This document shows, piece after piece, positions 1 through 64,000 of a stretch of 64,000 nucleotides of DNA. Location: positions 1 to 64,000 of the forward strand of contig JAPPII010000015.1 of the NCBI GenBank assembly GCA_028820845.1, in the 5' to 3' direction. The translations under genes and the position numbers were made by a program. Position 1 is the first letter of the stretch, and each line of letters starts with the position of its first letter. The notes beneath the pieces are model-generated. The model saw nothing but the letters and a program-made list of their open reading frames with translations, was not told the origin of the DNA and made no database searches. The stretch is from Candidatus Poribacteria bacterium. GTDB taxonomy: Bacteria > Poribacteria > WGA-4E > WGA-3G.

Positions 1-81
1 AAGAGGGAGATTGGGTCCCTCTATTATCCTTTCATTATTTTACCGAAAACCCTCCTATATATAGGATTCGCAGAATGCTCT

Positions 82-108
82 TTTGTAGCATAACCTGTTA
101 GGTTGTGC
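82..108. repeat. Short hairpin repeat, copy 1
   Basis: A 27-base sequence (TTTGTAGCATAACCTGTTA followed by GGTTGTGC) recurs with a single difference at 39006-39032, directly after the MATE transporter gene. AACCT and AGGTT can pair around a short loop. Seen directly in the sequence; the function is unknown. Bases 1-81 hold a gagggag/tccctct inverted pair near the window start and no recognisable gene. Confidence 0.6.
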
Positions 109-182
109 ATCCGAAACGCTTGTGTCTCTGAGGGGTCTCCCTCTCACAAAGTAGCCTGCCCCCAAAATTGCGTAAATCCTAC

Positions 183-230
183 TCTATACAAGATGATATG
201 CGCAAAAATTGTATAGACAAAAATTGTCTA
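183..230. promoter_or_regulatory. Overlapping inverted repeats, candidate operator
   Basis: Two perfect inverted repeats overlap upstream of the sigma-54 activator gene. TCTATACAA (183-191) pairs with TTGTATAGA (209-217). TAGACAA (214-220) pairs with TTGTCTA (224-230) in a 17-bp palindrome. The word CAAAAATTG recurs on both sides (about 203 and 234). Because they share bases 214-217, the two structures exclude each other. This could be a regulator binding site or alternative RNA hairpins; no partner can be named from sequence. Confidence 0.45.
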
Positions 231-407
231 TGTGCAAAAATTGCTTAAGACAAATAACCGCATTGTGGCATTGTGTTTTTTATTTGCATAAAAGCGCGTT
301 TTGCAGTATCATTTCTTAATGCGGACGCGACACTTACGAAAGATACACATCTATCGCACGGCAAACAACAGAGAACCTTGCTGATAAAGCGTTTAAGGGA
401 ACAACCT

Positions 408-1565
408 ATGCAGAACGGATCACAACCCATCGCCTTGCAATCACCACAGATGCAACAGATTTATCAACAGGTGCAGCAGGCGGCACCGACAAAAGCGACG
501 GTGCTGATTACGGGGGAAACGGGGGTCGGAAAAGAGATTATCGCGAAGGACATCCATCGCACAAACTCGCGAAGCCGTTACCCTTTCAAAGTTGTCAACT
601 GCAGCGCGTTTCCTGAAAACGGACTGCTACAGAGCGAACTCTTTGGACACGAGAAAGGTGCCTTCACGGGGGCGACAGCACAGCGAGCCGGTATGTTTGA
701 ACAGGCGGACGGTGGCACGCTTTTCCTTGATGAGATCGGTGAAATGTTTTTTGGCGTGCAGGCGATGCTCCTGCGCGTTTTAGAACACCAGCCGTTTACA
801 CGAATCGGCGGGAATAAAAACGTCAAGGTGGATGTCCGAATTATCGCAGCAACGAACAGAGACCTCAGGGCAGCGGTCAAAAACGGGACGTTCAGGCAGG
901 ACCTCTACTATCGACTCAACAGTTTTCATATCCACATCCCACCCCTACGCGAGCGGCGAGAAGATATTGCACCCCTGGTACACGCTTTTATTTCGGAACT
1001 TAGCGCGGCACATCAGAAACGGGTTACCGGGATTACATCAGCAGCCCTCTACTATCTCGAAGCAGCTGCGTGGCAGGGAAATATCCGGCAACTCAAGAAT
1101 GTCATTAACAGAGCGATTCTCACCACACAAACAGAGGAATTAGGTGTTGGAGATATACCCGCGGATATTGCCCTCACCTCACCGTCAACAAAGACAGCAA
1201 GCTCGGAAAGTGGTCAGCAAAACGTCCAAAGCACACTGCCTATAGAGGTGCGTAAGATTCTGGAGCGACTCTCTGTGGTAGAGTTCATCTCGATTTTCGG
1301 GGGTATACCGGTTAACGTCTGGCAGCGGCTGCCAGCGCAGACGCAGAATAGCGTTATTCGTGAAGCCTCCTTTAAGTTGGGGGAATGCTTGGGGAGCCTC
1401 CAAGATACGATTGATATCGCAGGCAAGGATCGCCAGCAAATTCTGACAGCGGTCGCCCAGCAGCGGTTCGAGAAATATGGGAACTATACACAGACCGCAG
1501 AAACGTTAGGGATAGATCGGCGGACGCTTAAGACTTACCTGGAAAACGATGATGATAGTGGATAA
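408..1565 (+). CDS. Sigma-54-dependent transcriptional activator (AAA+ and HTH)
   Basis: Enhancer-binding protein that remodels RNA polymerase-sigma-54 by ATP hydrolysis. The AAA+ core shows Walker A GETGVGK (about residues 36-42), the sigma-54 contact loop GAFTGA (84-89), Walker B GGTLFLDE (102-109) and sensor motif ATNRD (148-152). A Fis-like helix-turn-helix ends the protein (GNYTQTAETLGIDRRTLKTYL). There is no receiver, GAF or PAS domain before the AAA+ domain, so the signal input is not visible. The middle section between AAA+ and HTH is unusually divergent. An open frame extends upstream to 273, but the ATG at 408 has a good AAGGGA Shine-Dalgarno. The cognate sigma factor rpoN is encoded at 32171-34045. 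Target genes are unknown. Confidence 0.88.
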   Translation: MQNGSQPIALQSPQMQQIYQQVQQAAPTKATVLITGETGVGKEIIAKDIHRTNSRSRYPFKVVNCSAFPENGLLQSELFGHEKGAFTGATAQRAGMFEQADGGTLFLDEIGEMFFGVQAMLLRVLEHQPFTRIGGNKNVKVDVRIIAATNRDLRAAVKNGTFRQDLYYRLNSFHIHIPPLRERREDIAPLVHAFISELSAAHQKRVTGITSAALYYLEAAAWQGNIRQLKNVINRAILTTQTEELGVGDIPADIALTSPSTKTASSESGQQNVQSTLPIEVRKILERLSVVEFISIFGGIPVNVWQRLPAQTQNSVIREASFKLGECLGSLQDTIDIAGKDRQQILTAVAQQRFEKYGNYTQTAETLGIDRRTLKTYLENDDDSG

Positions 1566-1610
1566 CGTGAGTACCTCCCCAAAGGAGGCACCCACAAAAA
1601 TTGTCGCCGC

Positions 1611-2036
1611 CTACGCACCAAAACTCTTCTCAATATTTGATCGGAGACGGGCGATAATGTCTGCGGCTAATGCCTCGGAGAATTCGCTATCTTCTTCGGC
1701 TGTTAGCGCAGCAATGACGTTTTCAAGATCCTTCCGCTCTTCCGAACGGAAAGAGGTTTGTTTGCCCATAACCTCGCTAATTTGGGGCAGCACGTAAGCC
1801 CTGAAGCACGGCGTTGCCCACTGAAGTTCGTTTGCGATTTCGTTCAGTTCCGCAACACGCCGTTCCAATTGCGCCTCCAAGTCTTTTAGCCCGTTCGAGT
1901 CGGCAGTCGAGTCATCCGCAACTGCCCGCGCTTCAAGGACTCGATTTTCAAGGTCAACCAAGCCTCTCACCTTATCCACAACGGCATCTGCCCGTTTTTG
2001 CGCTGCTAACATTTCCTGTTCCGTCATTTCAGTCAT
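1611..2036 (-). CDS. Small coiled-coil protein of unknown function
   Basis: A 141-residue acidic protein, convergent with the sigma-54 activator gene. The first about 75 residues are rich in Glu, Ala, Leu and Arg with heptad-like spacing, suggesting a coiled coil. No signal peptide or catalytic motif is visible. The start is supported by AAGGAG six bases before ATG. I do not recognise a family. Length, Shine-Dalgarno and unbiased composition favour a real gene over a shadow frame. Confidence 0.6.
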   Translation of the reverse strand: MTEMTEQEMLAAQKRADAVVDKVRGLVDLENRVLEARAVADDSTADSNGLKDLEAQLERRVAELNEIANELQWATPCFRAYVLPQISEVMGKQTSFRSEERKDLENVIAALTAEEDSEFSEALAADIIARLRSNIEKSFGA

Positions 2037-2053
2037 CTTTTTGCTCCTTGATT

Positions 2054-2109
2054 GTAGGCGGGATTTCTAATCCCGAAACGTGCGATAAATCGCACTACTA
2101 CGAACCTAC
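2054..2109. repeat. Two-hairpin repeat with outer stem
   Basis: GTAGG (2054-2058) pairs with CCTAC (2105-2109) and encloses two perfect hairpins: CGGGATT/AATCCCG with a TCT loop, and GTGCGAT/ATCGCAC with an AA loop. The second hairpin and the following TACTACGAAC also occur in the 130-bp elements at 28261 and 35129. A further GGGCAAT/ATTGCC hairpin lies at 2154-2169. These belong to a dispersed hairpin family across the window. Confidence 0.65.
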
Positions 2110-2206
2110 CCTCACATTCAATATTGAGTTTATAGGTGATCCTGTTTGTAGTAGGGCAATTCATTGCCTGTTTATTACCGAGAGACAAACAACAATATCT
2201 GCTCAA

Positions 2207-2256
2207 ACAAAAAAATAGCCCGCAGCACACCTGTCTCAGACAGGCTACTTGCGGGC
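2207..2256 (-). terminator. Rho-independent terminator of the MNT-HEPN gene
   Basis: Read on the minus strand, GCCCGCA (from 2256) pairs with TGCGGGC (ending 2218), with an inner CCTGTCT/AGACAGG stem. A run of seven T residues (A-run on the plus strand, about 2209-2215) follows. It sits about 250 bases past the stop of the leftward MNT-HEPN gene, which it probably ends. Confidence 0.6.
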
Positions 2257-2362
2257 ACAAAGATAGATTAAAGGTTAAAATCAAAACAGAAAACCCCGAA
2301 TTGGAATTTCCGTTTAATGCTTCGATGGACGCATGAAGCCAAACACTTAACTGATATAAAGT

Positions 2363-2384
2363 GGGAGGGGGGGAGGGGAGGGTG
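2363..2384 (+). other. G-run tract, possible G-quadruplex
   Basis: Four closely spaced G-runs (three, seven, four and three or more G) separated by single A bases lie in the non-coding stretch between the terminator and the MNT-HEPN stop. This fits an intramolecular G-quadruplex motif. No gene is seen in 2260-2503. Confidence 0.4.
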
Positions 2385-2503
2385 GAGCGGAAGGGGTGAG
2401 TTACGAAGCGATAATAGGATAATAGTATATAAGGGTAGTATGCTATTAGAAATGAATTTTGCTGTGTTGAGATGCCTCATAATTGAAAATTTCATTGGAT
2501 GAT

Positions 2504-3274
2504 TTATTTTATATGCGGCGGCAGCCGCAGCGAGTCTCGAACAGCCTGCTGCACTTCAGAACAGATGCGCATCGCGTGTTGCGCCTTATCAGCCGTTGCG
2601 GAATCACCCGGATAACGGGAGTCTACTGCATACTCGGTGATTATCTTAAAATCCGATTGCCACTGCTCCCAAGCCGGTAGTGTTAGCACAATCAACATCA
2701 GCAGTTCTTCAAGATCGTGCGTTCTTGGCACAGGAACGTTTGCCTCTTGAAGCCATGCCTTGAGATATTTCTCAATACACTGTTGTGCGTGGAAACAGAT
2801 AGAATTATGTACAGGCTCCGGAGCTTGTTGCAGCCATTTCGCCGAATTATAATCTTCTTCAGCCTTCTCTATCCACTCCAGCACCAATGGATTCATGCAA
2901 TCCCTTTCCTTTTTGACCGAACGCGGTGTCTTTTGCAGTGCTTCAAAATCGTGATACCTTTCGGATGTATGCAGGCACTCACCTTTTTCTGTGATCTCGC
3001 GGAGGAACCAATCGTTATATGAAATGCGGGACGCGATTTCTTCGGGTGAACGTACCAAAAGGTCTAAGCCAAAACGGTATGGGATACGCTGCCGGATTTC
3101 TATTGCTTTTTCGCTAAATTCTGATTTCGGAATATCCATCACCACGAGCAGATCCACGTCCGAGTCTGCTGTCGGCGTGCCATAGGCATAAGAGCCGAAA
3201 AGGATTACTTGCAGCGGTTCAAATTCGCGCACGATGTCATCAGCCATCGTCTGAATATCTTCTCGAGTCACCAT
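2504..3274 (-). CDS. Fused MNT nucleotidyltransferase and HEPN domain protein
   Basis: Single polypeptide of about 256 residues joining two domains usually encoded as a toxin-antitoxin pair. The N-terminal part carries the minimal nucleotidyltransferase signature GSYAYGTPTADSDVD (residues 27-41), with the aspartates that bind metal in this fold. From about residue 130 comes a HEPN domain (CFHAQQCIEKYLKAW, then RTHDLEELL and SRYPGD). The canonical HEPN RNase motif Rx4-6H is not obvious, so RNase activity is doubtful. In MntA-HepT systems the transferase AMPylates the HEPN toxin; here the two would be fixed together in cis. The ATG at 3274 has a strong AGGAGG; an upstream in-frame start adds 11 residues and is less likely. 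Confidence 0.8.
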   Translation of the reverse strand: MVTREDIQTMADDIVREFEPLQVILFGSYAYGTPTADSDVDLLVVMDIPKSEFSEKAIEIRQRIPYRFGLDLLVRSPEEIASRISYNDWFLREITEKGECLHTSERYHDFEALQKTPRSVKKERDCMNPLVLEWIEKAEEDYNSAKWLQQAPEPVHNSICFHAQQCIEKYLKAWLQEANVPVPRTHDLEELLMLIVLTLPAWEQWQSDFKIITEYAVDSRYPGDSATADKAQHAMRICSEVQQAVRDSLRLPPHIK

Positions 3275-3405
3275 CTGTTCCTCCTGATTGAAAGTATATT
3301 TAAACACATCTGAAAAAATTTGTCAAGGGTGTGTAAATATTTTGAGAACGTGATATACTAACACCACTGGAAAAATAAAAAAAAGAAGTGAGGCGGTAAA
3401 AACGC

Positions 3406-5322
3406 TTGATTCAACAAAAAACACCGGATAGTTTGACATGGCGCGCAGTGCTCATCGGTTTGGTGTGTGCTACTACCGAATGCCTCCTCGCGCCCTATAA
3501 CGATTACGTTATCCGTAACATCTTTCTTGCCGGTGGACACTTTCCCGTCGCCCCGTTCTTTGTCCTGACGATTTTTGTGTTAGGTATTAACGTTCTCCTG
3601 AAACGGGTGCATCCCGCCTCGGCTTTTTCACCCGGCGAACTCGTCACAATCTGGTGTATTATGCTCGCGCCAGCAGGTATTCCGTCTTCAGGGATGATGC
3701 GTTATGCGCTCAGCCCGATGGTGGCGTATCAGTACCTTGCAACCCCGGAAAACGACTGGGAATCCTTATTTCACCACTATATTCCACACTGGCGAGTTGT
3801 GCAAGATGAAACTGCAGCACGTTCCTTCTTTGAAGGGCTGTTCGCAGGTGAATCCGTGCCGTGGGGTGCATGGATAACCCCGATCCTAACGTGGAGTGCC
3901 TACGTTCTCGTTGCCTATTTCGTGATGATCTGTCTCTCCGTACTACTCCGTAAGCAGTGGGTAGAGTACGAACGTTGTGCGTTTCCGCTGGTTAAGTTGC
4001 CAGTAGAAATGGCAGCACAAGGTAGCGGGAGTCTCGGTCCGATTTTTAAGAACAGTGCGCTCTGGTTCGGATTTGCGTTTCCAGTCTTCTTGCACACAAT
4101 GAACGGTTTACATACGTTCTTTCCTGCCATGCCACATATCCCACGCGATTTTTGGCTCAATCCGTATCTCGTCGAACGTCCTTGGAATGCCCTCCGTCCA
4201 TTCCAGATTGTTATTTTTTGGTCGATGGTCGGGTTTAGCTACCTTTTGACGCTGGAGGTGTCGTTTAGCATCTGGTTCTTCTTCATCTTTTACAAGCTGC
4301 AATGCCTCTTGGGTGTAATGATGGGGTTCCAACTCACTTCGGGCCCCGGGGTTCAGTGGACGGGTAAGTCATTCAGTGCGGCACAAGAGGCGGGTGCGTG
4401 CCTGGCGTTTATCGCTATTGCGCTCTGGAAGATGCGGCACCACATTAAAAACATGCTCCAGTTCCGTCCGTCCGATGAAGCACTCCCGCATAGCGTTACA
4501 ATTTTTGGGCTGCTTGGCGGTATCTGTGTCCTCGTATTCTTCAACCATTTGATGGGTATGACCATCTTATTCGCGTTCGGTTTCGTCTTGTTTCTGCTTG
4601 CAATGTATGTCGTGTTGACGTGGCAGGTGATTAACGGGGGTATTCCGTTCATTAATCCGTCATTTTCACCACAGAGTTTCTTCCTCACGACGCTCGGCAC
4701 TTCAAAAATCCATCCGTCTACGGTGACCTCAATGATGATGCATCCGGTCTGTATGACGCTGGATCTCCGTGAGTTTATGATGCCTAACATCATGAACGGA
4801 TTGAAAGCGGCAGACGATGCCCGCGTCAAACGGCGGCAGCTGCTCCTTGCGATGGCGGTTGCGATGGTGATTGGACTTGCTGTCTCCTATTACTCGGCAA
4901 TCAAGATTAGCTACGCACACGGCGCGCCTTATACCGGAGGTAGTTGGTTCATGCGACAACTTGAAGGCTTACTTACAAGTCCGAAGACGAGCACGAACTG
5001 GACAAACACTACATTTATACTGGTCGGCAGCGGTTTCACAGTCTTTTTAATGTGGATGCGCCAGACTTTTGTGTGGTGGCCCCTACATCCACTCGGTTAT
5101 ACAATGCTGAGTTCCTGGGCGACGTTTAAACTTTGGTTCTCAATATTTTTGGGTTGGGGTCTGAAGTTTAGTATTGTGAAATACGGTGGACTGAAAGCGT
5201 ATCGGAGCGCGAGACCGGTCTTCCTCGGACTCGTCATCGGAGAGATGACGTGCGCTGGCCTCTGGGCAATCATCGGAATGGTTACGGGGATCAGCACAGG
5301 ATATCGTATTTTGCCGGATTAG
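3406..5322 (+). CDS. Large multi-pass membrane protein (DUF6784/DUF6785-like)
   Basis: 638-residue integral membrane protein with roughly a dozen hydrophobic segments spread along its length and short charged loops. It resembles a family of large uncharacterised membrane proteins common in Poribacteria and Planctomycetes that I recall as DUF6785/DUF6784; this assignment is from memory. Transport function is plausible but unproven. The start is a TTG, because an in-frame stop lies at 3397 and no ATG occurs near the N-terminus; a GAGG lies about 12 bases upstream. It stands alone between the divergent MNT-HEPN gene and the NHL protein. Confidence 0.7.
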   Translation: MIQQKTPDSLTWRAVLIGLVCATTECLLAPYNDYVIRNIFLAGGHFPVAPFFVLTIFVLGINVLLKRVHPASAFSPGELVTIWCIMLAPAGIPSSGMMRYALSPMVAYQYLATPENDWESLFHHYIPHWRVVQDETAARSFFEGLFAGESVPWGAWITPILTWSAYVLVAYFVMICLSVLLRKQWVEYERCAFPLVKLPVEMAAQGSGSLGPIFKNSALWFGFAFPVFLHTMNGLHTFFPAMPHIPRDFWLNPYLVERPWNALRPFQIVIFWSMVGFSYLLTLEVSFSIWFFFIFYKLQCLLGVMMGFQLTSGPGVQWTGKSFSAAQEAGACLAFIAIALWKMRHHIKNMLQFRPSDEALPHSVTIFGLLGGICVLVFFNHLMGMTILFAFGFVLFLLAMYVVLTWQVINGGIPFINPSFSPQSFFLTTLGTSKIHPSTVTSMMMHPVCMTLDLREFMMPNIMNGLKAADDARVKRRQLLLAMAVAMVIGLAVSYYSAIKISYAHGAPYTGGSWFMRQLEGLLTSPKTSTNWTNTTFILVGSGFTVFLMWMRQTFVWWPLHPLGYTMLSSWATFKLWFSIFLGWGLKFSIVKYGGLKAYRSARPVFLGLVIGEMTCAGLWAIIGMVTGISTGYRILPD

Positions 5323-5398
5323 CCAATAGCCATTAGCCGTTAGCCAATAGCAGTTAGAAACGTTTTGCCTTGACACTAAGACAAATACCGCGTATCAT

Positions 5399-5478
5399 AT
5401 ATAGGACTTACGCATCTCCTCTTAAAGTCCCCCTGATAAGGGGCGGGGAATGCCATAAGGCATTCATACCGTTGATTT
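5399..5478. repeat. Two dispersed repeat words in the 5323-5612 gap
   Basis: TATAGGACTTACGCAT (5400-5415) recurs at 34102-34117. A 34-bp unit at 5445-5478, containing the hairpin GAATGCC/GGCATTC, recurs in reverse orientation at 9897-9930, differing only in the loop. Just upstream (5323-5358) are AGCCAATAGCC-type direct repeats, with related words near 18826-18860. The rest of this gap holds no gene. Confidence 0.6.
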
Positions 5479-5612
5479 TTTAGGGGGTTAAGTCACTGAA
5501 ATAACGCCTTTTTCGGTAAAATATATTGCTTTTTTACGCAATTTGCGTAAGGCCTGATATACTAAGACCTACACAATTTTCTCACGTTAAATACAAAGAA
5601 CGGAACACATCC

Positions 5613-7628
5613 ATGAAAAAACACCTTGTTATCTTACCATTTTTATCCACCCTCTGTCTGCTATGCCTCGGATTGAATCTGGCTTTTCCCGTAGACTTTA
5701 TCCAATTAGAACGCGAATTCGCCGGTAAAGGAACAACACAAGGACGGTTCAGCAAGGCTATTCATCTCGCCTTTGACCGACAACACATTTACGTCAGCGA
5801 CACCGAGAATCGGCTTATCCAGAAACTATCAGCAACCGGAGAATTTTTACTTCAATTCCCGGAAGTTCCTACGTCTCCCGACAATATTTTGCGTAAACCC
5901 GGACATCTCGCTGTGGATAACACCGGGAACATCTACGTTGCCGATGAGACTGTGCATCACATCGCTGAAAGCACGGATCCGAAAGTCTATATGTTCGCGC
6001 CGTGTGTCCATAAATTCAGCGCAACAGGTGAGTTGTTAGACACTTACTTTGTTGATCCGGTGGATGTCCGTCCAAAAGTCGTCCTACCGGTAAGCCTCAT
6101 CATTGACGAAGAAGGGAAAACTGCTTTCGCGATTCAACCTAAAGGTTATAACAGAGCCCTTCGTGTTGCCCTCAATGCCGAAAATGAACTCTACGTTTTG
6201 GACGCAGAACGCGGACGCATCTACAAGTTTGGTGCTGATGGAGAGAATTTGCTTGCTTTCGGTAGGTACGGTTCGGGGGACGGCGAATTCGATATGGATG
6301 CTTCAGACATCGCGATTGACGCACGCGGAAATGTCCTCATCGCAGATACTGGGAACCATCGGATTGTGAAATTTGATGCAGCGGGCAAATTTGTCCGTAG
6401 TTTCGGTAGAAAAGGACGTGGAAATGGAGAATTCACGAAACCGATGGCACTTGTCACGCTGCCTACGGGTGAGATTTTAGTTAAAGATGCCAGCCAATTC
6501 CGCAGAAAGATAGGTGGACTTCCAGAGATCATCGCGCTCTCCCCGACACTGACGCAGCTGACGGAGATTACACCGGGGCAAGCCGAACTCGCCGACACAA
6601 TCGCGAATGCGACCCGTCCACAATACGGACCCTTTGCCCAGAGTCCCGCGGCTGCTGCCGATACCGCTGCCCTGAATCGACGCGTACGATTGCTGGAAGA
6701 GGCAGAATACAACCGTTACTATGCTGACGAAACTGATGAGGAAGGCAAGGCAGAACTCGCTGAAGAACTCAAGCGGGCAGACATTCGTCTTACGCTCTTC
6801 CATAACGTCATCTCACGTATTCAGAAGTTTGACAATAATGGACGGTACTTGGGACGCATCATCTACGAAACCGATCAACTCAGCGAAGAAAAACACGATC
6901 AGACCTTCTTAGACCTCGATAGCTCTGGGTATCTCTATTTGCGAGATGCCAGCGATTTTACGATTGCGCAATATTCGGTTACAGGCTTTACTGTAAGACC
7001 TTCCCACATGAACGGGTTTTACACCACTCGCGCTGCAATCCTAAACAACAATTATTTGGAAGACTATGAAGATATCGACTTTTCAACAGATGTCCAAGAT
7101 GAACTCAGCCAATTAGAACTGAAAAATATGTTTGGATGGACGTACAGCCTCTCTGAACGGTGGCAGCTGACCTTCCTTGATGAACTCACCTATGGCGAGC
7201 AAGATGAACGCTATGTCACGCCGGCGAAGGTAGAGGACAGTTACGATTTCGAGACACAGGCATTAGAAAACGCATTCGCAGCGAATCTGAAGTTTATCAC
7301 CAACCCAAATCCGTATCGCTATAAGGAACTAAATCTGTCTGTTGGACGTATTGACGGTACGTCTGACTTGACACAGGACGCACTCTTTCCTGAACTCAAT
7401 AGACAGCACAGAGAGGACACTGGCGATGCAAGTTCTACAGTGATTGAACTGAATTGGGATATATGGTCACGCGGAAACCTATGGCTGCGGTATGCGGATT
7501 TGAATCCTGCCGAAACGAGTCGGAATTTTGTCCGCCGATTTTATGATGTTTCCGGGGACCTCTATGAAGTCTTTGGAAGTCGCAACGAAGCCCGGCAGTT
7601 TATCGGTGAACTAACTATAAAGTTTTAA
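5613..7628 (+). CDS. Secreted NHL-repeat beta-propeller protein
   Basis: About 671 residues from ATG 5613. A signal peptide (MKKHLVILPFLSTLCLLCLG) is followed by repeated NHL-type strands such as HLAVDNTGNIYVADE, DIAIDARGNVLIADTGNHRIVKFDAAG and NGEFTKPMAL, forming a beta-propeller over roughly residues 30-320. The last about 190 residues alternate polar and aromatic positions and end in phenylalanine (LTIKF), reminiscent of outer-membrane beta strands, though a full barrel is not shown. The longer upstream frame (from 5526) lacks a signal peptide at its start. Likely cell-surface or periplasmic binding function; the ligand is unknown. Confidence 0.75.
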   Translation: MKKHLVILPFLSTLCLLCLGLNLAFPVDFIQLEREFAGKGTTQGRFSKAIHLAFDRQHIYVSDTENRLIQKLSATGEFLLQFPEVPTSPDNILRKPGHLAVDNTGNIYVADETVHHIAESTDPKVYMFAPCVHKFSATGELLDTYFVDPVDVRPKVVLPVSLIIDEEGKTAFAIQPKGYNRALRVALNAENELYVLDAERGRIYKFGADGENLLAFGRYGSGDGEFDMDASDIAIDARGNVLIADTGNHRIVKFDAAGKFVRSFGRKGRGNGEFTKPMALVTLPTGEILVKDASQFRRKIGGLPEIIALSPTLTQLTEITPGQAELADTIANATRPQYGPFAQSPAAAADTAALNRRVRLLEEAEYNRYYADETDEEGKAELAEELKRADIRLTLFHNVISRIQKFDNNGRYLGRIIYETDQLSEEKHDQTFLDLDSSGYLYLRDASDFTIAQYSVTGFTVRPSHMNGFYTTRAAILNNNYLEDYEDIDFSTDVQDELSQLELKNMFGWTYSLSERWQLTFLDELTYGEQDERYVTPAKVEDSYDFETQALENAFAANLKFITNPNPYRYKELNLSVGRIDGTSDLTQDALFPELNRQHREDTGDASSTVIELNWDIWSRGNLWLRYADLNPAETSRNFVRRFYDVSGDLYEVFGSRNEARQFIGELTIKF

Positions 7629-7646
7629 ATGGATAAAACCAGAATC

Positions 7647-7735
7647 GTAGCCTGCAACATCGGCGCAGGCGGATCTACGGCGGGTATTTTTGTTTAACCA
7701 ATCCTGCTGATCGAACCGCAAGGAATAATTAAAAA
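7647..7735 (+). promoter_or_regulatory. Leader-like repeat preceding the GNAT gene, copy 1
   Basis: Block A (7647-7680, beginning GTAGCCTGCAACA) and block B (7712-7735, CGAACCGCAAGGA then A-rich bases) recur almost unchanged directly before carA (63499-63586), while the sequence between the blocks differs. Block B contains the AAGGA Shine-Dalgarno and runs into the ATG in both cases. GCCTGC can pair with GCAGGC within block A, or GCAGG can pair with the later CCTGC, so alternative folds are possible. See the findings. Confidence 0.55.
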
Positions 7736-8698
7736 ATGGAATTTCGTGCGCTTTATCCTGATGAATTAGAGACGTGGTTGGACCATGTTACATCTGTCTT
7801 TACAGGGGGTCGCAAATACTTTTCAAATCACTGGCACAACGACCCGTGGCGGGACGCTGAAGGCATCCGAATTGCCCTCGACAAGGGGACTATTGTCAGC
7901 ACAGTTCGCGTCTTTCTTCGGAAGATGTTTTTGCACGGCGAACCCATAACTGTCGGTGGCATTGGAGAGGTCAGCACGCGTCCAGAATATCAACGACGCG
8001 GACTCGCTACACAGCTCCTTAAAGACGCTATCAGATTCATGGAAGATCGTGAGATTGCTATGTCTTCGCTCCACGGAAGCCAACGCATCTATTCGATTGA
8101 AGGATGGGAAAAAGTGCCGCGCTATCACGCGAGACAACCTTTCAGTGCTGAAAAGCGGTCGAAATGGGAAGTCCGCCGGGTCAATTTCGATGATGAGGCT
8201 GAAGTCAAATGGATTGCTGAACTCTATGATGGATACGCACGAAAATTTAACGGGACCTTTGTCAGAGATGAATTGACTTATTGGACAGAGTGGGTGCGGA
8301 CGGAGTCTCCGAACGCTTGGGTTGCCGAACGCGATGGGAACATTGAAGGCTATATTTCCCTCTACCAGGATGACAACGAACTGAATGTTGAGGAGTTTAT
8401 TGCTTCAGAGCCATCTTTTGAAAAAGACAAAGGCAAAGAACTCTTTGAAAGTATGCTTTCTAATGTCATAGCACAGATGGATACAGAATCGTTTGAGGTT
8501 GTCTATCCTGCCCCAATTGCCGATGGCTTTAACGCATCAACGATTGAAGAACGCGGGAGTACGATGTATCGTATCAATCAGTCAACCGTCCTTTCGGATG
8601 CATTCAAGTCAATTCCCGATCTATTACACAACCAACCTAAACCTTTGACGCAAGACATGAAGTCTCATCACGTTTTTTGGTATACGGATGGATATTAA
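7736..8698 (+). CDS. GNAT-family N-acetyltransferase
   Basis: 320-residue acetyltransferase of the GNAT superfamily, which transfers acetyl from acetyl-CoA. Motif A is clear: GGIGEVSTRPEYQRRGLAT (about residues 77-95) includes the acetyl-CoA pyrophosphate-binding Q/R-x-x-G-x-A loop. It is preceded by a beta strand with VSTVRVFLRK. The long C-terminal half, including a second strand-rich segment (AWVAERDGNIEGYISLY), suggests an Eis-like two-domain GNAT arrangement. The substrate cannot be inferred. Its start codon and Shine-Dalgarno belong to the repeated leader at 7647-7735. Confidence 0.8.
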   Translation: MEFRALYPDELETWLDHVTSVFTGGRKYFSNHWHNDPWRDAEGIRIALDKGTIVSTVRVFLRKMFLHGEPITVGGIGEVSTRPEYQRRGLATQLLKDAIRFMEDREIAMSSLHGSQRIYSIEGWEKVPRYHARQPFSAEKRSKWEVRRVNFDDEAEVKWIAELYDGYARKFNGTFVRDELTYWTEWVRTESPNAWVAERDGNIEGYISLYQDDNELNVEEFIASEPSFEKDKGKELFESMLSNVIAQMDTESFEVVYPAPIADGFNASTIEERGSTMYRINQSTVLSDAFKSIPDLLHNQPKPLTQDMKSHHVFWYTDGY

Positions 8699-8737
8699 GG
8701 CATTTTCTGGCATTTTTTCGATAAGTTAATTTGGAAT

Positions 8738-9135
8738 ATGGCAATCTCAAGTCGCGAGGTCGTAAAAAGATTAAGGAAAGAAAAGTGGATGTTATACCAT
8801 TTCTAAAAGTTTATCTCGCATTAACCGAACCCACTCACGTCACACCCGGTAGGTGCGGTTTCTAACCGCACCGAGCAGTGCTGAAAAATAGCCAACCTTT
8901 TAAGAGGAATTATCAATTAGAATTGGTATTAGTTCATGTTGTTGGGAGTCATCACCACTACAAACACCCTAACAAGCCTGGTAGAGTAACTGTTCCTCAT
9001 CCCAAGAAAGACCTACGGAAACAGACTTTGCTAAGTATTTGTAGACAAGCAGGATGGAATGGTTGGGATCCAAATTGGAGAAAAAGAAAGAAAAGCACAC
9101 GAGGCGTTCTATGTATAGGCATTACCCTATTGTGA
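8738..9135 (+). pseudogene. hicA: hicA toxin gene split by a MITE
   Basis: HicA is a small dsRBD-fold mRNA interferase. Its N-terminus is read from ATG 8738 (MAISSREVVKRLRKEKWML, ending 8794). The remainder begins at 8932 (VHVVGSHHHYKHPNKPG, then RVTVPHPKKDLRK). Removing bases 8795-8931 joins KWML to VHVVGSHHH in frame and gives a normal HicA sequence with the catalytic histidine in GSHHH. As it stands, translation from 8738 stops at TAA inside the insertion. A GTG at 8878 could give an 85-residue protein lacking the proper first helix. The long lysine-rich tail overlaps the hicB start. Confidence 0.8.
8795..8928. mobile_element. 134-bp MITE inserted in hicA
   Basis: The insertion begins TACCATTTCTAA and ends TTAGAATTGGTA, a 12-bp terminal inverted repeat with one mismatch. 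It is flanked by a direct TTA (8792-8794 and 8929-8931), consistent with a 3-bp target duplication of the kind made by some IS5-group elements. It carries no coding capacity. Its middle holds the hairpin GGTGCGGTT/AACCGCACC (8852-8872), which also occurs near 34128, 34174, 34220 and 42066. Confidence 0.75.
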
Positions 9136-9458
9136 TTCACAAAGACTCAGATAGTGATTACTGTGTAATCGTTCCAGATCTACCCGGCTGTATAACGGCT
9201 GGAGATACATTGGAGGACGCACAAAATCAAGCCGCCGAAGCTATCCAATGCCACGTTGAAGGCATGCTACTTGATGGTGAACCAATTCCTGAAGCAAAAG
9301 AGATTGCATTCCACCAAGATAATCCAGACTATACTGATGGGGTGTGGAAATCTATAACAATAGTTCTGCCCGACATTTCCGAAATTCGGGTCTCTCGCCC
9401 TGGACGGATTCAGAAATTTTTCCGATGGTTCAGCCAAACGACGCAAATTTTGCGGTAA
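9111..9458 (+). CDS. hicB: HicB-family antitoxin
   Basis: 115 residues from ATG 9111, with GAGGCG upstream. The partially degraded RNase H-like fold of HicB is recognisable in YPIVIHKDSDSDYCVIVPD, then LPGCITAGDTLEDAQNQAAEAI and GEPIPEA. It neutralises HicA by covering its active site. The C-terminus (IQKFFRWFSQTTQILR) lacks an evident ribbon-helix-helix or HTH domain, so autoregulation may be lost or differ. It overlaps the end of hicA by 25 bases, the usual operon arrangement. Because hicA is interrupted, this is probably an orphan antitoxin. Confidence 0.8.
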   Translation: MYRHYPIVIHKDSDSDYCVIVPDLPGCITAGDTLEDAQNQAAEAIQCHVEGMLLDGEPIPEAKEIAFHQDNPDYTDGVWKSITIVLPDISEIRVSRPGRIQKFFRWFSQTTQILR

Positions 9459-9579
9459 AATTAATTTGGACTATGAAATTATAGGATTCCAAAATATCTG
9501 TTGTTTCCGATGGATTCAACGCCTTATATCGAACAACCCGAGAAGCAATGTTGACATCAGCAACAAGTGGTGGGAGCAT
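9430..9579 (-). pseudogene. Truncated PIN-like (DUF5615) toxin remnant
   Basis: A 49-codon frame begins two bases after the DUF433 stop codon. Its start, MLPPLVADVNIASRVV, matches the N-terminal strand and helix of DUF5615 proteins, including the conserved metal-binding aspartate, but similarity ends after RYK and the frame stops after 49 residues instead of about 110. It resembles the N-terminus of the intact partner at 53818-54171 (MNLIVDENVDKLIVDTL). I read it as a decayed toxin. The tail overlaps the convergent hicB. Confidence 0.55.
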
Positions 9580-9581
9580 TG

Positions 9582-9821
9582 CTAAGAATCTCCATCCCGG
9601 TCTGAGACAACATCAATAAAAATTTCATTGCGGAGGGCTTTTGCCGCATAACCGAGCACGGCTCGAATGCTTTCTTCCGTTAAAAGCGGATAGTCCGCTA
9701 TGATCTCTTGATTTGACATGCCGCTTGCCAATAAACCTAATATATGTTCAACGCTGAGACGGGTGCCCTCAACGATCGGCTTTCCACCAAGAATTCCGGG
9801 ATTAGCAATTATTCTAACCAT
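9582..9821 (-). CDS. DUF433 antitoxin-like protein
   Basis: 79-residue DUF433 protein with the typical opening IIANPGILGGKPIVEGTRLSVEHIL and the helix-rich motif YPLLTEESIRAVLGYAAKAL. DUF433 proteins pair with DUF5615 PIN-like proteins as predicted toxin-antitoxin modules and carry a winged-HTH-like fold. Here the downstream partner survives only as a fragment (9430-9579). A second, complete pair lies at 53585-54171. GAGG lies about ten bases before the ATG. Confidence 0.85.
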   Translation of the reverse strand: MVRIIANPGILGGKPIVEGTRLSVEHILGLLASGMSNQEIIADYPLLTEESIRAVLGYAAKALRNEIFIDVVSDRDGDS

Positions 9822-9896
9822 AATTTTTTACCTCTTCATCTAAAAAGTTGATTCCTTTGTCTATATAACCCAAGTTTTTATACACATAGCACTCCG

Positions 9897-9930
9897 AAAT
9901 CAACGGTATGAATGCCGCATGGCATTCCCC
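9897..9930. repeat. Reverse copy of the 34-bp repeat at 5445
   Basis: Reverse complement of 5445-5478 apart from two loop bases. The GAATGCC/GGCATTC hairpin is kept. It lies in the 9822-10182 gap, which otherwise contains only the promoter at 10101 and AT-rich sequence. Confidence 0.6.
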
Positions 9931-10100
9931 GGGAGTGCAATTCGCTTAAATACGCCTTTCTATAGACATATCACCCCGCTGGGGTGAGGAAAAAGACGAA
10001 AAAGCTTTCTGAAATGCTCAAAATCTGTTAGTAGCAACCTGGGTTATATAGTTTATCAAACTTCTGGCGCAGCTTGCAAGCCAAAACACACGAAAACAAA

Positions 10101-10129
10101 TTGACTTTCAATTCGACACAGGATATAAT
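10101..10129 (+). promoter_or_regulatory. Sigma-70-type promoter of the oxidoreductase gene
   Basis: TTGACT (-35, 10101-10106), a 17-bp spacer and a perfect TATAAT (-10, 10124-10129), about 54 bases before the ATG of the Gfo/Idh/MocA gene at 10183. This is a close match to the housekeeping consensus. Confidence 0.75.
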
Positions 10130-10182
10130 CCTTGCCGTGGTGAAATAGGAACTTGAGGTAAAGAATAGAGGAGGACACGAAA

Positions 10183-11181
10183 ATGGCAAAATTACGCGTA
10201 GGGGTCATCGGTTGTAGTGGTATCGGCACAACACATGTATCGGGTTTAGTGGATATGCCAAACGTTGAATTAGCCGCTGGCTGTGACTTCGTTCAAAGCA
10301 CATTGGATGCTTTCAAGGAAAAATATCAGGACACCTGGGACAACATCTCTCTGTATACCAACCATCAAGAGATGCTCGCCGCTGAGAATTTAGACATCGT
10401 AACAGTAGCGACCTCTGACCATCGACACGCCGATCTGGTCGTTGATGCCGCAAACGCTGGCGTGAAAGGCATCTTCTGTGAAAAACCGATGGCGACAAGT
10501 ATCGCAGATGCAGACAGGATGATGGAAGCAACAGAGCGCAACGGCACTATCCTGTCGATCGATCATACCCGCCGGTGGCAGCCGCTGTGGCGGCACACGA
10601 AAGAAGTCATTGTGGGTGGTGGTCGTATCGGGGATGTTCAGTATGTTATTGGTACGTTGAGTGGTGGTCGTGCCATGCTCTTCCGCAACGGGACCCATCT
10701 CGTCGATGCTATCTGCTATTTCGCTGATTCAGAACCCGAATGGGTTTCTGCTGAGTTAGAGGACGGCTACGAAGACTACAACGAGTATAAAGGCGATGGT
10801 GGACACGTCCCGGCAACGGAACCGTCTGCACACGGTTATATCCATTTTGCGAACGGCGTGCGGGGCTATTATGCTGGCGGTCCAAAGACAACCCTCTCTG
10901 GGTTCCGTGTGGAGATTGTTGGCAACAACGGTTATATTCTTATCAGTGACCGAGGGGCAACACTCCATCAAGACGATGTTGTTGAGACGATCGAGGCACC
11001 GACATGGGACATTTTTGGTATCCCTGCTGGACCACGAGAGCTGGTAGGTCTGATTACAGAAGGTGGAGAACCCGTCTCGCCCGGCAGTGAAGGATACAAG
11101 GTCGTTCAGATTATTATCGGCTTTTTAACCTCGCAACAACGAGATAACGGAAAAGTCAAGCTGCCGCTGTCTGACGGTTAG
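10183..11181 (+). CDS. Gfo/Idh/MocA-family NAD(P)-dependent oxidoreductase
   Basis: 332-residue sugar or inositol-type dehydrogenase. The Rossmann dinucleotide-binding motif is at the N-terminus (VGVIGCSGIGTTHVSGL). The family signature EKPMATSIADAD (about residues 98-109) carries the catalytic-site lysine. A central DHTRRWQP segment and the C-terminal alpha/beta substrate domain (HGYIHFANGVRGYYAGG) follow. The substrate cannot be named. GAGGAGG precedes the ATG and the consensus promoter at 10101 lies upstream. The next gene follows after 40 bases and may be co-transcribed. Confidence 0.88.
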   Translation: MAKLRVGVIGCSGIGTTHVSGLVDMPNVELAAGCDFVQSTLDAFKEKYQDTWDNISLYTNHQEMLAAENLDIVTVATSDHRHADLVVDAANAGVKGIFCEKPMATSIADADRMMEATERNGTILSIDHTRRWQPLWRHTKEVIVGGGRIGDVQYVIGTLSGGRAMLFRNGTHLVDAICYFADSEPEWVSAELEDGYEDYNEYKGDGGHVPATEPSAHGYIHFANGVRGYYAGGPKTTLSGFRVEIVGNNGYILISDRGATLHQDDVVETIEAPTWDIFGIPAGPRELVGLITEGGEPVSPGSEGYKVVQIIIGFLTSQQRDNGKVKLPLSDG

Positions 11182-11221
11182 TTCTATCGTGTTGTCTCAA
11201 CACGTCAATGGGAGAAATGGC

Positions 11222-11722
11222 ATGAAAGAAACTTTCAGAACTGAAACGTTCAAAAAGACGCTTCGGATCTATTTGGTAACGTTCGGCGTAACTTGGGGAA
11301 TCCTGATTTGCTCAGGATTCGGGATCCCATTGGCATTAGAGACAATGTCCTACGCCCGTCTGGCGATTGGCAAAATTGTATCTGGCACTATTGCCATTGG
11401 CTATGTCGCAACAGGTTCGGGGTCAATAGGTATAGTTGCCTGTGGCATTCTCTCAGCTGGCATTTTTGCTGTTGGTGGCACTGCTTGTGGTATTGTGGCT
11501 ATCGGAGGAGGGGCAGCCTTCGGAGTTATCGCAATTGGTATAAATGCCATAGGCGTTGTCGCTATCGGATACAATGCTATGGGTATCTACGCGTTATCTT
11601 ATAAAGACCAAAAAAACAGAAGCAGATATATGTTCTCGCCGGAACGCCAAGATGCAAAAGCGGTAGGGTTGTTTACACGGTGGATGCCAAAACTGAAAAA
11701 CGCGTTTGCAACAAAGCACTAA
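11222..11722 (+). CDS. Membrane protein with Gly-Ile-Ala short-repeat region
   Basis: 166 residues from ATG 11222, preceded by GGGAGA. After one ordinary hydrophobic segment (LVTFGVTWGILICSGFGIP) comes about 85 residues of near-periodic repeats of the type AIGxxAxGxxxIG (for example GVIAIGINAIGVVAIGYNA), then a short basic tail. The regular Gly spacing, every three to six residues, could form closely packed transmembrane helices or a beta-solenoid-like structure. I do not recognise a named family. It is convergent with, and overlaps by four bases, the potA-like gene. Confidence 0.65.
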   Translation: MKETFRTETFKKTLRIYLVTFGVTWGILICSGFGIPLALETMSYARLAIGKIVSGTIAIGYVATGSGSIGIVACGILSAGIFAVGGTACGIVAIGGGAAFGVIAIGINAIGVVAIGYNAMGIYALSYKDQKNRSRYMFSPERQDAKAVGLFTRWMPKLKNAFATKH

Positions 11723-12804
11723 TCGGCTTTTAAAACAATCGCATTTTCAGGGGTCCATTGCAGATAGACTGTATCGCCGCGTCGAAAATGATGTGTGTCT
11801 TTTGTGCCTGTATTCTGCTGGTGCGCAATAAGTGGGATTGGATAGCCGGTCTGTACGGTGTACTGTAGGGTTGTGCCGAGGTAACCTTCGTCTTGAATTG
11901 TCCCGTGTAAGAGATTCGTGGTATCAGAGGCTGGGGTTGTCGTCAAGTTGATGCGCTCTGGACGAACTGCGACGGTGACAGACGTGTTCAATGGAATATC
12001 GCTGGTCGGTAGGCAGACGATTTTAGTGGGGGGGTTTGTGGTCAGTGCGATCTCATTCTCACTGATAAGTGTTCCTTCAAGAAAGTTGGAAGTACCGATA
12101 AAGTCTGCAACAAAGCGACTCTGTGGTGAGTCGTAGATTTCAGAGGGTGTTCCTATCTGCAGGACTTTCCCATCGTTCATCACTGCAATTCGATCGGACA
12201 GTGCTAATGCTTCGCCTTGGTCGTGCGTAACGTAGACGAACGTAATGCCGACTTTACGTTGTAACGCCTTGAGTTCCAACTGCATCTGCTTTCGGAGCTT
12301 TAAGTCGAGTGCTGAGAGCGGTTCATCTAAGAGCAGGATGGTAGGTTCGTTAATTAACGCACGTGCAAGTGCGACGCGTTGTCTTTCGCCGCCGGAGAGT
12401 TCACTCGGTTTCCGATCGCCGTATCCGGGTAACTGAATCAAATCCAACGAGCGTTCAACCGCATCCGCTGTTTCTGATTTAGGAGCCTTTTGCATCTGTA
12501 GCCCGAATGCGATATTCTGCGCGACGGTTTTGTGTGGGAATAAGGCGTAGTTCTGGAAAACGGTGTTAACGGGACGGCGATAGGGTGGGATTTCCGCCAT
12601 TATCTCACCGTTGATACGTACCTCCCCAGTCGTAGGATACACAAACCCGCCTATGATGCGTAATGTCGTTGTTTTTCCGCATCCACTCGGTCCAAGCAGA
12701 GAAAAGAACTCACCGCCTTCTACTTGCAGTGACACATCGTCAACTGCTACTGTGTCCCCGAATTGTTTTGTTACGGATGTGAGGGTGATTTGTCCTACAG
12801 ACAT
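11719..12804 (-). CDS. potA: PotA-like ABC transporter ATP-binding protein
   Basis: About 361 residues. The ABC ATPase has Walker A GPSGCGKTT, Q-loop FQNYALFPH, signature LSGGERQRVALARAL, Walker B ILLLDEPLSALD and switch HDQGEA. A TOBE-type C-terminal domain follows (VAVRPERINL and DEGYLGTTLQYTV), typical of polyamine, iron and sugar importers. The Q-loop and TOBE region resemble PotA best. No permease or binding-protein gene is adjacent, so it is an orphan and the substrate is uncertain. ATG 12804 overlaps the methyltransferase end by ten bases; a TTG at 12825 is an alternative start. Confidence 0.8.
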   Translation of the reverse strand: MSVGQITLTSVTKQFGDTVAVDDVSLQVEGGEFFSLLGPSGCGKTTTLRIIGGFVYPTTGEVRINGEIMAEIPPYRRPVNTVFQNYALFPHKTVAQNIAFGLQMQKAPKSETADAVERSLDLIQLPGYGDRKPSELSGGERQRVALARALINEPTILLLDEPLSALDLKLRKQMQLELKALQRKVGITFVYVTHDQGEALALSDRIAVMNDGKVLQIGTPSEIYDSPQSRFVADFIGTSNFLEGTLISENEIALTTNPPTKIVCLPTSDIPLNTSVTVAVRPERINLTTTPASDTTNLLHGTIQDEGYLGTTLQYTVQTGYPIPLIAHQQNTGTKDTHHFRRGDTVYLQWTPENAIVLKAD

Positions 12805-14060
12805 GTCCGAGTTGTTCTCTGACAAACAACGATGTTTTCTTCGTGCATCGTTGTAGAGGTTTTACCTGCGATGTTGGAAGGGCTGTTTTTCTTCGGCATT
12901 CGTTTGTTCGGTATGTTTCTGACGATAGTCGCCTTATGCACAAACCCATATCGACGAAAGGCATCAACAACAAATTCGTCAGTCGGCAGCATAACATTTT
13001 TGACCTGGCGATTTCCGACAACATAGCAAACTGTAGCACGCGGTGAAAGTACCTGTGCTATTGAATTGATGCTACGCTCAAGGTCAACATAAAACGCCGA
13101 TACCTCACACGCTCGTTTTTCGTCAACTGAACGGATTTTCTCAATCGCAGACGATACTGGAGCGTCTGTCAATACTTCTTTTGAATGATGCCCACCCATT
13201 GCGAGTTTGTCAACTTTGCGAGCATTGGGTAACCCTATCCATTCTGCTGAGAGACGCGAAAATTGCCCATACGCCACTGTGGTATGTGAATCCCCATAAG
13301 GTGGCGATGTAATCACTAAGTCATAGCCTCCGAGGGGGCGCGGCATCGGAAGTTCGCCTTGCACTGTGTTTGCGTCGGATACTGATGCCTCAACGCTTTT
13401 CCGTTTTTCGAGAAACGCTGCCAAACCTGCCCGATTTCTGTTTAATTTCTTGCCAAAGATGCCAAAAACGTCGGGTTTAAAGCCCTGAAGCTTCTTAGCA
13501 GGCATACGATATAATTTAAACTCCCCGTTCCGAGTATAGGAGACCTCTCGAACTGTTTCTGAAAAAGCAACAAGTATGAAGTTTCGGACACCCTCATCTG
13601 CTACGTCTTTAACCCAGTTTCGTAGATAAGCAAGAGATTTAATAACTTCTTCGGAAAACCAATACGCCAGATTCAGAATGTTAGGAACTGGGGCATCGGG
13701 TATCCTGCCTTTTCGGAATTCAATCTGAAAGAGATGATCGTTCAACCTGCTCAGTGTTTCGTCTAAATTAGACAAACAAATTGGTGTTGACTTAGCAGTG
13801 GCTATTAGGCGAACAAGTGGATTAATATCACATCCCACACTGTGCATGCCGAAAAGAGATGCCTCGACCAGAGAAGTGCCAGTACCACAATAGGGGTCAA
13901 GAAGCCATCCGCCCTCTGTACCGTATTCCTTAAGAAGTTTCCGCGCGATTTGTGGAATCATCATTGCTGGGTAGGCATGAAAGCAGTGGGTGTACTCTTT
14001 GGTATCAGAGTCTCGAAAGTCCCACGATTCGTCCTTGTATTTCAGGTTCCTTGTGCACAT
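12795..14060 (-). CDS. DNA methyltransferase (SPPY motif)
   Basis: 421-residue amino-methyltransferase. AdoMet-binding motif I is LLDPYCGTGTSLVEA (about residues 54-68) with a following acidic strand (SVGCDINPLVRL). The catalytic motif is TSPPYGDS near residue 250. SPPY is typical of m4C-forming and some m6A-forming enzymes. It belongs to a leftward cluster with a second methyltransferase (16507-17268) and a nuclease (15792-16505), suggesting a type II restriction-modification system with two methyltransferases. The recognition site is unknown. Its 3' end overlaps the potA-like gene. Confidence 0.82.
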   Translation of the reverse strand: MCTRNLKYKDESWDFRDSDTKEYTHCFHAYPAMMIPQIARKLLKEYGTEGGWLLDPYCGTGTSLVEASLFGMHSVGCDINPLVRLIATAKSTPICLSNLDETLSRLNDHLFQIEFRKGRIPDAPVPNILNLAYWFSEEVIKSLAYLRNWVKDVADEGVRNFILVAFSETVREVSYTRNGEFKLYRMPAKKLQGFKPDVFGIFGKKLNRNRAGLAAFLEKRKSVEASVSDANTVQGELPMPRPLGGYDLVITSPPYGDSHTTVAYGQFSRLSAEWIGLPNARKVDKLAMGGHHSKEVLTDAPVSSAIEKIRSVDEKRACEVSAFYVDLERSINSIAQVLSPRATVCYVVGNRQVKNVMLPTDEFVVDAFRRYGFVHKATIVRNIPNKRMPKKNSPSNIAGKTSTTMHEENIVVCQRTTRTCL

Positions 14061-14093
14061 CTTTAAGAGTTTACCTTCAAATGTATCAAAGCG

Positions 14094-15053
14094 TTAGAGT
14101 TCAAGTTCTATTGCTTCTTCATCGGATAGGCGCACACCAAATTTTGTGACCGCTGGTTTGATTTCTATCACTGACTTTTTAACTTCTGCTTCTACATCAA
14201 ATTCACGATTTAAGGATTTGACTTCTAATACTTCAGAATCTGTATTATTAAATGGGCTCACAACAACTTCCTTAATCAAAGAATTAATATCTACAGGACA
14301 GCGCACTCCTCCTCCAGACAAATCTGTATTCAATATCGAAGAATGTTTTTCATACGATAACTTAATACCTTTCCAAATTTGAAGAATTAAATTTTCCACC
14401 TTCGTTGTATGAGGAAAATTAGTATTATCAAAAATATATGGTAAATTAGATCTCAGCTCTGGTCCTAAGTGAAGTTGAAGGATAACTCGCAATTCTCTCT
14501 CATCTGCATATTCTAACTGTTTATGGAAATAGCGATCTGAGCCGACAGGTTCTATATAATTTCCACGTGAAACATATTTAACACTTCGCGTTTCAATGAA
14601 AACTTCGTAACCATCGGATGGATAAATACCATGGTTTTCCTGAAATATATCGGAATGTTGGTAGCCTTCAGTATCTATTCCTAAAGTGTTTTTTAATGAC
14701 GATAAATCGGATTTAATCATTATGCCTTTTTCAGCATACATTTTCCACATTGGCATTGATTCTATCTCGCTTTGATGCCAACAACTCACAAAAGTAAAAT
14801 CCCGTAAGAAATCATGGTAAAGCAAAGGTTCAAAAGTCTCTAAAAACTCCCTTGCTGCTGTTTTTGGTTGTTGCGGCATGGCAGATATTCGTTTCTGTCT
14901 TTCCGTTTGCTTCTCGATTAATTTATCTGTGGGGACGTGTCCTAAGGAACCTTCGTACGGATCTCCCAAATTATCATAGTGAGGGAAAAATAACGTCTTT
15001 GTAGATAACAAATCCTTATATTTTTCCATGTTCATGTATCTTGTTAATTGCAT
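14094..15053 (-). CDS. DUF2971-family protein
   Basis: 319 residues. The start (LTRYMNMEKYKDLLSTKTLFF) and the middle motif (VSCWHQSEIESMPMWKMYA, then KGIMIKSDLSSLK) are characteristic of DUF2971, a family of unknown function found often in accessory regions. The base composition is visibly more A+T-rich than gatB or potA nearby, suggesting recent acquisition. GGAG precedes the ATG by seven bases. It sits between restriction-modification genes and may be a passenger or an accessory defence gene. Confidence 0.78.
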   Translation of the reverse strand: MQLTRYMNMEKYKDLLSTKTLFFPHYDNLGDPYEGSLGHVPTDKLIEKQTERQKRISAMPQQPKTAAREFLETFEPLLYHDFLRDFTFVSCWHQSEIESMPMWKMYAEKGIMIKSDLSSLKNTLGIDTEGYQHSDIFQENHGIYPSDGYEVFIETRSVKYVSRGNYIEPVGSDRYFHKQLEYADERELRVILQLHLGPELRSNLPYIFDNTNFPHTTKVENLILQIWKGIKLSYEKHSSILNTDLSGGGVRCPVDINSLIKEVVVSPFNNTDSEVLEVKSLNREFDVEAEVKKSVIEIKPAVTKFGVRLSDEEAIELEL

Positions 15054-15069
15054 CTACAAACTCCATTGG

Positions 15070-15636
15070 TTAGTCACTCAAACCTGTGCTCTCGTCTATC
15101 TTATTAAATTCGGAGTTTGAAAGATTGTTGCCATCTGGCGGATTGTTATAATTTCGGGTAAACTTAGTAACGTGACTCCGCAAAAATTTGCGATAGTTGG
15201 GTTGGGCAAAAATGTTAAAATGAATTTCTAACTCATTACCTTCAGCAAAACACCATAAAGTATCGTCAATTTCAAGTGAAATTTCCACCCCCTGTATAAT
15301 GTCAACCTCTAATTTGCCATCCCTATTATCAGGATATGTGATTCTGACATTTCTATTAGGTTTTTGTAGAATTAACTTAAAACTTCTCAAATTGTCTAAT
15401 GTAGATCCATCGGAGCTGTCGCGCAATCGAGCATTATAAACATCTCCAGTAAATTCACTTAATTTTCTGGCAATATTACCAACAGTACTTATATCGCATC
15501 TAACATCAGGTAATAATTTAATTATTAATGCATCGCTCATTCCTTCTGATCCATTTTCCTCATATTCTAGCCCTGGATAATCTTCTAGAATTTGCTTAAG
15601 TTTCTGAACGACTTTTTGATTTTCCGACAATTTCAT
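15070..15636 (-). CDS. Hypothetical protein in the restriction-modification cluster
   Basis: 188-residue soluble, acidic protein with no signal peptide, membrane segment or catalytic motif that I recognise. It ends 16 bases before the DUF2971 gene and is probably translated with it. Like that gene it is A+T-rich. GAGGAG seven bases before the ATG supports the start. Function unknown. The 155-base gap to the nuclease gene (15637-15791) shows nothing recognisable. Confidence 0.65.
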   Translation of the reverse strand: MKLSENQKVVQKLKQILEDYPGLEYEENGSEGMSDALIIKLLPDVRCDISTVGNIARKLSEFTGDVYNARLRDSSDGSTLDNLRSFKLILQKPNRNVRITYPDNRDGKLEVDIIQGVEISLEIDDTLWCFAEGNELEIHFNIFAQPNYRKFLRSHVTKFTRNYNNPPDGNNLSNSEFNKIDESTGLSD

Positions 15637-15791
15637 AATAAACTCCTCTGTAAAACATTGAGTGTTTTGTCTAAACGATAAAGAAATAGGCTGAAAGCCT
15701 TCAAACGGCGTGTACCGATGCCAAACGCGTCACTTCCGGCTAGTCCTATCGCGGGTATTCAGATTTTTGTGGTAATGCAACGCGCCAGACT

Positions 15792-16505
15792 TCAATCAAT
15801 CTTAAATACAATTTGTTCTTCTGCAAGATGAGCCTCGGATGAAAGGATATCCTCAATAAGGCTTTTAGTTTCGGGGATACGTAGAAGTTCTTCAAGGAAA
15901 TAACGAATGTTGTCCTCTGCATCTGGCTTACGGATTTCCACGATCTTATCGTAATCAATTTCTAGCAGATCACAGAACTCCCTACCTGTCATTGCCTCTT
16001 TAATATCAATTCTCTGCTTGAATCCCCTCCAAATGACTTCAGGGTCGTCTTGATTAAAGGCACAAAAGTGAGTTGAAACCCTATATGGAAGTCGTCCAGC
16101 ATTTCGTTTAGCGAAGTTGTGCAAGGCTTCACGCTCACTATCGGCTTTTTTTGTATCAAAGATGTGACCATCCTTCAACTCAACAATGTGACAACGTTGG
16201 TGTCCCTCTCGTCTCTTGAAAATTATAAAATCAGGTTCTGATCCTTGAGCATTTAACTCAATACACTTCTTAATCTCTTTCTTTTTTGCCAGAAGTACAC
16301 CGTCCGGCATGATGTCTTTGCGAAGAAAAGCATCCAAATCATCTATAGTTTCGACTCTTTCCGTTACAAGCCTCTCCAGTTCGCTCCCGGCGGAAATAGA
16401 TGTTCCGTGCACTTTGCTCATAAGTTCGCCCAATGCTTCATTGCCGAATATACGCGCATAACCACCTGATGATTCCTTAGGAATTCTACCCCTGATTTTT
16501 GCCAT
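15792..16505 (-). CDS. Predicted type II restriction endonuclease (PD-ExK)
   Basis: 237 residues from ATG 16505, which follows the upstream methyltransferase stop by one base and has GGAGGG at good spacing. The nuclease core reads EPDFIIFKR, then CHIVELKDGH: the PD at about residues 91-92 and the ELK at 109-111 fit the PD-(D/E)xK active site with a 16-residue gap. Tight coupling to a DNA methyltransferase supports a restriction role. I cannot name the family or recognition site from sequence. Confidence 0.75.
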   Translation of the reverse strand: MAKIRGRIPKESSGGYARIFGNEALGELMSKVHGTSISAGSELERLVTERVETIDDLDAFLRKDIMPDGVLLAKKKEIKKCIELNAQGSEPDFIIFKRREGHQRCHIVELKDGHIFDTKKADSEREALHNFAKRNAGRLPYRVSTHFCAFNQDDPEVIWRGFKQRIDIKEAMTGREFCDLLEIDYDKIVEIRKPDAEDNIRYFLEELLRIPETKSLIEDILSSEAHLAEEQIVFKID

Positions 16506-16506
16506 C

Positions 16507-17268
16507 TCAACCCTCCAAATCACAGCCAATGAAATTTCGACTTTTTAAAAGTGCTGCCTCCATGACGGAAAAGGACCCTGCAGCCGGATCAATTACATAA
16601 TCACCTTCATTACTAACAGCAGCAATGAGCTCAGCCTGTAAACCGATAGGTTTCTGATGTGGATGTTCTTTTGTTTTTGTACGTTCAAGCCAGACATCGC
16701 GAATGTTATGAATTTTCCAAACCCCTTTTGCCCTTCTTGGATGTTTTTGTAGAACAACACAATATTCACTCACACGTCTGGAGCGGTACCCCATGCCAAA
16801 CCTGTCTTTATTCCAGACGATCAAATCCACAATGTCTAATTGCGTGTTATCAAACCACGTTTTGAACCCTTGGCAAAGATGAAATTTATCCATCCACAGA
16901 AACAGATGTCCAGACGGGATAAGCACGCTGTCAATTCCCCGAATAAATTCGCCAATTAATTCTTCGGGCATTTGCATCAATGAACATCTGCGTTTCTCTC
17001 TACTCTTTCCCTCATTGCCATAATTCATTCTGTCAAGCACACCCCGATACTGCGGATCAAGAAACGCTACAGGCACTGACTCTTTTGGAAGATGGGATAG
17101 GAGCTTCCGACCATCCATCTTCAACCTTGTATTCGGTTTCAGAAAATCAGGCAAGTCTATGGGCGGGGCTTGTACGGCCCGTTCGGTAGAGAATACTGTG
17201 CTTTTAACTTCATCCGTTGTGTCAGGGAAAAGCTTGAGAGTTTCCTTTACGGAGGCCAATTTCTTCAT
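16507..17268 (-). CDS. DNA methyltransferase (DPQY motif)
   Basis: 253-residue amino-methyltransferase with circularly arranged motifs. The catalytic motif FLDPQYRG lies near residue 70, and the AdoMet motif comes late (YVIDPAAGSFSVMEAALL, about residues 226-243). HPHQKP precedes it, as in beta-class enzymes. DPQY fits N6-adenine or N4-cytosine methylation. GAGGAG lies five bases before ATG 17268. It is the first gene of the leftward restriction-modification cluster and is directly followed by the endonuclease gene. Confidence 0.82.
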   Translation of the reverse strand: MKKLASVKETLKLFPDTTDEVKSTVFSTERAVQAPPIDLPDFLKPNTRLKMDGRKLLSHLPKESVPVAFLDPQYRGVLDRMNYGNEGKSREKRRCSLMQMPEELIGEFIRGIDSVLIPSGHLFLWMDKFHLCQGFKTWFDNTQLDIVDLIVWNKDRFGMGYRSRRVSEYCVVLQKHPRRAKGVWKIHNIRDVWLERTKTKEHPHQKPIGLQAELIAAVSNEGDYVIDPAAGSFSVMEAALLKSRNFIGCDLEG

Positions 17269-17344
17269 AAATTCTCCTCGTTTTACTTCGCGTCTTGATT
17301 CAACTGAACCTCTTAGCCATTCGAGGGCAAGACTATTGGATATC

Positions 17345-18790
17345 CTATTCTGCTGTCAAAACCCGCGTTAAGATCTGATTTACCAGTTGCGGGTTCGCCT
17401 TTCCACGAGTGGCACGCATCACCTGCCCGACAAGAAACCCAATCGCTTTCTTTGTGCCATCACGATAGTCTTGGGCGGGACCGGGGTTCTCCTCAACAAC
17501 CTGTAAGACGATGGCTTCTATCTCCGAGGTATCTGTAATTTGTGCTAACCCTTTTTCAGCAACAATCTCCTTCGGCATTTTGCCAGTCTCAAAGGCATCG
17601 TCGAGCACAGATTTGGCGATCTTGCCGCTGATGGTCGCATTTTCAATCAACCCGATGAGTTCGCTGAGATGTGCGGGTGTGACCTTTGAATCTTGAATCT
17701 CAATCTCTGACGTGTTGAGCAGTCGAGTCAGATCACCCATAATCCAGTTTGCACAAGTCGCCGGTTCACCACTGAGTTGTGCGGCTGCGTCGAAGAATTC
17801 GGCGAGTTGCCGGGTACTGGTCAGAAATTCAGTGTTCTCAGGAGAAATGTCGTAGTCGGCGATAAAACGCTCTCGACGAGCGGCGGGGAGTTCAGGGAGT
17901 GCTGACTGAATCTCAGTGAGCCAGTCATCATCCATCTGGACGTGAACGAGATCGGGTTCAGGGAAGTAGCGATAGTCGTCCGCCTCCTCTTTGCCACGCA
18001 TTGCCACAGTTCTGCCGGTATTTGCATCAAACAAGAGCGTCTCTTGGACGACCTCCTCACCCGCGTCTAAGATGCGTGCCTGTCGTTTCACCTCATATTC
18101 CATCGCATCAATCAACTCTTGGAACGAGTTTTTGTTTTTGATTTCCGTGCGCGTGCCTAACGCTTTACTGCCTTTCGGTCTGAGAGAGAGGTTCGGCTCA
18201 CATCGCAGGCTTCCTTCTTCCATGTTGCAATCGCTGACATCAATATATTCTAAAATCTCCTTGACGGCACGGCAGTAGGCAATAGCTTCGTCAGGAGAAT
18301 GCAGTTCGGGTTCGCTTACAATTTCAAGTAAAGGAACACCGGCGCGATTGAAATCCATAAAACTACGGGTCGGGTCACCCGTAACTTCGGCGTGAATGGA
18401 TTTTCCAGCATCCTCTTCAAGATGAATTCTGCGGAGTGCAACGGTACGAGGTTCACCTTCAAATTCAAACGTTACCTGTCCACTCTGACACAACGGGATG
18501 TCGTATTGCGAAATTTGGTAGTTTTTTGGTAGGTCTGGATAGAAATAGTTCTTGCGGTCAAACTTACTGGAAGCCGTGATTTGACATTCCATCGCCAAAC
18601 CGGCACGAACCGCAAACTCTAAAGCGCGTCTGTTGACAACAGGTAGTGTCCCCGGCATCCCTAAGCAGATTGGACAGGTACAGTCGTTTGCCGAGGCACC
18701 AAAGGTATAAGCGCAATTGCAGAAAAGCTTACTCTCTGTGCATAATTCTGCGTGGATTTCTAATCCGATAACTATCTCATATTTTTCCAT
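17345..18790 (-). CDS. gatB: Aspartyl/glutamyl-tRNA amidotransferase subunit B
   Basis: 481 residues, full family length. GatB is the kinase/transamidase subunit of GatCAB, which converts Glu-tRNA(Gln) to Gln-tRNA(Gln) or Asp-tRNA(Asn) to Asn-tRNA(Asn). The N-terminus IGLEIHAELCTESKLFC is diagnostic, with zinc-ligand cysteines (CNC and CPICLGMPG). The middle FDRKNYFYPDLPKNYQISQ and the GSLRCEPNLSLRP strand match the family. The C-terminal YqeY-like domain ends with GQVMRATRGKANPQLVNQIL. gatA and gatC are not in the window. Confidence 0.96.
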   Translation of the reverse strand: MEKYEIVIGLEIHAELCTESKLFCNCAYTFGASANDCTCPICLGMPGTLPVVNRRALEFAVRAGLAMECQITASSKFDRKNYFYPDLPKNYQISQYDIPLCQSGQVTFEFEGEPRTVALRRIHLEEDAGKSIHAEVTGDPTRSFMDFNRAGVPLLEIVSEPELHSPDEAIAYCRAVKEILEYIDVSDCNMEEGSLRCEPNLSLRPKGSKALGTRTEIKNKNSFQELIDAMEYEVKRQARILDAGEEVVQETLLFDANTGRTVAMRGKEEADDYRYFPEPDLVHVQMDDDWLTEIQSALPELPAARRERFIADYDISPENTEFLTSTRQLAEFFDAAAQLSGEPATCANWIMGDLTRLLNTSEIEIQDSKVTPAHLSELIGLIENATISGKIAKSVLDDAFETGKMPKEIVAEKGLAQITDTSEIEAIVLQVVEENPGPAQDYRDGTKKAIGFLVGQVMRATRGKANPQLVNQILTRVLTAE

Positions 18791-18865
18791 TTTTTAACAA
18801 TTCACCCAGCTAAGTCTTGTTTTAAATGGCTACCGGCAGTCAGTTAGCCGATAGCCAACCGCTTT

Positions 18866-19627
18866 TTAAGATAATTCGTTGACGACGGCAACATTCGCTT
18901 CCACTTCACTTTTCGAGGTCATGCCAATGGTCATAGCGTGCACACAAGGCAGACCCATCACAAATTCAATTGCTTCACGCTGGCGCTCCGCATCTTGTGC
19001 CAATTTCCCCATACCTAAAACTTTCATACCGTAGATACCCTTTCCAGCAAACGCCATCTGTTCCATTGTTCGGATAACATCAGCAGGCGATGCGTCCATA
19101 CTAACCCCGGCGTGGTTAATCCGTGCCAACACAACTTCGACCCATTCTGTCATCGCGGATGTTTGGAACGCCCCGTAATCGTGACAAGATACACCATGTG
19201 CGCGAATCAATCCTTGTTCTTTACAACGTGCGAGTGCTTCCATCGCATCTGGATAGCGTTGCGGCCAGTCAACCTGTGTGAGGCAGTGGAGTAGGACAAT
19301 ATCTACATAGTCAGACCCGATTTCTTTGAGAAATCGCTTTACGTCTGCTTCTACGGTCTCTCGCGTTCGAGATGTAGTTTTTGTCGTGATCGTGACACTT
19401 TCCCGTGGTAGTTCTTTGAGTGCTGCCTTCACATGTGGATGGCTTCCATACTGATCGGCAGAATCCCAAAAGGTCACACCTTTTTCGTGCGAAAATAGGA
19501 GCAAATCGCGTAAGGCTTCAAATCCCAAGTCCGTCTGATTTGAGCGTCCGTTCCAGCCATTTGACCCAGTGCCAATCGAGAGTCGTGAAACATTTAAACC
19601 TGTTTTTCCGAGTGCTACAATTTCCAT
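18866..19627 (-). CDS. Aldo/keto reductase family protein
   Basis: 253 residues, TIM-barrel AKR fold. The opening GKTGLNVSRLSIGTG, the catalytic aspartate-tyrosine region FWDSADQYGSHPHV, TTKTTSRTR for the catalytic lysine strand, and DYVDIVLLHCL for the histidine strand are all typical. It is shorter than the usual 300 or more residues and lacks the long C-terminal cofactor-binding end, so NADPH binding may differ. AGGAGG lies six bases before the ATG. It is transcribed in the same direction as gatB, 75 bases upstream; that gap carries AGTTAGCC-type repeat words. Confidence 0.85.
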   Translation of the reverse strand: MEIVALGKTGLNVSRLSIGTGSNGWNGRSNQTDLGFEALRDLLLFSHEKGVTFWDSADQYGSHPHVKAALKELPRESVTITTKTTSRTRETVEADVKRFLKEIGSDYVDIVLLHCLTQVDWPQRYPDAMEALARCKEQGLIRAHGVSCHDYGAFQTSAMTEWVEVVLARINHAGVSMDASPADVIRTMEQMAFAGKGIYGMKVLGMGKLAQDAERQREAIEFVMGLPCVHAMTIGMTSKSEVEANVAVVNELS

Positions 19628-19755
19628 CAGATACCTCCTGCGTTTTTATATACACCGCACCCAAACCGAGCAATCAGTTAAGTCTGCATTAAGTGTAACA
19701 CAACGACCCGAAATTAGGCAACTGATTTCTCCAACACTCACTTTTTTGTTGCTTT

Positions 19756-19783
19756 TTGACTCCAAATAACGTTATAGTATAAG
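19756..19783 (+). promoter_or_regulatory. Candidate sigma-70-type promoter
   Basis: TTGACT (19756-19761), a 16-bp spacer and TATAAG (19778-19783), in the gap before the small gene at 19871 and the FGE-like lipoprotein. AAGGAGG follows at about 19836, but it is too far from either start to serve as a Shine-Dalgarno. Confidence 0.4.
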
Positions 19784-19870
19784 GTAGTATTTGGGTAATT
19801 TTTGTCATTGCAATCGAACTCATGCTAATTTTCGTAAGGAGGACCGCAAAAAAGACTCGAAGTGAAAATC

Positions 19871-20110
19871 ATGTACAAATGTTTTCTGGTCTCCATGCGG
19901 AGCCAAGATAAGTCTCCACCATCTTTCAAGGCGGACAGCAGAGACCATGCACTTGAGATAGCGAAACAAAAGGTGGGTTTAGATGAATGGGATTTGCGTT
20001 TCGATAGAGAAATGCACGGCGGAGAAGCACTGGCGGGTCTGGCTTACACATACATCAGTGACCGGTGGTGTCTTTATATACATGATGAGCGGCACGCAAC
20101 AACCGCTTGA
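19871..20110 (+). CDS. Small hypothetical protein
   Basis: 79 residues from ATG 19871 (GTG 19862 would add three). It has mixed alpha/beta-like composition, beginning MYKCFLVSMRSQD and including DHALEIAKQKVGLDEW. There is no signal peptide or known motif. It lies 42 bases upstream of the FGE-like gene on the same strand. A real but unrecognised gene seems more likely than a chance frame because nothing else occupies the strand. Confidence 0.45.
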   Translation: MYKCFLVSMRSQDKSPPSFKADSRDHALEIAKQKVGLDEWDLRFDREMHGGEALAGLAYTYISDRWCLYIHDERHATTA

Positions 20111-20152
20111 ACCGAATTAACCGCGATCACCTGTGTAGTAAAGGAGTTAATT

Positions 20153-21244
20153 GTGAGAATTTTGATTTTACTGATGATCGTATTCGCTATTATCGGATGC
20201 GACACAGATGAACCTGTAGATGAGATTTTAGAAGTCTCGTCAGAGGTTTCAATGGCTGCGCCCGCAATGGAAATGAACTGTCCGAACTTCCTTTGGAAGA
20301 ATATCTATCGGATGGCAGAGATTCCGGGAGGCAATTTCACGATGGGCAACGATGTGGTTATACCTGCTTTAGAACACATTGCTCATAAGTTTCAGGCGTA
20401 TACCGTCCGATTTTACATGGATAAGTATGAGGTAAGCGTTAGTGAGTTTAGGTTTTTCGTAGAGACCAGTGGCTACCGTATGGAAAGCAATCTTTACAAA
20501 CTATACGGATTTGACGAATACGCACCTAACGATCCTGCACAAGTCTCATGGCGGGATGCCAATGCCTACGCAAAATGGGTAGGCAAACGCCTGCCCACAG
20601 AAATGGAGTGGGAAAAGGCAGCACGCGGCGGCTTAGTGGATATGCCGTTCACGTGGGGCAATACGCCACCCAGTCTTGCTACGAAACAGCCGAGCGTAAA
20701 ATGGGTTAGAAATACGCAACTCAACGGTCGGGTTACAACATGGCATACTGGGCGCATGGCGGCTGAAGGCGCGTTTGCGATCGGCTTCGGCGGTCGCGAC
20801 TCCAATGGCGAATGGATGTCAGGCATCCCGTTGCGGATGGGTCTGGTGTTTAACCCACAGCCTATCGGGTCTTATACCCGGAATGGATACGGATTGTTCG
20901 ATATGATAGGCAACGTAGATGAATGGTGTGCGGACGACTGGAATACAAACGCCTATTTGGTGTTTGCTCTTGATCCAAAAACAAGGAAGATAGAGAACGG
21001 TTCCAGTTGGAAAGTCGTCAGAGGCGGCGGGCTTCGGCACAGTGTCTTTATCGCCAGCCAGCGCGCTGAGACTATCCGAAGAAACGGACAAGTCCCCGGA
21101 GATGGATACCTTGCAAACACGATTGATGTCGGAGAACGTTCAAAACTACATGTATCTTACGGTGCTGTCAATTCCGTTCCTGTCGGTTTCCGATGCGCAA
21201 TGGATATGCCGGGATACTCTTATGACTTCATAGACAATCAGTAA
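20153..21244 (+). CDS. Formylglycine-generating-enzyme (SUMF1)-domain lipoprotein
   Basis: 363 residues starting at GTG with AAAGGAG upstream. The signal sequence ends in a lipobox (FAIIGC), so it is probably membrane-anchored. The FGE-sulfatase fold is clear: IPGGNFTMGND, KYEVSVSEFRFFVETSGY, VSWRDANAYAKWVGKRLPTEMEWEKAARGG, NGYGLFDMIGNVDEWCADDW and VVRGGGLRH. True FGE enzymes oxidise the sulfatase active-site cysteine, but many SUMF1-domain proteins do other jobs, and the copper-binding cysteine pair of FGE is not evident. A sulfatase with a CAPSR motif is encoded at 39022-40647, but that link is inference. Confidence 0.85.
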   Translation: MRILILLMIVFAIIGCDTDEPVDEILEVSSEVSMAAPAMEMNCPNFLWKNIYRMAEIPGGNFTMGNDVVIPALEHIAHKFQAYTVRFYMDKYEVSVSEFRFFVETSGYRMESNLYKLYGFDEYAPNDPAQVSWRDANAYAKWVGKRLPTEMEWEKAARGGLVDMPFTWGNTPPSLATKQPSVKWVRNTQLNGRVTTWHTGRMAAEGAFAIGFGGRDSNGEWMSGIPLRMGLVFNPQPIGSYTRNGYGLFDMIGNVDEWCADDWNTNAYLVFALDPKTRKIENGSSWKVVRGGGLRHSVFIASQRAETIRRNGQVPGDGYLANTIDVGERSKLHVSYGAVNSVPVGFRCAMDMPGYSYDFIDNQ

Positions 21245-21329
21245 CGCTTGCGAATTCGCAGTCAAGGCACCCATAACCTAAAGGTTAGGGCTTGTGCTTC
21301 GTAGACGACAGCGACTCTTGAGAATCGAC

Positions 21330-22493
21330 TTACATCGTCTCCACAACGGGATCGCAAGCAGCCCGTAAGATGTTTATAGCAGCGTTTACATCTCTATCGT
21401 GGTGAGAGCCACAATTCGGACATGTCCACTGCCTATCCGAGAGAGAAAGATTTTTGTTGTGATACCCACAATTTGAACAGGGTTTTGTTGTGGCAGTCCA
21501 CTGTCCAACTTTACGGTAATCGCGATTATGTTTGAAACATTTGAACGCCAAAATCTGAACAAATTGCCCGAAAGCAAGGTCAGAGACTTTGCGTCCCCAG
21601 AGGCGTTTCATGCCTTCAAGGTTCAGCGTCTCAGTGGCGATGGTATCAAACCTTCGGCACAGGTCTGTAGCAAGTTTCCACTGCCAATCTTTGCGTTGGT
21701 TGGCAACTTTGCGATAGAGCCATGCCAAATCTCTGACGGCACGCCACCAATTGCCCGACCCTTTGACTTTACGCGAAAGTGCCTTGTTGAGGGTTCGGAG
21801 GTGTTTCAAGGACTGTTTCAAGAATTGTGGGGATTGTATTTTCTCACCAGTGTTGAGCGTGAGAAAAGCGTCTTTCATTCCAAAGTCTGCCCCGACACTT
21901 TCACCCGTGGCAGGCAGGACTTCTTTGGAGGAATCATCTGTCACGACATAGAGCCAATACGTGCCAACGCTGTCGCGAAGGATTTGGATATATTTCACGT
22001 TCCCCTTCCACTCGCGGTGCAGGTGGAAAGAAAACCAACGTTTATCAAACTTCAAAGTCTGTGTGCTTTCGTCCCACGATTTGAAGGAGATACGCACACG
22101 TCCGTTTTCAAGTTTGTATCCCGTCTGGAACTTTGCGGAACGGCAGCGTCCTTTGCGTTTGAACTTTGGCATGCCGACTTTACGACCGCCATGTTTTTTG
22201 AAATCAAAAAACTTTTCCCACGCAAGATGCAGACGGATAATTACCGCGTCAAGGGTATCCCGCGGTATCCATGCCCAATGTTTCTTGGTACGTTTCAACA
22301 ACTTCGTGAGGTGGGGTTGCAACCGATACCGACCGGCATATTTGCCATAACGACGATAGTAACGGTTCTCCAACTTCAAGAAGTGGTTATGCACGTCTGC
22401 AAGGTCATCAAGCATGTTGCCAAAACGTTTGTTCTTTGGATGTTCGCGTATTTGATACTTATAGGTTCTACGATGCTGTTTCTGTTTTTTCAA
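21330..22493 (-). CDS. tnpB: TnpB RNA-guided nuclease of IS element A
   Basis: 387 residues. TnpB is the RNA-guided DNA nuclease ancestral to Cas12. The RuvC triad appears intact: D in VGADFGMKD, E in ATETLNLEGM, D in HHDRDVNAAINI. The zinc finger shows CSNCGYHN then WTCPNCGSHH. The start is a TTG because an in-frame stop precedes it directly. An omegaRNA is expected to overlap the 3' end of the gene and the right-end hairpin (21261-21340). The strong promoter at 22592-22620 points into this gene. Confidence 0.9.
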   Translation of the reverse strand: MKKQKQHRRTYKYQIREHPKNKRFGNMLDDLADVHNHFLKLENRYYRRYGKYAGRYRLQPHLTKLLKRTKKHWAWIPRDTLDAVIIRLHLAWEKFFDFKKHGGRKVGMPKFKRKGRCRSAKFQTGYKLENGRVRISFKSWDESTQTLKFDKRWFSFHLHREWKGNVKYIQILRDSVGTYWLYVVTDDSSKEVLPATGESVGADFGMKDAFLTLNTGEKIQSPQFLKQSLKHLRTLNKALSRKVKGSGNWWRAVRDLAWLYRKVANQRKDWQWKLATDLCRRFDTIATETLNLEGMKRLWGRKVSDLAFGQFVQILAFKCFKHNRDYRKVGQWTATTKPCSNCGYHNKNLSLSDRQWTCPNCGSHHDRDVNAAINILRAACDPVVETM

Positions 22494-22591
22494 GGATTTT
22501 CACGGTTCACGGCTTTAACCCCCGATCAAGGTGGGTTAGGGACAGACACGCCTTGCGACGTGCTTGATCGTGTCCCTACCGTGATAAAAAT

Positions 22592-22620
22592 AGTATAACA
22601 TTTTTGACAATTTATGTCAA
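22592..22620 (-). promoter_or_regulatory. Consensus promoter reading into tnpB A
   Basis: On the minus strand TTGACA, a 17-bp spacer and TATACT, about 100 bases before the tnpB start and inside the element. TTGACA also forms a palindrome with the neighbouring TGTCAA (22604-22620). Confidence 0.65.
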
Positions 22621-22763
22621 GAGAAAAAAAGGACGGTGTTTCCTCCCCAAGCTGAAGCATGGGGTTTCCACACCGAAGATACTCGATGAAACATATAAAA
22701 TTTTTTAGCAGCAACCGCATCCAGTCCAATCAAACAGCAAACTCATATATCACATCAGATTCT

Positions 22764-24965
22764 ATGATACTCCAGAAATTTTTTTGGGGTTTGCTGGTCT
22801 TGGCGTACAGCTGCCTTGTAATTGGGACACCGGTTTTTGCTGATAAAGAACGTAGTGCGGCATGGCAAGAAGCCTTCGCTCTGATTGATAAAAGACAGCA
22901 CAAAAGCGCAGTTTTGAAACTGGAGGCTTTACTAGAAACCGGTTTGTCCGAGTCAGAGAAACTTGAGATCCATCACGCGCTCGGTTACAACTACGAGAAA
23001 CTTCGGGATCGTCCGAAAGCCGTGCGTCACTATGCACGAGTCGTCTCGTTCAACTATCCATTAGCAGACTACGCAGCCTACCGCCTTGCGCGGCTCTATG
23101 AAGGTATGAAGAATGAAACACGGGCGATAAAATGGTATGCGCAGCTTGTGAGGGACTACCCAAAGAGTTTCTACTTTTTGGAGGCAAATTGGGCTTTATC
23201 GAAACTGTATCTTGATAAGAAACAGTATGAAACGGCGAGACCCCACTTAAACGAACTGGCTAAACACCGGCAATACGCGAGGAGAGCAACTTTTGAGTTA
23301 GCACGTTGTGATGAAGCACTCGGTGCCACTGCTGATGCGTTTGAAGCGCATCGTGAACTCATTCAGAAAGAACACTCAGGCAGCGTTGCCAAAAAAGCAC
23401 TTGATCGCCTCAAACAACTTATGGGAAAAAATAAGTCTTTAAAACTCACCGCTGATGATCGGATTAATTCTGGCTTAGTTTTCTTTTCACATCGGGCATG
23501 GAAGTCGGCTGTAGCAGAATTGGAACGGATTCCCGAAACAGCAGATTTAAGCACGCGTGGATACGCGCTTTACCTCATGGGAAAGAGCTACCAGGGACGT
23601 AGGTGGTACAACACAGCGATTAAAAAGTTTAACGCTGTGATTGCGTTTGGGGAGAAAAGTGAATACTTAACACGGGCGACCTATCAAGCCGCACAATGTT
23701 ACCGGCGGAAAGGGCACCTCAAAACTGCGGTGAGTCGACTTGAGGACTTCGTGAAAAAATACACATGGAGTGAGCTGGTAGACAATGCGCTGTACGATAT
23801 TGCACAAATCCGTGAAAAACAAGGCAAATCGGAAGCAGCCCTCGACGCCTACGCCCGTTTAATAGAAATGGCTCCTAAGAGTCCTTATGCCGATGTAGCA
23901 GCATGGAGAATAGGTTGGCACCGTTTTGACGAAAAACGCTACGAAGAAAGCTACAATGCTTTCAAAGGACTAAAGGAACACTTCCCCGGCAATAGATACG
24001 CAATGGGCGCACATTTTTGGATGGCAAAGATTCGGGAACACCAAAACAAACCCGCGCAGGCACGAAAACTCTACCAAGAAGTTGCTGAAGCACACTATTG
24101 GTACTATACCGCAAGGGCAAAAACGATTCTCGGGATCACCAGATCTGAACTGGAACCGAGAGCCGTTCAGGATGCAGAATTACCGGTGCCTAAGGCGGGT
24201 CCAGAGCAGATTCCACTCCTGATGGAACTCCGGCTTTACGAAGATGCTATTGCGCAATTGAACTGGCACATTGACACGAACTCGCTTCCTGAGCGTCAGT
24301 GTTTTTACGACTTGATTACGTGTTATGAACGGCTCGCCATGTACGATAAAGCCAGGGAACTCACCGCAGCGTCGCTTGAAAGTCCAGCTTTCGCGAATGC
24401 CTCGCGCGCCGATTTAGCGAACCTCCACCAGAAACTTTATCCGCGCTATTATGCCGATGCAGTTGAGAAGTATGCCAAGATGTATAACGTTGATACTTTC
24501 TTAATTGCCGCTATGATCCTGGAAGAGAGCCGATACAATGCGGAGGCAATTAGTTGGGCAGGCGCGATTGGGTTGATGCAGATTATGCCAGCCACTGGCA
24601 GGGAACTCGCGCAACAACTCAAAATCCGGCGTTTCCGGACTTCGATGCTCAAACAAGCCGACATTAATATTCGGATGGGGACAAAGTATATATCCGACCT
24701 CAACTCGTGGTTTGATGGCAACCCAATGCTGGTCATCGGTGCGTATAACGGAGGTCCCGGGCGGATGAAGCGATGGGTGAAGTCAAAAAACATAAAGGAT
24801 ATCGACTTATTCGTGGAGAAGATTGGGATCCGAGAGACACGGCTTCACATCAAGAAGGTCATCAACAGTTACGATCATTACGTCCAGATTTATCGGAAAA
24901 CAGATGAACCGCCCGCTGTGAATTCAACGACAGATCTAAGCGAAAAACGACTCCAAGGCTTTTAA
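22764..24965 (+). CDS. Soluble lytic murein transglycosylase with TPR-like repeats
   Basis: About 733 residues. It cleaves peptidoglycan beta-1,4 bonds, forming 1,6-anhydromuramic acid. From the chosen ATG a signal peptide follows (WGLLVLAYSCLVIGTPVFA). About 530 residues of helical TPR-type repeats come next (SALYLMGKSYQGRRWY-like units). The C-terminal SLT domain has the catalytic glutamate in ILEESRYNAEA, then GAIGLMQIMPATG and VIGAYNGGPGRM. Starts at 22686 or 22659 are open, but the first ATG lies within the end of IS element A. That element has probably replaced the native upstream region. Confidence 0.88.
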   Translation: MILQKFFWGLLVLAYSCLVIGTPVFADKERSAAWQEAFALIDKRQHKSAVLKLEALLETGLSESEKLEIHHALGYNYEKLRDRPKAVRHYARVVSFNYPLADYAAYRLARLYEGMKNETRAIKWYAQLVRDYPKSFYFLEANWALSKLYLDKKQYETARPHLNELAKHRQYARRATFELARCDEALGATADAFEAHRELIQKEHSGSVAKKALDRLKQLMGKNKSLKLTADDRINSGLVFFSHRAWKSAVAELERIPETADLSTRGYALYLMGKSYQGRRWYNTAIKKFNAVIAFGEKSEYLTRATYQAAQCYRRKGHLKTAVSRLEDFVKKYTWSELVDNALYDIAQIREKQGKSEAALDAYARLIEMAPKSPYADVAAWRIGWHRFDEKRYEESYNAFKGLKEHFPGNRYAMGAHFWMAKIREHQNKPAQARKLYQEVAEAHYWYYTARAKTILGITRSELEPRAVQDAELPVPKAGPEQIPLLMELRLYEDAIAQLNWHIDTNSLPERQCFYDLITCYERLAMYDKARELTAASLESPAFANASRADLANLHQKLYPRYYADAVEKYAKMYNVDTFLIAAMILEESRYNAEAISWAGAIGLMQIMPATGRELAQQLKIRRFRTSMLKQADINIRMGTKYISDLNSWFDGNPMLVIGAYNGGPGRMKRWVKSKNIKDIDLFVEKIGIRETRLHIKKVINSYDHYVQIYRKTDEPPAVNSTTDLSEKRLQGF

Positions 24966-25088
24966 GCTATTTAATCTGGGCACCGTTCCACTTCGTTTCA
25001 CGGTGGTTCTCGACTAATTCCCAACTGCTCCTGGATCATGAAAGGTTTTTAAGCTATTTAATCTGGGCACCGTTTTACTTCATTTCAG
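24960..25088. repeat. Direct duplication spanning the transglycosylase and nadB 3' ends
   Basis: A unit of about 42 bp beginning TTTTAAGCTATTTAATCTGG occurs at 24960-25002 and again at 25047-25088, 87 bases apart. Its end matches the last codons of nadB (complement of ACTTCATTTCA) and its beginning the stop region of the transglycosylase gene. This is a local tandem duplication between convergent genes. Confidence 0.75.
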
Positions 25089-26739
25089 GGAGGTTTAAGG
25101 CAACAACTTCCGGTGCTGCGTCTCGTGTGAGGAGGACGCGGCGGTACCAATCGGTATCGTTTTGGGCGGGAAAGTCGGCGCGGTAGTGTGCGCCGCGGCT
25201 CTCGGTGCGAACCAGAGCCGATTCGGTTATCATCAAAGCAACATTGAGCATATTAACCGCTTCAATTATCTCTACATCCGTTGTTTGAAGAAGGGTCTGT
25301 GAAACCGATTGTAGACTCTCCAAACTTACCGTCAAATCTTGCAATTCGGCGAGGGTTTGTTCTAAACCCTCGCCATCTCTTTCAATGCTCACATTCTCCC
25401 AAAGCACTTCCTGAATTGTGTCCTTTACTGCTTCTATAAAAGTAAGATCTGTTTCAACGGATGTCAGTCCGTTATCAACGGCAGGTATATCTGGCGGGTG
25501 GTCAGGAGACTCAGATTGGGCAAAGAGAGCAGCATTTGTCCCAGCGCGGGCACCAAAGACAAGACACTCTAAAAGGGAGTTACTTGCCAAGCGATTCGCA
25601 CCGTGAACACCTGTACATGCCACTTCTCCGCATGCATAAAGCCCTTTAAGGTTAGTTTCTGTATCGGTGTTCGTACGGATACCACCCATCATAAAGTGTG
25701 CGCCGGGGCGGACGGGTATTAAGTCAATGCTAATATCTAAGCCGTACCGTTTCGTCGTATCAGAGATAGTCGGAAACCGTTCAAGTATAAATTCAGCCGG
25801 TTTGTGGGTAATATCAAGGTAAACACAGGGAAAACCGGTCAACGCCATTTCGCTTTGAATAGAACGACTGACGACATCGCGTGGTGCGAGTTCCTCTTTC
25901 TCGTGGTATTTCCTCATAAAACGCTCACCACGTATATTGATAAGTTGGCCACCTTCCCCACGGACGGCTTCAGAAATCAAGAAGTTGGGAGCACCATCTA
26001 AGTAAAGTGTTGTCGGATGGAACTGCACGAACTCCATATCGACCATCTCGCATCCCGCACGCCACGCTGCTGCAAAACCGTCTCCAGTTGCTACTTTTGG
26101 ATTAGAGGTACAGGGGTAGAGTCGGCCAAGCCCACCCGTGGCAAGAATTGTGGCTTTTGCCCGGATGTAGACTAATTCCTCATCGACAACAGCGGTAACC
26201 CCGTAACAGGTGAGGGGTTCCTCAGGCCCTGTTGTAACATTTGCATCCGTCAACAAGTCAATAGCAAAAGCACTCTGGAGGACATTGATGCGTTCGGTAT
26301 TTAGCACACGTTGAATGAGGACATCCGTCGTTTCACGTCCGGTTGCATCCCCTTTGTGGACGATCCGCCGCCGACTGTGGGCTGCTTCCTGTGTAAAACG
26401 GGGTAAGGTGCCTTCCCAATCAAAGTTCGCGCCCCAGTCGAGAAGTTCTGCGACCCTTGGAATGCCCTCAGATACCATCATTTCAACGGCTTGGGCATCA
26501 CACAAGCCACCCCCAGCTGCGCAAGTATCTTTTATGTGCAAGGCAATCGTGTCATCAAGGTTCATAGCCACAGCAATGCCACCTTGTGCATAGTGTGTGT
26601 TGCTTTCGGTGAGCGTCGTTTTGGTGATTAACGTCACATCGGCGCGCTCGCTCGCAGCGAGCGCAGCACGCAGCCCTGCAGCACCACTACCGATGATAAG
26701 GACATCGGTATCCCAACTTGAATGCCTCTCCGGATTCAT
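25075..26739 (-). CDS. nadB: L-aspartate oxidase
   Basis: About 554 residues. It oxidises L-aspartate to iminoaspartate in de novo NAD synthesis. The FAD-binding GSGAAGLRAAL motif is at the N-terminus. ITKTTLTESNTHYAQGGIAV is the hallmark that separates NadB from succinate dehydrogenase flavoproteins. GRETTDVLIQRV, FVQFHPTTLY, EAVRGEGG and GLYACGEVACTGVHGANRLASNSLLE follow. The C-terminal helical domain is complete. ATG 26739 is preferred over a TTG six bases upstream. Element B begins only about 18 bases before the start, so the native promoter has probably been separated from it. nadA and nadC are absent from the window. Confidence 0.94.
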   Translation of the reverse strand: MNPERHSSWDTDVLIIGSGAAGLRAALAASERADVTLITKTTLTESNTHYAQGGIAVAMNLDDTIALHIKDTCAAGGGLCDAQAVEMMVSEGIPRVAELLDWGANFDWEGTLPRFTQEAAHSRRRIVHKGDATGRETTDVLIQRVLNTERINVLQSAFAIDLLTDANVTTGPEEPLTCYGVTAVVDEELVYIRAKATILATGGLGRLYPCTSNPKVATGDGFAAAWRAGCEMVDMEFVQFHPTTLYLDGAPNFLISEAVRGEGGQLINIRGERFMRKYHEKEELAPRDVVSRSIQSEMALTGFPCVYLDITHKPAEFILERFPTISDTTKRYGLDISIDLIPVRPGAHFMMGGIRTNTDTETNLKGLYACGEVACTGVHGANRLASNSLLECLVFGARAGTNAALFAQSESPDHPPDIPAVDNGLTSVETDLTFIEAVKDTIQEVLWENVSIERDGEGLEQTLAELQDLTVSLESLQSVSQTLLQTTDVEIIEAVNMLNVALMITESALVRTESRGAHYRADFPAQNDTDWYRRVLLTRDAAPEVVALNLPEMK

Positions 26740-26835
26740 CACCAAAGTTTACGGATTGGAAGCCCCCTACTTTAGTGGGGGGAGGAAAATCCGCCCTCTT
26801 GAATTAGATCCAAGCGTTTTTTGTTGAAAAAACAC

Positions 26836-26864
26836 TTGGCATTTTTCGTGAATTGTGGTTTAAT
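26836..26864 (+). promoter_or_regulatory. Promoter of tnpB B
   Basis: TTGGCA (26836-26841), a 17-bp spacer and TTTAAT (26859-26864), about 97 bases before the tnpB start. Confidence 0.5.
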
Positions 26865-26960
26865 ATCTGTATCAGGTTGGCAAGCATGAACAGCATTACC
26901 GCTTGGTAATGTGCTTGCCTCCCACTGTTCAGGGGATAAACGCCTGATACCTGATATACC

Positions 26961-28247
26961 ATGAGATTGACTTTCAAATACCCTGTGTATCCAACGAAAG
27001 CACAGGAAAACGTATTGCTTCAGTGGTTTGGCCACCTTTGTGAACTTCAGAATTCGGCGCGCAATAATCGTAAGGCTGCCTACGAAGAAGAAGGGCGTTT
27101 TGTATCTCAAGGCGAACAAGAGAAATTTTTGACGGCAGCCCGTCAGAAATATGACGACTTTCGCTCCGTGCCTCAAGATTTCCAAGTTTCTGTCCTCAAG
27201 CGTGTTGAGAAAGCATTTGATGCGTTCCGTAGACGTTGCCAAGAAGGCACTGCGAAAAAAGGGTATCCTCGCTACAAAACGCGTCTCCGTTCTCTGACAT
27301 GGTGCTTGAGAAAGCACAAAGTCAAGGATGAAGCGACAGGTGGATTCAAACGTGTTCGCCAAAATCCAATAATAGAAACCGAGTTTCGTCATAATCGCTT
27401 GAAAGTGCCAAAGTTGGGTGAAGTCAAGATATACATGCACCGTCCTTTTGTCGGGGACCCAAAAGAAGTTACACTTGTCAAGAAAGCAAGCGGTTGGTAT
27501 GCCCATATCTCTTGTGAACTCCCGGATACCCCGAAAATTGAACCGGCGGCTGCGATTGCCGTTGATATGGGAACCACCCACTACCTCACCACTTCTGAGG
27601 GCGAAAAAGAGGATAACCCAAGATGGTATCGCAACGCAGAAGGCTTGCTCCATAAGCACAATCAGACGCTGGCACGCCGAAAGAAAGGCAGTCAGCGTTG
27701 GTATAAAGCCGTTCATGCCGTTGCGCTGCACCATGAGCGCACCACAAACAAACGTAAAGATTTCATTGGGAAACTCGTCTACAAACTGTTTCATCATCAG
27801 AAAAATAACGTTCTCATTTCAGAATCTTTGAGAATCTCAAACATGGTTGAAAACAAACACCTCAGCAAGAGTATTAGTGATGCGTCTTGGGGAACATTCT
27901 TTGACTGGGCTGGAAACATAGCCGAAAGAGACGGTTTCCATTTCCATCAAGTTGACCCCAAAAACACTTCGCAAATCTGCTCGTGTTGCGGTCAGAAATC
28001 GCCAAAGAAACTTTCGCTGGCGATACGCACCTTTGATTGTCAGTTTTGTGGCACGTCTTTAGACCGAGACCACAACGCTGCACTTAATATACTTTTCAGG
28101 GCAGCTGCTGCCCTTCGTGGAGAGCGTTGGGTTACCGACCTCTATGAAGCGAGAAACACCCCCAATAAAGCATTCGGGTTTAAGAACCCCAACCAGTTAT
28201 CGCTGTTTGATGGTTTGACACAAGCCCCCTGCTTTAGCGGGGGGTAG
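26961..28247 (+). CDS. tnpB: TnpB RNA-guided nuclease of IS element B
   Basis: 428 residues. RuvC residues are visible: D in AVDMGTTHYL, E in LISESLRISNM, D in LDRDHNAALNIL. The zinc finger reads CSCCGQKSPKK then FDCQFCGTS. The N-terminal HTH-like helix (YPTKAQENVLLQWFGHLCELQN) is typical. The final residues (APCFSGG) are encoded by the right-end hairpin itself, so the end of the coding region and the predicted omegaRNA overlap completely. No Shine-Dalgarno is obvious before ATG 26961. Confidence 0.9.
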   Translation: MRLTFKYPVYPTKAQENVLLQWFGHLCELQNSARNNRKAAYEEEGRFVSQGEQEKFLTAARQKYDDFRSVPQDFQVSVLKRVEKAFDAFRRRCQEGTAKKGYPRYKTRLRSLTWCLRKHKVKDEATGGFKRVRQNPIIETEFRHNRLKVPKLGEVKIYMHRPFVGDPKEVTLVKKASGWYAHISCELPDTPKIEPAAAIAVDMGTTHYLTTSEGEKEDNPRWYRNAEGLLHKHNQTLARRKKGSQRWYKAVHAVALHHERTTNKRKDFIGKLVYKLFHHQKNNVLISESLRISNMVENKHLSKSISDASWGTFFDWAGNIAERDGFHFHQVDPKNTSQICSCCGQKSPKKLSLAIRTFDCQFCGTSLDRDHNAALNILFRAAAALRGERWVTDLYEARNTPNKAFGFKNPNQLSLFDGLTQAPCFSGG

Positions 28248-28260
28248 TTGACATCAGTCA

Positions 28261-28390
28261 TAGTGTTCTGTCACATCTAAACTGAGAGGCAGTTTGTAGT
28301 AGGGCAATTCATTGCCCGTTCCTGACGTGCGATAAATCGCACTACTACGAACCGGGGTTTCCCTATCATTTGAAGGTTGACAGACTAATA
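28261..28390. mobile_element. 130-bp TA-flanked MITE, copy 1
   Basis: Bounded by TA on both sides, as in Tc1/mariner-IS630 target duplications. The ends share TCTGTCA in inverted orientation. Inside, TTTGTAGTAG pairs with CTACTACGAA and encloses two perfect hairpins, GGGCAAT/ATTGCCC and GTGCGAT/ATCGCAC, giving a predicted three-way junction. A second copy of identical length lies at 35129-35258. It has no coding capacity. It lies eight bases after IS element B. Confidence 0.7.
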
Positions 28391-28401
28391 GTTCAGACTT
28401 T

Positions 28402-28866
28402 TTACTCAACTGATGTCTTAGGTGCGAAACTTTCACTGACAGGCACGACCTTACCCACGCCTGTAGCGATAAGCGTCCCGTCCGTGAGCCGAACCTCCGC
28501 TTTTGCCTCCACCAACCTTCGTGAAACTTTAATACGCTCTGCAGAAACAAATAGTTTCACGCGAGTCGGTGCCGGATTACGAAAACGGACCTCAAGTTGT
28601 GCTGTTACCGCGTGCTGTCCGAACGTGCCAATCCCAATATAAGTAATCGCTTCATCCAACAAGGTGCTGAGGATACCACCGTGTAGAATGTCCGCCCAAC
28701 CTTGCAAATGTTCCGAGGGCGTGCATTCAATGCGAACCGATGCCCCACCGTCTTCAATTTCGGGTTTAACCTGGAGCCCGAACGGATTTTTCATCCCACA
28801 AACAAAGCAGTGATCATTATTCAGCAAGAGACCTGTAGATGTGTCAGATTGCATATCAGCCATCAT
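28402..28866 (-). CDS. PaaI-type hotdog-fold thioesterase
   Basis: 154 residues. The hotdog fold shows NDHCFVCGMKNPFGL at the start, the central HLQGWADILHGGILSTLLDEAI with the HGG-x8-DE catalytic pattern of PaaI-like acyl-CoA thioesterases, and VTAQLEVRFRNPAP as the next strand. The physiological acyl-CoA is unknown. Its ATGATG start overlaps the valS stop codon by about ten bases, implying translational coupling to the tRNA synthetase gene. Confidence 0.85.
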   Translation of the reverse strand: MMADMQSDTSTGLLLNNDHCFVCGMKNPFGLQVKPEIEDGGASVRIECTPSEHLQGWADILHGGILSTLLDEAITYIGIGTFGQHAVTAQLEVRFRNPAPTRVKLFVSAERIKVSRRLVEAKAEVRLTDGTLIATGVGKVVPVSESFAPKTSVE

Positions 28867-31537
28867 TTCCCTCTGCTGATTCGGTCAACATTCCGATGCT
28901 TCGCGCTAACTTTTCCTGTTCAACCAGTAGCCGCTCCAGTTGCGCTCTCTTTTGGGCGACGACTTTTTCGGGGGCACGTTGGATAAAATTGGGATTATCT
29001 AAAGTCTTCTGCGCTGCTGTTACGTCCTTGACTGCCTGCTGATACCGTTTACTGAGCCTTGCATGTTCAGCGTCGAGATCAATGACATCCGCAAGTGGGA
29101 TGTAGATAGCAAGTTCGCCAATCACGGCTTCTGCTGAAGCAGGAGGCTTTTGTAACGTTTCAGCAATGGTGACACCTGCGACTCGCGTAAAAGCCGGCAA
29201 GTACTGCGCGAGATACCTTTCGAGGCGGTCCCGAATCTCAGCATCTGGACACTGGATGTGGACTTCTACAGATGCACCCATTGGAACATTTAACTCACCC
29301 CGAATGCTCCGTATGCTCTCAATGACTTCCATGAGCGTTGCCATAGTGGCTTCTGCCGTCGAATTTTCTCCCATCGGCTCTGGCCACGGCGCGATGGTTA
29401 CCGAACTTTTATCCGCTGCGAATTCGCTTCTGCTACCGCCATGCGGGAGCTGTTGCCAAATCTCCTCACTCAGAAACGGCATGATCGGATGGATAAGCCG
29501 CATCGTCTGCTCCAAAACATCGGCAGCCACCCAGAGTGCTTCCGGTTCATCTTGAGCAATCCGTTGCTTGGTGAATTCCAAGTACCAATCACAAAATTCA
29601 TGCCAGAGGAAGGCATAAAGCACCTGTGCTGCTTCATAGAATCGGAAGTTTTCGAGGGCATCCGTCGCTGTTTCAATGGTGTCGTTAAGACGGCTCCGTA
29701 TCCACGCGATTTCCAGTATTTCTTGGTGAGTTTCCACCGTCCCTGTTTCAGTAGGAACAGGATGTTTCTCCAAATTCATGAGAATAAATCGGGCGGCGTT
29801 CCAGATTTTATTGGCGAACCGTCTACCCGCCTCAATCTGTGATTCGGGGAGCGCGACATAAGGGAGTGGTGTACTCACGTTTGCGAGTGCGAAACGGAAA
29901 GCGTCAGCCCCATAGGTCGCAATTGTCTCCAAGGGGTCAATGCTATTTCCCTTTGACTTGCTCATTTTCTCACCCTTTTCATCAGCGACAAGTCCGTGTA
30001 GATAGACAGTCCGGAACGGCACCTCGTCCATACAACCCAACCCCAACATTATCATCCTTGCTACCCAGAAGAAAAGAATATCCCAACCGCTCACAAGGAC
30101 AGAGGTAGGGTAGAAGGTCTTTAATTCGGGTGTTTCCGCCGGCCATCCCATAGTGGAGAAGGGCCAGAGTCCAGAGCTGAACCAAGTATCCAAAACATCT
30201 TCTTCTTGTCGGAAATCCGAAGCCCCACATTCGCATTGCTGCGGTGTTTCCATCGCAGCGGTAATCGCGTCGCATGCGTTACAGTACCATATCGGAATTC
30301 GATGTCCCCACCACCGTTGGCGTGCAATGGGCCACGGTTCGATGTTCTCCATCCAATGATAGAAACGCGCTGTTTCACGCTCTGGTATAAACTGGACTTC
30401 TCCTTTTTGGGTCGCCGCTATTGCGCGCTGTGCAAGCGGTTTGACATTCATAAACCACTGCAAGGATATAGTCGGTTCAACAACTGCACCGCACCGATCA
30501 TGGTGCCCAACGGCGTGCCGATGTGGCACAATTTTGACGAGGTAATCAGCGTTCTGTAAATCTTCAACAACACGCTCACGACAGTCAGACCTTGATAAGC
30601 CGACATATTTTTCTGGTGCGTTTTCGTTTATATATCCATCTCGGGTAAACACGATACACTGTTCGAGATCATGCCGCAAACCGATTTCATAGTCGTTCGT
30701 ATCGTGTGCGGGTGTCACTTTCAGCGCGCCCGTACCGAACTCTCTATCAACATAAGGGTCGGCAATGATCGGAATCTCCCGATCACATAGCGGAAGGTGT
30801 ACCTTTTTCCCGATGAGGTGTTGGTAGCGTTCATCGTCGGGATGCACAGCAACAGCAGTATCGCCTAACATTGTCTCCGGTCGCGTTGTCGCAATTTCAA
30901 GTACAATCTGACTATCTTTCACAGGATAACGGATGTGATAAAAGTTACCGTCTATATCAATGGGTTCCACCTCAAGATTACTGATGACAGTGTTACACTG
31001 CGGACACCAATTTGCCATATAGGTATCTTGATAGATGAGTCCCTGCTCGTAGAATTTGACGAAAGCGGTGCGGACGGCTTCAGAAAGCCCTTCATCAAGT
31101 GTGAAACGCTCGCGTTCCCAATCGCAGGAGCATCCGATTTGCTGGAGTTGAGAGACGATATAACCGGCAGACTCTGCTTTCCACTGCCACATCCGCTCAA
31201 TGAATTTTTCGCGACCGAGCGCAGTTCGACTCGTGCCTTCTTCGGCGAGCTGCCGCTCCATAATAAGTTCAGTGACAATACCAGCGTGGTCGGTCCCTGG
31301 CATCCAGAGGGCGTTATAGCCTTGCATCCGTCGCCAACGAATGAGACAATCCTGAAGCGTATTGTCAAGGGCATGCCCGACATGCAGACTACCGGTGATA
31401 TTCGGCGGCGGGATCACAATCGCGTATGGCGGTTTTTCGGAGGTTGCTTCGGCATGAAAGTAGTTCTTTTTTTGCCAAAATTGGTACCATTTTTCCTCAA
31501 TCTCCTGAGGCGTATAGGTTTTCGGAAGATTTGTCAT
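28856..31537 (-). CDS. valS: Valyl-tRNA synthetase
   Basis: About 893 residues, class I synthetase of full length. The HIGH-type motif is PNITGSLHVGHAL and the KMSKS loop is GEKMSKSKGNSIDP. WCPQCNTVISNLEVE, a CP1 editing domain (TTRPETMLGDTAVAVHP) and the anticodon-binding domain follow. A C-terminal coiled-coil tRNA arm is present (LDAEHARLSKRYQQAVKDV). ATG 31537 with AAGGA just upstream is a better start than the TTG at 31561. It lies 46 bases past hpf on the same strand. Confidence 0.96.
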   Translation of the reverse strand: MTNLPKTYTPQEIEEKWYQFWQKKNYFHAEATSEKPPYAIVIPPPNITGSLHVGHALDNTLQDCLIRWRRMQGYNALWMPGTDHAGIVTELIMERQLAEEGTSRTALGREKFIERMWQWKAESAGYIVSQLQQIGCSCDWERERFTLDEGLSEAVRTAFVKFYEQGLIYQDTYMANWCPQCNTVISNLEVEPIDIDGNFYHIRYPVKDSQIVLEIATTRPETMLGDTAVAVHPDDERYQHLIGKKVHLPLCDREIPIIADPYVDREFGTGALKVTPAHDTNDYEIGLRHDLEQCIVFTRDGYINENAPEKYVGLSRSDCRERVVEDLQNADYLVKIVPHRHAVGHHDRCGAVVEPTISLQWFMNVKPLAQRAIAATQKGEVQFIPERETARFYHWMENIEPWPIARQRWWGHRIPIWYCNACDAITAAMETPQQCECGASDFRQEEDVLDTWFSSGLWPFSTMGWPAETPELKTFYPTSVLVSGWDILFFWVARMIMLGLGCMDEVPFRTVYLHGLVADEKGEKMSKSKGNSIDPLETIATYGADAFRFALANVSTPLPYVALPESQIEAGRRFANKIWNAARFILMNLEKHPVPTETGTVETHQEILEIAWIRSRLNDTIETATDALENFRFYEAAQVLYAFLWHEFCDWYLEFTKQRIAQDEPEALWVAADVLEQTMRLIHPIMPFLSEEIWQQLPHGGSRSEFAADKSSVTIAPWPEPMGENSTAEATMATLMEVIESIRSIRGELNVPMGASVEVHIQCPDAEIRDRLERYLAQYLPAFTRVAGVTIAETLQKPPASAEAVIGELAIYIPLADVIDLDAEHARLSKRYQQAVKDVTAAQKTLDNPNFIQRAPEKVVAQKRAQLERLLVEQEKLARSIGMLTESAEGNDG

Positions 31538-31583
31538 GTCCTTGAAGACCTTTCTTTCCAATACTGGTTTTCGAGGGGCATCC

Positions 31584-32144
31584 TTAAGCGAAGAGTGGCT
31601 CTACCCATCCGTATGTCCCTTTTGCCATTTCATAAAGCAGATTTACCTGACGCGTCTCGGCGTTCAGAAACAGAAGAAACCCTGCATTTGAGGCTTGAAG
31701 TTCTGTTGCAGCCTCCGCAACAGTGAGCGGTTTAGCAGCAAACTTCTCTTGCGTTGCCACAATCGCCGGCGTTTCTTCAGACACATCAACTTCCAAAGGC
31801 ATTTCTTCACCATTTGGATTGAGCCGCGCGACGACTTCTCGGTGTGGTGCGATATTTCTTCGGTCCTTTACTCTGTCCCTATAACGACGAATTTGGCTAA
31901 CAATCTTATCTGCTGCGCTATCGATTGCCGAGACGACTTCATCCGTATGGCTCTTCGCATAGAACGATACACGTGGGGCTGTGACCATCATCTCAGCGTC
32001 AAACCGATGCTTTTCTGCCTTAAGGACAACATTTAACTCGTGCATGCCTCCAAAACGGGTTTCAATTTTATCGGCGCGTTTCAGGATATGCGCATGAAGA
32101 TCGTCGGTAATTTTTAAATTGTGTCCGGAATAAGTTACTTTCAT
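31584..32144 (-). CDS. hpf: Ribosome hibernation promoting factor, long form
   Basis: 186 residues from ATG 32144, which has AGGAGG at seven-base spacing. The N-terminal S30EA domain (MKVTYSGHNLKITDDLHAHI, then KRADKIETRFGGMHELNVVL) binds the decoding centre of idle ribosomes. The C-terminal dimerisation domain of long HPF is present (TVAEAATELQASNAGFLLFL, then ETRQVNLLYEMAKGTYGWVE). Long HPFs make 100S ribosome dimers. It is placed directly downstream of rpoN, a linkage conserved in many bacteria. Confidence 0.92.
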   Translation of the reverse strand: MKVTYSGHNLKITDDLHAHILKRADKIETRFGGMHELNVVLKAEKHRFDAEMMVTAPRVSFYAKSHTDEVVSAIDSAADKIVSQIRRYRDRVKDRRNIAPHREVVARLNPNGEEMPLEVDVSEETPAIVATQEKFAAKPLTVAEAATELQASNAGFLLFLNAETRQVNLLYEMAKGTYGWVEPLFA

Positions 32145-32170
32145 TTTCAGCCTCCTATTTTCTATTAGGG

Positions 32171-34045
32171 TCAATTAAACCGAGAAACACCACGGGCAGA
32201 AGACCTTGCACGCGATGTGGGGATACCCAATTCGTCGCGGTATTTCTGAATCGTCCGCCTCGCGATTCGGATCCCTTTTGCTTTCAAAATATTACTGATT
32301 GCCTGATCACTGAGAGGTTTTGCGGGGGCTTCTTCACGAATCATTTCTTGAATCAGACCTTTCACCTGCTTGGCAGAAACACCTTCGCCTTGGGTCGTTG
32401 AGAGTTCGTTGCTGAAGAAAAATCGCAATGGATACATACCGTGTGGGGTTTGCACATACTTATTGCTCGTTACACGGCTGACTGTTGACTCATGGATGCC
32501 GAGTTTTTCAGCGATTGTTCTCAGCGTTAGCGGTTTAATACCCTTAACGCCTTGCGTTAGGAATTCGGTTTGTATCTCAAAGATGGTTTCAGTGACGCGA
32601 GCGATTGTGCTGCCACGTTGTGAAAGGCTGCTGAGCAAATTTGCTGCGTCACGATACCGTTTTTCTATCCATTCCTTTGCCTCAGCATCTAACGTCTCTT
32701 GGTGCTTTTGCAGGATATTCAGATAGTACGGATTTATCTGGAGTCTCGGGACGTAATTATCCACGGACACAGCCTGATATTTTCCATCAAGGTATTGTAT
32801 CTCCACATCGGGTGTAACGGTTTCGGTGAGGGGCCCCTTTTTCAGCGTGCGCGTCGCTGGATCCGCGAAGTAGCGACCTGGGTATGGCGATAAGGTTCGT
32901 ATCCACTGTGCGGCTTCGTCAATCTCTGTGATGTCAACTTTCAGTGCCTCCGCAATATCGTCCCATCGCTGATTAAGAAAAGCGTCAAATTGTTTTTCAA
33001 CGATCTCTTGGGCAAGATGGTAGGTGGGTCCATCTTTATGCAAAAAATTTGGCACCTCTTCCGTATGCGCTGAAGGGAGAAACACGCCATTCCCTTGTGC
33101 ATTTCGGTGTCCACCGCCTTGAAGGTTGCGAATCTGGATGAGCAGTGCTTCCCGGACATCCCGATAGGCAATACCGAGGGGTTCAAAGGTATCTTGTATT
33201 TTACGAAGGACCGCCTCAACCAATGCTCTCTCACAGCCGACCTCCTCAGCAATATCATCTAAGGTCAATTGATAGAAGTTTAGAACAAGTTTTTCGCTAC
33301 AGAGCGGTCGCTCGTATAAAATCGTATATGTTTTTTGGTTGTCGTGATCAGTGATTTTCCATGCCCGCTTGATATACCCACCACTATTCTCGACAGAAGG
33401 ACATGCCGTCTTTTTTTCTGTAATTGTAGCAGTTTTCGAGAATTGGAAGTCACTGCTATCGGTTGTCTTTTGCAAGTTTTTCTGAATAAGGCTATGTAAC
33501 TCGGCTGAGAGGTCTCCATTAGCGAGTTCTGTTATGAATTCGCACGGCATTTGAAAGAGTTTCAGCTCTAACTGACCATCATCATTTAAATTTCCGAGAA
33601 TGTATTCACCAATAGTTCGTTCTGTTTCGGAGGTTATAATTTGCGGGTAGGCGAGTTGAAGTTGTTCAGCAAGGTGTTCGTGCAACAAACGCTCTTCGGG
33701 CACATCCAGTGAAAGTTCGTCAGCGTCCGAGTATCTGGAATTTGACCGTTCACTGAGTGAGACCCGATCCTCAAGGACAGCCTCCCAATCAATATCGATC
33801 TCAGTATCCTCTCGATCGGTATTTTCTTCAGTTTCATTCCATTCAAGTGCCGGGTCTATGTCTTCAAGGGGCGGATCCGTCTCTTCTTCAAGTTCCAAGA
33901 GGGGGTTCTGTTCTAATTCTTGCGTGATGAACTGCGTCAGTTCCTGCAGGGGCATATTGAGTACTTTAAGCGCCTGTTGCAGCCTCGGTGTAATAGACAT
34001 CTTTTGTGTCAACTGGGGAGTCTGGGTAATTTGCGCTTTGTACAT
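32171..34045 (-). CDS. rpoN: RNA polymerase sigma-54 factor
   Basis: 624 residues, clearly longer than the usual 450-500. Region I at the N-terminus is Gln- and Leu-rich (MSITPRLQQALKVLNMPLQE, then LEQNPLLELEEE). The C-terminal RpoN box (ARRTIQKYRDELGIP) and the HTH (LRTIAEKLGIHESTVSRVT) that read -24/-12 promoters are intact. The extra length lies around residues 180-330, where a segment (for example HSLIQKNLQKTTDSSDFQFS) splits the core-binding region. This may be a lineage-specific insertion. The activator at 408-1565 is a likely partner. Confidence 0.95.
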   Translation of the reverse strand: MYKAQITQTPQLTQKMSITPRLQQALKVLNMPLQELTQFITQELEQNPLLELEEETDPPLEDIDPALEWNETEENTDREDTEIDIDWEAVLEDRVSLSERSNSRYSDADELSLDVPEERLLHEHLAEQLQLAYPQIITSETERTIGEYILGNLNDDGQLELKLFQMPCEFITELANGDLSAELHSLIQKNLQKTTDSSDFQFSKTATITEKKTACPSVENSGGYIKRAWKITDHDNQKTYTILYERPLCSEKLVLNFYQLTLDDIAEEVGCERALVEAVLRKIQDTFEPLGIAYRDVREALLIQIRNLQGGGHRNAQGNGVFLPSAHTEEVPNFLHKDGPTYHLAQEIVEKQFDAFLNQRWDDIAEALKVDITEIDEAAQWIRTLSPYPGRYFADPATRTLKKGPLTETVTPDVEIQYLDGKYQAVSVDNYVPRLQINPYYLNILQKHQETLDAEAKEWIEKRYRDAANLLSSLSQRGSTIARVTETIFEIQTEFLTQGVKGIKPLTLRTIAEKLGIHESTVSRVTSNKYVQTPHGMYPLRFFFSNELSTTQGEGVSAKQVKGLIQEMIREEAPAKPLSDQAISNILKAKGIRIARRTIQKYRDELGIPTSRARSSARGVSRFN

Positions 34046-34114
34046 TTTTTCCCTCTACTAAATATGCGTGCTGTGTTCAGGACTATGGTAGATCTTAGAA
34101 TTATAGGACTTACG

Positions 34115-34248
34115 CATTCCACTGGTAGGTGCGGTTTCTAACCGCACCGGCTACGTAACACATTCCACTGGTAGGTGCGGTTTCTAACCGCACCGGCTAC
34201 GTAACACATTCCACTGGTAGGTGCGGTTTCTAACCGCACCGGCTGCGT
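34115..34248. repeat. Three tandem 46-bp repeats
   Basis: Units starting at 34115, 34161 and 34207 each read CATTCCACTGGTAGGTGCGG and continue through the hairpin GGTGCGGTT/AACCGCACC. The third differs at its end. A reverse half-copy lies at about 34317-34333. The word TATAGGACTTACGCAT (34102-34117), shared with 5400, immediately precedes. The block fills the 294-base gap between rpoN and lptB. An open frame across it is a repeat artefact. Confidence 0.85.
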
Positions 34249-34339
34249 CGGAATGGGTGAATCTCTTTGATTCTGAGTAAGTCCTGAATTAATTGGACAC
34301 GCTGCACTGTCTTGGAAACCGCACCTACCGGGCTTGGGG

Positions 34340-35104
34340 CTAATCCCCAGGTGGCACAATAGTTTCTGGCATCTGATAGGAAAAGTTGTGCCCGAAATAA
34401 AGATCTCTCGCCGTCTCATTGTTGATGAGTTCTTCGGGTGTTCCAGCAAGTGTGATTTTTCCATCAACAATGATGTATGCCCTGTCAACGATGTCGAGCG
34501 TTTCGACAGCATTATGATCTGTAATAAGCACGCCGAGATTTCGATCGCGTAGATGCGAGATGAGCTGCTTAATGTCAGCGACAGCAATCGGGTCTATCCC
34601 AGAGAGCGGTTCGTCAAGTAGAATGAAATCGGGTTGTGCCGCAAGGGCTCGTGCTATTTCTGCGCGACGACACTCACCGCCTGAGAGCGTATACGCCTTG
34701 CGCAGTAAGAGATTTGAAATGCCGAGTTCATCCGTCAGTTCGCGAATACGGGGTTCACGCTCAGATTTCGGCACCCCTTGCGCTTCAAGAATCGCTTCAA
34801 TATTCTGTTGCACTGTCAATTTTCGGAAAATTGAGGTCTCCTGTGCAAGATAGCCAATGCCGAGCCGCGCACGTTTGTACATCGGATAGAACGTAATATC
34901 CTCATTGCCGTATGTAATTCTGCCAGCATTGGGACGAATCAACCCGACAACCATGTAAAAGGTCGTCGATTTTCCCGCGCCGTTGGGACCTAAGAGCCCT
35001 ACGATTTCACCTTGCCTGAGTGACAGGTTCACCTCATTGACAACGATAGGTCCACGGCGTGTATACCGTTTTACGAGTCTGTGTGCTTGAAGTTCTATTG
35101 TCAT
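34340..35104 (-). CDS. lptB: LPS export ABC transporter ATP-binding protein
   Basis: About 254 residues. It powers LptB2FG, which extracts LPS from the inner membrane. Walker A GPNGAGKST, Q-loop YLAQETSIFRKLTV, signature LSGGECRRAEIARAL (with Cys after GGE), Walker B FILLDEPLSGIDP and the H-loop ITDHNAVETL are all present, and the IGYLAQETSIFRKL segment is typical of LptB. ATG 35104 is preferred over the GTG at 35128. It is followed by rpoN across the tandem repeats. Confidence 0.93.
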   Translation of the reverse strand: MTIELQAHRLVKRYTRRGPIVVNEVNLSLRQGEIVGLLGPNGAGKSTTFYMVVGLIRPNAGRITYGNEDITFYPMYKRARLGIGYLAQETSIFRKLTVQQNIEAILEAQGVPKSEREPRIRELTDELGISNLLLRKAYTLSGGECRRAEIARALAAQPDFILLDEPLSGIDPIAVADIKQLISHLRDRNLGVLITDHNAVETLDIVDRAYIIVDGKITLAGTPEELINNETARDLYFGHNFSYQMPETIVPPGD

Positions 35105-35128
35105 GACTTCTAATTTACGATTCCTCAC

Positions 35129-35258
35129 TATTAGTCTGTCACATCTAAACTAACAGGTGGTTCGTAGTAGGGCAATTCATTGCCCGTTTCTGACGTGCGA
35201 TAAATCGCACTACTACGAACTGGGGTTTCACCATCATTTGAAAGTTGACAGAACACTA
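35129..35258. mobile_element. 130-bp TA-flanked MITE, copy 2
   Basis: Same length and internal sequence orientation as copy 1 at 28261, with TA at both ends and a perfect TTCGTAGTAG/CTACTACGAA outer stem around two hairpins. The tips are exchanged: the left tip TTAGTCTGTCA equals the reverse complement of the right tip of copy 1, and the right tip equals that of the left tip of copy 1. It lies between lptA and lptB. Confidence 0.72.
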
Positions 35259-35274
35259 CGATTGACATCCTTGG

Positions 35275-36144
35275 TCAATCTGCATCAGTTTCTTCCGCGG
35301 CATCCGCACTTTCAGCGTCTTCAGCATCTACCGGAAGTTCTTCTTCTGTGGTGCCATCTGTATTAGATGTTTCAGTATCTGCATCAGTTTGGTCAGAAGT
35401 ATCTGTGGAAGCCCCTTCCTCATCTGTACTTGCGTCGCCTTCAGCGTCCTCACTCGCCTCTGCCGCTACCGGTGCTGCTTGCGTAACGGTGACTTTAAAT
35501 TTGACACCGCCCTCACCGGTCTGCCTTCCGGTTGTCCTATTAAAAGTAAAGAGCTTCGTTTCGAGCCGATCCTTCTCCTGTAAGACCACGACATTCTCTT
35601 TAAGCACAACAGTATTCGTCAAGTTGTTCATGATAGCATGGTCACAGGTAGCAAAGATATCTTGATCTCGGATCTCCACATTGCCTACAGCAATAACTTC
35701 CGTTGTTGTACCCGTTTCTGGATCGGCTTTGAGGGTGATTTTATCAGCATTGAGAAACCCAACTTCAACACCCTGTTCGTCATACCGGATAGTCTTGGCT
35801 TCATCAATAAGAATCGTTATGCCCTCTTTCTCGAACCTCTCCATTCTTTTTGAGGTACCGGTAATGGTTTCCGTAGTAGGTTCAGCGGCACTTGCGCCAT
35901 TCGCATTTTCAGTACCCTCTGCCGCCTGCACACTGTTCTCTGTGGCTGAGGCGACACCATCCGCGCTCGGCGTGGGCGTTTCGATTTCCGTCTCAGCTGC
36001 GGTGAGGACTAAAGGAACAATACAGACAAAAAGTAAGAGGCAGCCGGCATAAACACAAAAATCACACAATGTGTCAAGGTGAAATGGAAATCTATGTCTA
36101 TTCCGGCACAACAGAGGTTTTGTGATATTCATCAGTTTTCTCAT
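35275..36144 (-). CDS. lptA: LptA/OstA-like LPS transport protein with acidic tail
   Basis: 289 residues. A long, basic N-terminal region precedes one hydrophobic signal or anchor segment (CLLLFVCIVPLVLTA). The OstA-type beta-jellyroll spans about residues 95-215 (AKTIRYDEQGVEVGFLNADKI, VIAVGNVEIRDQDIFATCD, KENVVVLQEKDRLETKLF). The last 65-70 residues are almost wholly Asp, Glu, Ala, Ser and Thr, unusual for LptA. Position between lptC and lptB supports the call. Its start overlaps the end of lptC. Confidence 0.75.
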   Translation of the reverse strand: MRKLMNITKPLLCRNRHRFPFHLDTLCDFCVYAGCLLLFVCIVPLVLTAAETEIETPTPSADGVASATENSVQAAEGTENANGASAAEPTTETITGTSKRMERFEKEGITILIDEAKTIRYDEQGVEVGFLNADKITLKADPETGTTTEVIAVGNVEIRDQDIFATCDHAIMNNLTNTVVLKENVVVLQEKDRLETKLFTFNRTTGRQTGEGGVKFKVTVTQAAPVAAEASEDAEGDASTDEEGASTDTSDQTDADTETSNTDGTTEEELPVDAEDAESADAAEETDAD

Positions 36145-36772
36145 CTTTTGGATAAAGTTTAAATTGATTGTTTTTCATTTTTACGGTTTCAAGCGTCGGA
36201 TTCGCATACATTTCCGTTCCGACCCAGGTGGAATCTCCACGTACAAGCGTCACTTCGTCTGGCGCATACAACCGACCCGCCCGGTTCTGCCAATGGAGAA
36301 GCTCACTATACAAAGTACCATCTTTACTGACACCGACGACTTCTCCTGAAAGATGCAGGTTATCTTTCTCACTCCCGGTCAAAAACTGCTTACCCTTCTT
36401 ACTATTCAAAGTGAGAGAAACAACACCGTCTTCAAAAATCTCAACTGTCGGATTTTCCACTTCAACATAACTGCCGCGGAATGTTGAGGTATCCCCGATA
36501 AGCGTCCATTTAAGGACACCCGCTTCCGTGTGCTGTGTAGCGAACCGTTCGAGTTGCTGCGTCGGAACCGCCTCTATGGATTCGTCAGTCGTACCGACTG
36601 GGGTTTCTGCACTTTTACAACCGGTCACGCAAAGCAACAAACACAGACCCAAACACGTGAGAATGCAACTAAGGTCGGGTTTTCCACCGTTGATGCATCC
36701 AAATCCACTGCGCCGGGTATTGCCGAATGTAGGATTCGATAATTTTTGTGAATTTTTGTGTATTAATAACAA
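36098..36772 (-). CDS. lptC: LptC-like lipoprotein of LPS export
   Basis: A lipobox (CLLLCVTGC) follows a hydrophobic stretch. The C-terminal two thirds is LptC/OstA-like beta structure (TFRGSYVEVENPTVEIFEDG, then DNLHLSGEVVGVSKDGTLY and DEVTLVRGDSTWVGTEMYANP). LptC normally passes LPS from LptB2FG to LptA. The start is uncertain: there is no ATG or GTG near the signal sequence. TTG 36772 has AAGGA just before it but gives a long N-region and overlaps the acyltransferase gene by about 100 bases. Confidence 0.65.
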   Translation of the reverse strand: MLLIHKNSQKLSNPTFGNTRRSGFGCINGGKPDLSCILTCLGLCLLLCVTGCKSAETPVGTTDESIEAVPTQQLERFATQHTEAGVLKWTLIGDTSTFRGSYVEVENPTVEIFEDGVVSLTLNSKKGKQFLTGSEKDNLHLSGEVVGVSKDGTLYSELLHWQNRAGRLYAPDEVTLVRGDSTWVGTEMYANPTLETVKMKNNQFKLYPKDEKTDEYHKTSVVPE

Positions 36773-37544
36773 GGTCCTTCTCTTTTCCGTCGGTCCGTTG
36801 GAACACCAAGGGTGGTTCAATAATTGCGCGGTGTGAACCATCGGGTTGACGGATAATAAATGTTGGGAGTACGGCCGCCCCTGTTTTAAGGGCAATAGCG
36901 ACAGGACTATACGGTGTATAGGCAGGTCTACCGAAAAAATCGACGAAAACCCCACTCACACTTGTGTCCACATCGGCGACAATACCCAGCAGTTCATTAC
37001 GTTTGAGGCATCGAAGTGCCTGACGAATCCCTGTATCCCGATCAATCGTCGTATAACCCGCTTGCGATCGGTAACTCGAAACCAAGGCGTTTAAACGGGG
37101 GGAACGCAATTCGCGAACAATAGGGGTCAGTGGCGCAATTGTAGCAGAAATGCTTGCTGCCAGCAGCTCCCAATTCCCGAAATGGCCCGTTAGAATGATG
37201 GCACCTTTCCCGTGCGCGAGTGCTTGTTTTACATACTCAGTGCCTTCAAAACTAACATATTGCTGAATTTGCTTTGAATTCATACGCGGAAATTGCATAA
37301 ATTCAAAGATATTCTTGCCTAAATTTTCAAAGCACTGCTTGGCTATCGACCGAATCTGGCGTTCATCCGTCCAGTCCAAGCTGCGCCGCAGATGCTCACA
37401 CGCTAACGCTCTTTGCTGCGGTGCCAGCCGGAATATGAGAGCACCTAACTGACCTCCAATCGTTAACGTCACCGAACGTGGCAGTCGGCATACGAAAAAT
37501 CCGATTAATTTGGCAGTAAACTCGTAACACCAATGCTTCATCAT
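36669..37544 (-). CDS. LpxL/HtrB-like lipid A acyltransferase
   Basis: 291 residues. It transfers a secondary acyl chain onto lipid A at the inner membrane. The catalytic HX4E motif is in ILTGHFGNWELLAA (about residues 119-132). FENLGKNIFEFM precedes it, and VDFFGRPAYTPYSPVAIALKTGA matches the substrate-pocket region of the family. The C-terminus ends WIWMHQRWKTRP, which aligns with the usual YxWxHRRWKTRP. First gene of the leftward lpt run, consistent with an LPS or lipo-oligosaccharide outer membrane. Confidence 0.9.
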   Translation of the reverse strand: MMKHWCYEFTAKLIGFFVCRLPRSVTLTIGGQLGALIFRLAPQQRALACEHLRRSLDWTDERQIRSIAKQCFENLGKNIFEFMQFPRMNSKQIQQYVSFEGTEYVKQALAHGKGAIILTGHFGNWELLAASISATIAPLTPIVRELRSPRLNALVSSYRSQAGYTTIDRDTGIRQALRCLKRNELLGIVADVDTSVSGVFVDFFGRPAYTPYSPVAIALKTGAAVLPTFIIRQPDGSHRAIIEPPLVFQRTDGKEKDLVINTQKFTKIIESYIRQYPAQWIWMHQRWKTRP

Positions 37545-37698
37545 TAATTAGTATACTAAATTTTTACCAAAATTACAAAGAAATTCTTCATTTCTTCTCT
37601 TTAGTTACGAAGCGTTTCGGTTATCTTCAAAAAAATAGAACTTGATTTTCATCGCAGTTACCGGTAAACTCTAAAGCAGATATAGAACGGAAACCCCT

Positions 37699-39012
37699 AT
37701 GCATACCTCTGAAAACGTCAATAAGCAGATTGTTAATCTTACGATCCCGAACATTATTAGCAATTTCTCCATCCCCCTTTTAGGTGCCGTGGATACTGCT
37801 TTGATGGGACGGTTAGAATCCGAACACTATCTGGGTGCAGTCGGCATCGGCGGCATTCTTTTCAGCTTTATCTATTGGGGTTTCGGTTTCCTCCGAATGG
37901 CAACCACAGGACTCACAGCACAGGCTTTCGGAGAAAAAAACCTCCAAGAATGCGGACGTTTACTGCTAAGAGCGGTATACATCGGCATCACAGCAAGCTT
38001 ACTCCTCCTTATTTTTCAACGGCAGTTCGCGGATGTTAGTTTTTCGCTCATTGATGCGAGTCCTGAAGTCGAACACCTTGCCCGTGTTTACTTCCATATC
38101 CGTATCTATGCCGCCCCTGCGACCTTATGCCTCTACGCCTTCCACGGGGTCTTCTTAGGCTTACAGAACGCCCATTACCCGATGCTGTTGACGATTGTGG
38201 TGAATCTCATTAATATCATTCTGAATTTGGTGTTTGTGAAGTTGCTCGGCATGAAGGTGGCAGGTGTCGCATTAGCAACGGCTATTGCACAATATATCGG
38301 ATTGCTTTTGGCAATTCTACTTTTCTTCAAACGCTATCGAAGCCTTCTAACGACTTGGAATATTCAAGAAATTTTGGCATTCTCTAAACTTAAACGATTT
38401 CTAAGTATTAGTGGCGACATTTTCATTCGCACCCTCTGTTTGGTGTTCAGCCACGCCTATTTCACAGCAAAATCCGCCGCCATGGGGGATACCTTCTTGG
38501 CAATCAACACGATTCTACTACAGTACATTAACCTAATGTCTTATGCGATTGACGGTTTCGCTTTTGCAGCAGAGAGCATGATTGGCAAATACAAAGGGGC
38601 AAGAGATATGCAAAATCTCAAACGGACGACGCGTCAAATCTTCCTTTGGGCGTTCCTGTTTGGCATTGCGATTACGTTAGTTTTCGCGGTCCTTGGAAAG
38701 CAAATGCTATATCTTTTTACAAATCAGATGCCCCTTATTGAAGGGGCGAAGCCTTATCTTATCTGGATAATCATCGCACCAGTCGTCAATGTTGCTGCCT
38801 ACATTTGGGACGGTATTTTTCTGGGTGCAACTGCTTCTAAGGCACTGCGCGATTCAGCGATTGTGTCAACACTCATCTATCTAAGTGCTGTCTATCTGTT
38901 GATGCCTCACGGTAATCATGGGTTGTGGTGCGCGCTAACACTCCTCTTGGTCGCGCGTGGCATCTCGCTGACGCTACTCGCACCGAAATACCTTTTTAGA
39001 AGGGATTTGTAG
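37699..39012 (+). CDS. MATE-family multidrug efflux protein (DinF type)
   Basis: 437 residues with about twelve membrane segments in two similar halves. The N-terminal NLTIPNIISNFSIPLLGAVDTALMGRL and GFLRMATTGLTAQAFGEKN are typical of DinF-like MATE antiporters, which export cationic drugs or metabolites against Na+ or H+. It is divergent from the LpxL-like gene. A short repeated hairpin at 39006-39032 overlaps the stop codon and may help end transcription. Confidence 0.9.
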   Translation: MHTSENVNKQIVNLTIPNIISNFSIPLLGAVDTALMGRLESEHYLGAVGIGGILFSFIYWGFGFLRMATTGLTAQAFGEKNLQECGRLLLRAVYIGITASLLLLIFQRQFADVSFSLIDASPEVEHLARVYFHIRIYAAPATLCLYAFHGVFLGLQNAHYPMLLTIVVNLINIILNLVFVKLLGMKVAGVALATAIAQYIGLLLAILLFFKRYRSLLTTWNIQEILAFSKLKRFLSISGDIFIRTLCLVFSHAYFTAKSAAMGDTFLAINTILLQYINLMSYAIDGFAFAAESMIGKYKGARDMQNLKRTTRQIFLWAFLFGIAITLVFAVLGKQMLYLFTNQMPLIEGAKPYLIWIIIAPVVNVAAYIWDGIFLGATASKALRDSAIVSTLIYLSAVYLLMPHGNHGLWCALTLLLVARGISLTLLAPKYLFRRDL

Positions 39013-39032
39013 CATAACCTGTTAAGTTGTGC
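39006..39032. repeat. Short hairpin repeat, copy 2
   Basis: Differs by one base from 82-108. It spans the MATE stop codon and lies between two convergent genes, where AACCT and AAGTT could form a weak stem. Confidence 0.55.
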
Positions 39033-40647
39033 CCTTATAGTTGTCTAAAGTTGTGAATTTTAGAGATTTTTCATCGCTCTCTTTGTAACCGATCCGAATT
39101 GCTTTTGCTCTTATAACGGTTTCACCTTTCGGTAAACGCAAAGGTTCTGTATACAACTGCCATCGGACATCTTCACCTTGTTCGGTTGTATACGCAATTG
39201 AGGCACCTTGTGTTGAACAGTAGAGTTGCAGCAGCAGCGGTGCGTCCCATTCTCCATCTTCATGCGCAGGCACCGTGCCGGGGTTAGAGGCGTTAATCGG
39301 AATGAAAAGGGGTGATGCCGTTTGGGGTTGTATGCCATTAGGATACCACTTCGCTACCATTTCTTCTTCAGATATATGCCCCATATCCCCGAATTTCGAT
39401 TGCCACCCTGTCAACGTTTCTCGCATCCGTTTAAGTACATTTGCGTGTGCTGCGTTTTCTGCTAAATTGTTGAGTTCATACGTGTCATTTTCCAGATCGT
39501 AGAGTTCTTCAGCGGGGCGCGGTGATTGGAACATGGCCAATTGATCGCCCTCTAATTTGCCTTCGGTATGAAGTCGCCACATCTCCTGCATCACGGGATG
39601 GTCATTACGGTAAGGATCCCAGAGGAGATACGGCTGTTCGGGATAATAATTTCGGATGTATTTATACCTTTTATCACGTACAGCACGCAACATCTGATAC
39701 GATAAATCAAGGCGGTCGCGCGTCGCAAAAATATATTCACGTTCCACTTTTTCTGGTCCAAGGAAGGGCTGTCCGTGTAGGTGCTGCGGTGCTTGAACCC
39801 CACATAACGAAAGCACAGTGGGACCGAGATCAATCAAACTCACCAATTGATCGCTTTCACTCCCTGGATGAAGCACTTCGTGCCAACGCACAATCAACGG
39901 AATTCGGATCCCCGCATCATAGGGCCACCGTTTACCGCGCGGGAGTCCTTCACCGTGATCGCTCCAGAGAAAAACAATGGTATTCTCTGCGAGTCCATCT
40001 GCTTCGAGTTGATCTAACAACTCGCCGACCCGTGCATCGGCAGTGGCGAGGTTATCGTACTGTCGCGCCAATGCGGCGCGGGCTTTCGGTGTATTTGGTA
40101 AATAAGGCGGTAATTCCACGTCATCTGGATTCGTGGTCAGTGGACGATCTTCCTTTTCCCACATACCACTTTCGTGTGTAACGATTGGGTTAAAAACGGA
40201 AAAGAAGGGTTGCCCGTCCGAACGATTTCGCCAGTGCCCTTGATTGCTATTGTCATCCCACGCTGTGATAGGGGGTGTAAACTGATAGTCTGTTTTGCTA
40301 TTGTTGGTGCAATAATAGCCTGCCCCTCTCAGGTATTCGGTGAATGTTTTCACATAAGGAGGCGGCACAACAGAATACGGCGTAGGTAGGTCCGGTGTAC
40401 TTTCGTGTGTATGCGTTGTCCGATGGTGATGTGTGCCGATGGAAGTCTGATACATACCGGTGATAATAGCGGAACGACTCGGTGCACAGACCCCAGCCGT
40501 CGAAAACGCGTTCGGAAACCGACATCCGCCAGCAGCGAGCCGGTCAATATTGGGTGTACGGGCGATCGGGTCCCCGTAACAGCCGAAACGGGGCGTTGTA
40601 TCCTCTACAGAGATCCAAAGGATATTCGGGCGATCTGTTGTGTTCAT
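39022..40647 (-). CDS. Sulfatase with C-terminal chitobiase-like domain
   Basis: 541 residues. The alkaline-phosphatase-fold sulfatase begins RPNILWISVEDTTPRFGCYGD. The formylglycine motif is CAPSRSAIITGMY (C at about residue 53), with R and the following G conserved. LWSDHGEGLPRGKRWPYDAG carries further metal and sulfate ligands. It resembles heparan N-sulfatase-like enzymes, but the substrate is a guess. The last 80 residues (SIAYTTEQGEDVRWQLYTEP, then VIRAKAIRIGYKESD) look like a CHB/HEX C-terminal domain. No signal peptide is visible, so the location is unclear. GGGAG precedes the ATG. Confidence 0.9.
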   Translation of the reverse strand: MNTTDRPNILWISVEDTTPRFGCYGDPIARTPNIDRLAAGGCRFPNAFSTAGVCAPSRSAIITGMYQTSIGTHHHRTTHTHESTPDLPTPYSVVPPPYVKTFTEYLRGAGYYCTNNSKTDYQFTPPITAWDDNSNQGHWRNRSDGQPFFSVFNPIVTHESGMWEKEDRPLTTNPDDVELPPYLPNTPKARAALARQYDNLATADARVGELLDQLEADGLAENTIVFLWSDHGEGLPRGKRWPYDAGIRIPLIVRWHEVLHPGSESDQLVSLIDLGPTVLSLCGVQAPQHLHGQPFLGPEKVEREYIFATRDRLDLSYQMLRAVRDKRYKYIRNYYPEQPYLLWDPYRNDHPVMQEMWRLHTEGKLEGDQLAMFQSPRPAEELYDLENDTYELNNLAENAAHANVLKRMRETLTGWQSKFGDMGHISEEEMVAKWYPNGIQPQTASPLFIPINASNPGTVPAHEDGEWDAPLLLQLYCSTQGASIAYTTEQGEDVRWQLYTEPLRLPKGETVIRAKAIRIGYKESDEKSLKFTTLDNYKGTT

Positions 40648-40909
40648 TGTAACTCCCTTTTTTCAGGGCTATTTAGTTTTAAGGGATAAGTTTACTTATG
40701 TGAAGGAGATATCTTGATGGATGCCCGAATTTATTCGGGATAGCACACTTTTCCCCAACAAGTTCGGGCTTCCGGACGTAAATTATTGGAAAACTGAATG
40801 ACCCTGCCCTTTTTTTGGAATGATTGTATGTCAAAGAACGATTTAAGTCAATCTGCTTTTGGAACCTTCGGAAAAGCGTTGCAGCTCCCTTACAGTTATG
40901 ACAAAAAAG

Positions 40910-40939
40910 TTGAAAACGCTTTTGAATTTATGCTACACT
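40910..40939 (+). promoter_or_regulatory. Sigma-70-type promoter of the epimerase gene
   Basis: TTGAAA (40910-40915), an 18-bp spacer and TACACT (40934-40939), 38 bases before the ATG at 40977, with AAGGAG between. The remainder of the 40648-40976 gap holds a CCCGAATTTATTCGGG hairpin near 40724 and no gene. Confidence 0.55.
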
Positions 40940-40976
40940 GCAGAGATAGTACATGCAATAAGGAGAACAACATAAA

Positions 40977-41828
40977 ATGCCAAAATTTGGTGTAAATTTA
41001 TTACTCTGGGCAGATAAGTTTGATAGAGAAACCGTAGACCTCATTCCCAAAGTCGCGGAGATGGGATTCGAGGGCGTTGAAATCCCAATCTTCGATCCAG
41101 ACACGGTAGATATGCCACACACACAAGCAGCACTCAAAGCAACGGGTTTGGAACCCATCGGTTGTAACATCATGGGACCCGATAGGAATCCAATCGACGA
41201 GGATCCTGCTATCCGTGAAACCGGGAAGGTCTACCTCAAGCGCGCCATCGAGATTATCGCTGAGTTGGGCGGAGATACCTTCGTCGGTCCCATGTATAGC
41301 GCAGTCGGTAAACTCGTCGGCAGAGGCAGAAATCAACAAGAATGGGACTGGTGCGTTGAAGGACTACAAGAGATCGCTGAATTCGCAGGACAGCACGGTG
41401 TCACGCTCGCCAGCGAACCGCTCAACCGATTTGAAACCTACTTCGTCAACATTGCCGAAGATGCCGTCAAACTCGCGCAAGCCGTGGATAGCCCATATTT
41501 CAAGGTTCACCTCGATACGTTCCACATGAACATCGAAGAAAAAAATCAGGCGGACGCCATTATTGCCACCGGCGATTTCTTGCATCACGTTCACTGTTGT
41601 GAGAATGACCGCGGCACCCCTGGCACAGGACCTGTGGATTGGGACGGCGTATTTGGTGCACTCGCCACAGTGAACTACGACAGATGGCTTGTGATTGAAT
41701 CGTTTACACCAGCAGTCAAAGAAATTGCTGCTGCGACGTGTATTTGGCGCGACATCGCACCCAGTGCCGAGAGCCTGGCTACCGACGGACTCGCCTTCCT
41801 AAAAGAAAAAGCAGCGCAATACCTATAA
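40977..41828 (+). CDS. Sugar phosphate isomerase/epimerase (TIM-barrel)
   Basis: 283 residues, xylose-isomerase-like TIM barrel resembling D-psicose/D-tagatose 3-epimerases. Likely metal ligands are E in LASEPLNRFE, D and H in VHLDTFHMNIEE, H in HHVHCCENDRGTPG and E in LVIESF. The DRGTPGTGPVDW loop matches ketose 3-epimerases. Cytoplasmic. The precise substrate is unknown. It is monocistronic, with its own promoter at 40910. Confidence 0.87.
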   Translation: MPKFGVNLLLWADKFDRETVDLIPKVAEMGFEGVEIPIFDPDTVDMPHTQAALKATGLEPIGCNIMGPDRNPIDEDPAIRETGKVYLKRAIEIIAELGGDTFVGPMYSAVGKLVGRGRNQQEWDWCVEGLQEIAEFAGQHGVTLASEPLNRFETYFVNIAEDAVKLAQAVDSPYFKVHLDTFHMNIEEKNQADAIIATGDFLHHVHCCENDRGTPGTGPVDWDGVFGALATVNYDRWLVIESFTPAVKEIAAATCIWRDIAPSAESLATDGLAFLKEKAAQYL

Positions 41829-41861
41829 CATCAGCCCGTTTGTAGTATAGTAGTGCTTCGT

Positions 41862-42086
41862 CAACTTTGAGTTTGAGGGCAAGTTCGTAGTAGTGCGATT
41901 TATCGCACGTCCATTAGCGTAACTCAAGTTGCTACCTACAAGACTTTCAGACATGCAGACCTTGTCTTTCACTCAAACGGCTCGGATTGTTTTACACTTT
42001 GTAGCGCAAACTGTATGAAGATTAATTATTTAAATCGGTAATTCCAATTTTCCACAAACTCAGTAGGTGCGGTTTGTAACCGCACC
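41862..42086. repeat. Hairpin repeats in the 41829-42212 gap
   Basis: CAACTTTGAGTT (41862-41873) pairs imperfectly with AACTCAAGTTG (41921-41931) around GTGCGAT/ATCGCAC (41893-41908), the same hairpin as in the MITEs but in reverse orientation. A GGTGCGGTT/AACCGCACC hairpin with a TGT loop lies at 42066-42086. No gene is seen in this 384-base gap. Confidence 0.65.
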
Positions 42087-42212
42087 GGACATTACCGAAA
42101 TATTTTCTAAAACTTCATTTAGTTTGCGGACTTATCGGCACAATCTAACACATTATGCTACAAGCGTGGAACTTTAGGGTAGAAGACTATACCAAAAATC
42201 GGAGGGATTGAA

Positions 42213-45176
42213 ATGCGTTGCATCAAATCAATCGGACTGCTCTGTGCGATACTCCTTGTCGTTTCCTTAACGGGCGATGTCGCGACACAGCACACCGACG
42301 CAAATGAAATAGAGACCCATGCTGCTGCGGAACCCCAATTTCTCAGCAATATCCGACAACTCACTTATGACGGAAAGCGCGCTGGCGAAGGTTATTTTTC
42401 CGAAGACGGTAACGCACTCATCTTCCAAAGTGAACGTGAACCTGATAACCCCTTTTATCAGATCTATTTTTTAGACCTACTGACCGGTGATACACATCGC
42501 GTCTCCTCCGGTATTGGTAAGACAACCTGTGCCTTTTTCCGCCCAGGGACCGACGAAGTGCTTTACGCTTCAACGCATCACGACCCTTTCGCGAAGGCGA
42601 AACAAGAAGAAGAGCTAAAATTTCGAGCATCCGGAAAAGAACGTCGCTACAGTTGGGATTACGATGCAGCGATGGACATTTTCTCGGCAAATCGAGATGG
42701 CAGTAACCTCAAGCAGCTAACAAACGCACCCGGCTACGACGCTGAAGCATCGTATTCGCCTGATGGTGAACGTATCGTTTTCTGTTCACTTCGGGACGCA
42801 TATCCGAAAAGCCAACTTTCTCCGAAAGAACTGAAGCAACTGGAAGTTGATCCCGCATATTTCGGTGAAATTTATATTATGAATGCCGATGGCTCAAATC
42901 AGACACGCTTAACAGACGCACCCGGATACGATGGCGGTCCCTTCTTCACACCCGATGGTCAACATATCGTCTGGCGACACTTCACACCCGATGGAAGTCA
43001 GGCAGACATCTACACGATGCGGATAGACGGCTCAAACGTCCAACGGCTGACGGATTTCGAGAGTATGTCCTGGGCACCTTACTTCCATCCGAGCGGCGCC
43101 TACGTTATTTTCGCATCTAACAAACTCGGTTTTTCCAATTTTGAATTATATCTCGTTGACGCGAGCGGCAGGCACGAACCCATCCGAGTCACTTCAACCG
43201 ATGGATTTGACGGACTCCCCGTTTTCTCACCAGACGGGAAGCGTCTCTGTTGGACCTCCAATCGAAACAGCCAAGAGGTTTCGCAGCTTTATCTCGCAGC
43301 ATGGAATCACGAAGCTGCAGTGGCGGCAATTACCGCAGCACCCAAACGCCAAAATTCACTTGTGCACACGATAGGAAAACGAGTTTCCAACCCTAAACCC
43401 TCCAACAAAACAAACATCCGACAGCATATTGAATTCCTTGCGGATGATGCGCTGGAAGGCAGGATGACGGGTTCAGAGGGTGCGAAGCGCGCAGCGGAAC
43501 ACATCGCCACCCAGTTTGAAGCACTCAATCTCAAACCTATTGCCGACGAACAGAGCTACTTTCAAAAGTTCGAGTTCACTGCGGGTAGGCGGATTATCGC
43601 CGAAGAGAACCGATTTCATATCACACGCCAGATGCACGGTTCCGAACAGGTGATAGAATTCAGCGTGGAACAAGATTTTCAGCCGCTTTCTTTTTCGCGG
43701 AACGGGGTTGTTGAAGGTGAGGTGGTCTTTGTTGGGTATGGATTAACCGTCCCTGGCGAGTTAGGTGAAGGTTATGACGCTTACGCCGGACTGGATGTCC
43801 AAGACAAAATCGTTGTTGCCTTTCGTTATGTTCCTGAAGGGGTTGCACCGGAACGTCGTCAACAATTGAATCGCTATGCCGGACTCCGCTATAAAGCGAT
43901 GCAGGCGCGGGAGCAGGGAGCAAAAGCATTTCTCGTCGTTGCCGGTCCGAATTCGCCAAACGCTGGCAAATTGATCCCACTCGATTTTGACAGTAGCCTC
44001 GCAGATTCCGGCATTGTTGCCGCCTCAATAAGCGATACCGTCGCGAAGGCACTCTTTGCACTCTCTGGTAAAGACCTAAAAGAAATTCAGTCGGGGCTTG
44101 ATGTGGAAAACCCACATTTCGTTGGGCAGTTTCCGTTACCCGATGTCAACGTGAAAATCGTCGTTTCGGTTGAGAAAGTGAAGAAAACCGATCAGAACGT
44201 GGTTGCACTCCTCCCACCATCAGAATCTACAGATAACACCGAGTACGTCATCGTTGGTGCTCACTATGACCATATCGGTCACGGTGAAATCGGTTCACTT
44301 GCGCGGAAAGGCGAGGAAGGGCAAATTCACAACGGCGCAGATGACAACGCTTCCGGCACGGCTGTCGTCTTAGAATTGGCAGCAACGCTCAGTGAGGCGT
44401 ACCAAGAACACCCAGAGAAGTTTCGTAGAGGCATTATCTTCGCACTCTGGTCGGGAGAGGAACTCGGACTTATTGGCTCTACGCACTTTGTCAACCATCC
44501 AACGGTCCCTTTAGAAAAAGTCGCGGCGTATCTCAACTTTGATATGGTCGGACGGCTCCGTGACAATAAACTTATCTTGCAAGGGGTCGGTTCATCTTCG
44601 GTGTGGACGAAACTGATTGAAAAGCGTAATATTCCGATAGGCTTCAACTTGACCCTACAAGCGGATCCGTATTTGCCGACAGATGTGACGGCGTTCTATC
44701 CCAAAGAGGTGCCGGTGCTCAGTTTCTTCACGGGTGGGCACGAGGACTACAACCGTCCAACCGATGACATAGAAACACTTAATTATGAAGGGCTTGATCG
44801 GATATCTAAATTGGCACACGGCATCATTTCAGATTTAATCAGTGCCACTGAACGTCCTGAATACGTTCGAGTTGAGCGGAGTCAATCAGAGGAAGGGAGC
44901 CGGGACACACTGCGTGCATATCTTGGCACAATCCCTGACTACACAACCGAAGGCACTGGTGTCAAACTCTCCGGTGTCCGTGTAGGAGGTCCCGCCGATA
45001 AAGCCGGTCTAAAGGGTGGTGACATCATCGTTGAATTCGGTGGACAGGCAATTACCAACATCTACGACTACACTTATGCACTTGACGCTGTGAAAATTGG
45101 TGTCCCGATCGAAGTTGTTGTCCTACGAGACGGAACACGGATGAAGTTGACAGTTACACCTGAAGCGCGGAATTAA
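42213..45176 (+). CDS. Secreted PD40-repeat, M28 peptidase and PDZ protein
   Basis: 987 residues. A signal peptide (SIGLLCAILLVVSLTGDVA) is followed by a TolB-like beta-propeller of PD40 repeats (about 45-370; units such as DAEASYSPDGERIVFCS and GLPVFSPDGKRLCWTSNR). The M28 zinc aminopeptidase spans about 400-890, with ligands in VGAHYDHIGHG, HNGADDNASG, LWSGEELGLIG, YLNFDMVGRL and FFTGGHEDYNRPTDD. A PDZ domain ends the protein (VRVGGPADKAGLKGGDIIVEF). Likely periplasmic or exported, degrading peptides. GGAGG lies seven bases before the ATG. Confidence 0.9.
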   Translation: MRCIKSIGLLCAILLVVSLTGDVATQHTDANEIETHAAAEPQFLSNIRQLTYDGKRAGEGYFSEDGNALIFQSEREPDNPFYQIYFLDLLTGDTHRVSSGIGKTTCAFFRPGTDEVLYASTHHDPFAKAKQEEELKFRASGKERRYSWDYDAAMDIFSANRDGSNLKQLTNAPGYDAEASYSPDGERIVFCSLRDAYPKSQLSPKELKQLEVDPAYFGEIYIMNADGSNQTRLTDAPGYDGGPFFTPDGQHIVWRHFTPDGSQADIYTMRIDGSNVQRLTDFESMSWAPYFHPSGAYVIFASNKLGFSNFELYLVDASGRHEPIRVTSTDGFDGLPVFSPDGKRLCWTSNRNSQEVSQLYLAAWNHEAAVAAITAAPKRQNSLVHTIGKRVSNPKPSNKTNIRQHIEFLADDALEGRMTGSEGAKRAAEHIATQFEALNLKPIADEQSYFQKFEFTAGRRIIAEENRFHITRQMHGSEQVIEFSVEQDFQPLSFSRNGVVEGEVVFVGYGLTVPGELGEGYDAYAGLDVQDKIVVAFRYVPEGVAPERRQQLNRYAGLRYKAMQAREQGAKAFLVVAGPNSPNAGKLIPLDFDSSLADSGIVAASISDTVAKALFALSGKDLKEIQSGLDVENPHFVGQFPLPDVNVKIVVSVEKVKKTDQNVVALLPPSESTDNTEYVIVGAHYDHIGHGEIGSLARKGEEGQIHNGADDNASGTAVVLELAATLSEAYQEHPEKFRRGIIFALWSGEELGLIGSTHFVNHPTVPLEKVAAYLNFDMVGRLRDNKLILQGVGSSSVWTKLIEKRNIPIGFNLTLQADPYLPTDVTAFYPKEVPVLSFFTGGHEDYNRPTDDIETLNYEGLDRISKLAHGIISDLISATERPEYVRVERSQSEEGSRDTLRAYLGTIPDYTTEGTGVKLSGVRVGGPADKAGLKGGDIIVEFGGQAITNIYDYTYALDAVKIGVPIEVVVLRDGTRMKLTVTPEARN

Positions 45177-45252
45177 TTTTCCCCGAAAGACCGCTTTTAT
45201 TATCAAAGTTTTATCAAACTGGCGTTTTTTTAGGGAACCCGACCATCTTCGA

Positions 45253-46368
45253 TTACTCAAACGCGAACTGTGCAACGACCCCCGCATGATCGGAGGGCCA
45301 TAACCCAGAGGCTAACCGATCAGAAGGTTTATCCCCTATAGTATGTGTCATAACAGAAGCAGGCAGCTCCAAATTACGGACGAAAATCTGGTCAATTCGG
45401 ACAGAGTGGTCACTTACTTCATTCAGGAGGTTGTCGTCCTGACAACAAGTGTTGCCAGTTCCCTCGGAATCCATCTGCCAAATATCAATATATCCCGCCG
45501 ATAGCAAAATTTGATAAGCAGCGCCGTTAGGTGCTCTTGTATTGAAGTCCCCTAATACAATAACCGGTAAGGTTTCGTCGCTCAGGATATCCACGAGTTC
45601 TTGCATTTGCGCAACTCGCAATTCCGGTGAGAACGCCTCTAAGTGTGTGTTTACAAAACGATACGTGACCCCGTTAACGGTCGCATCTACGGCAGCGTAC
45701 CCTCTTGGAATTTCAAGAGCGAGCATCTCAATTGTCAGCGTGCTGGTATAATTTGCAGCGACAGGACGCGATACAGCAACATCACCGCGCGCCAAAATTA
45801 CATCAGAATCGGTTAAGCGAGCATCTACAATGCCGGTCTCCGCGAACATTGGCATTTCAACATCAACGTTTTGGACCTGGGCAGCGATTTTATAGTCTAA
45901 ACCTTCTGCTTGAAGTGCATCCATCAAGACTTGTAGAAAGTCTATGACGACATCTTCAGCAGGAACCGTCCCACCGGCAATCCGATCACCTGGGTTTTGC
46001 GTGCGAATGAGCGAGACCTCTTGTAAGCCGATAAGGTGCGGCCGATACGGTTTTATAGATTTGGCGATCGCTGCGGCGCGTCCTGGAAAATCGGAGGCTA
46101 TGACGCTATCGTACACGTTCGCAACTTCTGTCGGAACCTGTAATAGATTCTGCACGGACAAAACCGTCCCTACACTGCCGCCGACATAAACGTTGTAGGT
46201 CATCACTGTGAGTGGTTCTGCATCTGGGCCCCTGGCATCTGGTATCATCGGCATCTGTACTTTTTCACAACTTGAAAAACTCAACAGGATTGTAAATGAC
46301 AGAATCAAGATTCCGATGAAATGGACAGGTCTTGAAAATCTATTATAAAGACTCATTTTTTTTGACAT
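45253..46368 (-). CDS. Endonuclease/exonuclease/phosphatase-family lipoprotein
   Basis: About 371 residues from ATG 46368, with GGAG at six-base spacing. The lipobox is LLSFSSC, implying membrane anchoring. The EEP catalytic set is complete: MTYNVYVGG, LIGLQEVS (metal Glu), VNTHLEAF (His), VLGDFNTR (Asp and Asn), RIDQIF and WPSDHAGVVAQF (terminal Asp-His). The family includes nucleases, sphingomyelinases and phosphoinositide phosphatases, so the substrate cannot be chosen. It is convergent with the M28 peptidase gene. Confidence 0.85.
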   Translation of the reverse strand: MSKKMSLYNRFSRPVHFIGILILSFTILLSFSSCEKVQMPMIPDARGPDAEPLTVMTYNVYVGGSVGTVLSVQNLLQVPTEVANVYDSVIASDFPGRAAAIAKSIKPYRPHLIGLQEVSLIRTQNPGDRIAGGTVPAEDVVIDFLQVLMDALQAEGLDYKIAAQVQNVDVEMPMFAETGIVDARLTDSDVILARGDVAVSRPVAANYTSTLTIEMLALEIPRGYAAVDATVNGVTYRFVNTHLEAFSPELRVAQMQELVDILSDETLPVIVLGDFNTRAPNGAAYQILLSAGYIDIWQMDSEGTGNTCCQDDNLLNEVSDHSVRIDQIFVRNLELPASVMTHTIGDKPSDRLASGLWPSDHAGVVAQFAFE

Positions 46369-46533
46369 ATTCATCTCCAACACTTCAATTTTATAGTAAA
46401 ACTACTTTGCTAATAAGCGATCTTTCAATCGCCGATGGTATCAACTCTTTATCTTCCATGAAGAAACTCATGCGAAAAAGAAGATACCACAAACCTGCTT
46501 ATATGTCAACCCAAATTGTCCTGTTACTTCTGC

Positions 46534-46562
46534 TTGACATTTGCCTGCTATTCCACTATACT
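46534..46562 (+). promoter_or_regulatory. Strong sigma-70-type promoter
   Basis: TTGACA (46534-46539), a 17-bp spacer and TATACT (46557-46562), 35 bases before the ATG at 46598, which has ACGGAGG upstream. It probably drives the lipoprotein and the downstream methyltransferase gene. Confidence 0.75.
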
Positions 46563-46597
46563 TAAGGCAGTTTTAAAAAATTTACGGAGGTAGTGTA

Positions 46598-47038
46598 ATG
46601 AAATTCTATTATCAATCCTGCTTGCATTATTGGAAGTTAGCACTTATAGGCACACTTATGACAACAGTATTCCTTATTGGATGCAGTCAAAAAACGAGTG
46701 CGCCGGAGTCCTCTCAACTGACATCGCTCACTGCGATAATTACCGAAATTGATGACCACGGTAACGCTGTGACTGATTTGGTAATCGCGCCGTTTACCGA
46801 ACGCGGCTGGAAACTTGGAGACACGCTTGAAGCAGCGTTTGCAACAGGGCAGAAGATTCAGATAAAATACGTTGAAAACTATGGAGACGTTCCTGAAGGG
46901 GATTATCTGGGACGGTTCTCGACCTCAACACAACGTTTCAAAATCGCGATTAACATGGGAAACATCGCGAAAACCTTGGAGTTAAGTAATCCTAGCAAGG
47001 TAACCCTCCAGAAAGTGGAAACATCTGGAACAGACTGA
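46598..47038 (+). CDS. Lipoprotein resembling the C-terminal domain of SAM hydroxide adenosyltransferase
   Basis: 146 residues with a lipobox (TVFLIGC) after a hydrophobic segment. The body (IITEIDDHGNAVTDLV, then YVENYGDVPEGDYLGRFSTS and FKIAINMGNIAKTLEL) resembles the beta-rich C-terminal domain of SAM hydroxide adenosyltransferases (DUF62), which normally helps bind SAM. The N-terminal catalytic domain is absent, so no enzyme activity is claimed. It is followed after 18 bases by a DNA methyltransferase gene, which may be coincidence. The domain match is from memory and moderate. Confidence 0.55.
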   Translation: MKFYYQSCLHYWKLALIGTLMTTVFLIGCSQKTSAPESSQLTSLTAIITEIDDHGNAVTDLVIAPFTERGWKLGDTLEAAFATGQKIQIKYVENYGDVPEGDYLGRFSTSTQRFKIAINMGNIAKTLELSNPSKVTLQKVETSGTD

Positions 47039-47056
47039 GAGGATAAATATTAGAAA

Positions 47057-48646
47057 ATGCTCTTGACCCTCAAACAGGCAAGTAAATGGGCTTCCGAACA
47101 CCTGAAGAAAAACGTTACTCCGTCAAATATCTCCTATTTAATCCAATATGGGAGAATTGAGTCGGTTGTTAGCAATGGCGTAACGTTGATTCATAAGCAA
47201 AGTCTGGTAGATTACTACAGCTGGAATCATAGAGAGGCGCGATGGAAAGATGAACTCGGTGACGATTTAAATTGGACGTTGGCTTTTGAAAAGGTTAAAG
47301 AGGCAGAAACAACAAAACACGTTCACAGGCTGCATCCGTATAAAGGCAAATTTATCCCCCAATTGGTTGCCTATTTTTTAGACCGACACACCGACAACTT
47401 TAAGCGAGATGTTTATTTTCAACCGGGCGATATCGTGCTTGATCCATTTTGCGGGAGCGGGACGACCTTAGTCCAAGCAAACGAATTGGGTATGCACGCA
47501 ATTGGCATTGACGTTTCCGCTTTTAACGCTTTCATTAGCAATGGCAAGGTGGCAGTGTATGATTTTACCCACTTGTATGAAGAAAGCCAAAAAATTACGA
47601 CAGCCCTTAAAAATCTCGTTGCTACATCTGGGGTGGTCGAATTTGAATCTAAACTCGCAGCACTGCTGACGGACTTCAATAATCAATATTTTCCAATCTC
47701 TTTCAAACGCCAAGTCAGGTCGGGTGAAATCAACCAGAAGCAGTACGGGGCTGAGAAAGAAGCTGCTTTTTTGGAAATATATCATAAACTCGTCGCTGAG
47801 TATAAAATCGATACACAGATGCCAAGCGACTCCGCCCGCTTTATGAAACAGTGGTATCTCCCCGGAGTCAGGGCGGAGATTGATTTTGTCTACAACGAAA
47901 TTCGCAAAGTGGAAGATCCCTCAACACAAAGAGCCTTGATGCTCATCTTAAGCCGGACGATTCGTTCTGGCAGAGCCACAACACACGCAGATTTAGGCAC
48001 ATTGCGAAAACCGGTAACAACTACCTACTATTGCCGAAAACATGGGAAAGTCTGCAAACCACTATTTTCTATCTTAGGATGGTGGGATCGATATTGCAAA
48101 GATAGTGTCCAAAGATGGATTGCATTCAGCAAATTAAAAACAGATACTTTTCAATATTGTATAACTGGGGACTCGCGGACGACTGACATCCCTATAATGT
48201 TGAGACAGGAAAATCCACAATTCGCAGAGATTGTCCAAAAACAACGAATCAAGGGTATCTTCACAAGTCCACCGTATGTTGGACTCATTAACTACCACGA
48301 GCAGCACGCCTACGCCTATGATCTCTTTGGGTTCAAACGTTTAGATGAATTAGAAATCGGCCCCCTATTTAGAGGAAAAGGACGAGAAGCAAGAGAATCA
48401 TACACTCTCGGTGTGGCAGAAGTCTTCAAAAACTGTAAGCGGTTTTTAGTTGACGATTACGATGTTTTTGTTGTCGCAAATGATAAGTTTAATATGTATC
48501 CCACTATCGCTGAAATCGCTGGAATGCACATCGTCAACCAACACAAGCGACCCGTCTTGAATCGAACCGAAAAAAATCGAGAGGCAGCGTATTCTGAGAC
48601 GATATTCCACTTCAAAGAGAAAAGGAATGGACTGCTGCTGAATTAG
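47057..48646 (+). CDS. DNA methyltransferase with N-terminal HTH-like region
   Basis: 529 residues. The first about 60 residues (LTLKQASKWASEHLKKNVTP, then SNISYLIQYGRIE) look like an excisionase-type winged helix. Motif I is VLDPFCGSGTTLVQANELG and the catalytic motif is TSPPYVGLINY, typical of m4C or m6A amino-methyltransferases. HPYKGKFIPQLVAYF precedes motif I, as in D12-like type II enzymes. The probable cognate restriction gene survives only as the fragment at 48786-49079, so this may act as a solitary methyltransferase. Confidence 0.85.
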   Translation: MLLTLKQASKWASEHLKKNVTPSNISYLIQYGRIESVVSNGVTLIHKQSLVDYYSWNHREARWKDELGDDLNWTLAFEKVKEAETTKHVHRLHPYKGKFIPQLVAYFLDRHTDNFKRDVYFQPGDIVLDPFCGSGTTLVQANELGMHAIGIDVSAFNAFISNGKVAVYDFTHLYEESQKITTALKNLVATSGVVEFESKLAALLTDFNNQYFPISFKRQVRSGEINQKQYGAEKEAAFLEIYHKLVAEYKIDTQMPSDSARFMKQWYLPGVRAEIDFVYNEIRKVEDPSTQRALMLILSRTIRSGRATTHADLGTLRKPVTTTYYCRKHGKVCKPLFSILGWWDRYCKDSVQRWIAFSKLKTDTFQYCITGDSRTTDIPIMLRQENPQFAEIVQKQRIKGIFTSPPYVGLINYHEQHAYAYDLFGFKRLDELEIGPLFRGKGREARESYTLGVAEVFKNCKRFLVDDYDVFVVANDKFNMYPTIAEIAGMHIVNQHKRPVLNRTEKNREAAYSETIFHFKEKRNGLLLN

Positions 48647-48785
48647 CACGAGATCCAAAGGTAGATGTAAATAACGTGAACTTGAAAATAAAATCGTAGG
48701 TGTTTTTGCTTGGGTGTTTCCCCCAGGTAGAGCGGTAAATATACACGAAAAACCTTATAACTTGGACAAATATGTCGTTTTTTAA

Positions 48786-49079
48786 GGCATTTGCTGCCTA
48801 AATAGCAGTAGCGAAACCCGACATCCTACTTTTATTAAACTCACGTTAAATACAATAATTGGTCTTCCTTACAATCTGTATGAGCCAGAACCATACAAAC
48901 GGTGGACGCTGAGAGGAATGTTCGATCTACAGTATGACATTCTGATAGCAGAAGAACTTTGGAATTTTATCGGAGGAGAAGGAACCTACACAGACCTATT
49001 GGATGCCTTTGAAATAGCAGGTATTGAGTTAAGACCGGAAATTGACAGTTATTTCGAGAAATTTAGATATGAAAGTTGA
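48786..49079 (+). pseudogene. C-terminal remnant of a type II restriction endonuclease
   Basis: An open frame without a start encodes HPTFIKLTLNTIIGLPYNLY, then EPEPYKRWTLRGMFDLQYDI and EELWNFIGGEGTYTDLLDAF, ending at TGA 49079. From memory this matches the C-terminal end of TdeIII-type restriction endonucleases (GGNCC-specific). The N-terminal half is missing: 48647-48785 has stops in all frames I followed. It lies directly after a DNA methyltransferase gene, as expected for a decayed restriction-modification pair. The family name is moderately certain. Confidence 0.55.
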
Positions 49080-50097
49080 CAACGCCTTCAATAAAACAGA
49101 ATTACTACAAAACCTCAGCACCGCTTATGGTTTACCTTTACATTCGATAACCTTTTTCCCGGAAGGCGAAGACAGTTACGGCTATATTACTGTGGCTGAG
49201 ACAGGCGAAAAATACTTCGCTAAAGCCTCAACTTCGGTGCCAAATAGTCGTTTGCACGTAGCGTCCCTCTTACGGCACAGATGTAATATACTTGGTGTTG
49301 TCGCGCCTCTGAAGACGCAGGAAGGTGAACTCAGTATTCCGTGGCACAATTTCCGTGTTTCGCTATTCCCATTCATTGAAGGTAAAAGCCGTTGGGACTT
49401 GTGGAAAGTCGGAAAAGATTTTACTGATGCAGAATTATCAGAAACAGGAGCACTACTCGCGACAATTCACGGATGTCCAGAGACAATTGCATCCAATCAC
49501 CTCACAATCGCAAAGTATGATTTACCCGCGCGGCATGAACTCAACACAGTCCTTGAAGCACCTGCGAAAAAGATATCGCCCCAGAATCAATATCAGAAGC
49601 AGCTCCTCAAAGCACTCACACAGCATAAATCAGAGATTCTACAAGCAATTGAAAGATACGATAGCCTCGGACGTTCATCAGAGACACTACAAACGCCATT
49701 TGTCATTACACACGGCGATCCGACACCTGGCAACCTCATTCTGGATACTGACAATCAACTCTATCTGATTGATTGGGATGGAGTCTCCTTAGGTCCACCT
49801 GAAAAAGATTTAGTCTCTTTCACCGGTGAACGGTTTGAGGTGGTTCTGGAACGGTATCTCACAAAAAGAAAGAACGACGTTGCCCTACACGCAGATATTT
49901 TCGGCTTCTATATCTATGAATGGGCAATCAATGAAATCCGAGATTACGGCACCAAAATTCTTTTCAAAAACGACGACGCGACACAGAACGAATACGACTG
50001 GGAAAGCCTACAAGACTATCTTCCACCAAACCGAGCGTATATGGAAGACGGAATTGCGGCTATCCGAAGAACATTGGCACAATATCAAAATTCTTAG
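49069..50097 (+). CDS. Aminoglycoside phosphotransferase-fold kinase
   Basis: About 342 residues from ATG 49069; the open frame extends upstream to 49042. APH/choline-kinase fold: the catalytic loop FVITHGDPTPGNLILD contains the Brenner motif HGDxxxxN, and the metal-binding LYLIDWDGVSLGPPEKDL follows. An N-terminal nucleotide-binding lobe has GEKYFAKAS with a likely lysine. The substrate could be an antibiotic, a small alcohol or a protein. Its start overlaps the end of the restriction-enzyme remnant. Confidence 0.83.
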   Translation: MKVDNAFNKTELLQNLSTAYGLPLHSITFFPEGEDSYGYITVAETGEKYFAKASTSVPNSRLHVASLLRHRCNILGVVAPLKTQEGELSIPWHNFRVSLFPFIEGKSRWDLWKVGKDFTDAELSETGALLATIHGCPETIASNHLTIAKYDLPARHELNTVLEAPAKKISPQNQYQKQLLKALTQHKSEILQAIERYDSLGRSSETLQTPFVITHGDPTPGNLILDTDNQLYLIDWDGVSLGPPEKDLVSFTGERFEVVLERYLTKRKNDVALHADIFGFYIYEWAINEIRDYGTKILFKNDDATQNEYDWESLQDYLPPNRAYMEDGIAAIRRTLAQYQNS

Positions 50098-50156
50098 CAC
50101 ACTTGAGATTTATAGTAAAACCAAAAAATAAAGAGACACTCTCCGCTCCCCTGGTA

Positions 50157-50213
50157 GGCGAGGTTTCTAACCTCGCCTCTTCTCCCCTGGTAGGCGAGGT
50201 TTCTAACCTCGCC
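50157..50213. repeat. Tandem GGCGAGGTT/AACCTCGCC hairpins
   Basis: Two copies of GGCGAGGTT-TCT-AACCTCGCC (50157-50177 and 50193-50213) in near-identical flanks (CCCCTGGTAG before each). Compared with the GGTGCGGTT hairpins elsewhere, the stem sequence is changed on both arms while pairing and loop are kept. The 50098-50323 gap holds nothing else recognisable. Confidence 0.8.
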
Positions 50214-50323
50214 GGTGCAGAGTGTCTAATTAATTCTAAACATTACTATAAATAGAAGTAGTGTAACGGTAGGAAAATTATTTTTTTCTACATATCCAAC
50301 CAAATATGGAGGTCAGTTAGACA

Positions 50324-51052
50324 ATGTCTGAAATCAAATCCGTGTTACTTTGGGAAAACCAACGGCGTTATGTCCGTGAGGCGATCGATGCGGGTACCCT
50401 TAAAGGCGCGATTATCCCCACAGGAAGTACGGAACAACACAACGAACACTTAGCGATGTATCATGATACACAAAGCGCAGTGTATGTCTCCAAATTAGCC
50501 GCCGAAAAGTTGTTCCCACAAGTTATCGTAACAACCCCTTTAGCGATCGGTGTATCCGAACACTGGATGGATCATAAGGGGACTCTCACGCTCCGTCCGG
50601 AAGTCTTTGGCGAGGTACTATACGATGTCGCCGATAGCATGCGTCGGCACGGCATTGACAACATCCTGATTGTCAACGGGCATGCAGGCAACTCAGGTCC
50701 AGTACATGAGCGATTAGACGGCTATCGGGAAAAACTGGGCATTAATATCGCGTTCCACTCCTATTGGGAAGCATACACCGAAGAACTGGTCAAAGCGCAG
50801 ATGGAATCGGGAATCTGTCCCGGACACGCAGCGGAGTTTGAGACGGCGTTTGCACTTGCCGCTTTTGTCGAAAATGTTGATTGGAACGGTGTAGATTACG
50901 ACAGCGCGAAGCTCACCATCTCTAACGAAGGACAAGCGAAAGCCGATCGGGAATATCACCATCAAGCCAAGTTAGCGACTGTTGAGAAAGGACAAGCGAT
51001 GATTGATGTCGCTGTAGATTGGGTCGCAGAAAAAATGCAAGCAATGCTTTAG
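50324..51052 (+). CDS. Creatininase-family amidohydrolase
   Basis: 242 residues. The metal site of the creatininase/FAPy-deformylase fold is visible: IPTGSTEQHNEHL, MYHDTQ, LIVNGHAGNSGP and CPGHAAEFETAFALA provide the expected Glu, His, Asp, His and Glu. Family members hydrolyse creatinine or process cofactor intermediates such as those of mycofactocin, so the substrate is open. GGAGG lies about ten bases upstream of the ATG. Confidence 0.85.
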   Translation: MSEIKSVLLWENQRRYVREAIDAGTLKGAIIPTGSTEQHNEHLAMYHDTQSAVYVSKLAAEKLFPQVIVTTPLAIGVSEHWMDHKGTLTLRPEVFGEVLYDVADSMRRHGIDNILIVNGHAGNSGPVHERLDGYREKLGINIAFHSYWEAYTEELVKAQMESGICPGHAAEFETAFALAAFVENVDWNGVDYDSAKLTISNEGQAKADREYHHQAKLATVEKGQAMIDVAVDWVAEKMQAML

Positions 51053-51060
51053 TAGCCGTC

Positions 51061-51116
51061 AGCGGTCAGCAGTCAGGAAAGGTTGCTACGCAACCCTTTC
51101 AGCGGTCAGCAGTCAG
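51061..51116. repeat. Direct repeats flanking a hairpin
   Basis: AGCGGTCAGCAGTCAG occurs at 51061-51076 and 51101-51116, with a GAAAGGTTGC/GCAACC-TTTC hairpin between. Up to the aldolase stop at 51243 the gap holds only a further ACGCAAGTC/GACTTGCG-type stem. Confidence 0.6.
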
Positions 51117-51242
51117 TAAAGAGACTGTCCTTTAAAGAAAAATCTCTTGGTATTGCTGAAAGTGGAGCGCAGCGGAACACCTACGCAAGTCGCGTGTGGA
51201 CTTGCGGGACAATGCTGAAAGCGAAGCGACCTGACGACTGCT

Positions 51243-52034
51243 CTAATGTCCCTCAATAGCCTTCCGTAACCCGTCACCATTCTCTCGCCACCAACTGTAG
51301 AGAATGGAAATATCCGTGCCGATGCAGAAATGTCGGACTCCCATATCAAGATAGCGTTTCGCGTCGTCAGCACTTCCGATCTCAGCCCGCGGTGGCACCC
51401 CCATCTTTACAGCCGTTTTAAACACTTTATCGTGTGCGTCCTGAATTTCAGGGGCACCGCGCTGACCGACTTTCCCGATACTCATAGAATAATCTGAACC
51501 GCCCCACTGAATCATATCAACGCCTTCAACAGACAGTACCTCTTCCAGATTTTCGACGGTGCCTTTTTTCTCTATCATAATGACATTGACAACATCACGG
51601 AGGGCTTGGACGTATTCTGGCCCCCCGCCATAGCCCATATAGGAAAATCGGCGGGTCGCCACACCATAACTGCCGCCATCTTCAGGTGTATCGGCGCGCG
51701 TGATGCGAACGCATTCTTTGACATCTTCAACATTCTGACAATCTGCATAAAGGACGCTCTGGAAGCCAGAGCCGATTGCCCGCTGTGCGATGAAGCCGCG
51801 CGGCTCTTGATCAACCTTAATCATGGTCGAGATGTTGTGAAGCTCAGCTGCCCGGCACAAGTTATCCAGATCGTGTAAATCAAATGGACCGTACTCCCCT
51901 ACAAATTCGACATAATCGTACAACCCTGTATGCCCAATCGCCTCAACAATGGAGGGCCAAGTGGTATGGATATGGGTGCCAACAGTGGGTTTATCAGCGT
52001 TGAGTAGTTCTCGAAAGGTATTTTTTCTCATCAA
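51243..52034 (-). CDS. HpcH/HpaI-family aldolase
   Basis: 263 residues. TIM-barrel class II aldolase of the 2-dehydro-3-deoxyglucarate type, cleaving hydroxy-ketoacids to pyruvate or a related product. VGTHIHTTWPSIVEAIGHTG, DYVEFVGEYGPFD, TMIKVDQEPRGFIAQRAIGSG, VIMIEKKGTVENLEEVL and GGSDYSMSIGKVGQRGAPE follow family order, including the metal-binding Glu. It is convergent with the creatininase gene. The actual substrate is unknown. Confidence 0.85.
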   Translation of the reverse strand: MMRKNTFRELLNADKPTVGTHIHTTWPSIVEAIGHTGLYDYVEFVGEYGPFDLHDLDNLCRAAELHNISTMIKVDQEPRGFIAQRAIGSGFQSVLYADCQNVEDVKECVRITRADTPEDGGSYGVATRRFSYMGYGGGPEYVQALRDVVNVIMIEKKGTVENLEEVLSVEGVDMIQWGGSDYSMSIGKVGQRGAPEIQDAHDKVFKTAVKMGVPPRAEIGSADDAKRYLDMGVRHFCIGTDISILYSWWRENGDGLRKAIEGH

Positions 52035-52057
52035 TTTCCCCTCATCTGTTTGTAGTC

Positions 52058-52073
52058 GGGCGATTCATCGCCC
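52058..52073. repeat. GGGCGAT/ATCGCCC hairpin
   Basis: GGGCGAT-TC-ATCGCCC in the context TTTGTAGTC...GTAGTA, a single-hairpin variant of the MITE core with both stem arms changed together. No other feature is seen in 52035-52254. Confidence 0.6.
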
Positions 52074-52254
52074 GTAGTATATCTATATTATCAACAACCT
52101 GTACTTTTTGCAAATGCAAAATAGTGTTTGCTTATGAACACAATTTTTGTTAAAATTAAATTGTCTAAATCATTCCCTCTTAATGCGGAAAACGTAACGG
52201 CAACTTGCAACTCCGTCTGTCCCACTAAACACCCCTATGAAACGGAGGTAACCC

Positions 52255-53037
52255 ATGGAACACCTTATTACACTACCAACAAATTTTGCTGATTATTTGA
52301 CAATTGAAAATGCTAACCTCCGATTCACAGAAGCGACTGATGTTGCCGAGCGCGTCACCGGAGCAGGCGTAGAAATTCATCCGAACATGGATCATGCCGC
52401 GATTTTCTGTGATCCCCCCCACCTCGTTGCCGACGGTCTGAAACGACTCGGTTATGTCAATGGCTGGGATGCACGGTGTTATCCATCCCCCGTTGACGGT
52501 TACGATTACATTAACGTCTCGGCGCAATTACCCGCAGATAGCCCCGCACACAGCGAAGGGTGGTTCGACTACGTCGCCGTTGTGCATCCTGTTGACAAAC
52601 CAGCACTCCAACACATGCTTAGCCAAGGCTATGGGAACCCATTTATCCATCACTTGACATGGGGACTCGTGCCACCTGAGCGCACGACTGCTGATGACTT
52701 TGAATATGCTAATTGTGTTGTGCCGTTTATGGTGGCGAAACGTGAGGTCATCGGCGATGCAATCGGTGACGATCCCGGTACCCTGATTATCGCGTTACCA
52801 GAGGATGTCCTCTCGCATCCGAAATTTGAGGAATCTCTACCGTCATGGCTCGGAGACCTTGACGAAGAAGAATATCAGGTTGAATCGATGCAGGGAGGTG
52901 GTTTCCTGATCCAATTCTTTGTGTTGACAGGTGGCAGGATTGAGGTTGCTCTGCGCGTTGATACAACACAGACCTTCAACCCGAAAAGCGTTCACAAGAT
53001 TTCGGAAGATGAAATCAGTGCTGTGCAGGATGAATAG
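52255..53037 (+). CDS. Conserved-looking protein of unknown function
   Basis: 260 residues, soluble and acidic, with no signal peptide. Several histidines occur in strand-like contexts (GVEIHPNMDHAAIFCD, YVAVVHPVDKPAL, PFIHHLTWGLVPP), which could fit a VOC or cupin-type metal site, but I do not recognise a family. GGAGG lies at good spacing before ATG 52255. It stands alone between a divergent aldolase gene and a toxin-antitoxin cluster. Confidence 0.65.
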   Translation: MEHLITLPTNFADYLTIENANLRFTEATDVAERVTGAGVEIHPNMDHAAIFCDPPHLVADGLKRLGYVNGWDARCYPSPVDGYDYINVSAQLPADSPAHSEGWFDYVAVVHPVDKPALQHMLSQGYGNPFIHHLTWGLVPPERTTADDFEYANCVVPFMVAKREVIGDAIGDDPGTLIIALPEDVLSHPKFEESLPSWLGDLDEEEYQVESMQGGGFLIQFFVLTGGRIEVALRVDTTQTFNPKSVHKISEDEISAVQDE

Positions 53038-53207
53038 AGCACCATTCTATTTTTCATGAATTCTGATGTTAATAGTGGTATAATATTCATGGAAAGTCTA
53101 TGGAGGAACCGATAAAATTTATCTCATTCAAGGAATTAATCATGAATTGGGTTTGCCTACACCTGAATTAACAACCCCTTTGGATTATTTTGGAGGTACT
53201 GACTAAA

Positions 53208-53549
53208 ATGGGAAGCAAGAAGATTATGGAATGCAGTATAATGGAAGAAGTTCGCGAAATGCGGCGAAAAATCTCCGAAGAATTTGGACATGATCTTGGC
53301 CGATTGGTCGCGTATTATCAAGAACTGGAAACCGAAATGCGGAAATCAGGTAAATACAAGTTCGTGGACCCGCCGAGCGAAAAACCAGGATCCGAAGAAG
53401 TCGTTTTTGATTCCCTCGTTTCTGTTCAATTGGATTCTGAAGAATTTGAGGTTATCAAAACACTTGCCAAGTCGCGCGGAATATCTCCGGCCAATCTAAT
53501 TCGGGAGTGGGTTGTCCAACGTATTGATCAAACTCATGTCAGAAATTAG
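53208..53549 (+). CDS. Ribbon-helix-helix-like protein, antitoxin candidate
   Basis: About 113 residues. The N-terminal helices (IMEEVREMRRKISEEFGHDL, then GRLVAYYQELETEMRKSG) resemble a common small antitoxin-like module. The C-terminus (SVQLDSEEFEVIKTLAKSRG, then ISPANLIREWVVQRI) has the strand and two-helix pattern of CopG/RHH DNA-binding proteins. It lies 35 bases upstream of a DUF433-DUF5615 pair on the same strand and may belong to it or regulate it. ATG 53208 has GGAGG about 11 bases upstream; a TTG at 53190 is possible. Confidence 0.55.
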   Translation: MGSKKIMECSIMEEVREMRRKISEEFGHDLGRLVAYYQELETEMRKSGKYKFVDPPSEKPGSEEVVFDSLVSVQLDSEEFEVIKTLAKSRGISPANLIREWVVQRIDQTHVRN

Positions 53550-53584
53550 GTTTTTTAGACATTTCGTTGAAAGGAGAAAGTAAA

Positions 53585-53821
53585 ATGGATACGAAATGGA
53601 TCCAATCGCATCCATCTATCATGATGGGAAAACCTGTTATTACTGGAACTCGTATCCCTGTTGAGTTGATTTTGGAGAAGTTCGCGGCAGGTGAAACGAT
53701 CGAGCAATTGCTTGAGGCGTATCCGCGCTTAACAGAGGAAGGTATCCGTGCAGCTTTTCGTTTTGCGGCGCAAGCCCTTCGCGCTGATGTCGTTTATCCT
53801 ATTTCAGAACAAACGCCATGA
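53585..53821 (+). CDS. DUF433 antitoxin of an intact pair
   Basis: 78 residues with AAAGGAGA before ATG 53585. WIQSHPSIMMGKPVITGTRI, then PVELILEKFAAGETIEQLLE and YPRLTEEGIRAAFRFAAQAL are textbook DUF433. It overlaps the toxin-like gene by four bases (ATGA), a typical toxin-antitoxin coupling. The paralogue at 9582-9821 shares the GKPxxxGTRxxVExIL and LTEExIRAxxxxAAxAL motifs. Confidence 0.88.
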   Translation: MDTKWIQSHPSIMMGKPVITGTRIPVELILEKFAAGETIEQLLEAYPRLTEEGIRAAFRFAAQALRADVVYPISEQTP

Positions 53822-54171
53822 ATCTCATTGTAGATGAAAACGTTGACAAACTTATTGTAGACACACTTCGACAGGATGGACATAACGTTTTATACGTTGC
53901 TGAGTTTGCACCAAGTATTGACGATGAAACTGTATTAGCACAAGCCAACCAAAATGAGGCGTTACTGATTACAGAAGATAAAGACTTCGGTGAGATTGTC
54001 TTCCGTCAGGGACGTATCCATGCAGGAGTCGTTCTCATTCGCCTTGATGGTTTATCCAAGCATGCAAAAGCGAGAAGCATTTCAACCATTTTTGCGAATC
54101 AAGGCACCCAATTGCTGGAGGCTTTCAGTGTTATCTCTCCTGGGCGGGTTAGGATTCGTCGATCACAGTAA
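53818..54171 (+). CDS. DUF5615 PIN-like toxin candidate
   Basis: 117 residues. The PIN-like core shows MNLIVDENVDKLIVDTLRQD, then GHNVLYVAE, DETVLAQANQNEALLITEDK and DFGEIVFRQG, giving conserved acidic residues D6, E7 and the TEDKDFG aspartates. DUF5615 proteins are predicted RNases partnered with DUF433. It appears intact, unlike the remnant at 9430-9579. Transcribed with the DUF433 gene. Confidence 0.85.
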   Translation: MNLIVDENVDKLIVDTLRQDGHNVLYVAEFAPSIDDETVLAQANQNEALLITEDKDFGEIVFRQGRIHAGVVLIRLDGLSKHAKARSISTIFANQGTQLLEAFSVISPGRVRIRRSQ

Positions 54172-54257
54172 TCAAATCAAACCCAGAGGTATTCGCGCCA
54201 TTAGAATGAGGATGAAATGCGGATTACCTCGTTACAGATGCACTGTGGGATATACGC

Positions 54258-54652
54258 ATGTCCCATCAGATTATTATAGTAGATTCCAAAAATAAGTTTA
54301 CACTACAAGCCAAAACCCGTGCTTCGCTGCTCAGAGAGGGCATAGACCTACGTTCAGGAATGCCGAATTACTATTATACACAAGTCGATGCGCTAAAGAG
54401 TCAGTTGCTGATAGCAGCGATGCAGGATGCGCGGGAACGTGCCAAAACGTTAGCTGAAGGGAGCGGCGTGAACTCGGGCCGCTCCGTGCGGCGCGTCAGG
54501 GCGTTTTCAGCGTGCGCGCTGGAGATGCAAGTGGTATTTCCGAACAGAGTACGGATAATCTTTCCGCCGTATCTAAGAAGGTTACGGCTTTGGTAAGAGT
54601 AGATTACGCGACGAAATACATGAAGCAAGAGACCGCATCGGTCATTTTATGA
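54258..54652 (+). pseudogene. Frameshifted SIMPL-domain (DUF541) gene remnant
   Basis: The first part (TLQAKTRASLLREGIDLRSG, then MPNYYYTQVDALKSQLL and AMQDARERAKTLAEGSG) and a second part in another frame (RELGPLRAARQGVFSVRAGD, then ASGISEQSTDNLSAVSKKVT and ALVRVDYATKYM, ending 54652) together form the C-terminal half of a SIMPL protein. They are joined by a frameshift near 54465. The N-terminal half and signal peptide are missing. Between 54653 and 54842 a 68-codon frame is not recognisable as a gene. Confidence 0.75.
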
Positions 54653-54842
54653 ATCTCTGTCGTTTTATGAGCGTTGACAAAAAAGAGCCTCTCATGTCAA
54701 GAAACCCAAAAATCAGAGGCGTTCTCGCTTTTACGCTCGTGTTTACCCGCACAGTCGTTGGACTTCTGATTTCCAGACGAACGCCACCAGCGACGGTGAA
54801 AATCTACAAGACGACAACATCGGCACTCAAATGGAGGGTAGG

Positions 54843-57581
54843 ATGCTTTTTATGATTTTTCTCTGCTTTCTCATGGTCTGTGTTGTTTCCGAGAGTGAAG
54901 CCTATCAAGTGAAAGTTGTTTATTTTCAACCTGCCGACAGCGAAAATAGATCGGATCTGTTGGACTTTGACGAGCTGATGAAGTCTATTCAAGAGACATA
55001 CCGCTCTGAAATAGAACGTCATGGATTTGGCCCGAAAACGTTTAAATTGGAACTGGATCGAACAGGTAAAGTTGTTGTTCATCATATAAAGGGCCGACAC
55101 AATAAAGCGCGTTATGCAACGGAATCGGTGTTGGACCTCTTAATCCCTGAATTAGAGCGTAAGGGGTTCGAGGATAAGCAAACGATCTATGCTGTTGTGC
55201 TCGCGGGGGTGGAACTGATGCGCGGTGGGGCAACGGGTCTTGCAGTGCCAAGACCTTTTGCGGGATTTCACGGGAATGGGCATCCAGAGTATTCGGGGTA
55301 TGCGATGAGTGTTGAGTTGCGGAGAAACCGGGTAGAAAATATTTTGCGGCATGAATTAGGACATACTTTTGGATTGTCACATCTGCTTTTTGAACGAGGC
55401 GTGCGTTATACCCCTGGTGCTTACATAATGAATAATAGCGGCAACGGGGATGATCTTGTTGCGGCAGAGGCACGCTGGTTATCAAAACTCCGTCATTTCA
55501 ATGTGGGTGCAGGGTTTCGGAATAATTTTGCACCGCGACTCACGACATTTCGTGGCGCGAAACGTCTGGAAAATAACGACATCGAATTTCGCGCATCTGT
55601 GAGAGACCCTGATAACGATGGCGTTGCATCTGTCTATGCTGAAGTGGATTCGTGGGTTATTGGTTGGCAGTTTTTTGATGGAGATTCCCATATTGAAGAT
55701 GTTGTTTTTACAGATATTCCTGAAGATGTTTTAAGAGGCAAGCGTATTGGATATTACTTCATGGATGTTCACGGTAATTGGATGTATGATTTCCCAAATA
55801 AACCTTTTACACTTCCTCCTAAACACAAAGAGAGCGTATTGCACGATGAGAGTCAAAAGATAGATGCGGATGTCAACGCTGCCTCGGATTTGGTGGCATA
55901 CTACCCCTTTGACAGGAACTCAGAGGATGCCTCTGGAAATGGCAACCACGGTCAAATAATAGGTACAACAAACTATGTTGAAGGCAAATTTGGAGATGCA
56001 ATAGCACTCAATAACGGTGCCTATGTCAAAATGAATGCCTCCGACTCACTCCACGGCGACCTTTTCAAAGCGGACCCATTCACACTTGCTGTTTGGGTTT
56101 ATCCAAAAACTGGAACTAATTACGGATACGTTTGGCGGAGTTTACCGACGGGAGCCGCGGCGGGAGCCGGCACTAACACCTTATTCATTATTGAAGACGC
56201 AGGAATCATCTCTTGGCGTGGACGAATCGATGGGGTATGGTCATGGGGAGACCTCTGTGAGACCGAGCCCGGCCTCTTTGAAGTCGATACATGGTTACAC
56301 GTAGCCGTCACAAACGATGGTGATAAATTTAGGATCTATGTTGATGGAGAGAAGGTCACTGAGACAGATTTTCAAGAAACGGATGGCGGGAACACCGCTT
56401 ACCTCATTGGTAGTAGGTTCACCACTGATCACAACTTTTTCGGTTTAATAGACGATTACGCAGTCTTCTCCAAGGCATTGAACAAAGCTGAAATCAATTT
56501 GATAATGAAAACAAGCGTTGCAACGTTCTTACAAACGACACAATCCGCTAACGATACAGGAAACCGATCAGATATGGTGAGTCTTTTGCCTATGCGTGTG
56601 CCGTCTCCCAATATTGGTCAACGGCTCAAGTTGTCCCTAAAAATTGCTAACGGCGAAAATGTCGCAGGTTACCAAGCAACTGTGCAGTTCGACGACACGG
56701 CGCTCCGTTATGTCGAAAGTCTTAACAGTGATTATCTGCCTGATGGCGCATTCTTTGTCCCTCCGATTTTGGAAGGGAATCTTGTGAAACTCAACGCCGT
56801 ATCTCTGGCAGGCGAAAGCAACGGTGACGGCACCCTCGCTACGCTCACCTTTGAAGTCATCGCAGTGCAGGCATCTACTTTGACAGTATCTGATGTCCTT
56901 CTCACCAACAGCACAGGCGAAACATTCGCGCCTCAGATTGAAAACGCTGAAATAACCGAACCCACTAAACTCAAAGCAGATGTCAACAGTGATGGCACTG
57001 TTAACATTGCGGATTTGGTATTAGTTGCTTCAAACCTTGGCAAGACAGGACAGAATGCTGCAGATGTGAACGGTGATGGACAGGTCAATATTGCGGATCT
57101 CGTCTTGGTCGCTGGAGCATTGGGGACAAGTGCCTCCGCCCCTTCTCTACATCTGCAAGCTTTAGAAATGCTCACTGCTACAGAGGTCAAACAGTGGTTA
57201 TCCGCCGCGCAGCGATTGAATCTCACGGATATGCATTCACAACGCGGTATCCTATTTTTACAACAACTCCTCGTAGCGTTGATACCTAAAAAGACTGCCC
57301 TTTTGCCAAACTTTCCCAATCCGTTCAATCCTGAAACGTGGATACCCTATCAACTCTCAGTCCCCGCAGATGTTTCCGTAACGATCTATGCGGTGGACGG
57401 CACACGTGTTCGGAATTTAGCGTTAGGACACAAGCCTATGGGTATCTATCAAGACAAAAGGCGTGCGGCATATTGGGATGGTAAAAATGAAATTGGCGAA
57501 CACGTCAGTAGCGGAATTTACTTTTATACGCTTACCGCAAAAGATTTTTCCGCTACTCGCAAAATGCTGATCGTAAAATAG
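54843..57581 (+). CDS. Secreted metzincin-type metalloprotease with LamG, cohesin, dockerin and C-terminal sorting-like domain
   Basis: 912 residues from ATG 54843, with GGAGG just upstream. After a signal peptide (MLFMIFLCFLMVCVVSESEA) come: a zinc protease domain with HELGHTFGLSH at about residue 170; a LamG/concanavalin-like domain (from DLVAYYPFDRNSEDASGNGN, about 349-505); a cohesin-like domain (about 582-700, GYQATVQFDDTALRYVESL); two dockerin calcium loops (ADVNSDGTVNIADLVLV and ADVNGDGQVNIADLVLV, about 711-760); and a C-terminal beta domain starting FPNPFNPETWIPYQL (about 823) that resembles FlgD-like or T9SS-type tails. Probably exported and surface-attached. Confidence 0.9.
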   Translation: MLFMIFLCFLMVCVVSESEAYQVKVVYFQPADSENRSDLLDFDELMKSIQETYRSEIERHGFGPKTFKLELDRTGKVVVHHIKGRHNKARYATESVLDLLIPELERKGFEDKQTIYAVVLAGVELMRGGATGLAVPRPFAGFHGNGHPEYSGYAMSVELRRNRVENILRHELGHTFGLSHLLFERGVRYTPGAYIMNNSGNGDDLVAAEARWLSKLRHFNVGAGFRNNFAPRLTTFRGAKRLENNDIEFRASVRDPDNDGVASVYAEVDSWVIGWQFFDGDSHIEDVVFTDIPEDVLRGKRIGYYFMDVHGNWMYDFPNKPFTLPPKHKESVLHDESQKIDADVNAASDLVAYYPFDRNSEDASGNGNHGQIIGTTNYVEGKFGDAIALNNGAYVKMNASDSLHGDLFKADPFTLAVWVYPKTGTNYGYVWRSLPTGAAAGAGTNTLFIIEDAGIISWRGRIDGVWSWGDLCETEPGLFEVDTWLHVAVTNDGDKFRIYVDGEKVTETDFQETDGGNTAYLIGSRFTTDHNFFGLIDDYAVFSKALNKAEINLIMKTSVATFLQTTQSANDTGNRSDMVSLLPMRVPSPNIGQRLKLSLKIANGENVAGYQATVQFDDTALRYVESLNSDYLPDGAFFVPPILEGNLVKLNAVSLAGESNGDGTLATLTFEVIAVQASTLTVSDVLLTNSTGETFAPQIENAEITEPTKLKADVNSDGTVNIADLVLVASNLGKTGQNAADVNGDGQVNIADLVLVAGALGTSASAPSLHLQALEMLTATEVKQWLSAAQRLNLTDMHSQRGILFLQQLLVALIPKKTALLPNFPNPFNPETWIPYQLSVPADVSVTIYAVDGTRVRNLALGHKPMGIYQDKRRAAYWDGKNEIGEHVSSGIYFYTLTAKDFSATRKMLIVK

Positions 57582-57709
57582 TATCAAATGACCAGAGGAT
57601 GGCTGGTGCGGTTTAGCAAATGATGAGAGAATATAAGTTAGATTCCCATTAGATTTTTCCGAAATTGTATCATCCATGGGGAGATCCCATCGCAGAAGGT
57701 GTCTAAAAA

Positions 57710-58168
57710 ATGTTACTTGTTCAGGGGACTCTCGCGAAACTTCAGTTTTTATTTTTTCTATTTCTGTGTATCTTGATTTGTGGGTGTGAGACGAAAGAAC
57801 TTCCACACGCTGACACCCCTGTAGGGGATTCAGAGGTTTCATTGGACGAAAAGAACCGTCTCGATCAGATCATCAAGCTGACTACGACTCTGAACGCCGA
57901 GATAGACATGCTTCGGGAAAGATCGGAAAAACATGATACGCAACTCAAGATGTGTCGGCAGGAGATACAACGCCTTCGCGAACACCTTGCCAGACAGACG
58001 GATGAAGGCAGAAAAGATTTGAAGGCACGTATCCAGATACTCAAAGATCTTGCCAATCAAGAAAAGAAAGCGAAAAAAAAAGTACGCCTCATGATTCAGG
58101 TCCATACCGACCGATCTAAAGCGTTGGCTGCCGATTTTGATGCCCTTTTTAAGGAGACTGCAGAGTGA
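57710..58168 (+). CDS. Coiled-coil lipoprotein of unknown function
   Basis: 152 residues. A hydrophobic segment ends in the lipobox LICGC. Residues about 45-150 are highly charged with heptad-like Leu and Ile spacing (NRLDQIIKLTTTLNAEIDML, then QEIQRLREHLARQTDEGRKD), predicting a long coiled coil. It lies 128 bases downstream of the metalloprotease gene; that spacer contains a half-copy GGTGCGGTTT and no gene. No family recognised. Confidence 0.65.
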   Translation: MLLVQGTLAKLQFLFFLFLCILICGCETKELPHADTPVGDSEVSLDEKNRLDQIIKLTTTLNAEIDMLRERSEKHDTQLKMCRQEIQRLREHLARQTDEGRKDLKARIQILKDLANQEKKAKKKVRLMIQVHTDRSKALAADFDALFKETAE

Positions 58169-58216
58169 AAAATCAATGCTATTCAGGGGACGGTATAGGG
58201 TAGGACGCGGATATAT

Positions 58217-58590
58217 TGTACTGCCACCGGAAATTTAGACCACTCTCTCATATAAGATCGTGCTACAATGATAATCTGTATTTGAAAGGAGCATTCCGAT
58301 GGTGAAACGAAGAAAACTCACGCCTAAGTTTAAAGCAGCAGTTGTGCTTGAGGCACTTCGCGGTGAAAGCTCCCAAGCGGAACTGTGTCGGCATCATAAC
58401 CTCAGCGAAACCCAAGTCTCAACGTGGAAACGCCAACTTCTTGAAAATGCTGAAACCTTCTTTGAATCGGAAGATAGGTTTCCGTCAAGGGAGTCAGCGG
58501 AGCGAATCGCTCAACTTGAGCAACTCGTTGGACGGTTGACGCTGGCACTGGAAATCCAAAAAAAAGCATTGACTTTCTTGGATTGACACC
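58217..58590 (+). mobile_element. Truncated IS3-family element
   Basis: The left end reads TGTACTGCCACCGGAAATTT, similar to IS3-group termini (TG start), followed by orfA at 58299. The orfB integrase frame and a matching right inverted repeat are not found downstream. The right boundary is unknown; 58590 marks the end of recognisable sequence. Confidence 0.6.
58299..58586 (+). CDS. IS3-family transposase OrfA
   Basis: 95 residues. The N-terminal HTH of IS3/IS911 OrfA is clear: KLTPKFKAAVVLEALRGESS, then QAELCRHHNLSETQVSTWKR. A leucine-zipper-like tail follows (AQLEQLVGRLTLALEIQKKA). The normal partner OrfB (DDE integrase), made by frameshifting, is absent, so the element is dead. Confidence 0.85.
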   Translation: MVKRRKLTPKFKAAVVLEALRGESSQAELCRHHNLSETQVSTWKRQLLENAETFFESEDRFPSRESAERIAQLEQLVGRLTLALEIQKKALTFLD

Positions 58591-58886
58591 TTCTCAACAG
58601 CTCTGTCTCGTTGAGGGGACACACTCGCAACCTCCCACTACATACCCATGACCACTATTGGTACGACTTTTGGTTTGAGGGTTAAATGCAAATCTATTCG
58701 AGCCCTGAATTCTTTGACAATTATCATACGAGTTTCCCTGCTATCGCGTCGTACACGATGAAGGGCATGAGTCCTCGGAGGTACTCTCAGAATCGTAACT
58801 GGAGCATTCACGTGCCCGAAAATAAAAAATTGGACATACCAGATCAGAGTCTATTGTTTTAATGCTTTGAAAGGAGGTTCTAACAA
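58587..58886. other. 300-base gap between the IS3 fragment and the paralogue array
   Basis: No recognised gene. A 58-codon frame (58686-58862, beginning MQIYSSPEFFDNYHTSF) is open but has no good Shine-Dalgarno and no family match; it may be the tail of a lost gene. The sequence ends in the AAAGGAGG Shine-Dalgarno of the first array gene. Confidence 0.4.
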
Positions 58887-59492
58887 ATGGCATACAGCAA
58901 TTTTACATTAGAATCAGTTCGGAAGACATTTCAACTGGAAACTGATGAAGCCGCAGATATTTCTTCAAAAATAGAGCCTGTGACACCCAGTGAGTACCTC
59001 ACCACCACCTTGGCACGCAACGTGCCCTTAGCACTTGCTATCGGCACAGAAAAGGCAAAGTCAGAAATGATCGTCACCAATGTACTACTCGAACTCCGCG
59101 AGCATTTCACGCAGCGGATTAGTCTCTTTTCAGGCATTGACTTCAGCGTTGATGCGGAAAAGGGTTTGACAGGGGTCTGTGATTTCTTGATAAGTCTTTC
59201 ACCTACGCAATTTCATTTAGAGGCCCCTATTATCGTCCTCGTTGAGGCAAAGAGAGACGAACCGACGACTGGTTTCGGTCAATGTGTTGCAGAGATGCTT
59301 GCAGCGCAACATTTCAATGCTGAAAGAGGAAATGACCTTCCCTGTATTTATGGAACTGCCACTACGGGCACAATGTGGCACTTTCTCAAATTGGAAGCAC
59401 AGCAGCTCCAGATTGATAGCGCAGTCTATTCCATTGGACAGTGTGATAAGATTCTCGGGATCCTCGCAAGTATGGTAGAGCAGAACGCGTAA
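58887..59492 (+). CDS. PD-(D/E)XK-like paralogue 1 of 4
   Basis: 201 residues, first of four tandem paralogues. The shared core reads TEKAKSEMIV (helix with Glu, about 54-63), FSGIDFSVD, GLTGVCDFLIS (Asp99), PIIVLVEAKRDE (Glu120 and Lys122), GFGQCVAEMLAAQHFN, GTMWHFLKLE and CDKILGILASMVEQNA. The D-x20-E-x-K spacing fits the PD-(D/E)XK nuclease fold. Similar stand-alone proteins are, as I recall, numerous in cyanobacteria and uncharacterised. There is no signal peptide. AAAGGAGG precedes the ATG. Nuclease activity is inference. Confidence 0.75.
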   Translation: MAYSNFTLESVRKTFQLETDEAADISSKIEPVTPSEYLTTTLARNVPLALAIGTEKAKSEMIVTNVLLELREHFTQRISLFSGIDFSVDAEKGLTGVCDFLISLSPTQFHLEAPIIVLVEAKRDEPTTGFGQCVAEMLAAQHFNAERGNDLPCIYGTATTGTMWHFLKLEAQQLQIDSAVYSIGQCDKILGILASMVEQNA

Positions 59493-59512
59493 GAAGTATG
59501 GAGGTTTTAGAA

Positions 59513-60118
59513 ATGGCGTATAGCAATTGGACCTTAGAAGAAGTGCTAACAACGTTTCAATTGGAAGCGACTGAATCTATAGACATCTTTGCAAACATAG
59601 AACCCATAGAACCCAGTGCCGAACTCATGGTAGAGTTAAAAAAAAAGGTACCGGTAGCCGCAGCTGTAAATACAGAGAAAGCACGGTCAGAACTGATTGT
59701 CGCCAATATTCTCATTGAACTCCGTGAGAAATTCGAGCGTCGCATCAGCCTCTTTTCTGGCATCGATTTTAATGTTGATGCTGAAAATGGATTGACGGGG
59801 GTCTGCGACTTCTTAATCAGTTTATCGCCGATGCAATCTTTTTTACGGGCACCCGTTATTGTCCTTGTTGAGGCAAAGAAAGAAGACCCAGCACCTGGGT
59901 TAGGGCAGTGTGTTGCTGAGATGATCGCAGCACAACGTTTTAACGCTGAGAAAGGGAATGACCTTTCCCATGTTTATGGTGCCGCCACAACAGGGACAGA
60001 GTGGAAATTTCTCAAATTAAAAGGCAACCGTCTGTCTATTGATATAACAGTCTACCAAATCGCGCAGTGCGACAAAATCCTCGGTATCCTCGCAAGTATG
60101 GTAGAGCAGAACGCGTAA
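59513..60118 (+). CDS. PD-(D/E)XK-like paralogue 2 of 4
   Basis: 201 residues from ATG 59513 (GGAGG upstream; the frame opens at 59498). It follows paralogue 1 after 20 bases. The catalytic-type residues are kept (GVCDFLIS, IVLVEAKKED), as is the C-terminal CDKILGILASMVEQNA, which is identical to paralogue 1 at the protein level. It differs most in residues 15-45 (ATESIDIFANIEPIEPSAEL) and in the QSFLRAP strand entrance. Confidence 0.75.
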   Translation: MAYSNWTLEEVLTTFQLEATESIDIFANIEPIEPSAELMVELKKKVPVAAAVNTEKARSELIVANILIELREKFERRISLFSGIDFNVDAENGLTGVCDFLISLSPMQSFLRAPVIVLVEAKKEDPAPGLGQCVAEMIAAQRFNAEKGNDLSHVYGAATTGTEWKFLKLKGNRLSIDITVYQIAQCDKILGILASMVEQNA

Positions 60119-60140
60119 GAAAGTGTGGAGGTTCTAACAA

Positions 60141-60746
60141 ATGGCTTACAGCAATTTTACATTAGAGACAGTGCGAAAAGAATTTCAGTTAGAAACAACT
60201 CAGGCCATAGGTATCTTTTCCAAGATAGAACCAATAAGTCCGAGTGAACTTCTCACAACAGTCTTGGCAAAAAAGGTACCAGTAGCCGCCGCAATAGGCA
60301 CAGAAAAAGCACGATCAGAACTGATTGTCGCCGATGTCTTGTTTGAACTCCTTGAGCGTTTTAGGGAACATATCAGTCTCTTTTCCGGTATTGAATTCAA
60401 TGTTGATACCGAAGCAGGGTTGACCGGTGTATGTGATTTCCTAATCAGTAGATCGCCAGACCAGCTGTCTTTAGAGGCACCTGTCATTATCCTTGTTGAA
60501 GCAAAGAAGGAAGACTTGACAGCAGGCCTCGGGCAGTGCATTGCTGAAATGATCGCCGCACAACGCTTTAATGCTGAAAAAGGAAATGATATACCTTGTG
60601 TTTATGGCGCCACCACTTCGGGAACAGATTGGCGATTTCTCAAATTGGAAGGACAGAAACTGCACATTGATATAACAGTCTACCAAATCGCGCAGTGCGA
60701 CAAAATCCTCGGCATCCTCGCAAGTATGGTGGAACAAAAAGCGTAA
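60141..60746 (+). CDS. PD-(D/E)XK-like paralogue 3 of 4
   Basis: 201 residues, 22 bases after paralogue 2, with GGAGG upstream. It keeps GVCDFLIS, IILVEAKKEDL, GLGQCIAEMIAAQRFNAEKGN and DITVYQIAQCDKIL, the last shared exactly with paralogue 2. This suggests a later duplication or gene conversion between 2 and 3. The N-terminal variable block is TTQAIGIFSKIEPISPSELL. Confidence 0.75.
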   Translation: MAYSNFTLETVRKEFQLETTQAIGIFSKIEPISPSELLTTVLAKKVPVAAAIGTEKARSELIVADVLFELLERFREHISLFSGIEFNVDTEAGLTGVCDFLISRSPDQLSLEAPVIILVEAKKEDLTAGLGQCIAEMIAAQRFNAEKGNDIPCVYGATTSGTDWRFLKLEGQKLHIDITVYQIAQCDKILGILASMVEQKA

Positions 60747-60767
60747 CGAAGGATAGGAAGTGTCTCA

Positions 60768-61376
60768 ATGGCATATAGCAACTTTACCTTAAGCGAAGTA
60801 AAGAAGGCGTTTCAGATAGTAGAAACAGTTGAATCGGTAAACCTCTTTGCCCACGTAGAGCCAAAAACGCCAAGTTCGGTACTCACAGCCGTATTGGAAC
60901 GAAATATGCAGGTAGCTCTCGCCGTCAACACGGAAAAGGCGAAATCCGAACTGATTATCGCTAATGTACTCATAGAACTTCGCGAGCAATTTGATAGACA
61001 GATCGGCGTTTTTTCCGGGATTGACTTTAACGTTGATGCCGAAAACGGATTGACAGGGGTCTGCGATTTTTTAATAAGTTTGTCTCCGGCACGGTTCGTT
61101 TTAGAGACACCTATCATCATTCTTGTTGAGGCAAAGAAGGATGACCTGACAGTAGGACTCGGTCAGTGCGTTGCCGAGATGATCGCCGCACAACGCTTTA
61201 ACAAGGAAAATGGAAATGATATACCTTGCATCTACGGGGCGACCACTTCTGGAACAGAATGGCTCTTTCTCAAATTGGAAAGGCAAACTCTTTATATTGA
61301 TACCGAATTCTACTCAATTCACGAGTGCGACAAAATCCTCGGCATCCTCGCAAGTATGGTAGAGCAGAAGGCATAG
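60768..61376 (+). CDS. PD-(D/E)XK-like paralogue 4 of 4
   Basis: 202 residues, 21 bases after paralogue 3, with AGGAAG as a weaker Shine-Dalgarno. The core is kept (FSGIDFNVDAENGLTGVCDF, IIILVEAKKDDL). The variable block is VETVESVNLFAHVEPKTPSS and the tail is DTEFYSIHECDKILGILASM. Last of the array; about 40 bases separate it from the pyr promoter. Confidence 0.75.
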   Translation: MAYSNFTLSEVKKAFQIVETVESVNLFAHVEPKTPSSVLTAVLERNMQVALAVNTEKAKSELIIANVLIELREQFDRQIGVFSGIDFNVDAENGLTGVCDFLISLSPARFVLETPIIILVEAKKDDLTVGLGQCVAEMIAAQRFNKENGNDIPCIYGATTSGTEWLFLKLERQTLYIDTEFYSIHECDKILGILASMVEQKA

Positions 61377-61417
61377 TATTTCTGGGATAGTATAATCTGA
61401 CAAGCATACAAAAAATT

Positions 61418-61446
61418 TTGCAATTAAAATATAAATATGGTATAAT
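61418..61446 (+). promoter_or_regulatory. Promoter of the pyrimidine operon
   Basis: TTGCAA (61418-61423), a 17-bp spacer and a perfect TATAAT (61441-61446), just upstream of the PyrR-type leader. Transcription would start near 61453, placing the whole attenuator in the mRNA. Confidence 0.75.
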
Positions 61447-61466
61447 ATTAAGAACTGGAGCGTCGT

Positions 61467-61516
61467 TATCAAGGAACCCTTTTTAATCCAATCCAGAGAG
61501 GTTGAAAAAAGGATGC
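61467..61516 (+). promoter_or_regulatory. PyrR-binding anti-antiterminator hairpin
   Basis: ATCCAGAGAGGTT (61491-61503) matches the conserved PyrR-binding loop consensus ARUCCNGNGAGGYU known from Bacillus-type pyr attenuators. Flanking CCTTTTTAATCC and GGTTGAAAAAAGG can pair with a bulge, the expected shape of the binding hairpin. Together with the downstream terminator and pyrR this indicates UMP-dependent attenuation. PyrR binding itself is inferred from the family. Confidence 0.8.
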
Positions 61517-61566
61517 ATGATTATATTTTGAATCGAAATTGTAAATCGGAATCGACTGGGATGTTG

Positions 61567-61600
61567 CCTTTCTCGTCACATTAGACGGGAGAGGTTTTTT
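61567..61600 (+). terminator. Attenuator terminator of the pyr leader
   Basis: CCTTTCTCGTC (61567-61577) pairs along its whole length, with two G-U pairs, with GACGGGAGAGG (61584-61594) and is followed by TTTTTT. It lies 47 bases before pyrR and is the likely attenuation terminator. Confidence 0.85.
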
Positions 61601-61622
61601 ATTTGTTAAAATAACGCTATAA

Positions 61623-63475
<1,853 letters not shown>

Positions 63476-63498
63476 CCCAAGTGATAATAAAAAAGCGT

Positions 63499-63586
63499 GT
63501 AGCCTGCAACAACGGCGCAGGCGGATATACGGAGAGGTTGTTCCTCACGCAACCCGCCTGAACGAACCGCAAGGAAAATTAGAAAA
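63499..63586 (+). promoter_or_regulatory. Leader-like repeat preceding carA, copy 2
   Basis: Block A (63499-63532) and block B (63563-63586) match those before the GNAT gene at 7647-7735. Here CAGGCGG in block A can pair with CCGCCTG just before block B, competing with GCCTGC/GCAGGC. AAGGA in block B is the carA Shine-Dalgarno. Confidence 0.55.
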
Positions 63587-64000
63587 ATGAAAGCAATTTT
63601 GGCATTAGCCGATGGAACAGTTTTTGAGGGCGAACAGTTTGGCGCGACGGGTGAAACCACTGGCGAGGTCGTCTTTAATACCAGTATGACGGGTTATCAG
63701 GAAGTTTTGACCGATCCTTCTTACAAAGGGCAAATCGTCACAATGACATACCCGTTGATTGGCAATTACGGATGCAACGAAGCAGATGTTGAATCCATCG
63801 GCCCACAAGTAGAGGGATTTGTCGTTCGCGAATACAGTGCTTACCACAGCAATTGGCGTTCAAAATGGAGTTTAGATACCTACCTTGCCGAACACGATAT
63901 CATTGGTATTCAAGGGATAGACACCCGGGCACTCACCCGTCGTCTCCGGGTACACGGGGTCATGAACGGCTGCCTTTCCACAGAAGATATGAACCCTGAG
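63587..64000 (+). CDS. carA: Carbamoyl-phosphate synthase small subunit (partial)
   Basis: The first 138 codons, running off the window end. CarA hydrolyses glutamine to supply ammonia to CarB for carbamoyl phosphate. [52 protein letters not shown] and the [20 protein letters not shown] segment are the conserved CPSase small-chain N-terminal domain. The glutaminase domain lies beyond the window. It follows pyrC on the same strand after the repeated leader. Confidence 0.95.

Follow-up and report, generated by a model that had tools for sequence, protein, structure and literature searches.

MITEs with probable IS630-family ends, a REPIN core and exchanged three-base tips in a Poribacteria genome

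MITEs usually retain the ends of an element and lose its middle. The closest described relatives of the repeat studied here are elements of the IS630/Tc1/mariner group (ISY100, IS630) together with the IS630-type MITEs. TA duplications have been described for IS630 elements (PMC2170065), and a preference for CTAG is given in the title of a paper cited there. The elements reported here resemble this group in their DDE_3 transposase with an N-terminal HTH and a match to the IS630 profile, and also in their terminal inverted repeats, the TA in the target, the CTAG preference and the frameshifted transposase; they differ in that 4 bp (NTAN) and not TA are duplicated, that the 3-bp tips are exchangeable and that a REPIN lies inside.

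REPINs and RAYTs are also already known (PMC3116915, PMC3733652). As these sources describe them, they share with our elements an inverted pair of GTAG-tagged hairpins and a cognate RAYT flanked by the same hairpins, whereas most full copies here lie inside the arms of a DDE-type MITE with target duplications. The GTAG-15 dimers of Anabaena variabilis (PMC3733652) are likewise REP dimers in a longer palindrome with a TATA-like start and end, but the palindrome sequence is another one, and the section on these dimers names no partner transposase. MITEPsy1 (PMC3189936) is a 100-nt bacterial MITE that was shown to transpose and has a 4-nt duplication, CTAG or YTAA; it differs in its ISPsy2-like ends (IS5 family), and the passages on it mention no REPIN core. 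Our literature search, carried out mostly at record level, found no account of an IS630-REPIN element in Poribacteria. The element described below combines two known kinds of mobile DNA in one chimera, with some unusual details, and is no new system; what is new is the combination of IS630 ends and a 4-bp duplication around a REPIN.

The window, which is the whole stretch of 64,000 nucleotides that was analysed, had been described as containing a pair of 130-bp repeats of equal length and the same internal orientation. Both copies are real, with bodies at 28267-28384 and 35135-35252 that are 118 nt each, 92% identical (E about 1e-44) and equally oriented, but the element proper measures about 124 bp. 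Copy 1 (28264-28387, plus strand, 124 bp) belongs to the GAG subfamily and has the tips TGT on the left and TAG on the right, read inward; it lies between two target duplications ATAG at 28260-28263 and 28388-28391. Copy 2 (35132-35255, plus strand, 124 bp) belongs to the AAC/GAC subfamily and has TAG on the left and TGT on the right. The REPIN core occupies 28292-28352 of copy 1, plus strand, with one REP half at 28292-28319 (GGGCAATTCATTGCCC hairpin) and the inverted REP half at 28325-28352 (GTGCGATAAATCGCAC hairpin), and 35160-35220 of copy 2, also on the plus strand. The left tip of one copy had been reported to be the inverse of the right tip of the other, and this is exact over the 13 outer bases in both directions: the left end of copy 1, TAGTGTTCTGTCA, is the reverse complement of the right end of copy 2, TGACAGAACACTA, and the right end of copy 1, TGACAGACTAATA, is that of the left end of copy 2, TATTAGTCTGTCA. 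The exchanged part proper comprises 3 bp.

Copy 1 has a TnpB gene and a thioesterase gene as neighbors; the TnpB-like protein (OrfB_IS605, Cas12f1-like TNB) is encoded at 26961-28247 and ends 17 bp before the copy. The neighbors of copy 2 are LptA/LptC-like and ABC-transporter genes on one strand, and from its position among these same-strand genes copy 2 is probably transcribed. Elsewhere in the window, four tandem gene copies of about 201-206 codons, 626-630 bp apart and 65-83% alike in DNA, lie at 58887-61376, and a PyrR binding site (Rfam, 58.6 bits; gathering score 54) lies at 61475-61602.

We examined the fold of the two copies. A 10-bp outer stem, perfect in copy 2 (GTTCGTAGTA/TACTACGAAC) and with one G-T in copy 1, encloses two perfect hairpins in both. 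Against dinucleotide shuffles, the RNA folds reached z -3.7 in copy 1 and -5.2 in copy 2, and the minus strand of copy 2 folded as DNA reached -5.7; no shuffle was as good as the real fold in any of the three tests (0 of 200 each). The predicted three-way junction or cruciform is thus there as a fold, but its core is a REPIN with a transposase family of its own. Folding of this strength (z -3.7 to -5.7), a core conserved at about 97% against about 58% in the arms, and the place of copy 2 between same-strand genes could also point to a structured RNA or regulatory element that is kept mainly for the host, with mobility secondary. We consider this improbable, because the insertions are scattered and have target duplications, the window copies have no Rfam match at gathering score, and the same hairpins flank a RAYT.

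The collection of all genomic copies had been proposed as a check. With copy 1 as the query, the source genome (5.69 Mb, 125 contigs) yielded 72 matches, 25 of them near-full and the rest mainly the 61-bp core, and tips, arms and core were compared in the 25. All 38 genomes of the genus have a match to copy 1, many of them to the core only. The 17-base arm sequence was matched by 33 stretches in named genomes, 18 of which are in Poribacteria; the other 15, in unrelated bacteria, look like chance matches of a short pattern. Once aligned, all 25 source-genome copies have arms and core in one orientation, with the constant arm TCTGTCACATCTAAACT on the GGGCAATTCATTGCCC side and TTTGAARGTTGACAGA on the opposite side. 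Point or small changes from the arm consensus are found in L008, L009, L017, L019, L024 and L025, and L012-L016 are five identical copies at different sites. A second genome, G009, is listed as the same species and provided orthologues; the tabulation of flanks and orthologues missed L017 and L025, in which the right arm has diverged, and merged L009 with L008. One locus of the second genome (L138) has the left flank of L003 and the right flank of L008, and may be a rearrangement between MITE copies or a misassembly. MITEs also occur head to tail with one common 4-mer (L023/L007 and L005), including three in a row in the sister genome G035 (L224).

Going outward from the arms, the 3-base tip is followed by a TA-centered 4-mer that is equal on both sides, and ATAG, CTAG, TTAG, GTAG, CTAC, CTAA and CTAT were met at the source-genome copies. 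The preliminary description had both window copies bounded by TA; TA is found at all four boundaries, but as the center of a 4-bp NTAN duplication. In a search by arms only, blind to the flanks, 21 of 22 source-genome copies had equal 4-mers, with agreement at the first N in 22/22 and at the last N in 21/22; when the right flanks were shuffled among copies, a mean of 4.0 equal pairs and a maximum of 12 were obtained in 10,000 trials. The sole unequal pair among the 22 is that of window copy 2 (CTAT at 35128-35131, CTAC at 35256-35259), and because its orthologue in the second genome (L152) has the same mismatch, this mismatch is old. A count by eye in the 25 near-full copies gave 23 equal pairs, L020 and L025 being unequal.

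An ordinary 2-bp TA duplication, with the outer N positions equal by chance or target preference, would follow the rule of the IS630 family, and CTAG is a known preferred target (PMC2170065, where the title of a cited paper names it). Yet at non-CTAG sites 14 of 15 pairs agree at both N positions, and under a TA duplication one N per side would be the element's own and hence constant. Such a duplication is very unlikely here. What is duplicated at the target is NTAN, four bp centered on TA, and not the 2-bp TA of IS630-family MITEs; the element is therefore filed as a variant of an IS630-family MITE. No exact empty site was found when the joined flanks of 30 copies from the source genome and its species were compared with 295 loci, self and tandem-neighbor matches being set aside. 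One locus, in G005 (L193), spans the junction without an element; it is 75% identical to the L004 locus, and divergence at its junction is too great for the duplication to be proved from it.

The preliminary description had further called for an IS630/mariner transposase with the same terminal inverted repeats. Autonomous elements with the same kind of ends were found in sister species, but no transposase with matching ends was found in the source genome. No matching IS630 was present in either the source or the second genome of the species, both of which are incomplete; 20 of the 38 genomes have relatives. The three DDE_3/IS630 matches of the source genome were ruled out by their other ends, TATTATAGTAAAGCCC, and its five DDE_5/IS701 and 14 DDE_Tnp_1 matches had no matching ends in the flanks examined. 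The 4-bp duplication had suggested an IS701 or IS5 partner, but no matching ends were found for one in these flanks.

In G035, a single-contig sister genome, the MITEs that share the core differ in their arms (TAGTGCTTCAATGTTGAG...), and two ends of this kind lie 1.24 kb apart with two overlapping ORFs between them. These ORFs matched DDE_3 (84.5 bits) and HTH_32 (63 bits) in Pfam, and the IS630 profile of NCBIfam, NF033545 (cut-off 100), was reached by the C-terminal ORF with 129 bits, the N-terminal ORF scoring 73 bits, below the cut-off. IS630-type elements of the sister species are found at L251 (680-1920), L267-L276, L287 and L288. A run of eight A lies where the frames overlap in 12 of 12 IS630-type copies, the pattern expected under frameshifting, a known feature of IS630 (PMC5009743). 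Equal NTAN flanks, all CTAG, were present at the IS ends of 14 of 18 loci, in an end search that required equal flanks and in which the L266 pair takes in a neighboring MITE and L267 and L286 look alike. Pairing distant end patterns with other end types gave no autonomous element; such elements were found with G035-type ends only. The IS end of G016, TAGTCTGTCACCTCTAAACTGAAG, is like the left arm of the source-genome copies at 21 of 24 positions, compared with a mean of 9.3 and a maximum of 16 for shuffled arms over all IS ends. The right IS end of G035 likewise agrees with the left ends of the G035 MITEs at 21 of 24 positions, but shares just 8 and 12 with the ends of window copy 1. These end matches in G016 and G035 indicate that the MITE arms follow the local IS630.

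We compared the tips, read inward, in the 25 near-full copies. TGT/TAG was found in 8, TAG/TGT in 12 (one of these with the left tip mutated to GAG), TGT/TGT in 3 and TAG/TAG in 2. The left tip is TGT in 8 of 9 copies of the GAG subfamily and in 1 of 13 of the GAC subfamily (Fisher P 2e-4), and the right tip is TGT in 2 of 9 and 12 of 13, respectively (P 1.5e-3). The tips thus track two subfamilies; the window pair are members of these two subfamilies with opposite mixed tips. Between the source genome and the second genome of the species, tips were kept in 7 of 7 orthologous pairs, one of which (L003) was matched by the left flank only. The autonomous copies have both tips alike in 11 of 12 cases, and the twelfth is a base short at one end.

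The exchanged tips had been explained by supposing that the core, or the element as a whole, was inverted, with later conversion. A flip by a recombinase or via the inverted ends would leave tips exchanged exactly as they are in the window pair. However, inversion would move the arms too, and the arms are constant, so the tips do not come from inversion. An invertible segment is found in both orientations between its inverted repeats, and here arms and core keep one relative orientation in 25/25 copies; TGT/TGT and TAG/TAG copies exist, giving all four combinations; and tips are equal in every orthologous pair. Inversion as the main cause is already refuted by the constant arms, and we give it almost no credence.

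The conversion part of that explanation survives in a local form. L011 has the same 117-bp body as L012-L016 and carries the right tip TAG instead of TGT, a change of two substitutions and nothing else. From this comparison, the change in L011 is best read as a tip that was replaced as a block, for example copied from the other end, and local tip replacement fits the exchanged tips best. Ordinary point mutation between TGT and TAG, with the tips as freely mutable bases and no block replacement, would agree with the variation of the triplet genus-wide, where TAG, TGT, TGG, TGC, TAT, TAC and TAA occur at pattern matches. We think it unlikely, though clearly less so than inversion, since 49 of 50 tips in the species are TGT or TAG, which are two positions apart, with the intermediates TAT and TGG absent; since L011 is altered at both positions and nowhere else in 117 bp; and since the tips of the autonomous copies are so regularly alike. 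For block replacement, we infer both time and route: it would probably take place around transposition, for example by copying from the other end. An equalized tip alone is no proof of such copying because there are only two main tip states. Cleavage at the 5' ends of ISY100 takes place two bases within the element (PMC2170065); a cut of this kind would leave the outermost bases single-stranded during transposition, to be rebuilt afterwards. By analogy, cleavage similar to that of ISY100 would make just the tip region replaceable.

Each half of the core is a GTAG-tagged hairpin, with GTAGTA and the hairpin on both halves, so that the core is an inverted REP pair with an unpaired GTAG foot. The source genome has a RAYT gene of 200 aa (L037 1273-1875, minus strand), which scored 90 bits with NF047646 (cut-off 80) and 24.1 with Pfam Y1_Tnp (cut-off 23) and had TnpA-REP (4er8) as its single PDB match. 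The same REPs flank this RAYT, GGGC-type ones at the 3' side and four of the GTGC type at the 5' side, arranged and oriented as in the core. The core is therefore a RAYT unit without the gene, a REPIN, and may have been moved by the RAYT in the past. Outside MITE arms, the REPs are present singly and, in contig C92, as 75-bp tandem repeats.

Tandem REPIN arrays without MITE arms lie within a few kb of the RAYT at L211 (C92 103900-109200 of the source genome) and L037, with parts masked as N. Further REPs lie in the window: two halves back to back at 2078-2172 (2078-2105 and 2144-2172, plus strand) with remnants of sister-type MITE arms between them, a single half of the GTGCGATAAATCGCAC type at 41883-41911 (minus strand) and a single diverged half (GGGCGATTCATCGCCC) at 52048-52075 (plus strand). 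A second GTAG-type REP family (GTAGGTGCGGTTTCTAACCGCACC and relatives) is present at 8836-8881, 34112-34249, 42050-42095 and 50141-50222, partly as 46-bp tandem copies, and has its own RAYT (L036) on contig C30 of the same genome.

Core and arms were then compared in 47 elements, all selected for equal NTAN flanks, so that the set says nothing on how frequent equal flanks are. Against window copy 1, ten G035 elements are 57-62% identical in the arms and 97-98% in the core; in other elements the core value is reduced by longer linkers or deletions, and drops to 69% in L262. In L204 and L234 the arm that in other copies adjoins the GTGC type stands next to a lone REP of the GGGC type, and a different REP is present in L077. 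Among 46 elements, none convincingly lacked any REP: L236 looks like chance, L077 is the one with the other REP, and L100 has a diverged core. Judged by these sequences, the pattern suggests that REPs and IS630 ends were joined repeatedly or that the core is strongly kept up.

Taken together, we observed the copies with their duplications of 4 bp, sister-species autonomous elements whose ends match, a REP-flanked RAYT and a tip-only change, and we hold it to be highly probable that the window pair are non-autonomous IS630-family MITEs with a REPIN core, presumably moved in trans, with a 4-bp NTAN duplication and replaceable tips. Points against this assignment are that neither genome of the species yielded such an IS630, that no exact empty site was found and that duplicating 4 bp breaks with the family's TA rule. 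In the mechanism we propose, an IS630-type transposase would act in trans by recognizing the terminal inverted repeats of about 20 bp, excise the element and insert it at NTAN, best at CTAG, with duplication of the 4 bp. The core would consist of the left and right REP hairpins of the RAYT unit minus its gene. The three outermost bases (T-purine-N) would fall beyond the conserved stretch of the repeat and be replaceable as a block, and such replacement would yield TGT/TAG, TAG/TGT, TGT/TGT and TAG/TAG copies without inversion. More tentatively, and with the odds against it, the element may be doubly mobile and modular, combining local IS630 ends with one REPIN (core about 97% and arms about 58% identical across species), the core being moved or homogenized by the RAYT (single-strand HUH) and the whole by the IS630 (double-strand DDE), in a branch of IS630 that makes 4-bp NTAN duplications and exchanges the three terminal bases between its ends.

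In these elements it is the middle that is best conserved. It is itself a second mobile element, and its transposase family is represented in this genome; the ends, in contrast, take after the local IS630. Such elements are a natural setting in which to ask whether a DDE transposon can carry and preserve a REPIN, and by what route REPINs reach new genomes. That an IS630-type element duplicates 4 bp is a modest exception to the TA rule, and one that can be checked. In genome annotation, the repeat accounts for many of the hairpins found between genes in this little-studied phylum of sponge symbionts.

Follow-up and report, generated by a model that had tools for sequence, protein, structure and literature searches.

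Four genes that stand head to tail upstream of pyrR in the genome of a poribacterial sponge symbiont encode small, solitary proteins with a predicted nuclease fold. The array is genuine, and is a local instance of an expansion that runs through the lineage. It comprises four ancient paralogue types, and nuclease genes of this family move between species independently of the genes beside them. Both the fold and these population dynamics are supported by the comparisons described below. The most likely function, at a little under an even chance, is to serve as a pool of solitary, restriction-like nucleases, with incoming DNA as the presumed target.

The array lies in a window of 64,000 nucleotides, the whole stretch of DNA that was analysed. 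Its four members, all on the plus strand, are: member 1 (type D; 58887..59492; 201 aa); member 2 (type C; 59513..60118; 201 aa); member 3 (type B; 60141..60746; 201 aa); and member 4 (type A; 60768..61376; 202 aa). They are the head-to-tail paralogues that the original prediction described, separated by spacers of 20, 22, and 21 bp. A GGAGG-like ribosome-binding site precedes the array genes, with a weaker AGGAAG for gene 4. Homology places the start of gene 2 at 59513; the ORF caller reaches back to 59498. The proteins are 67-74% identical to member 1 or member 3, well above chance. The catalytic core and C-terminus reported as invariant are indeed kept in all four: D99, E120-x-K122, and CDKILGILASMVEQ (with gene 4 numbering shifted by +1). 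The greatest divergence falls at residues ~15-50, in agreement with the variable block first placed at about 15-45. MAG SB0670_bin_34 contains the same array, and the third protein there is 100% identical. The IS3 fragment noted ahead of the array was likewise confirmed, as an IS3-type OrfA remnant (58299..58586, plus strand; 95 codons; HTH_Tnp_1 at 2.9e-11) beside which no intact OrfB partner was seen. Among the pyrR-upstream loci compared it is confined to the window species, and it stands outside the nuclease family.

The site is framed by two anchors in synteny comparison: on the left, a conserved 260-aa protein without a Pfam family (52255..53037, plus strand); on the right, pyrR (61647..62195, plus strand). 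Between the array and pyrR stand a sigma-70-like promoter of the pyr operon (TTGCAA-17-TATAAT; 61417..61446, plus strand; consensus match only) and the PyrR-binding attenuator leader RNA (RF00515; 61475..61602, plus strand; 58.6 bits, gathering score 54) that marks the right-hand array boundary. Because these two elements intervene, the array is probably a transcription unit separate from the pyr operon. The promoter-like block is also visible upstream of pyrR in other species. (The attenuator leader with its terminator, preceded by the promoter-like site, stands before pyrR-pyrC-carA, and the arrangement is conserved genus-wide.) A link to pyrimidine synthesis was rejected: the pyr operon is equipped with a promoter-like site and leader of its own, and other copies of the family lie elsewhere.

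Comparison of the gap between the 260-aa gene and pyrR across genomes of the genus found the family at 27 of 34 readable loci (intact, frameshifted, or truncated; up to five copies) and none at the other seven. Related genomes display empty, single-copy, multi-copy, and broken states, and copies also occupy this site in several poribacterial genomes of greater divergence. One genome (G004; L185, ~-513 to -291 upstream of pyrR) contains a chimeric ORF that opens with the pyrR N-terminus and closes with the 3' end of a nuclease-family gene, a mark that local recombination has left in the array. Other occupants of the gap in the window are: a ribbon-helix-helix gene (53190-53549) and a DUF5615 (PIN-like) gene (53818-54171), a possible toxin-antitoxin pair of which copies or fragments recur in the gap of other species; and a gene (54831-57581) for a 916-aa secreted-type protein with a HEXXH-type metalloprotease motif and LamG, cohesin, and dockerin domains.

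The pyrR site is one of several. The family is present in 64 of 85 poribacterial genomes, two of which carry at least 40 copies. Copy number differs between related species, the extremes being 0 and at least 40; in G022 and G029, which belong to the same genus, the family is absent or represented by one distant copy only. Similar arrays occur in related genomes, and the window genome itself has a repertoire of 14-15 copies, of which the four array genes make up only a small share. Three of these copies come from a distant subfamily (~30% identity). Members of that subfamily (L029, L030, L031, L104:2127-2738) have an MAFSDFK start and a different C-terminus, and match the PADLOC profile PDLC01472. 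The 90 runs of family genes in poribacterial loci comprise 57 single genes and 33 arrays of 2-6. Recurrent intergenic sites are: after dnaK, with malate dehydrogenase beyond; the gap between glutamate dehydrogenase (gdh) and pdxJ; after a nuoN-like gene; after trpA; and upstream of pyrR. Family genes share the direction of the upstream gene in 70 of 74 cases (95%), against 279 of 323 (86%) for other genes, a difference too weak to serve as an argument and therefore set aside. A viral origin was rejected: at the sensitivity of the searches, neither 50,697 phage records nor 2.9 million viral contigs contained a match to the family.

Phylogenetic analysis places the four window genes in four separate clades, each together with pyrR-site genes of other species. 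Orthologues of member 1 (type D) occur in the pyrR arrays of, for example, G003, G005, G019, and G032; those of member 2 (type C) in G032, G033, G034, and G084; that of member 3 (type B) in G033; and those of member 4 (type A) in G001, G005, and G021. At least eight types are found at the pyrR site. Their subsets differ by species and their order is only partly conserved: D-C-B-A in the window; D-E-A-I-H in G005; C-B-H in G033; and H-C in G034. Recent tandem duplication was rejected, because the four clades are common to other species and synonymous sites are near saturation.

Evidence for exchange comes from synonymous divergence. Rank correlations between the family and five flanking genes are 0.12-0.29, whereas those of the flanks with one another are 0.47-0.78. 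In 10 of 69 pairs, synonymous divergence is less than half as great in the family gene as in any of the flanks, compared with 0 of 69 for each flank gene; these pairs are not independent, and p-values are indicative. Codon bias can shift synonymous divergence, but the range of 0.05 to 1.5 within the family speaks against that explanation. Similar exchange is seen at the dnaK site, where the list comprises only family pairs below 0.5: L037 and L118 differ by 0.10 in the family gene, 0.56 in dnaK, and 0.50 in mdh.

The similar tract ends at or inside the gene in the pairs inspected, also where the neighbours are unrelated (G033 versus G084). Moreover, in four of six exchanged pairs codons 181-201 are at 0.57-0.86, versus 0.09-0.22 for codons 20-180 (pooled Fisher p 6e-11 for exchanged pairs and 0.06 for control pairs). 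This elevated divergence fits recombination breakpoints in the similar 3' end. Exchange apparently proceeds by homologous recombination between family genes, with breakpoints often in the conserved 3' coding end. Gene conversion also acts at the 3' end of array genes, because DNA identity there is raised within the array (88%, versus 77% with other sites). Conversion alone was rejected as the cause of the invariant C-terminus: synonymous change is high and amino-acid change almost nil (in the C-terminal block the four window genes have a dN/dS of 0.02). The literature searched, the coverage of which was incomplete, yielded no description of the scale of the expansion, of the syntenic array with its species-specific assortment of old types, or of the exchange of single genes with breakpoints inside them.

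The family is under purifying selection: dN/dS is 0.07-0.13 for comparisons within a type, and 0.15 when the four window genes are set against one another. In the N-terminal block, residues 15-50, selection is relaxed (0.14-0.29); positive selection is unsupported at block level. Diversified recognition, which the original prediction drew from this block, is possible but likewise unsupported, as amino-acid change shows no excess.

The predicted PD-(D/E)XK fold was borne out by an AlphaFold2 model of member 3 (56 sequences; pLDDT 92.9; pTM 0.90). Its secondary-structure order is that of the alpha-beta-beta-beta-alpha-beta core: alpha 55-73; beta 79-89; beta 94-103, with D99; beta 114-120, ending at E120; K122; alpha 130-147, starting at Q132; and beta 154-159. 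D99, E120, and K122 occupy the expected places within this order. Foldseek matches, all weak, include the putative restriction endonuclease 9y1l (E 7.5e-4), MGME1, NucC, and a lipothrixvirus nuclease. (Mitoribosome chains were the best PDB fold matches, and were discarded for very poor superposition, with rmsd of 8-10 A.) A sequence search of solved structures returned nothing meaningful for the family.

The catalytic core extends well beyond the window. Among 173 distinct poribacterial copies, D99 is conserved in 172, E120 in 170, K122 in 172, and Q132 in 165; E60 (173/173), K56, Q141, N144, Y155, W164, and G191 are fully invariant. Residues E120, A121, K122, and Q132 are also invariant in a 12-sequence set that includes cyanobacterial and HSDR_N members. 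The near invariance of the catalytic positions indicates that the family is very probably an active enzyme.

What such an enzyme might do is suggested by its relatives and its dynamics. The array is best explained as a single location within an old and extensive repertoire of solitary HsdR-N-like PD-(D/E)XK nucleases that has been reshuffled horizontally. The product of each gene would be a metal-dependent nuclease, probably a homo-oligomer, and would attack DNA that is incoming or aberrant in some other way; the types may differ in the targets cut or in their control. Differing subsets of types could be useful against the changing phages and free DNA encountered in a filter-feeding host. Presumably, the similar coding ends (MAYSNFTLE... 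and CDKILGILASMVEQ) serve as homology arms for recombination between the array and incoming copies. This reading as restriction-like nucleases accords with several observations: the family is related to HsdR-N nucleases; its turnover is high, yet its active site stays intact; its genes pass between species; and it is expanded in sponge symbionts. Restriction-modification and toxin-antitoxin genes are reported as enriched in the genomes of such symbionts, as is the solitary restriction endonuclease COG2810 (PMC5649159). An operon on a Planktothrix plasmid (L131), in which helicase, DUF1156, DUF499, HSDR_N, and Uma2 genes accompany a family member, points the same way; it also contains a VapC gene.

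A defence role, as originally proposed, is plausible, but the neighbourhood supports it inconsistently. Sites adjoin housekeeping genes (dnaK, pyrR, gdh/pdxJ, nuoN, and trpA), which are the recurrent neighbours, and PADLOC matches among 58 neighbour groups are isolated. Defence-island context was rejected on the sporadic matches among the representatives of those groups, and its absence from most places counts against a restriction-like pool. So does the missing partner: no cognate methyltransferase stands beside the window array, and such an enzyme is not associated with the family, which leaves self-protection unexplained under this reading. (Two poribacterial genomes, L116:17-2890 and L091, have a family array immediately preceded by the gene for a 957-aa Eco57I-like methylase.) Nor was a recurrent toxin-antitoxin partner found among immediate neighbours of at least 70 aa. 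A more specific proposal is doubtful: that Poribacteria maintain, at fixed places in the chromosome, a pool of solitary restriction-like nuclease types that is combinatorial, in species-specific subsets, with types swapped gene by gene through coding-end homology, and thus share an innate-immunity repertoire without a modification partner.

The main rival holds that these are free-standing, homing-like selfish nucleases. Each would cut chromosomes that lack the gene at a conserved intergenic place, whereupon repair copies the gene in, and it spreads without benefit to the host. The spread of the genes independently of their flanks, their position in gaps beside conserved genes, and the coexistence of empty, filled, and decaying sites are all what such elements would produce. 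However, tandem arrays of 2-6 different types are unexpected if insertion destroys the target, breakpoints often fall within the gene and the flanks show no co-conversion, and strong purifying selection extends across the whole family; a homing-like role is judged unlikely. That same purifying selection would suit a housekeeping enzyme that repairs or processes host DNA or RNA, multicopy for dosage and co-expressed with the preceding genes. So would stable chromosomal sites by housekeeping genes, mostly in the direction of the upstream gene, and the absence of the family from the viral collections. Yet copy number swings from none to at least 40 between related species, G022 and G029 manage with none or a distant copy, and decay and exchange are frequent, all of which make a housekeeping role distinctly improbable.

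Two further readings concern the scaffold and its label. Catalysis has been lost in some PD-(D/E)XK folds, so these proteins might use a nuclease scaffold to bind DNA or to regulate, without catalysis. After such a loss, the catalytic positions would not be expected to stay almost unchanged across 173 copies, nor to be largely retained by cyanobacterial relatives, and this reading is highly improbable. An accessory nuclease of CRISPR systems is what the PADLOC classification (CAS-I to CAS-VI associated) would imply, and one cyanobacterial plasmid member does lie near cas3 and cas6. No cas genes stand beside the window array, however, and the recurrent poribacterial neighbours are metabolic: the immediate neighbours are pyr genes, dnaK, gdh, and the like. 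A CRISPR function thus merits scarcely any credence; a likelier source of the label is the chance surroundings in which copies of a dispersed, multicopy family come to lie.

The restriction-like pool remains the preferred reading. A 200-aa gene with a nuclease fold that reaches at least 40 copies per genome, intact and exchanged, must either be useful or spread very well. The same question applies to Uma2 and COG2810 (PMC5649159). The empty, single, multiple, and broken states of the pyrR site make the choice between homing and defence directly testable.

Both the fold and the family are already known. The original prediction called these stand-alone proteins uncharacterised. A functional description was indeed not found in the literature searched, but a profile exists: PDLC01472 ('PD_DExK') matches all four proteins over residues 54-199 (E 1e-48 to 1e-51), and fits cyanobacterial plasmid proteins, at 51-53% identity, equally well. 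The label attached to this profile is CRISPR-associated, whereas the window array has no CRISPR neighbourhood, and its family is massively multicopy, forms tandem arrays, and is exchanged between species. Pfam, NCBIfam, and PHROG yielded no family match for the array proteins.

In sequence, the family comes nearest to solitary nucleases of the HsdR-N type. Among annotated relatives, the closest one found is a solitary HSDR_N protein (PF04313, 1.9e-6), whose gene stands two genes upstream of the family member in the Planktothrix plasmid operon. Profile comparison aligns the two (hhalign E 5e-6) over the G-x2-D...EAK...Q core. The family has this core in common with HSDR_N, the nuclease domain of Type I restriction HsdR, along with a Y/F-G-x2-T-x-G-x-W/F-x-F-x-K-like motif. 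The window proteins differ from HsdR in being single domains of 201 aa, without a helicase motor, HsdM, or HsdS; hsd genes are not adjacent, and the PF04313 model itself does not match the window proteins. Uma2 (DUF820; PF05685; PADLOC PDC-S03) resembles the family in habit: it is also ~200 aa, solitary, and described as a putative restriction endonuclease. It occurs at 29 places in the window genome, a second multicopy family of solitary nuclease-like proteins, and adjoins a family member in Planktothrix, where HSDR_N-like, Uma2, and family genes lie in a row (L131:4778-6603). Similarity between Uma2 and the family is nevertheless undetectable by sequence or profile (hhalign probability 0.1). 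Finally, NucC, MGME1, and the lipothrixvirus nuclease are PD-(D/E)XK nucleases matched by fold, at low TM-scores (0.24-0.46), and they differ from the family in both domain additions and context.
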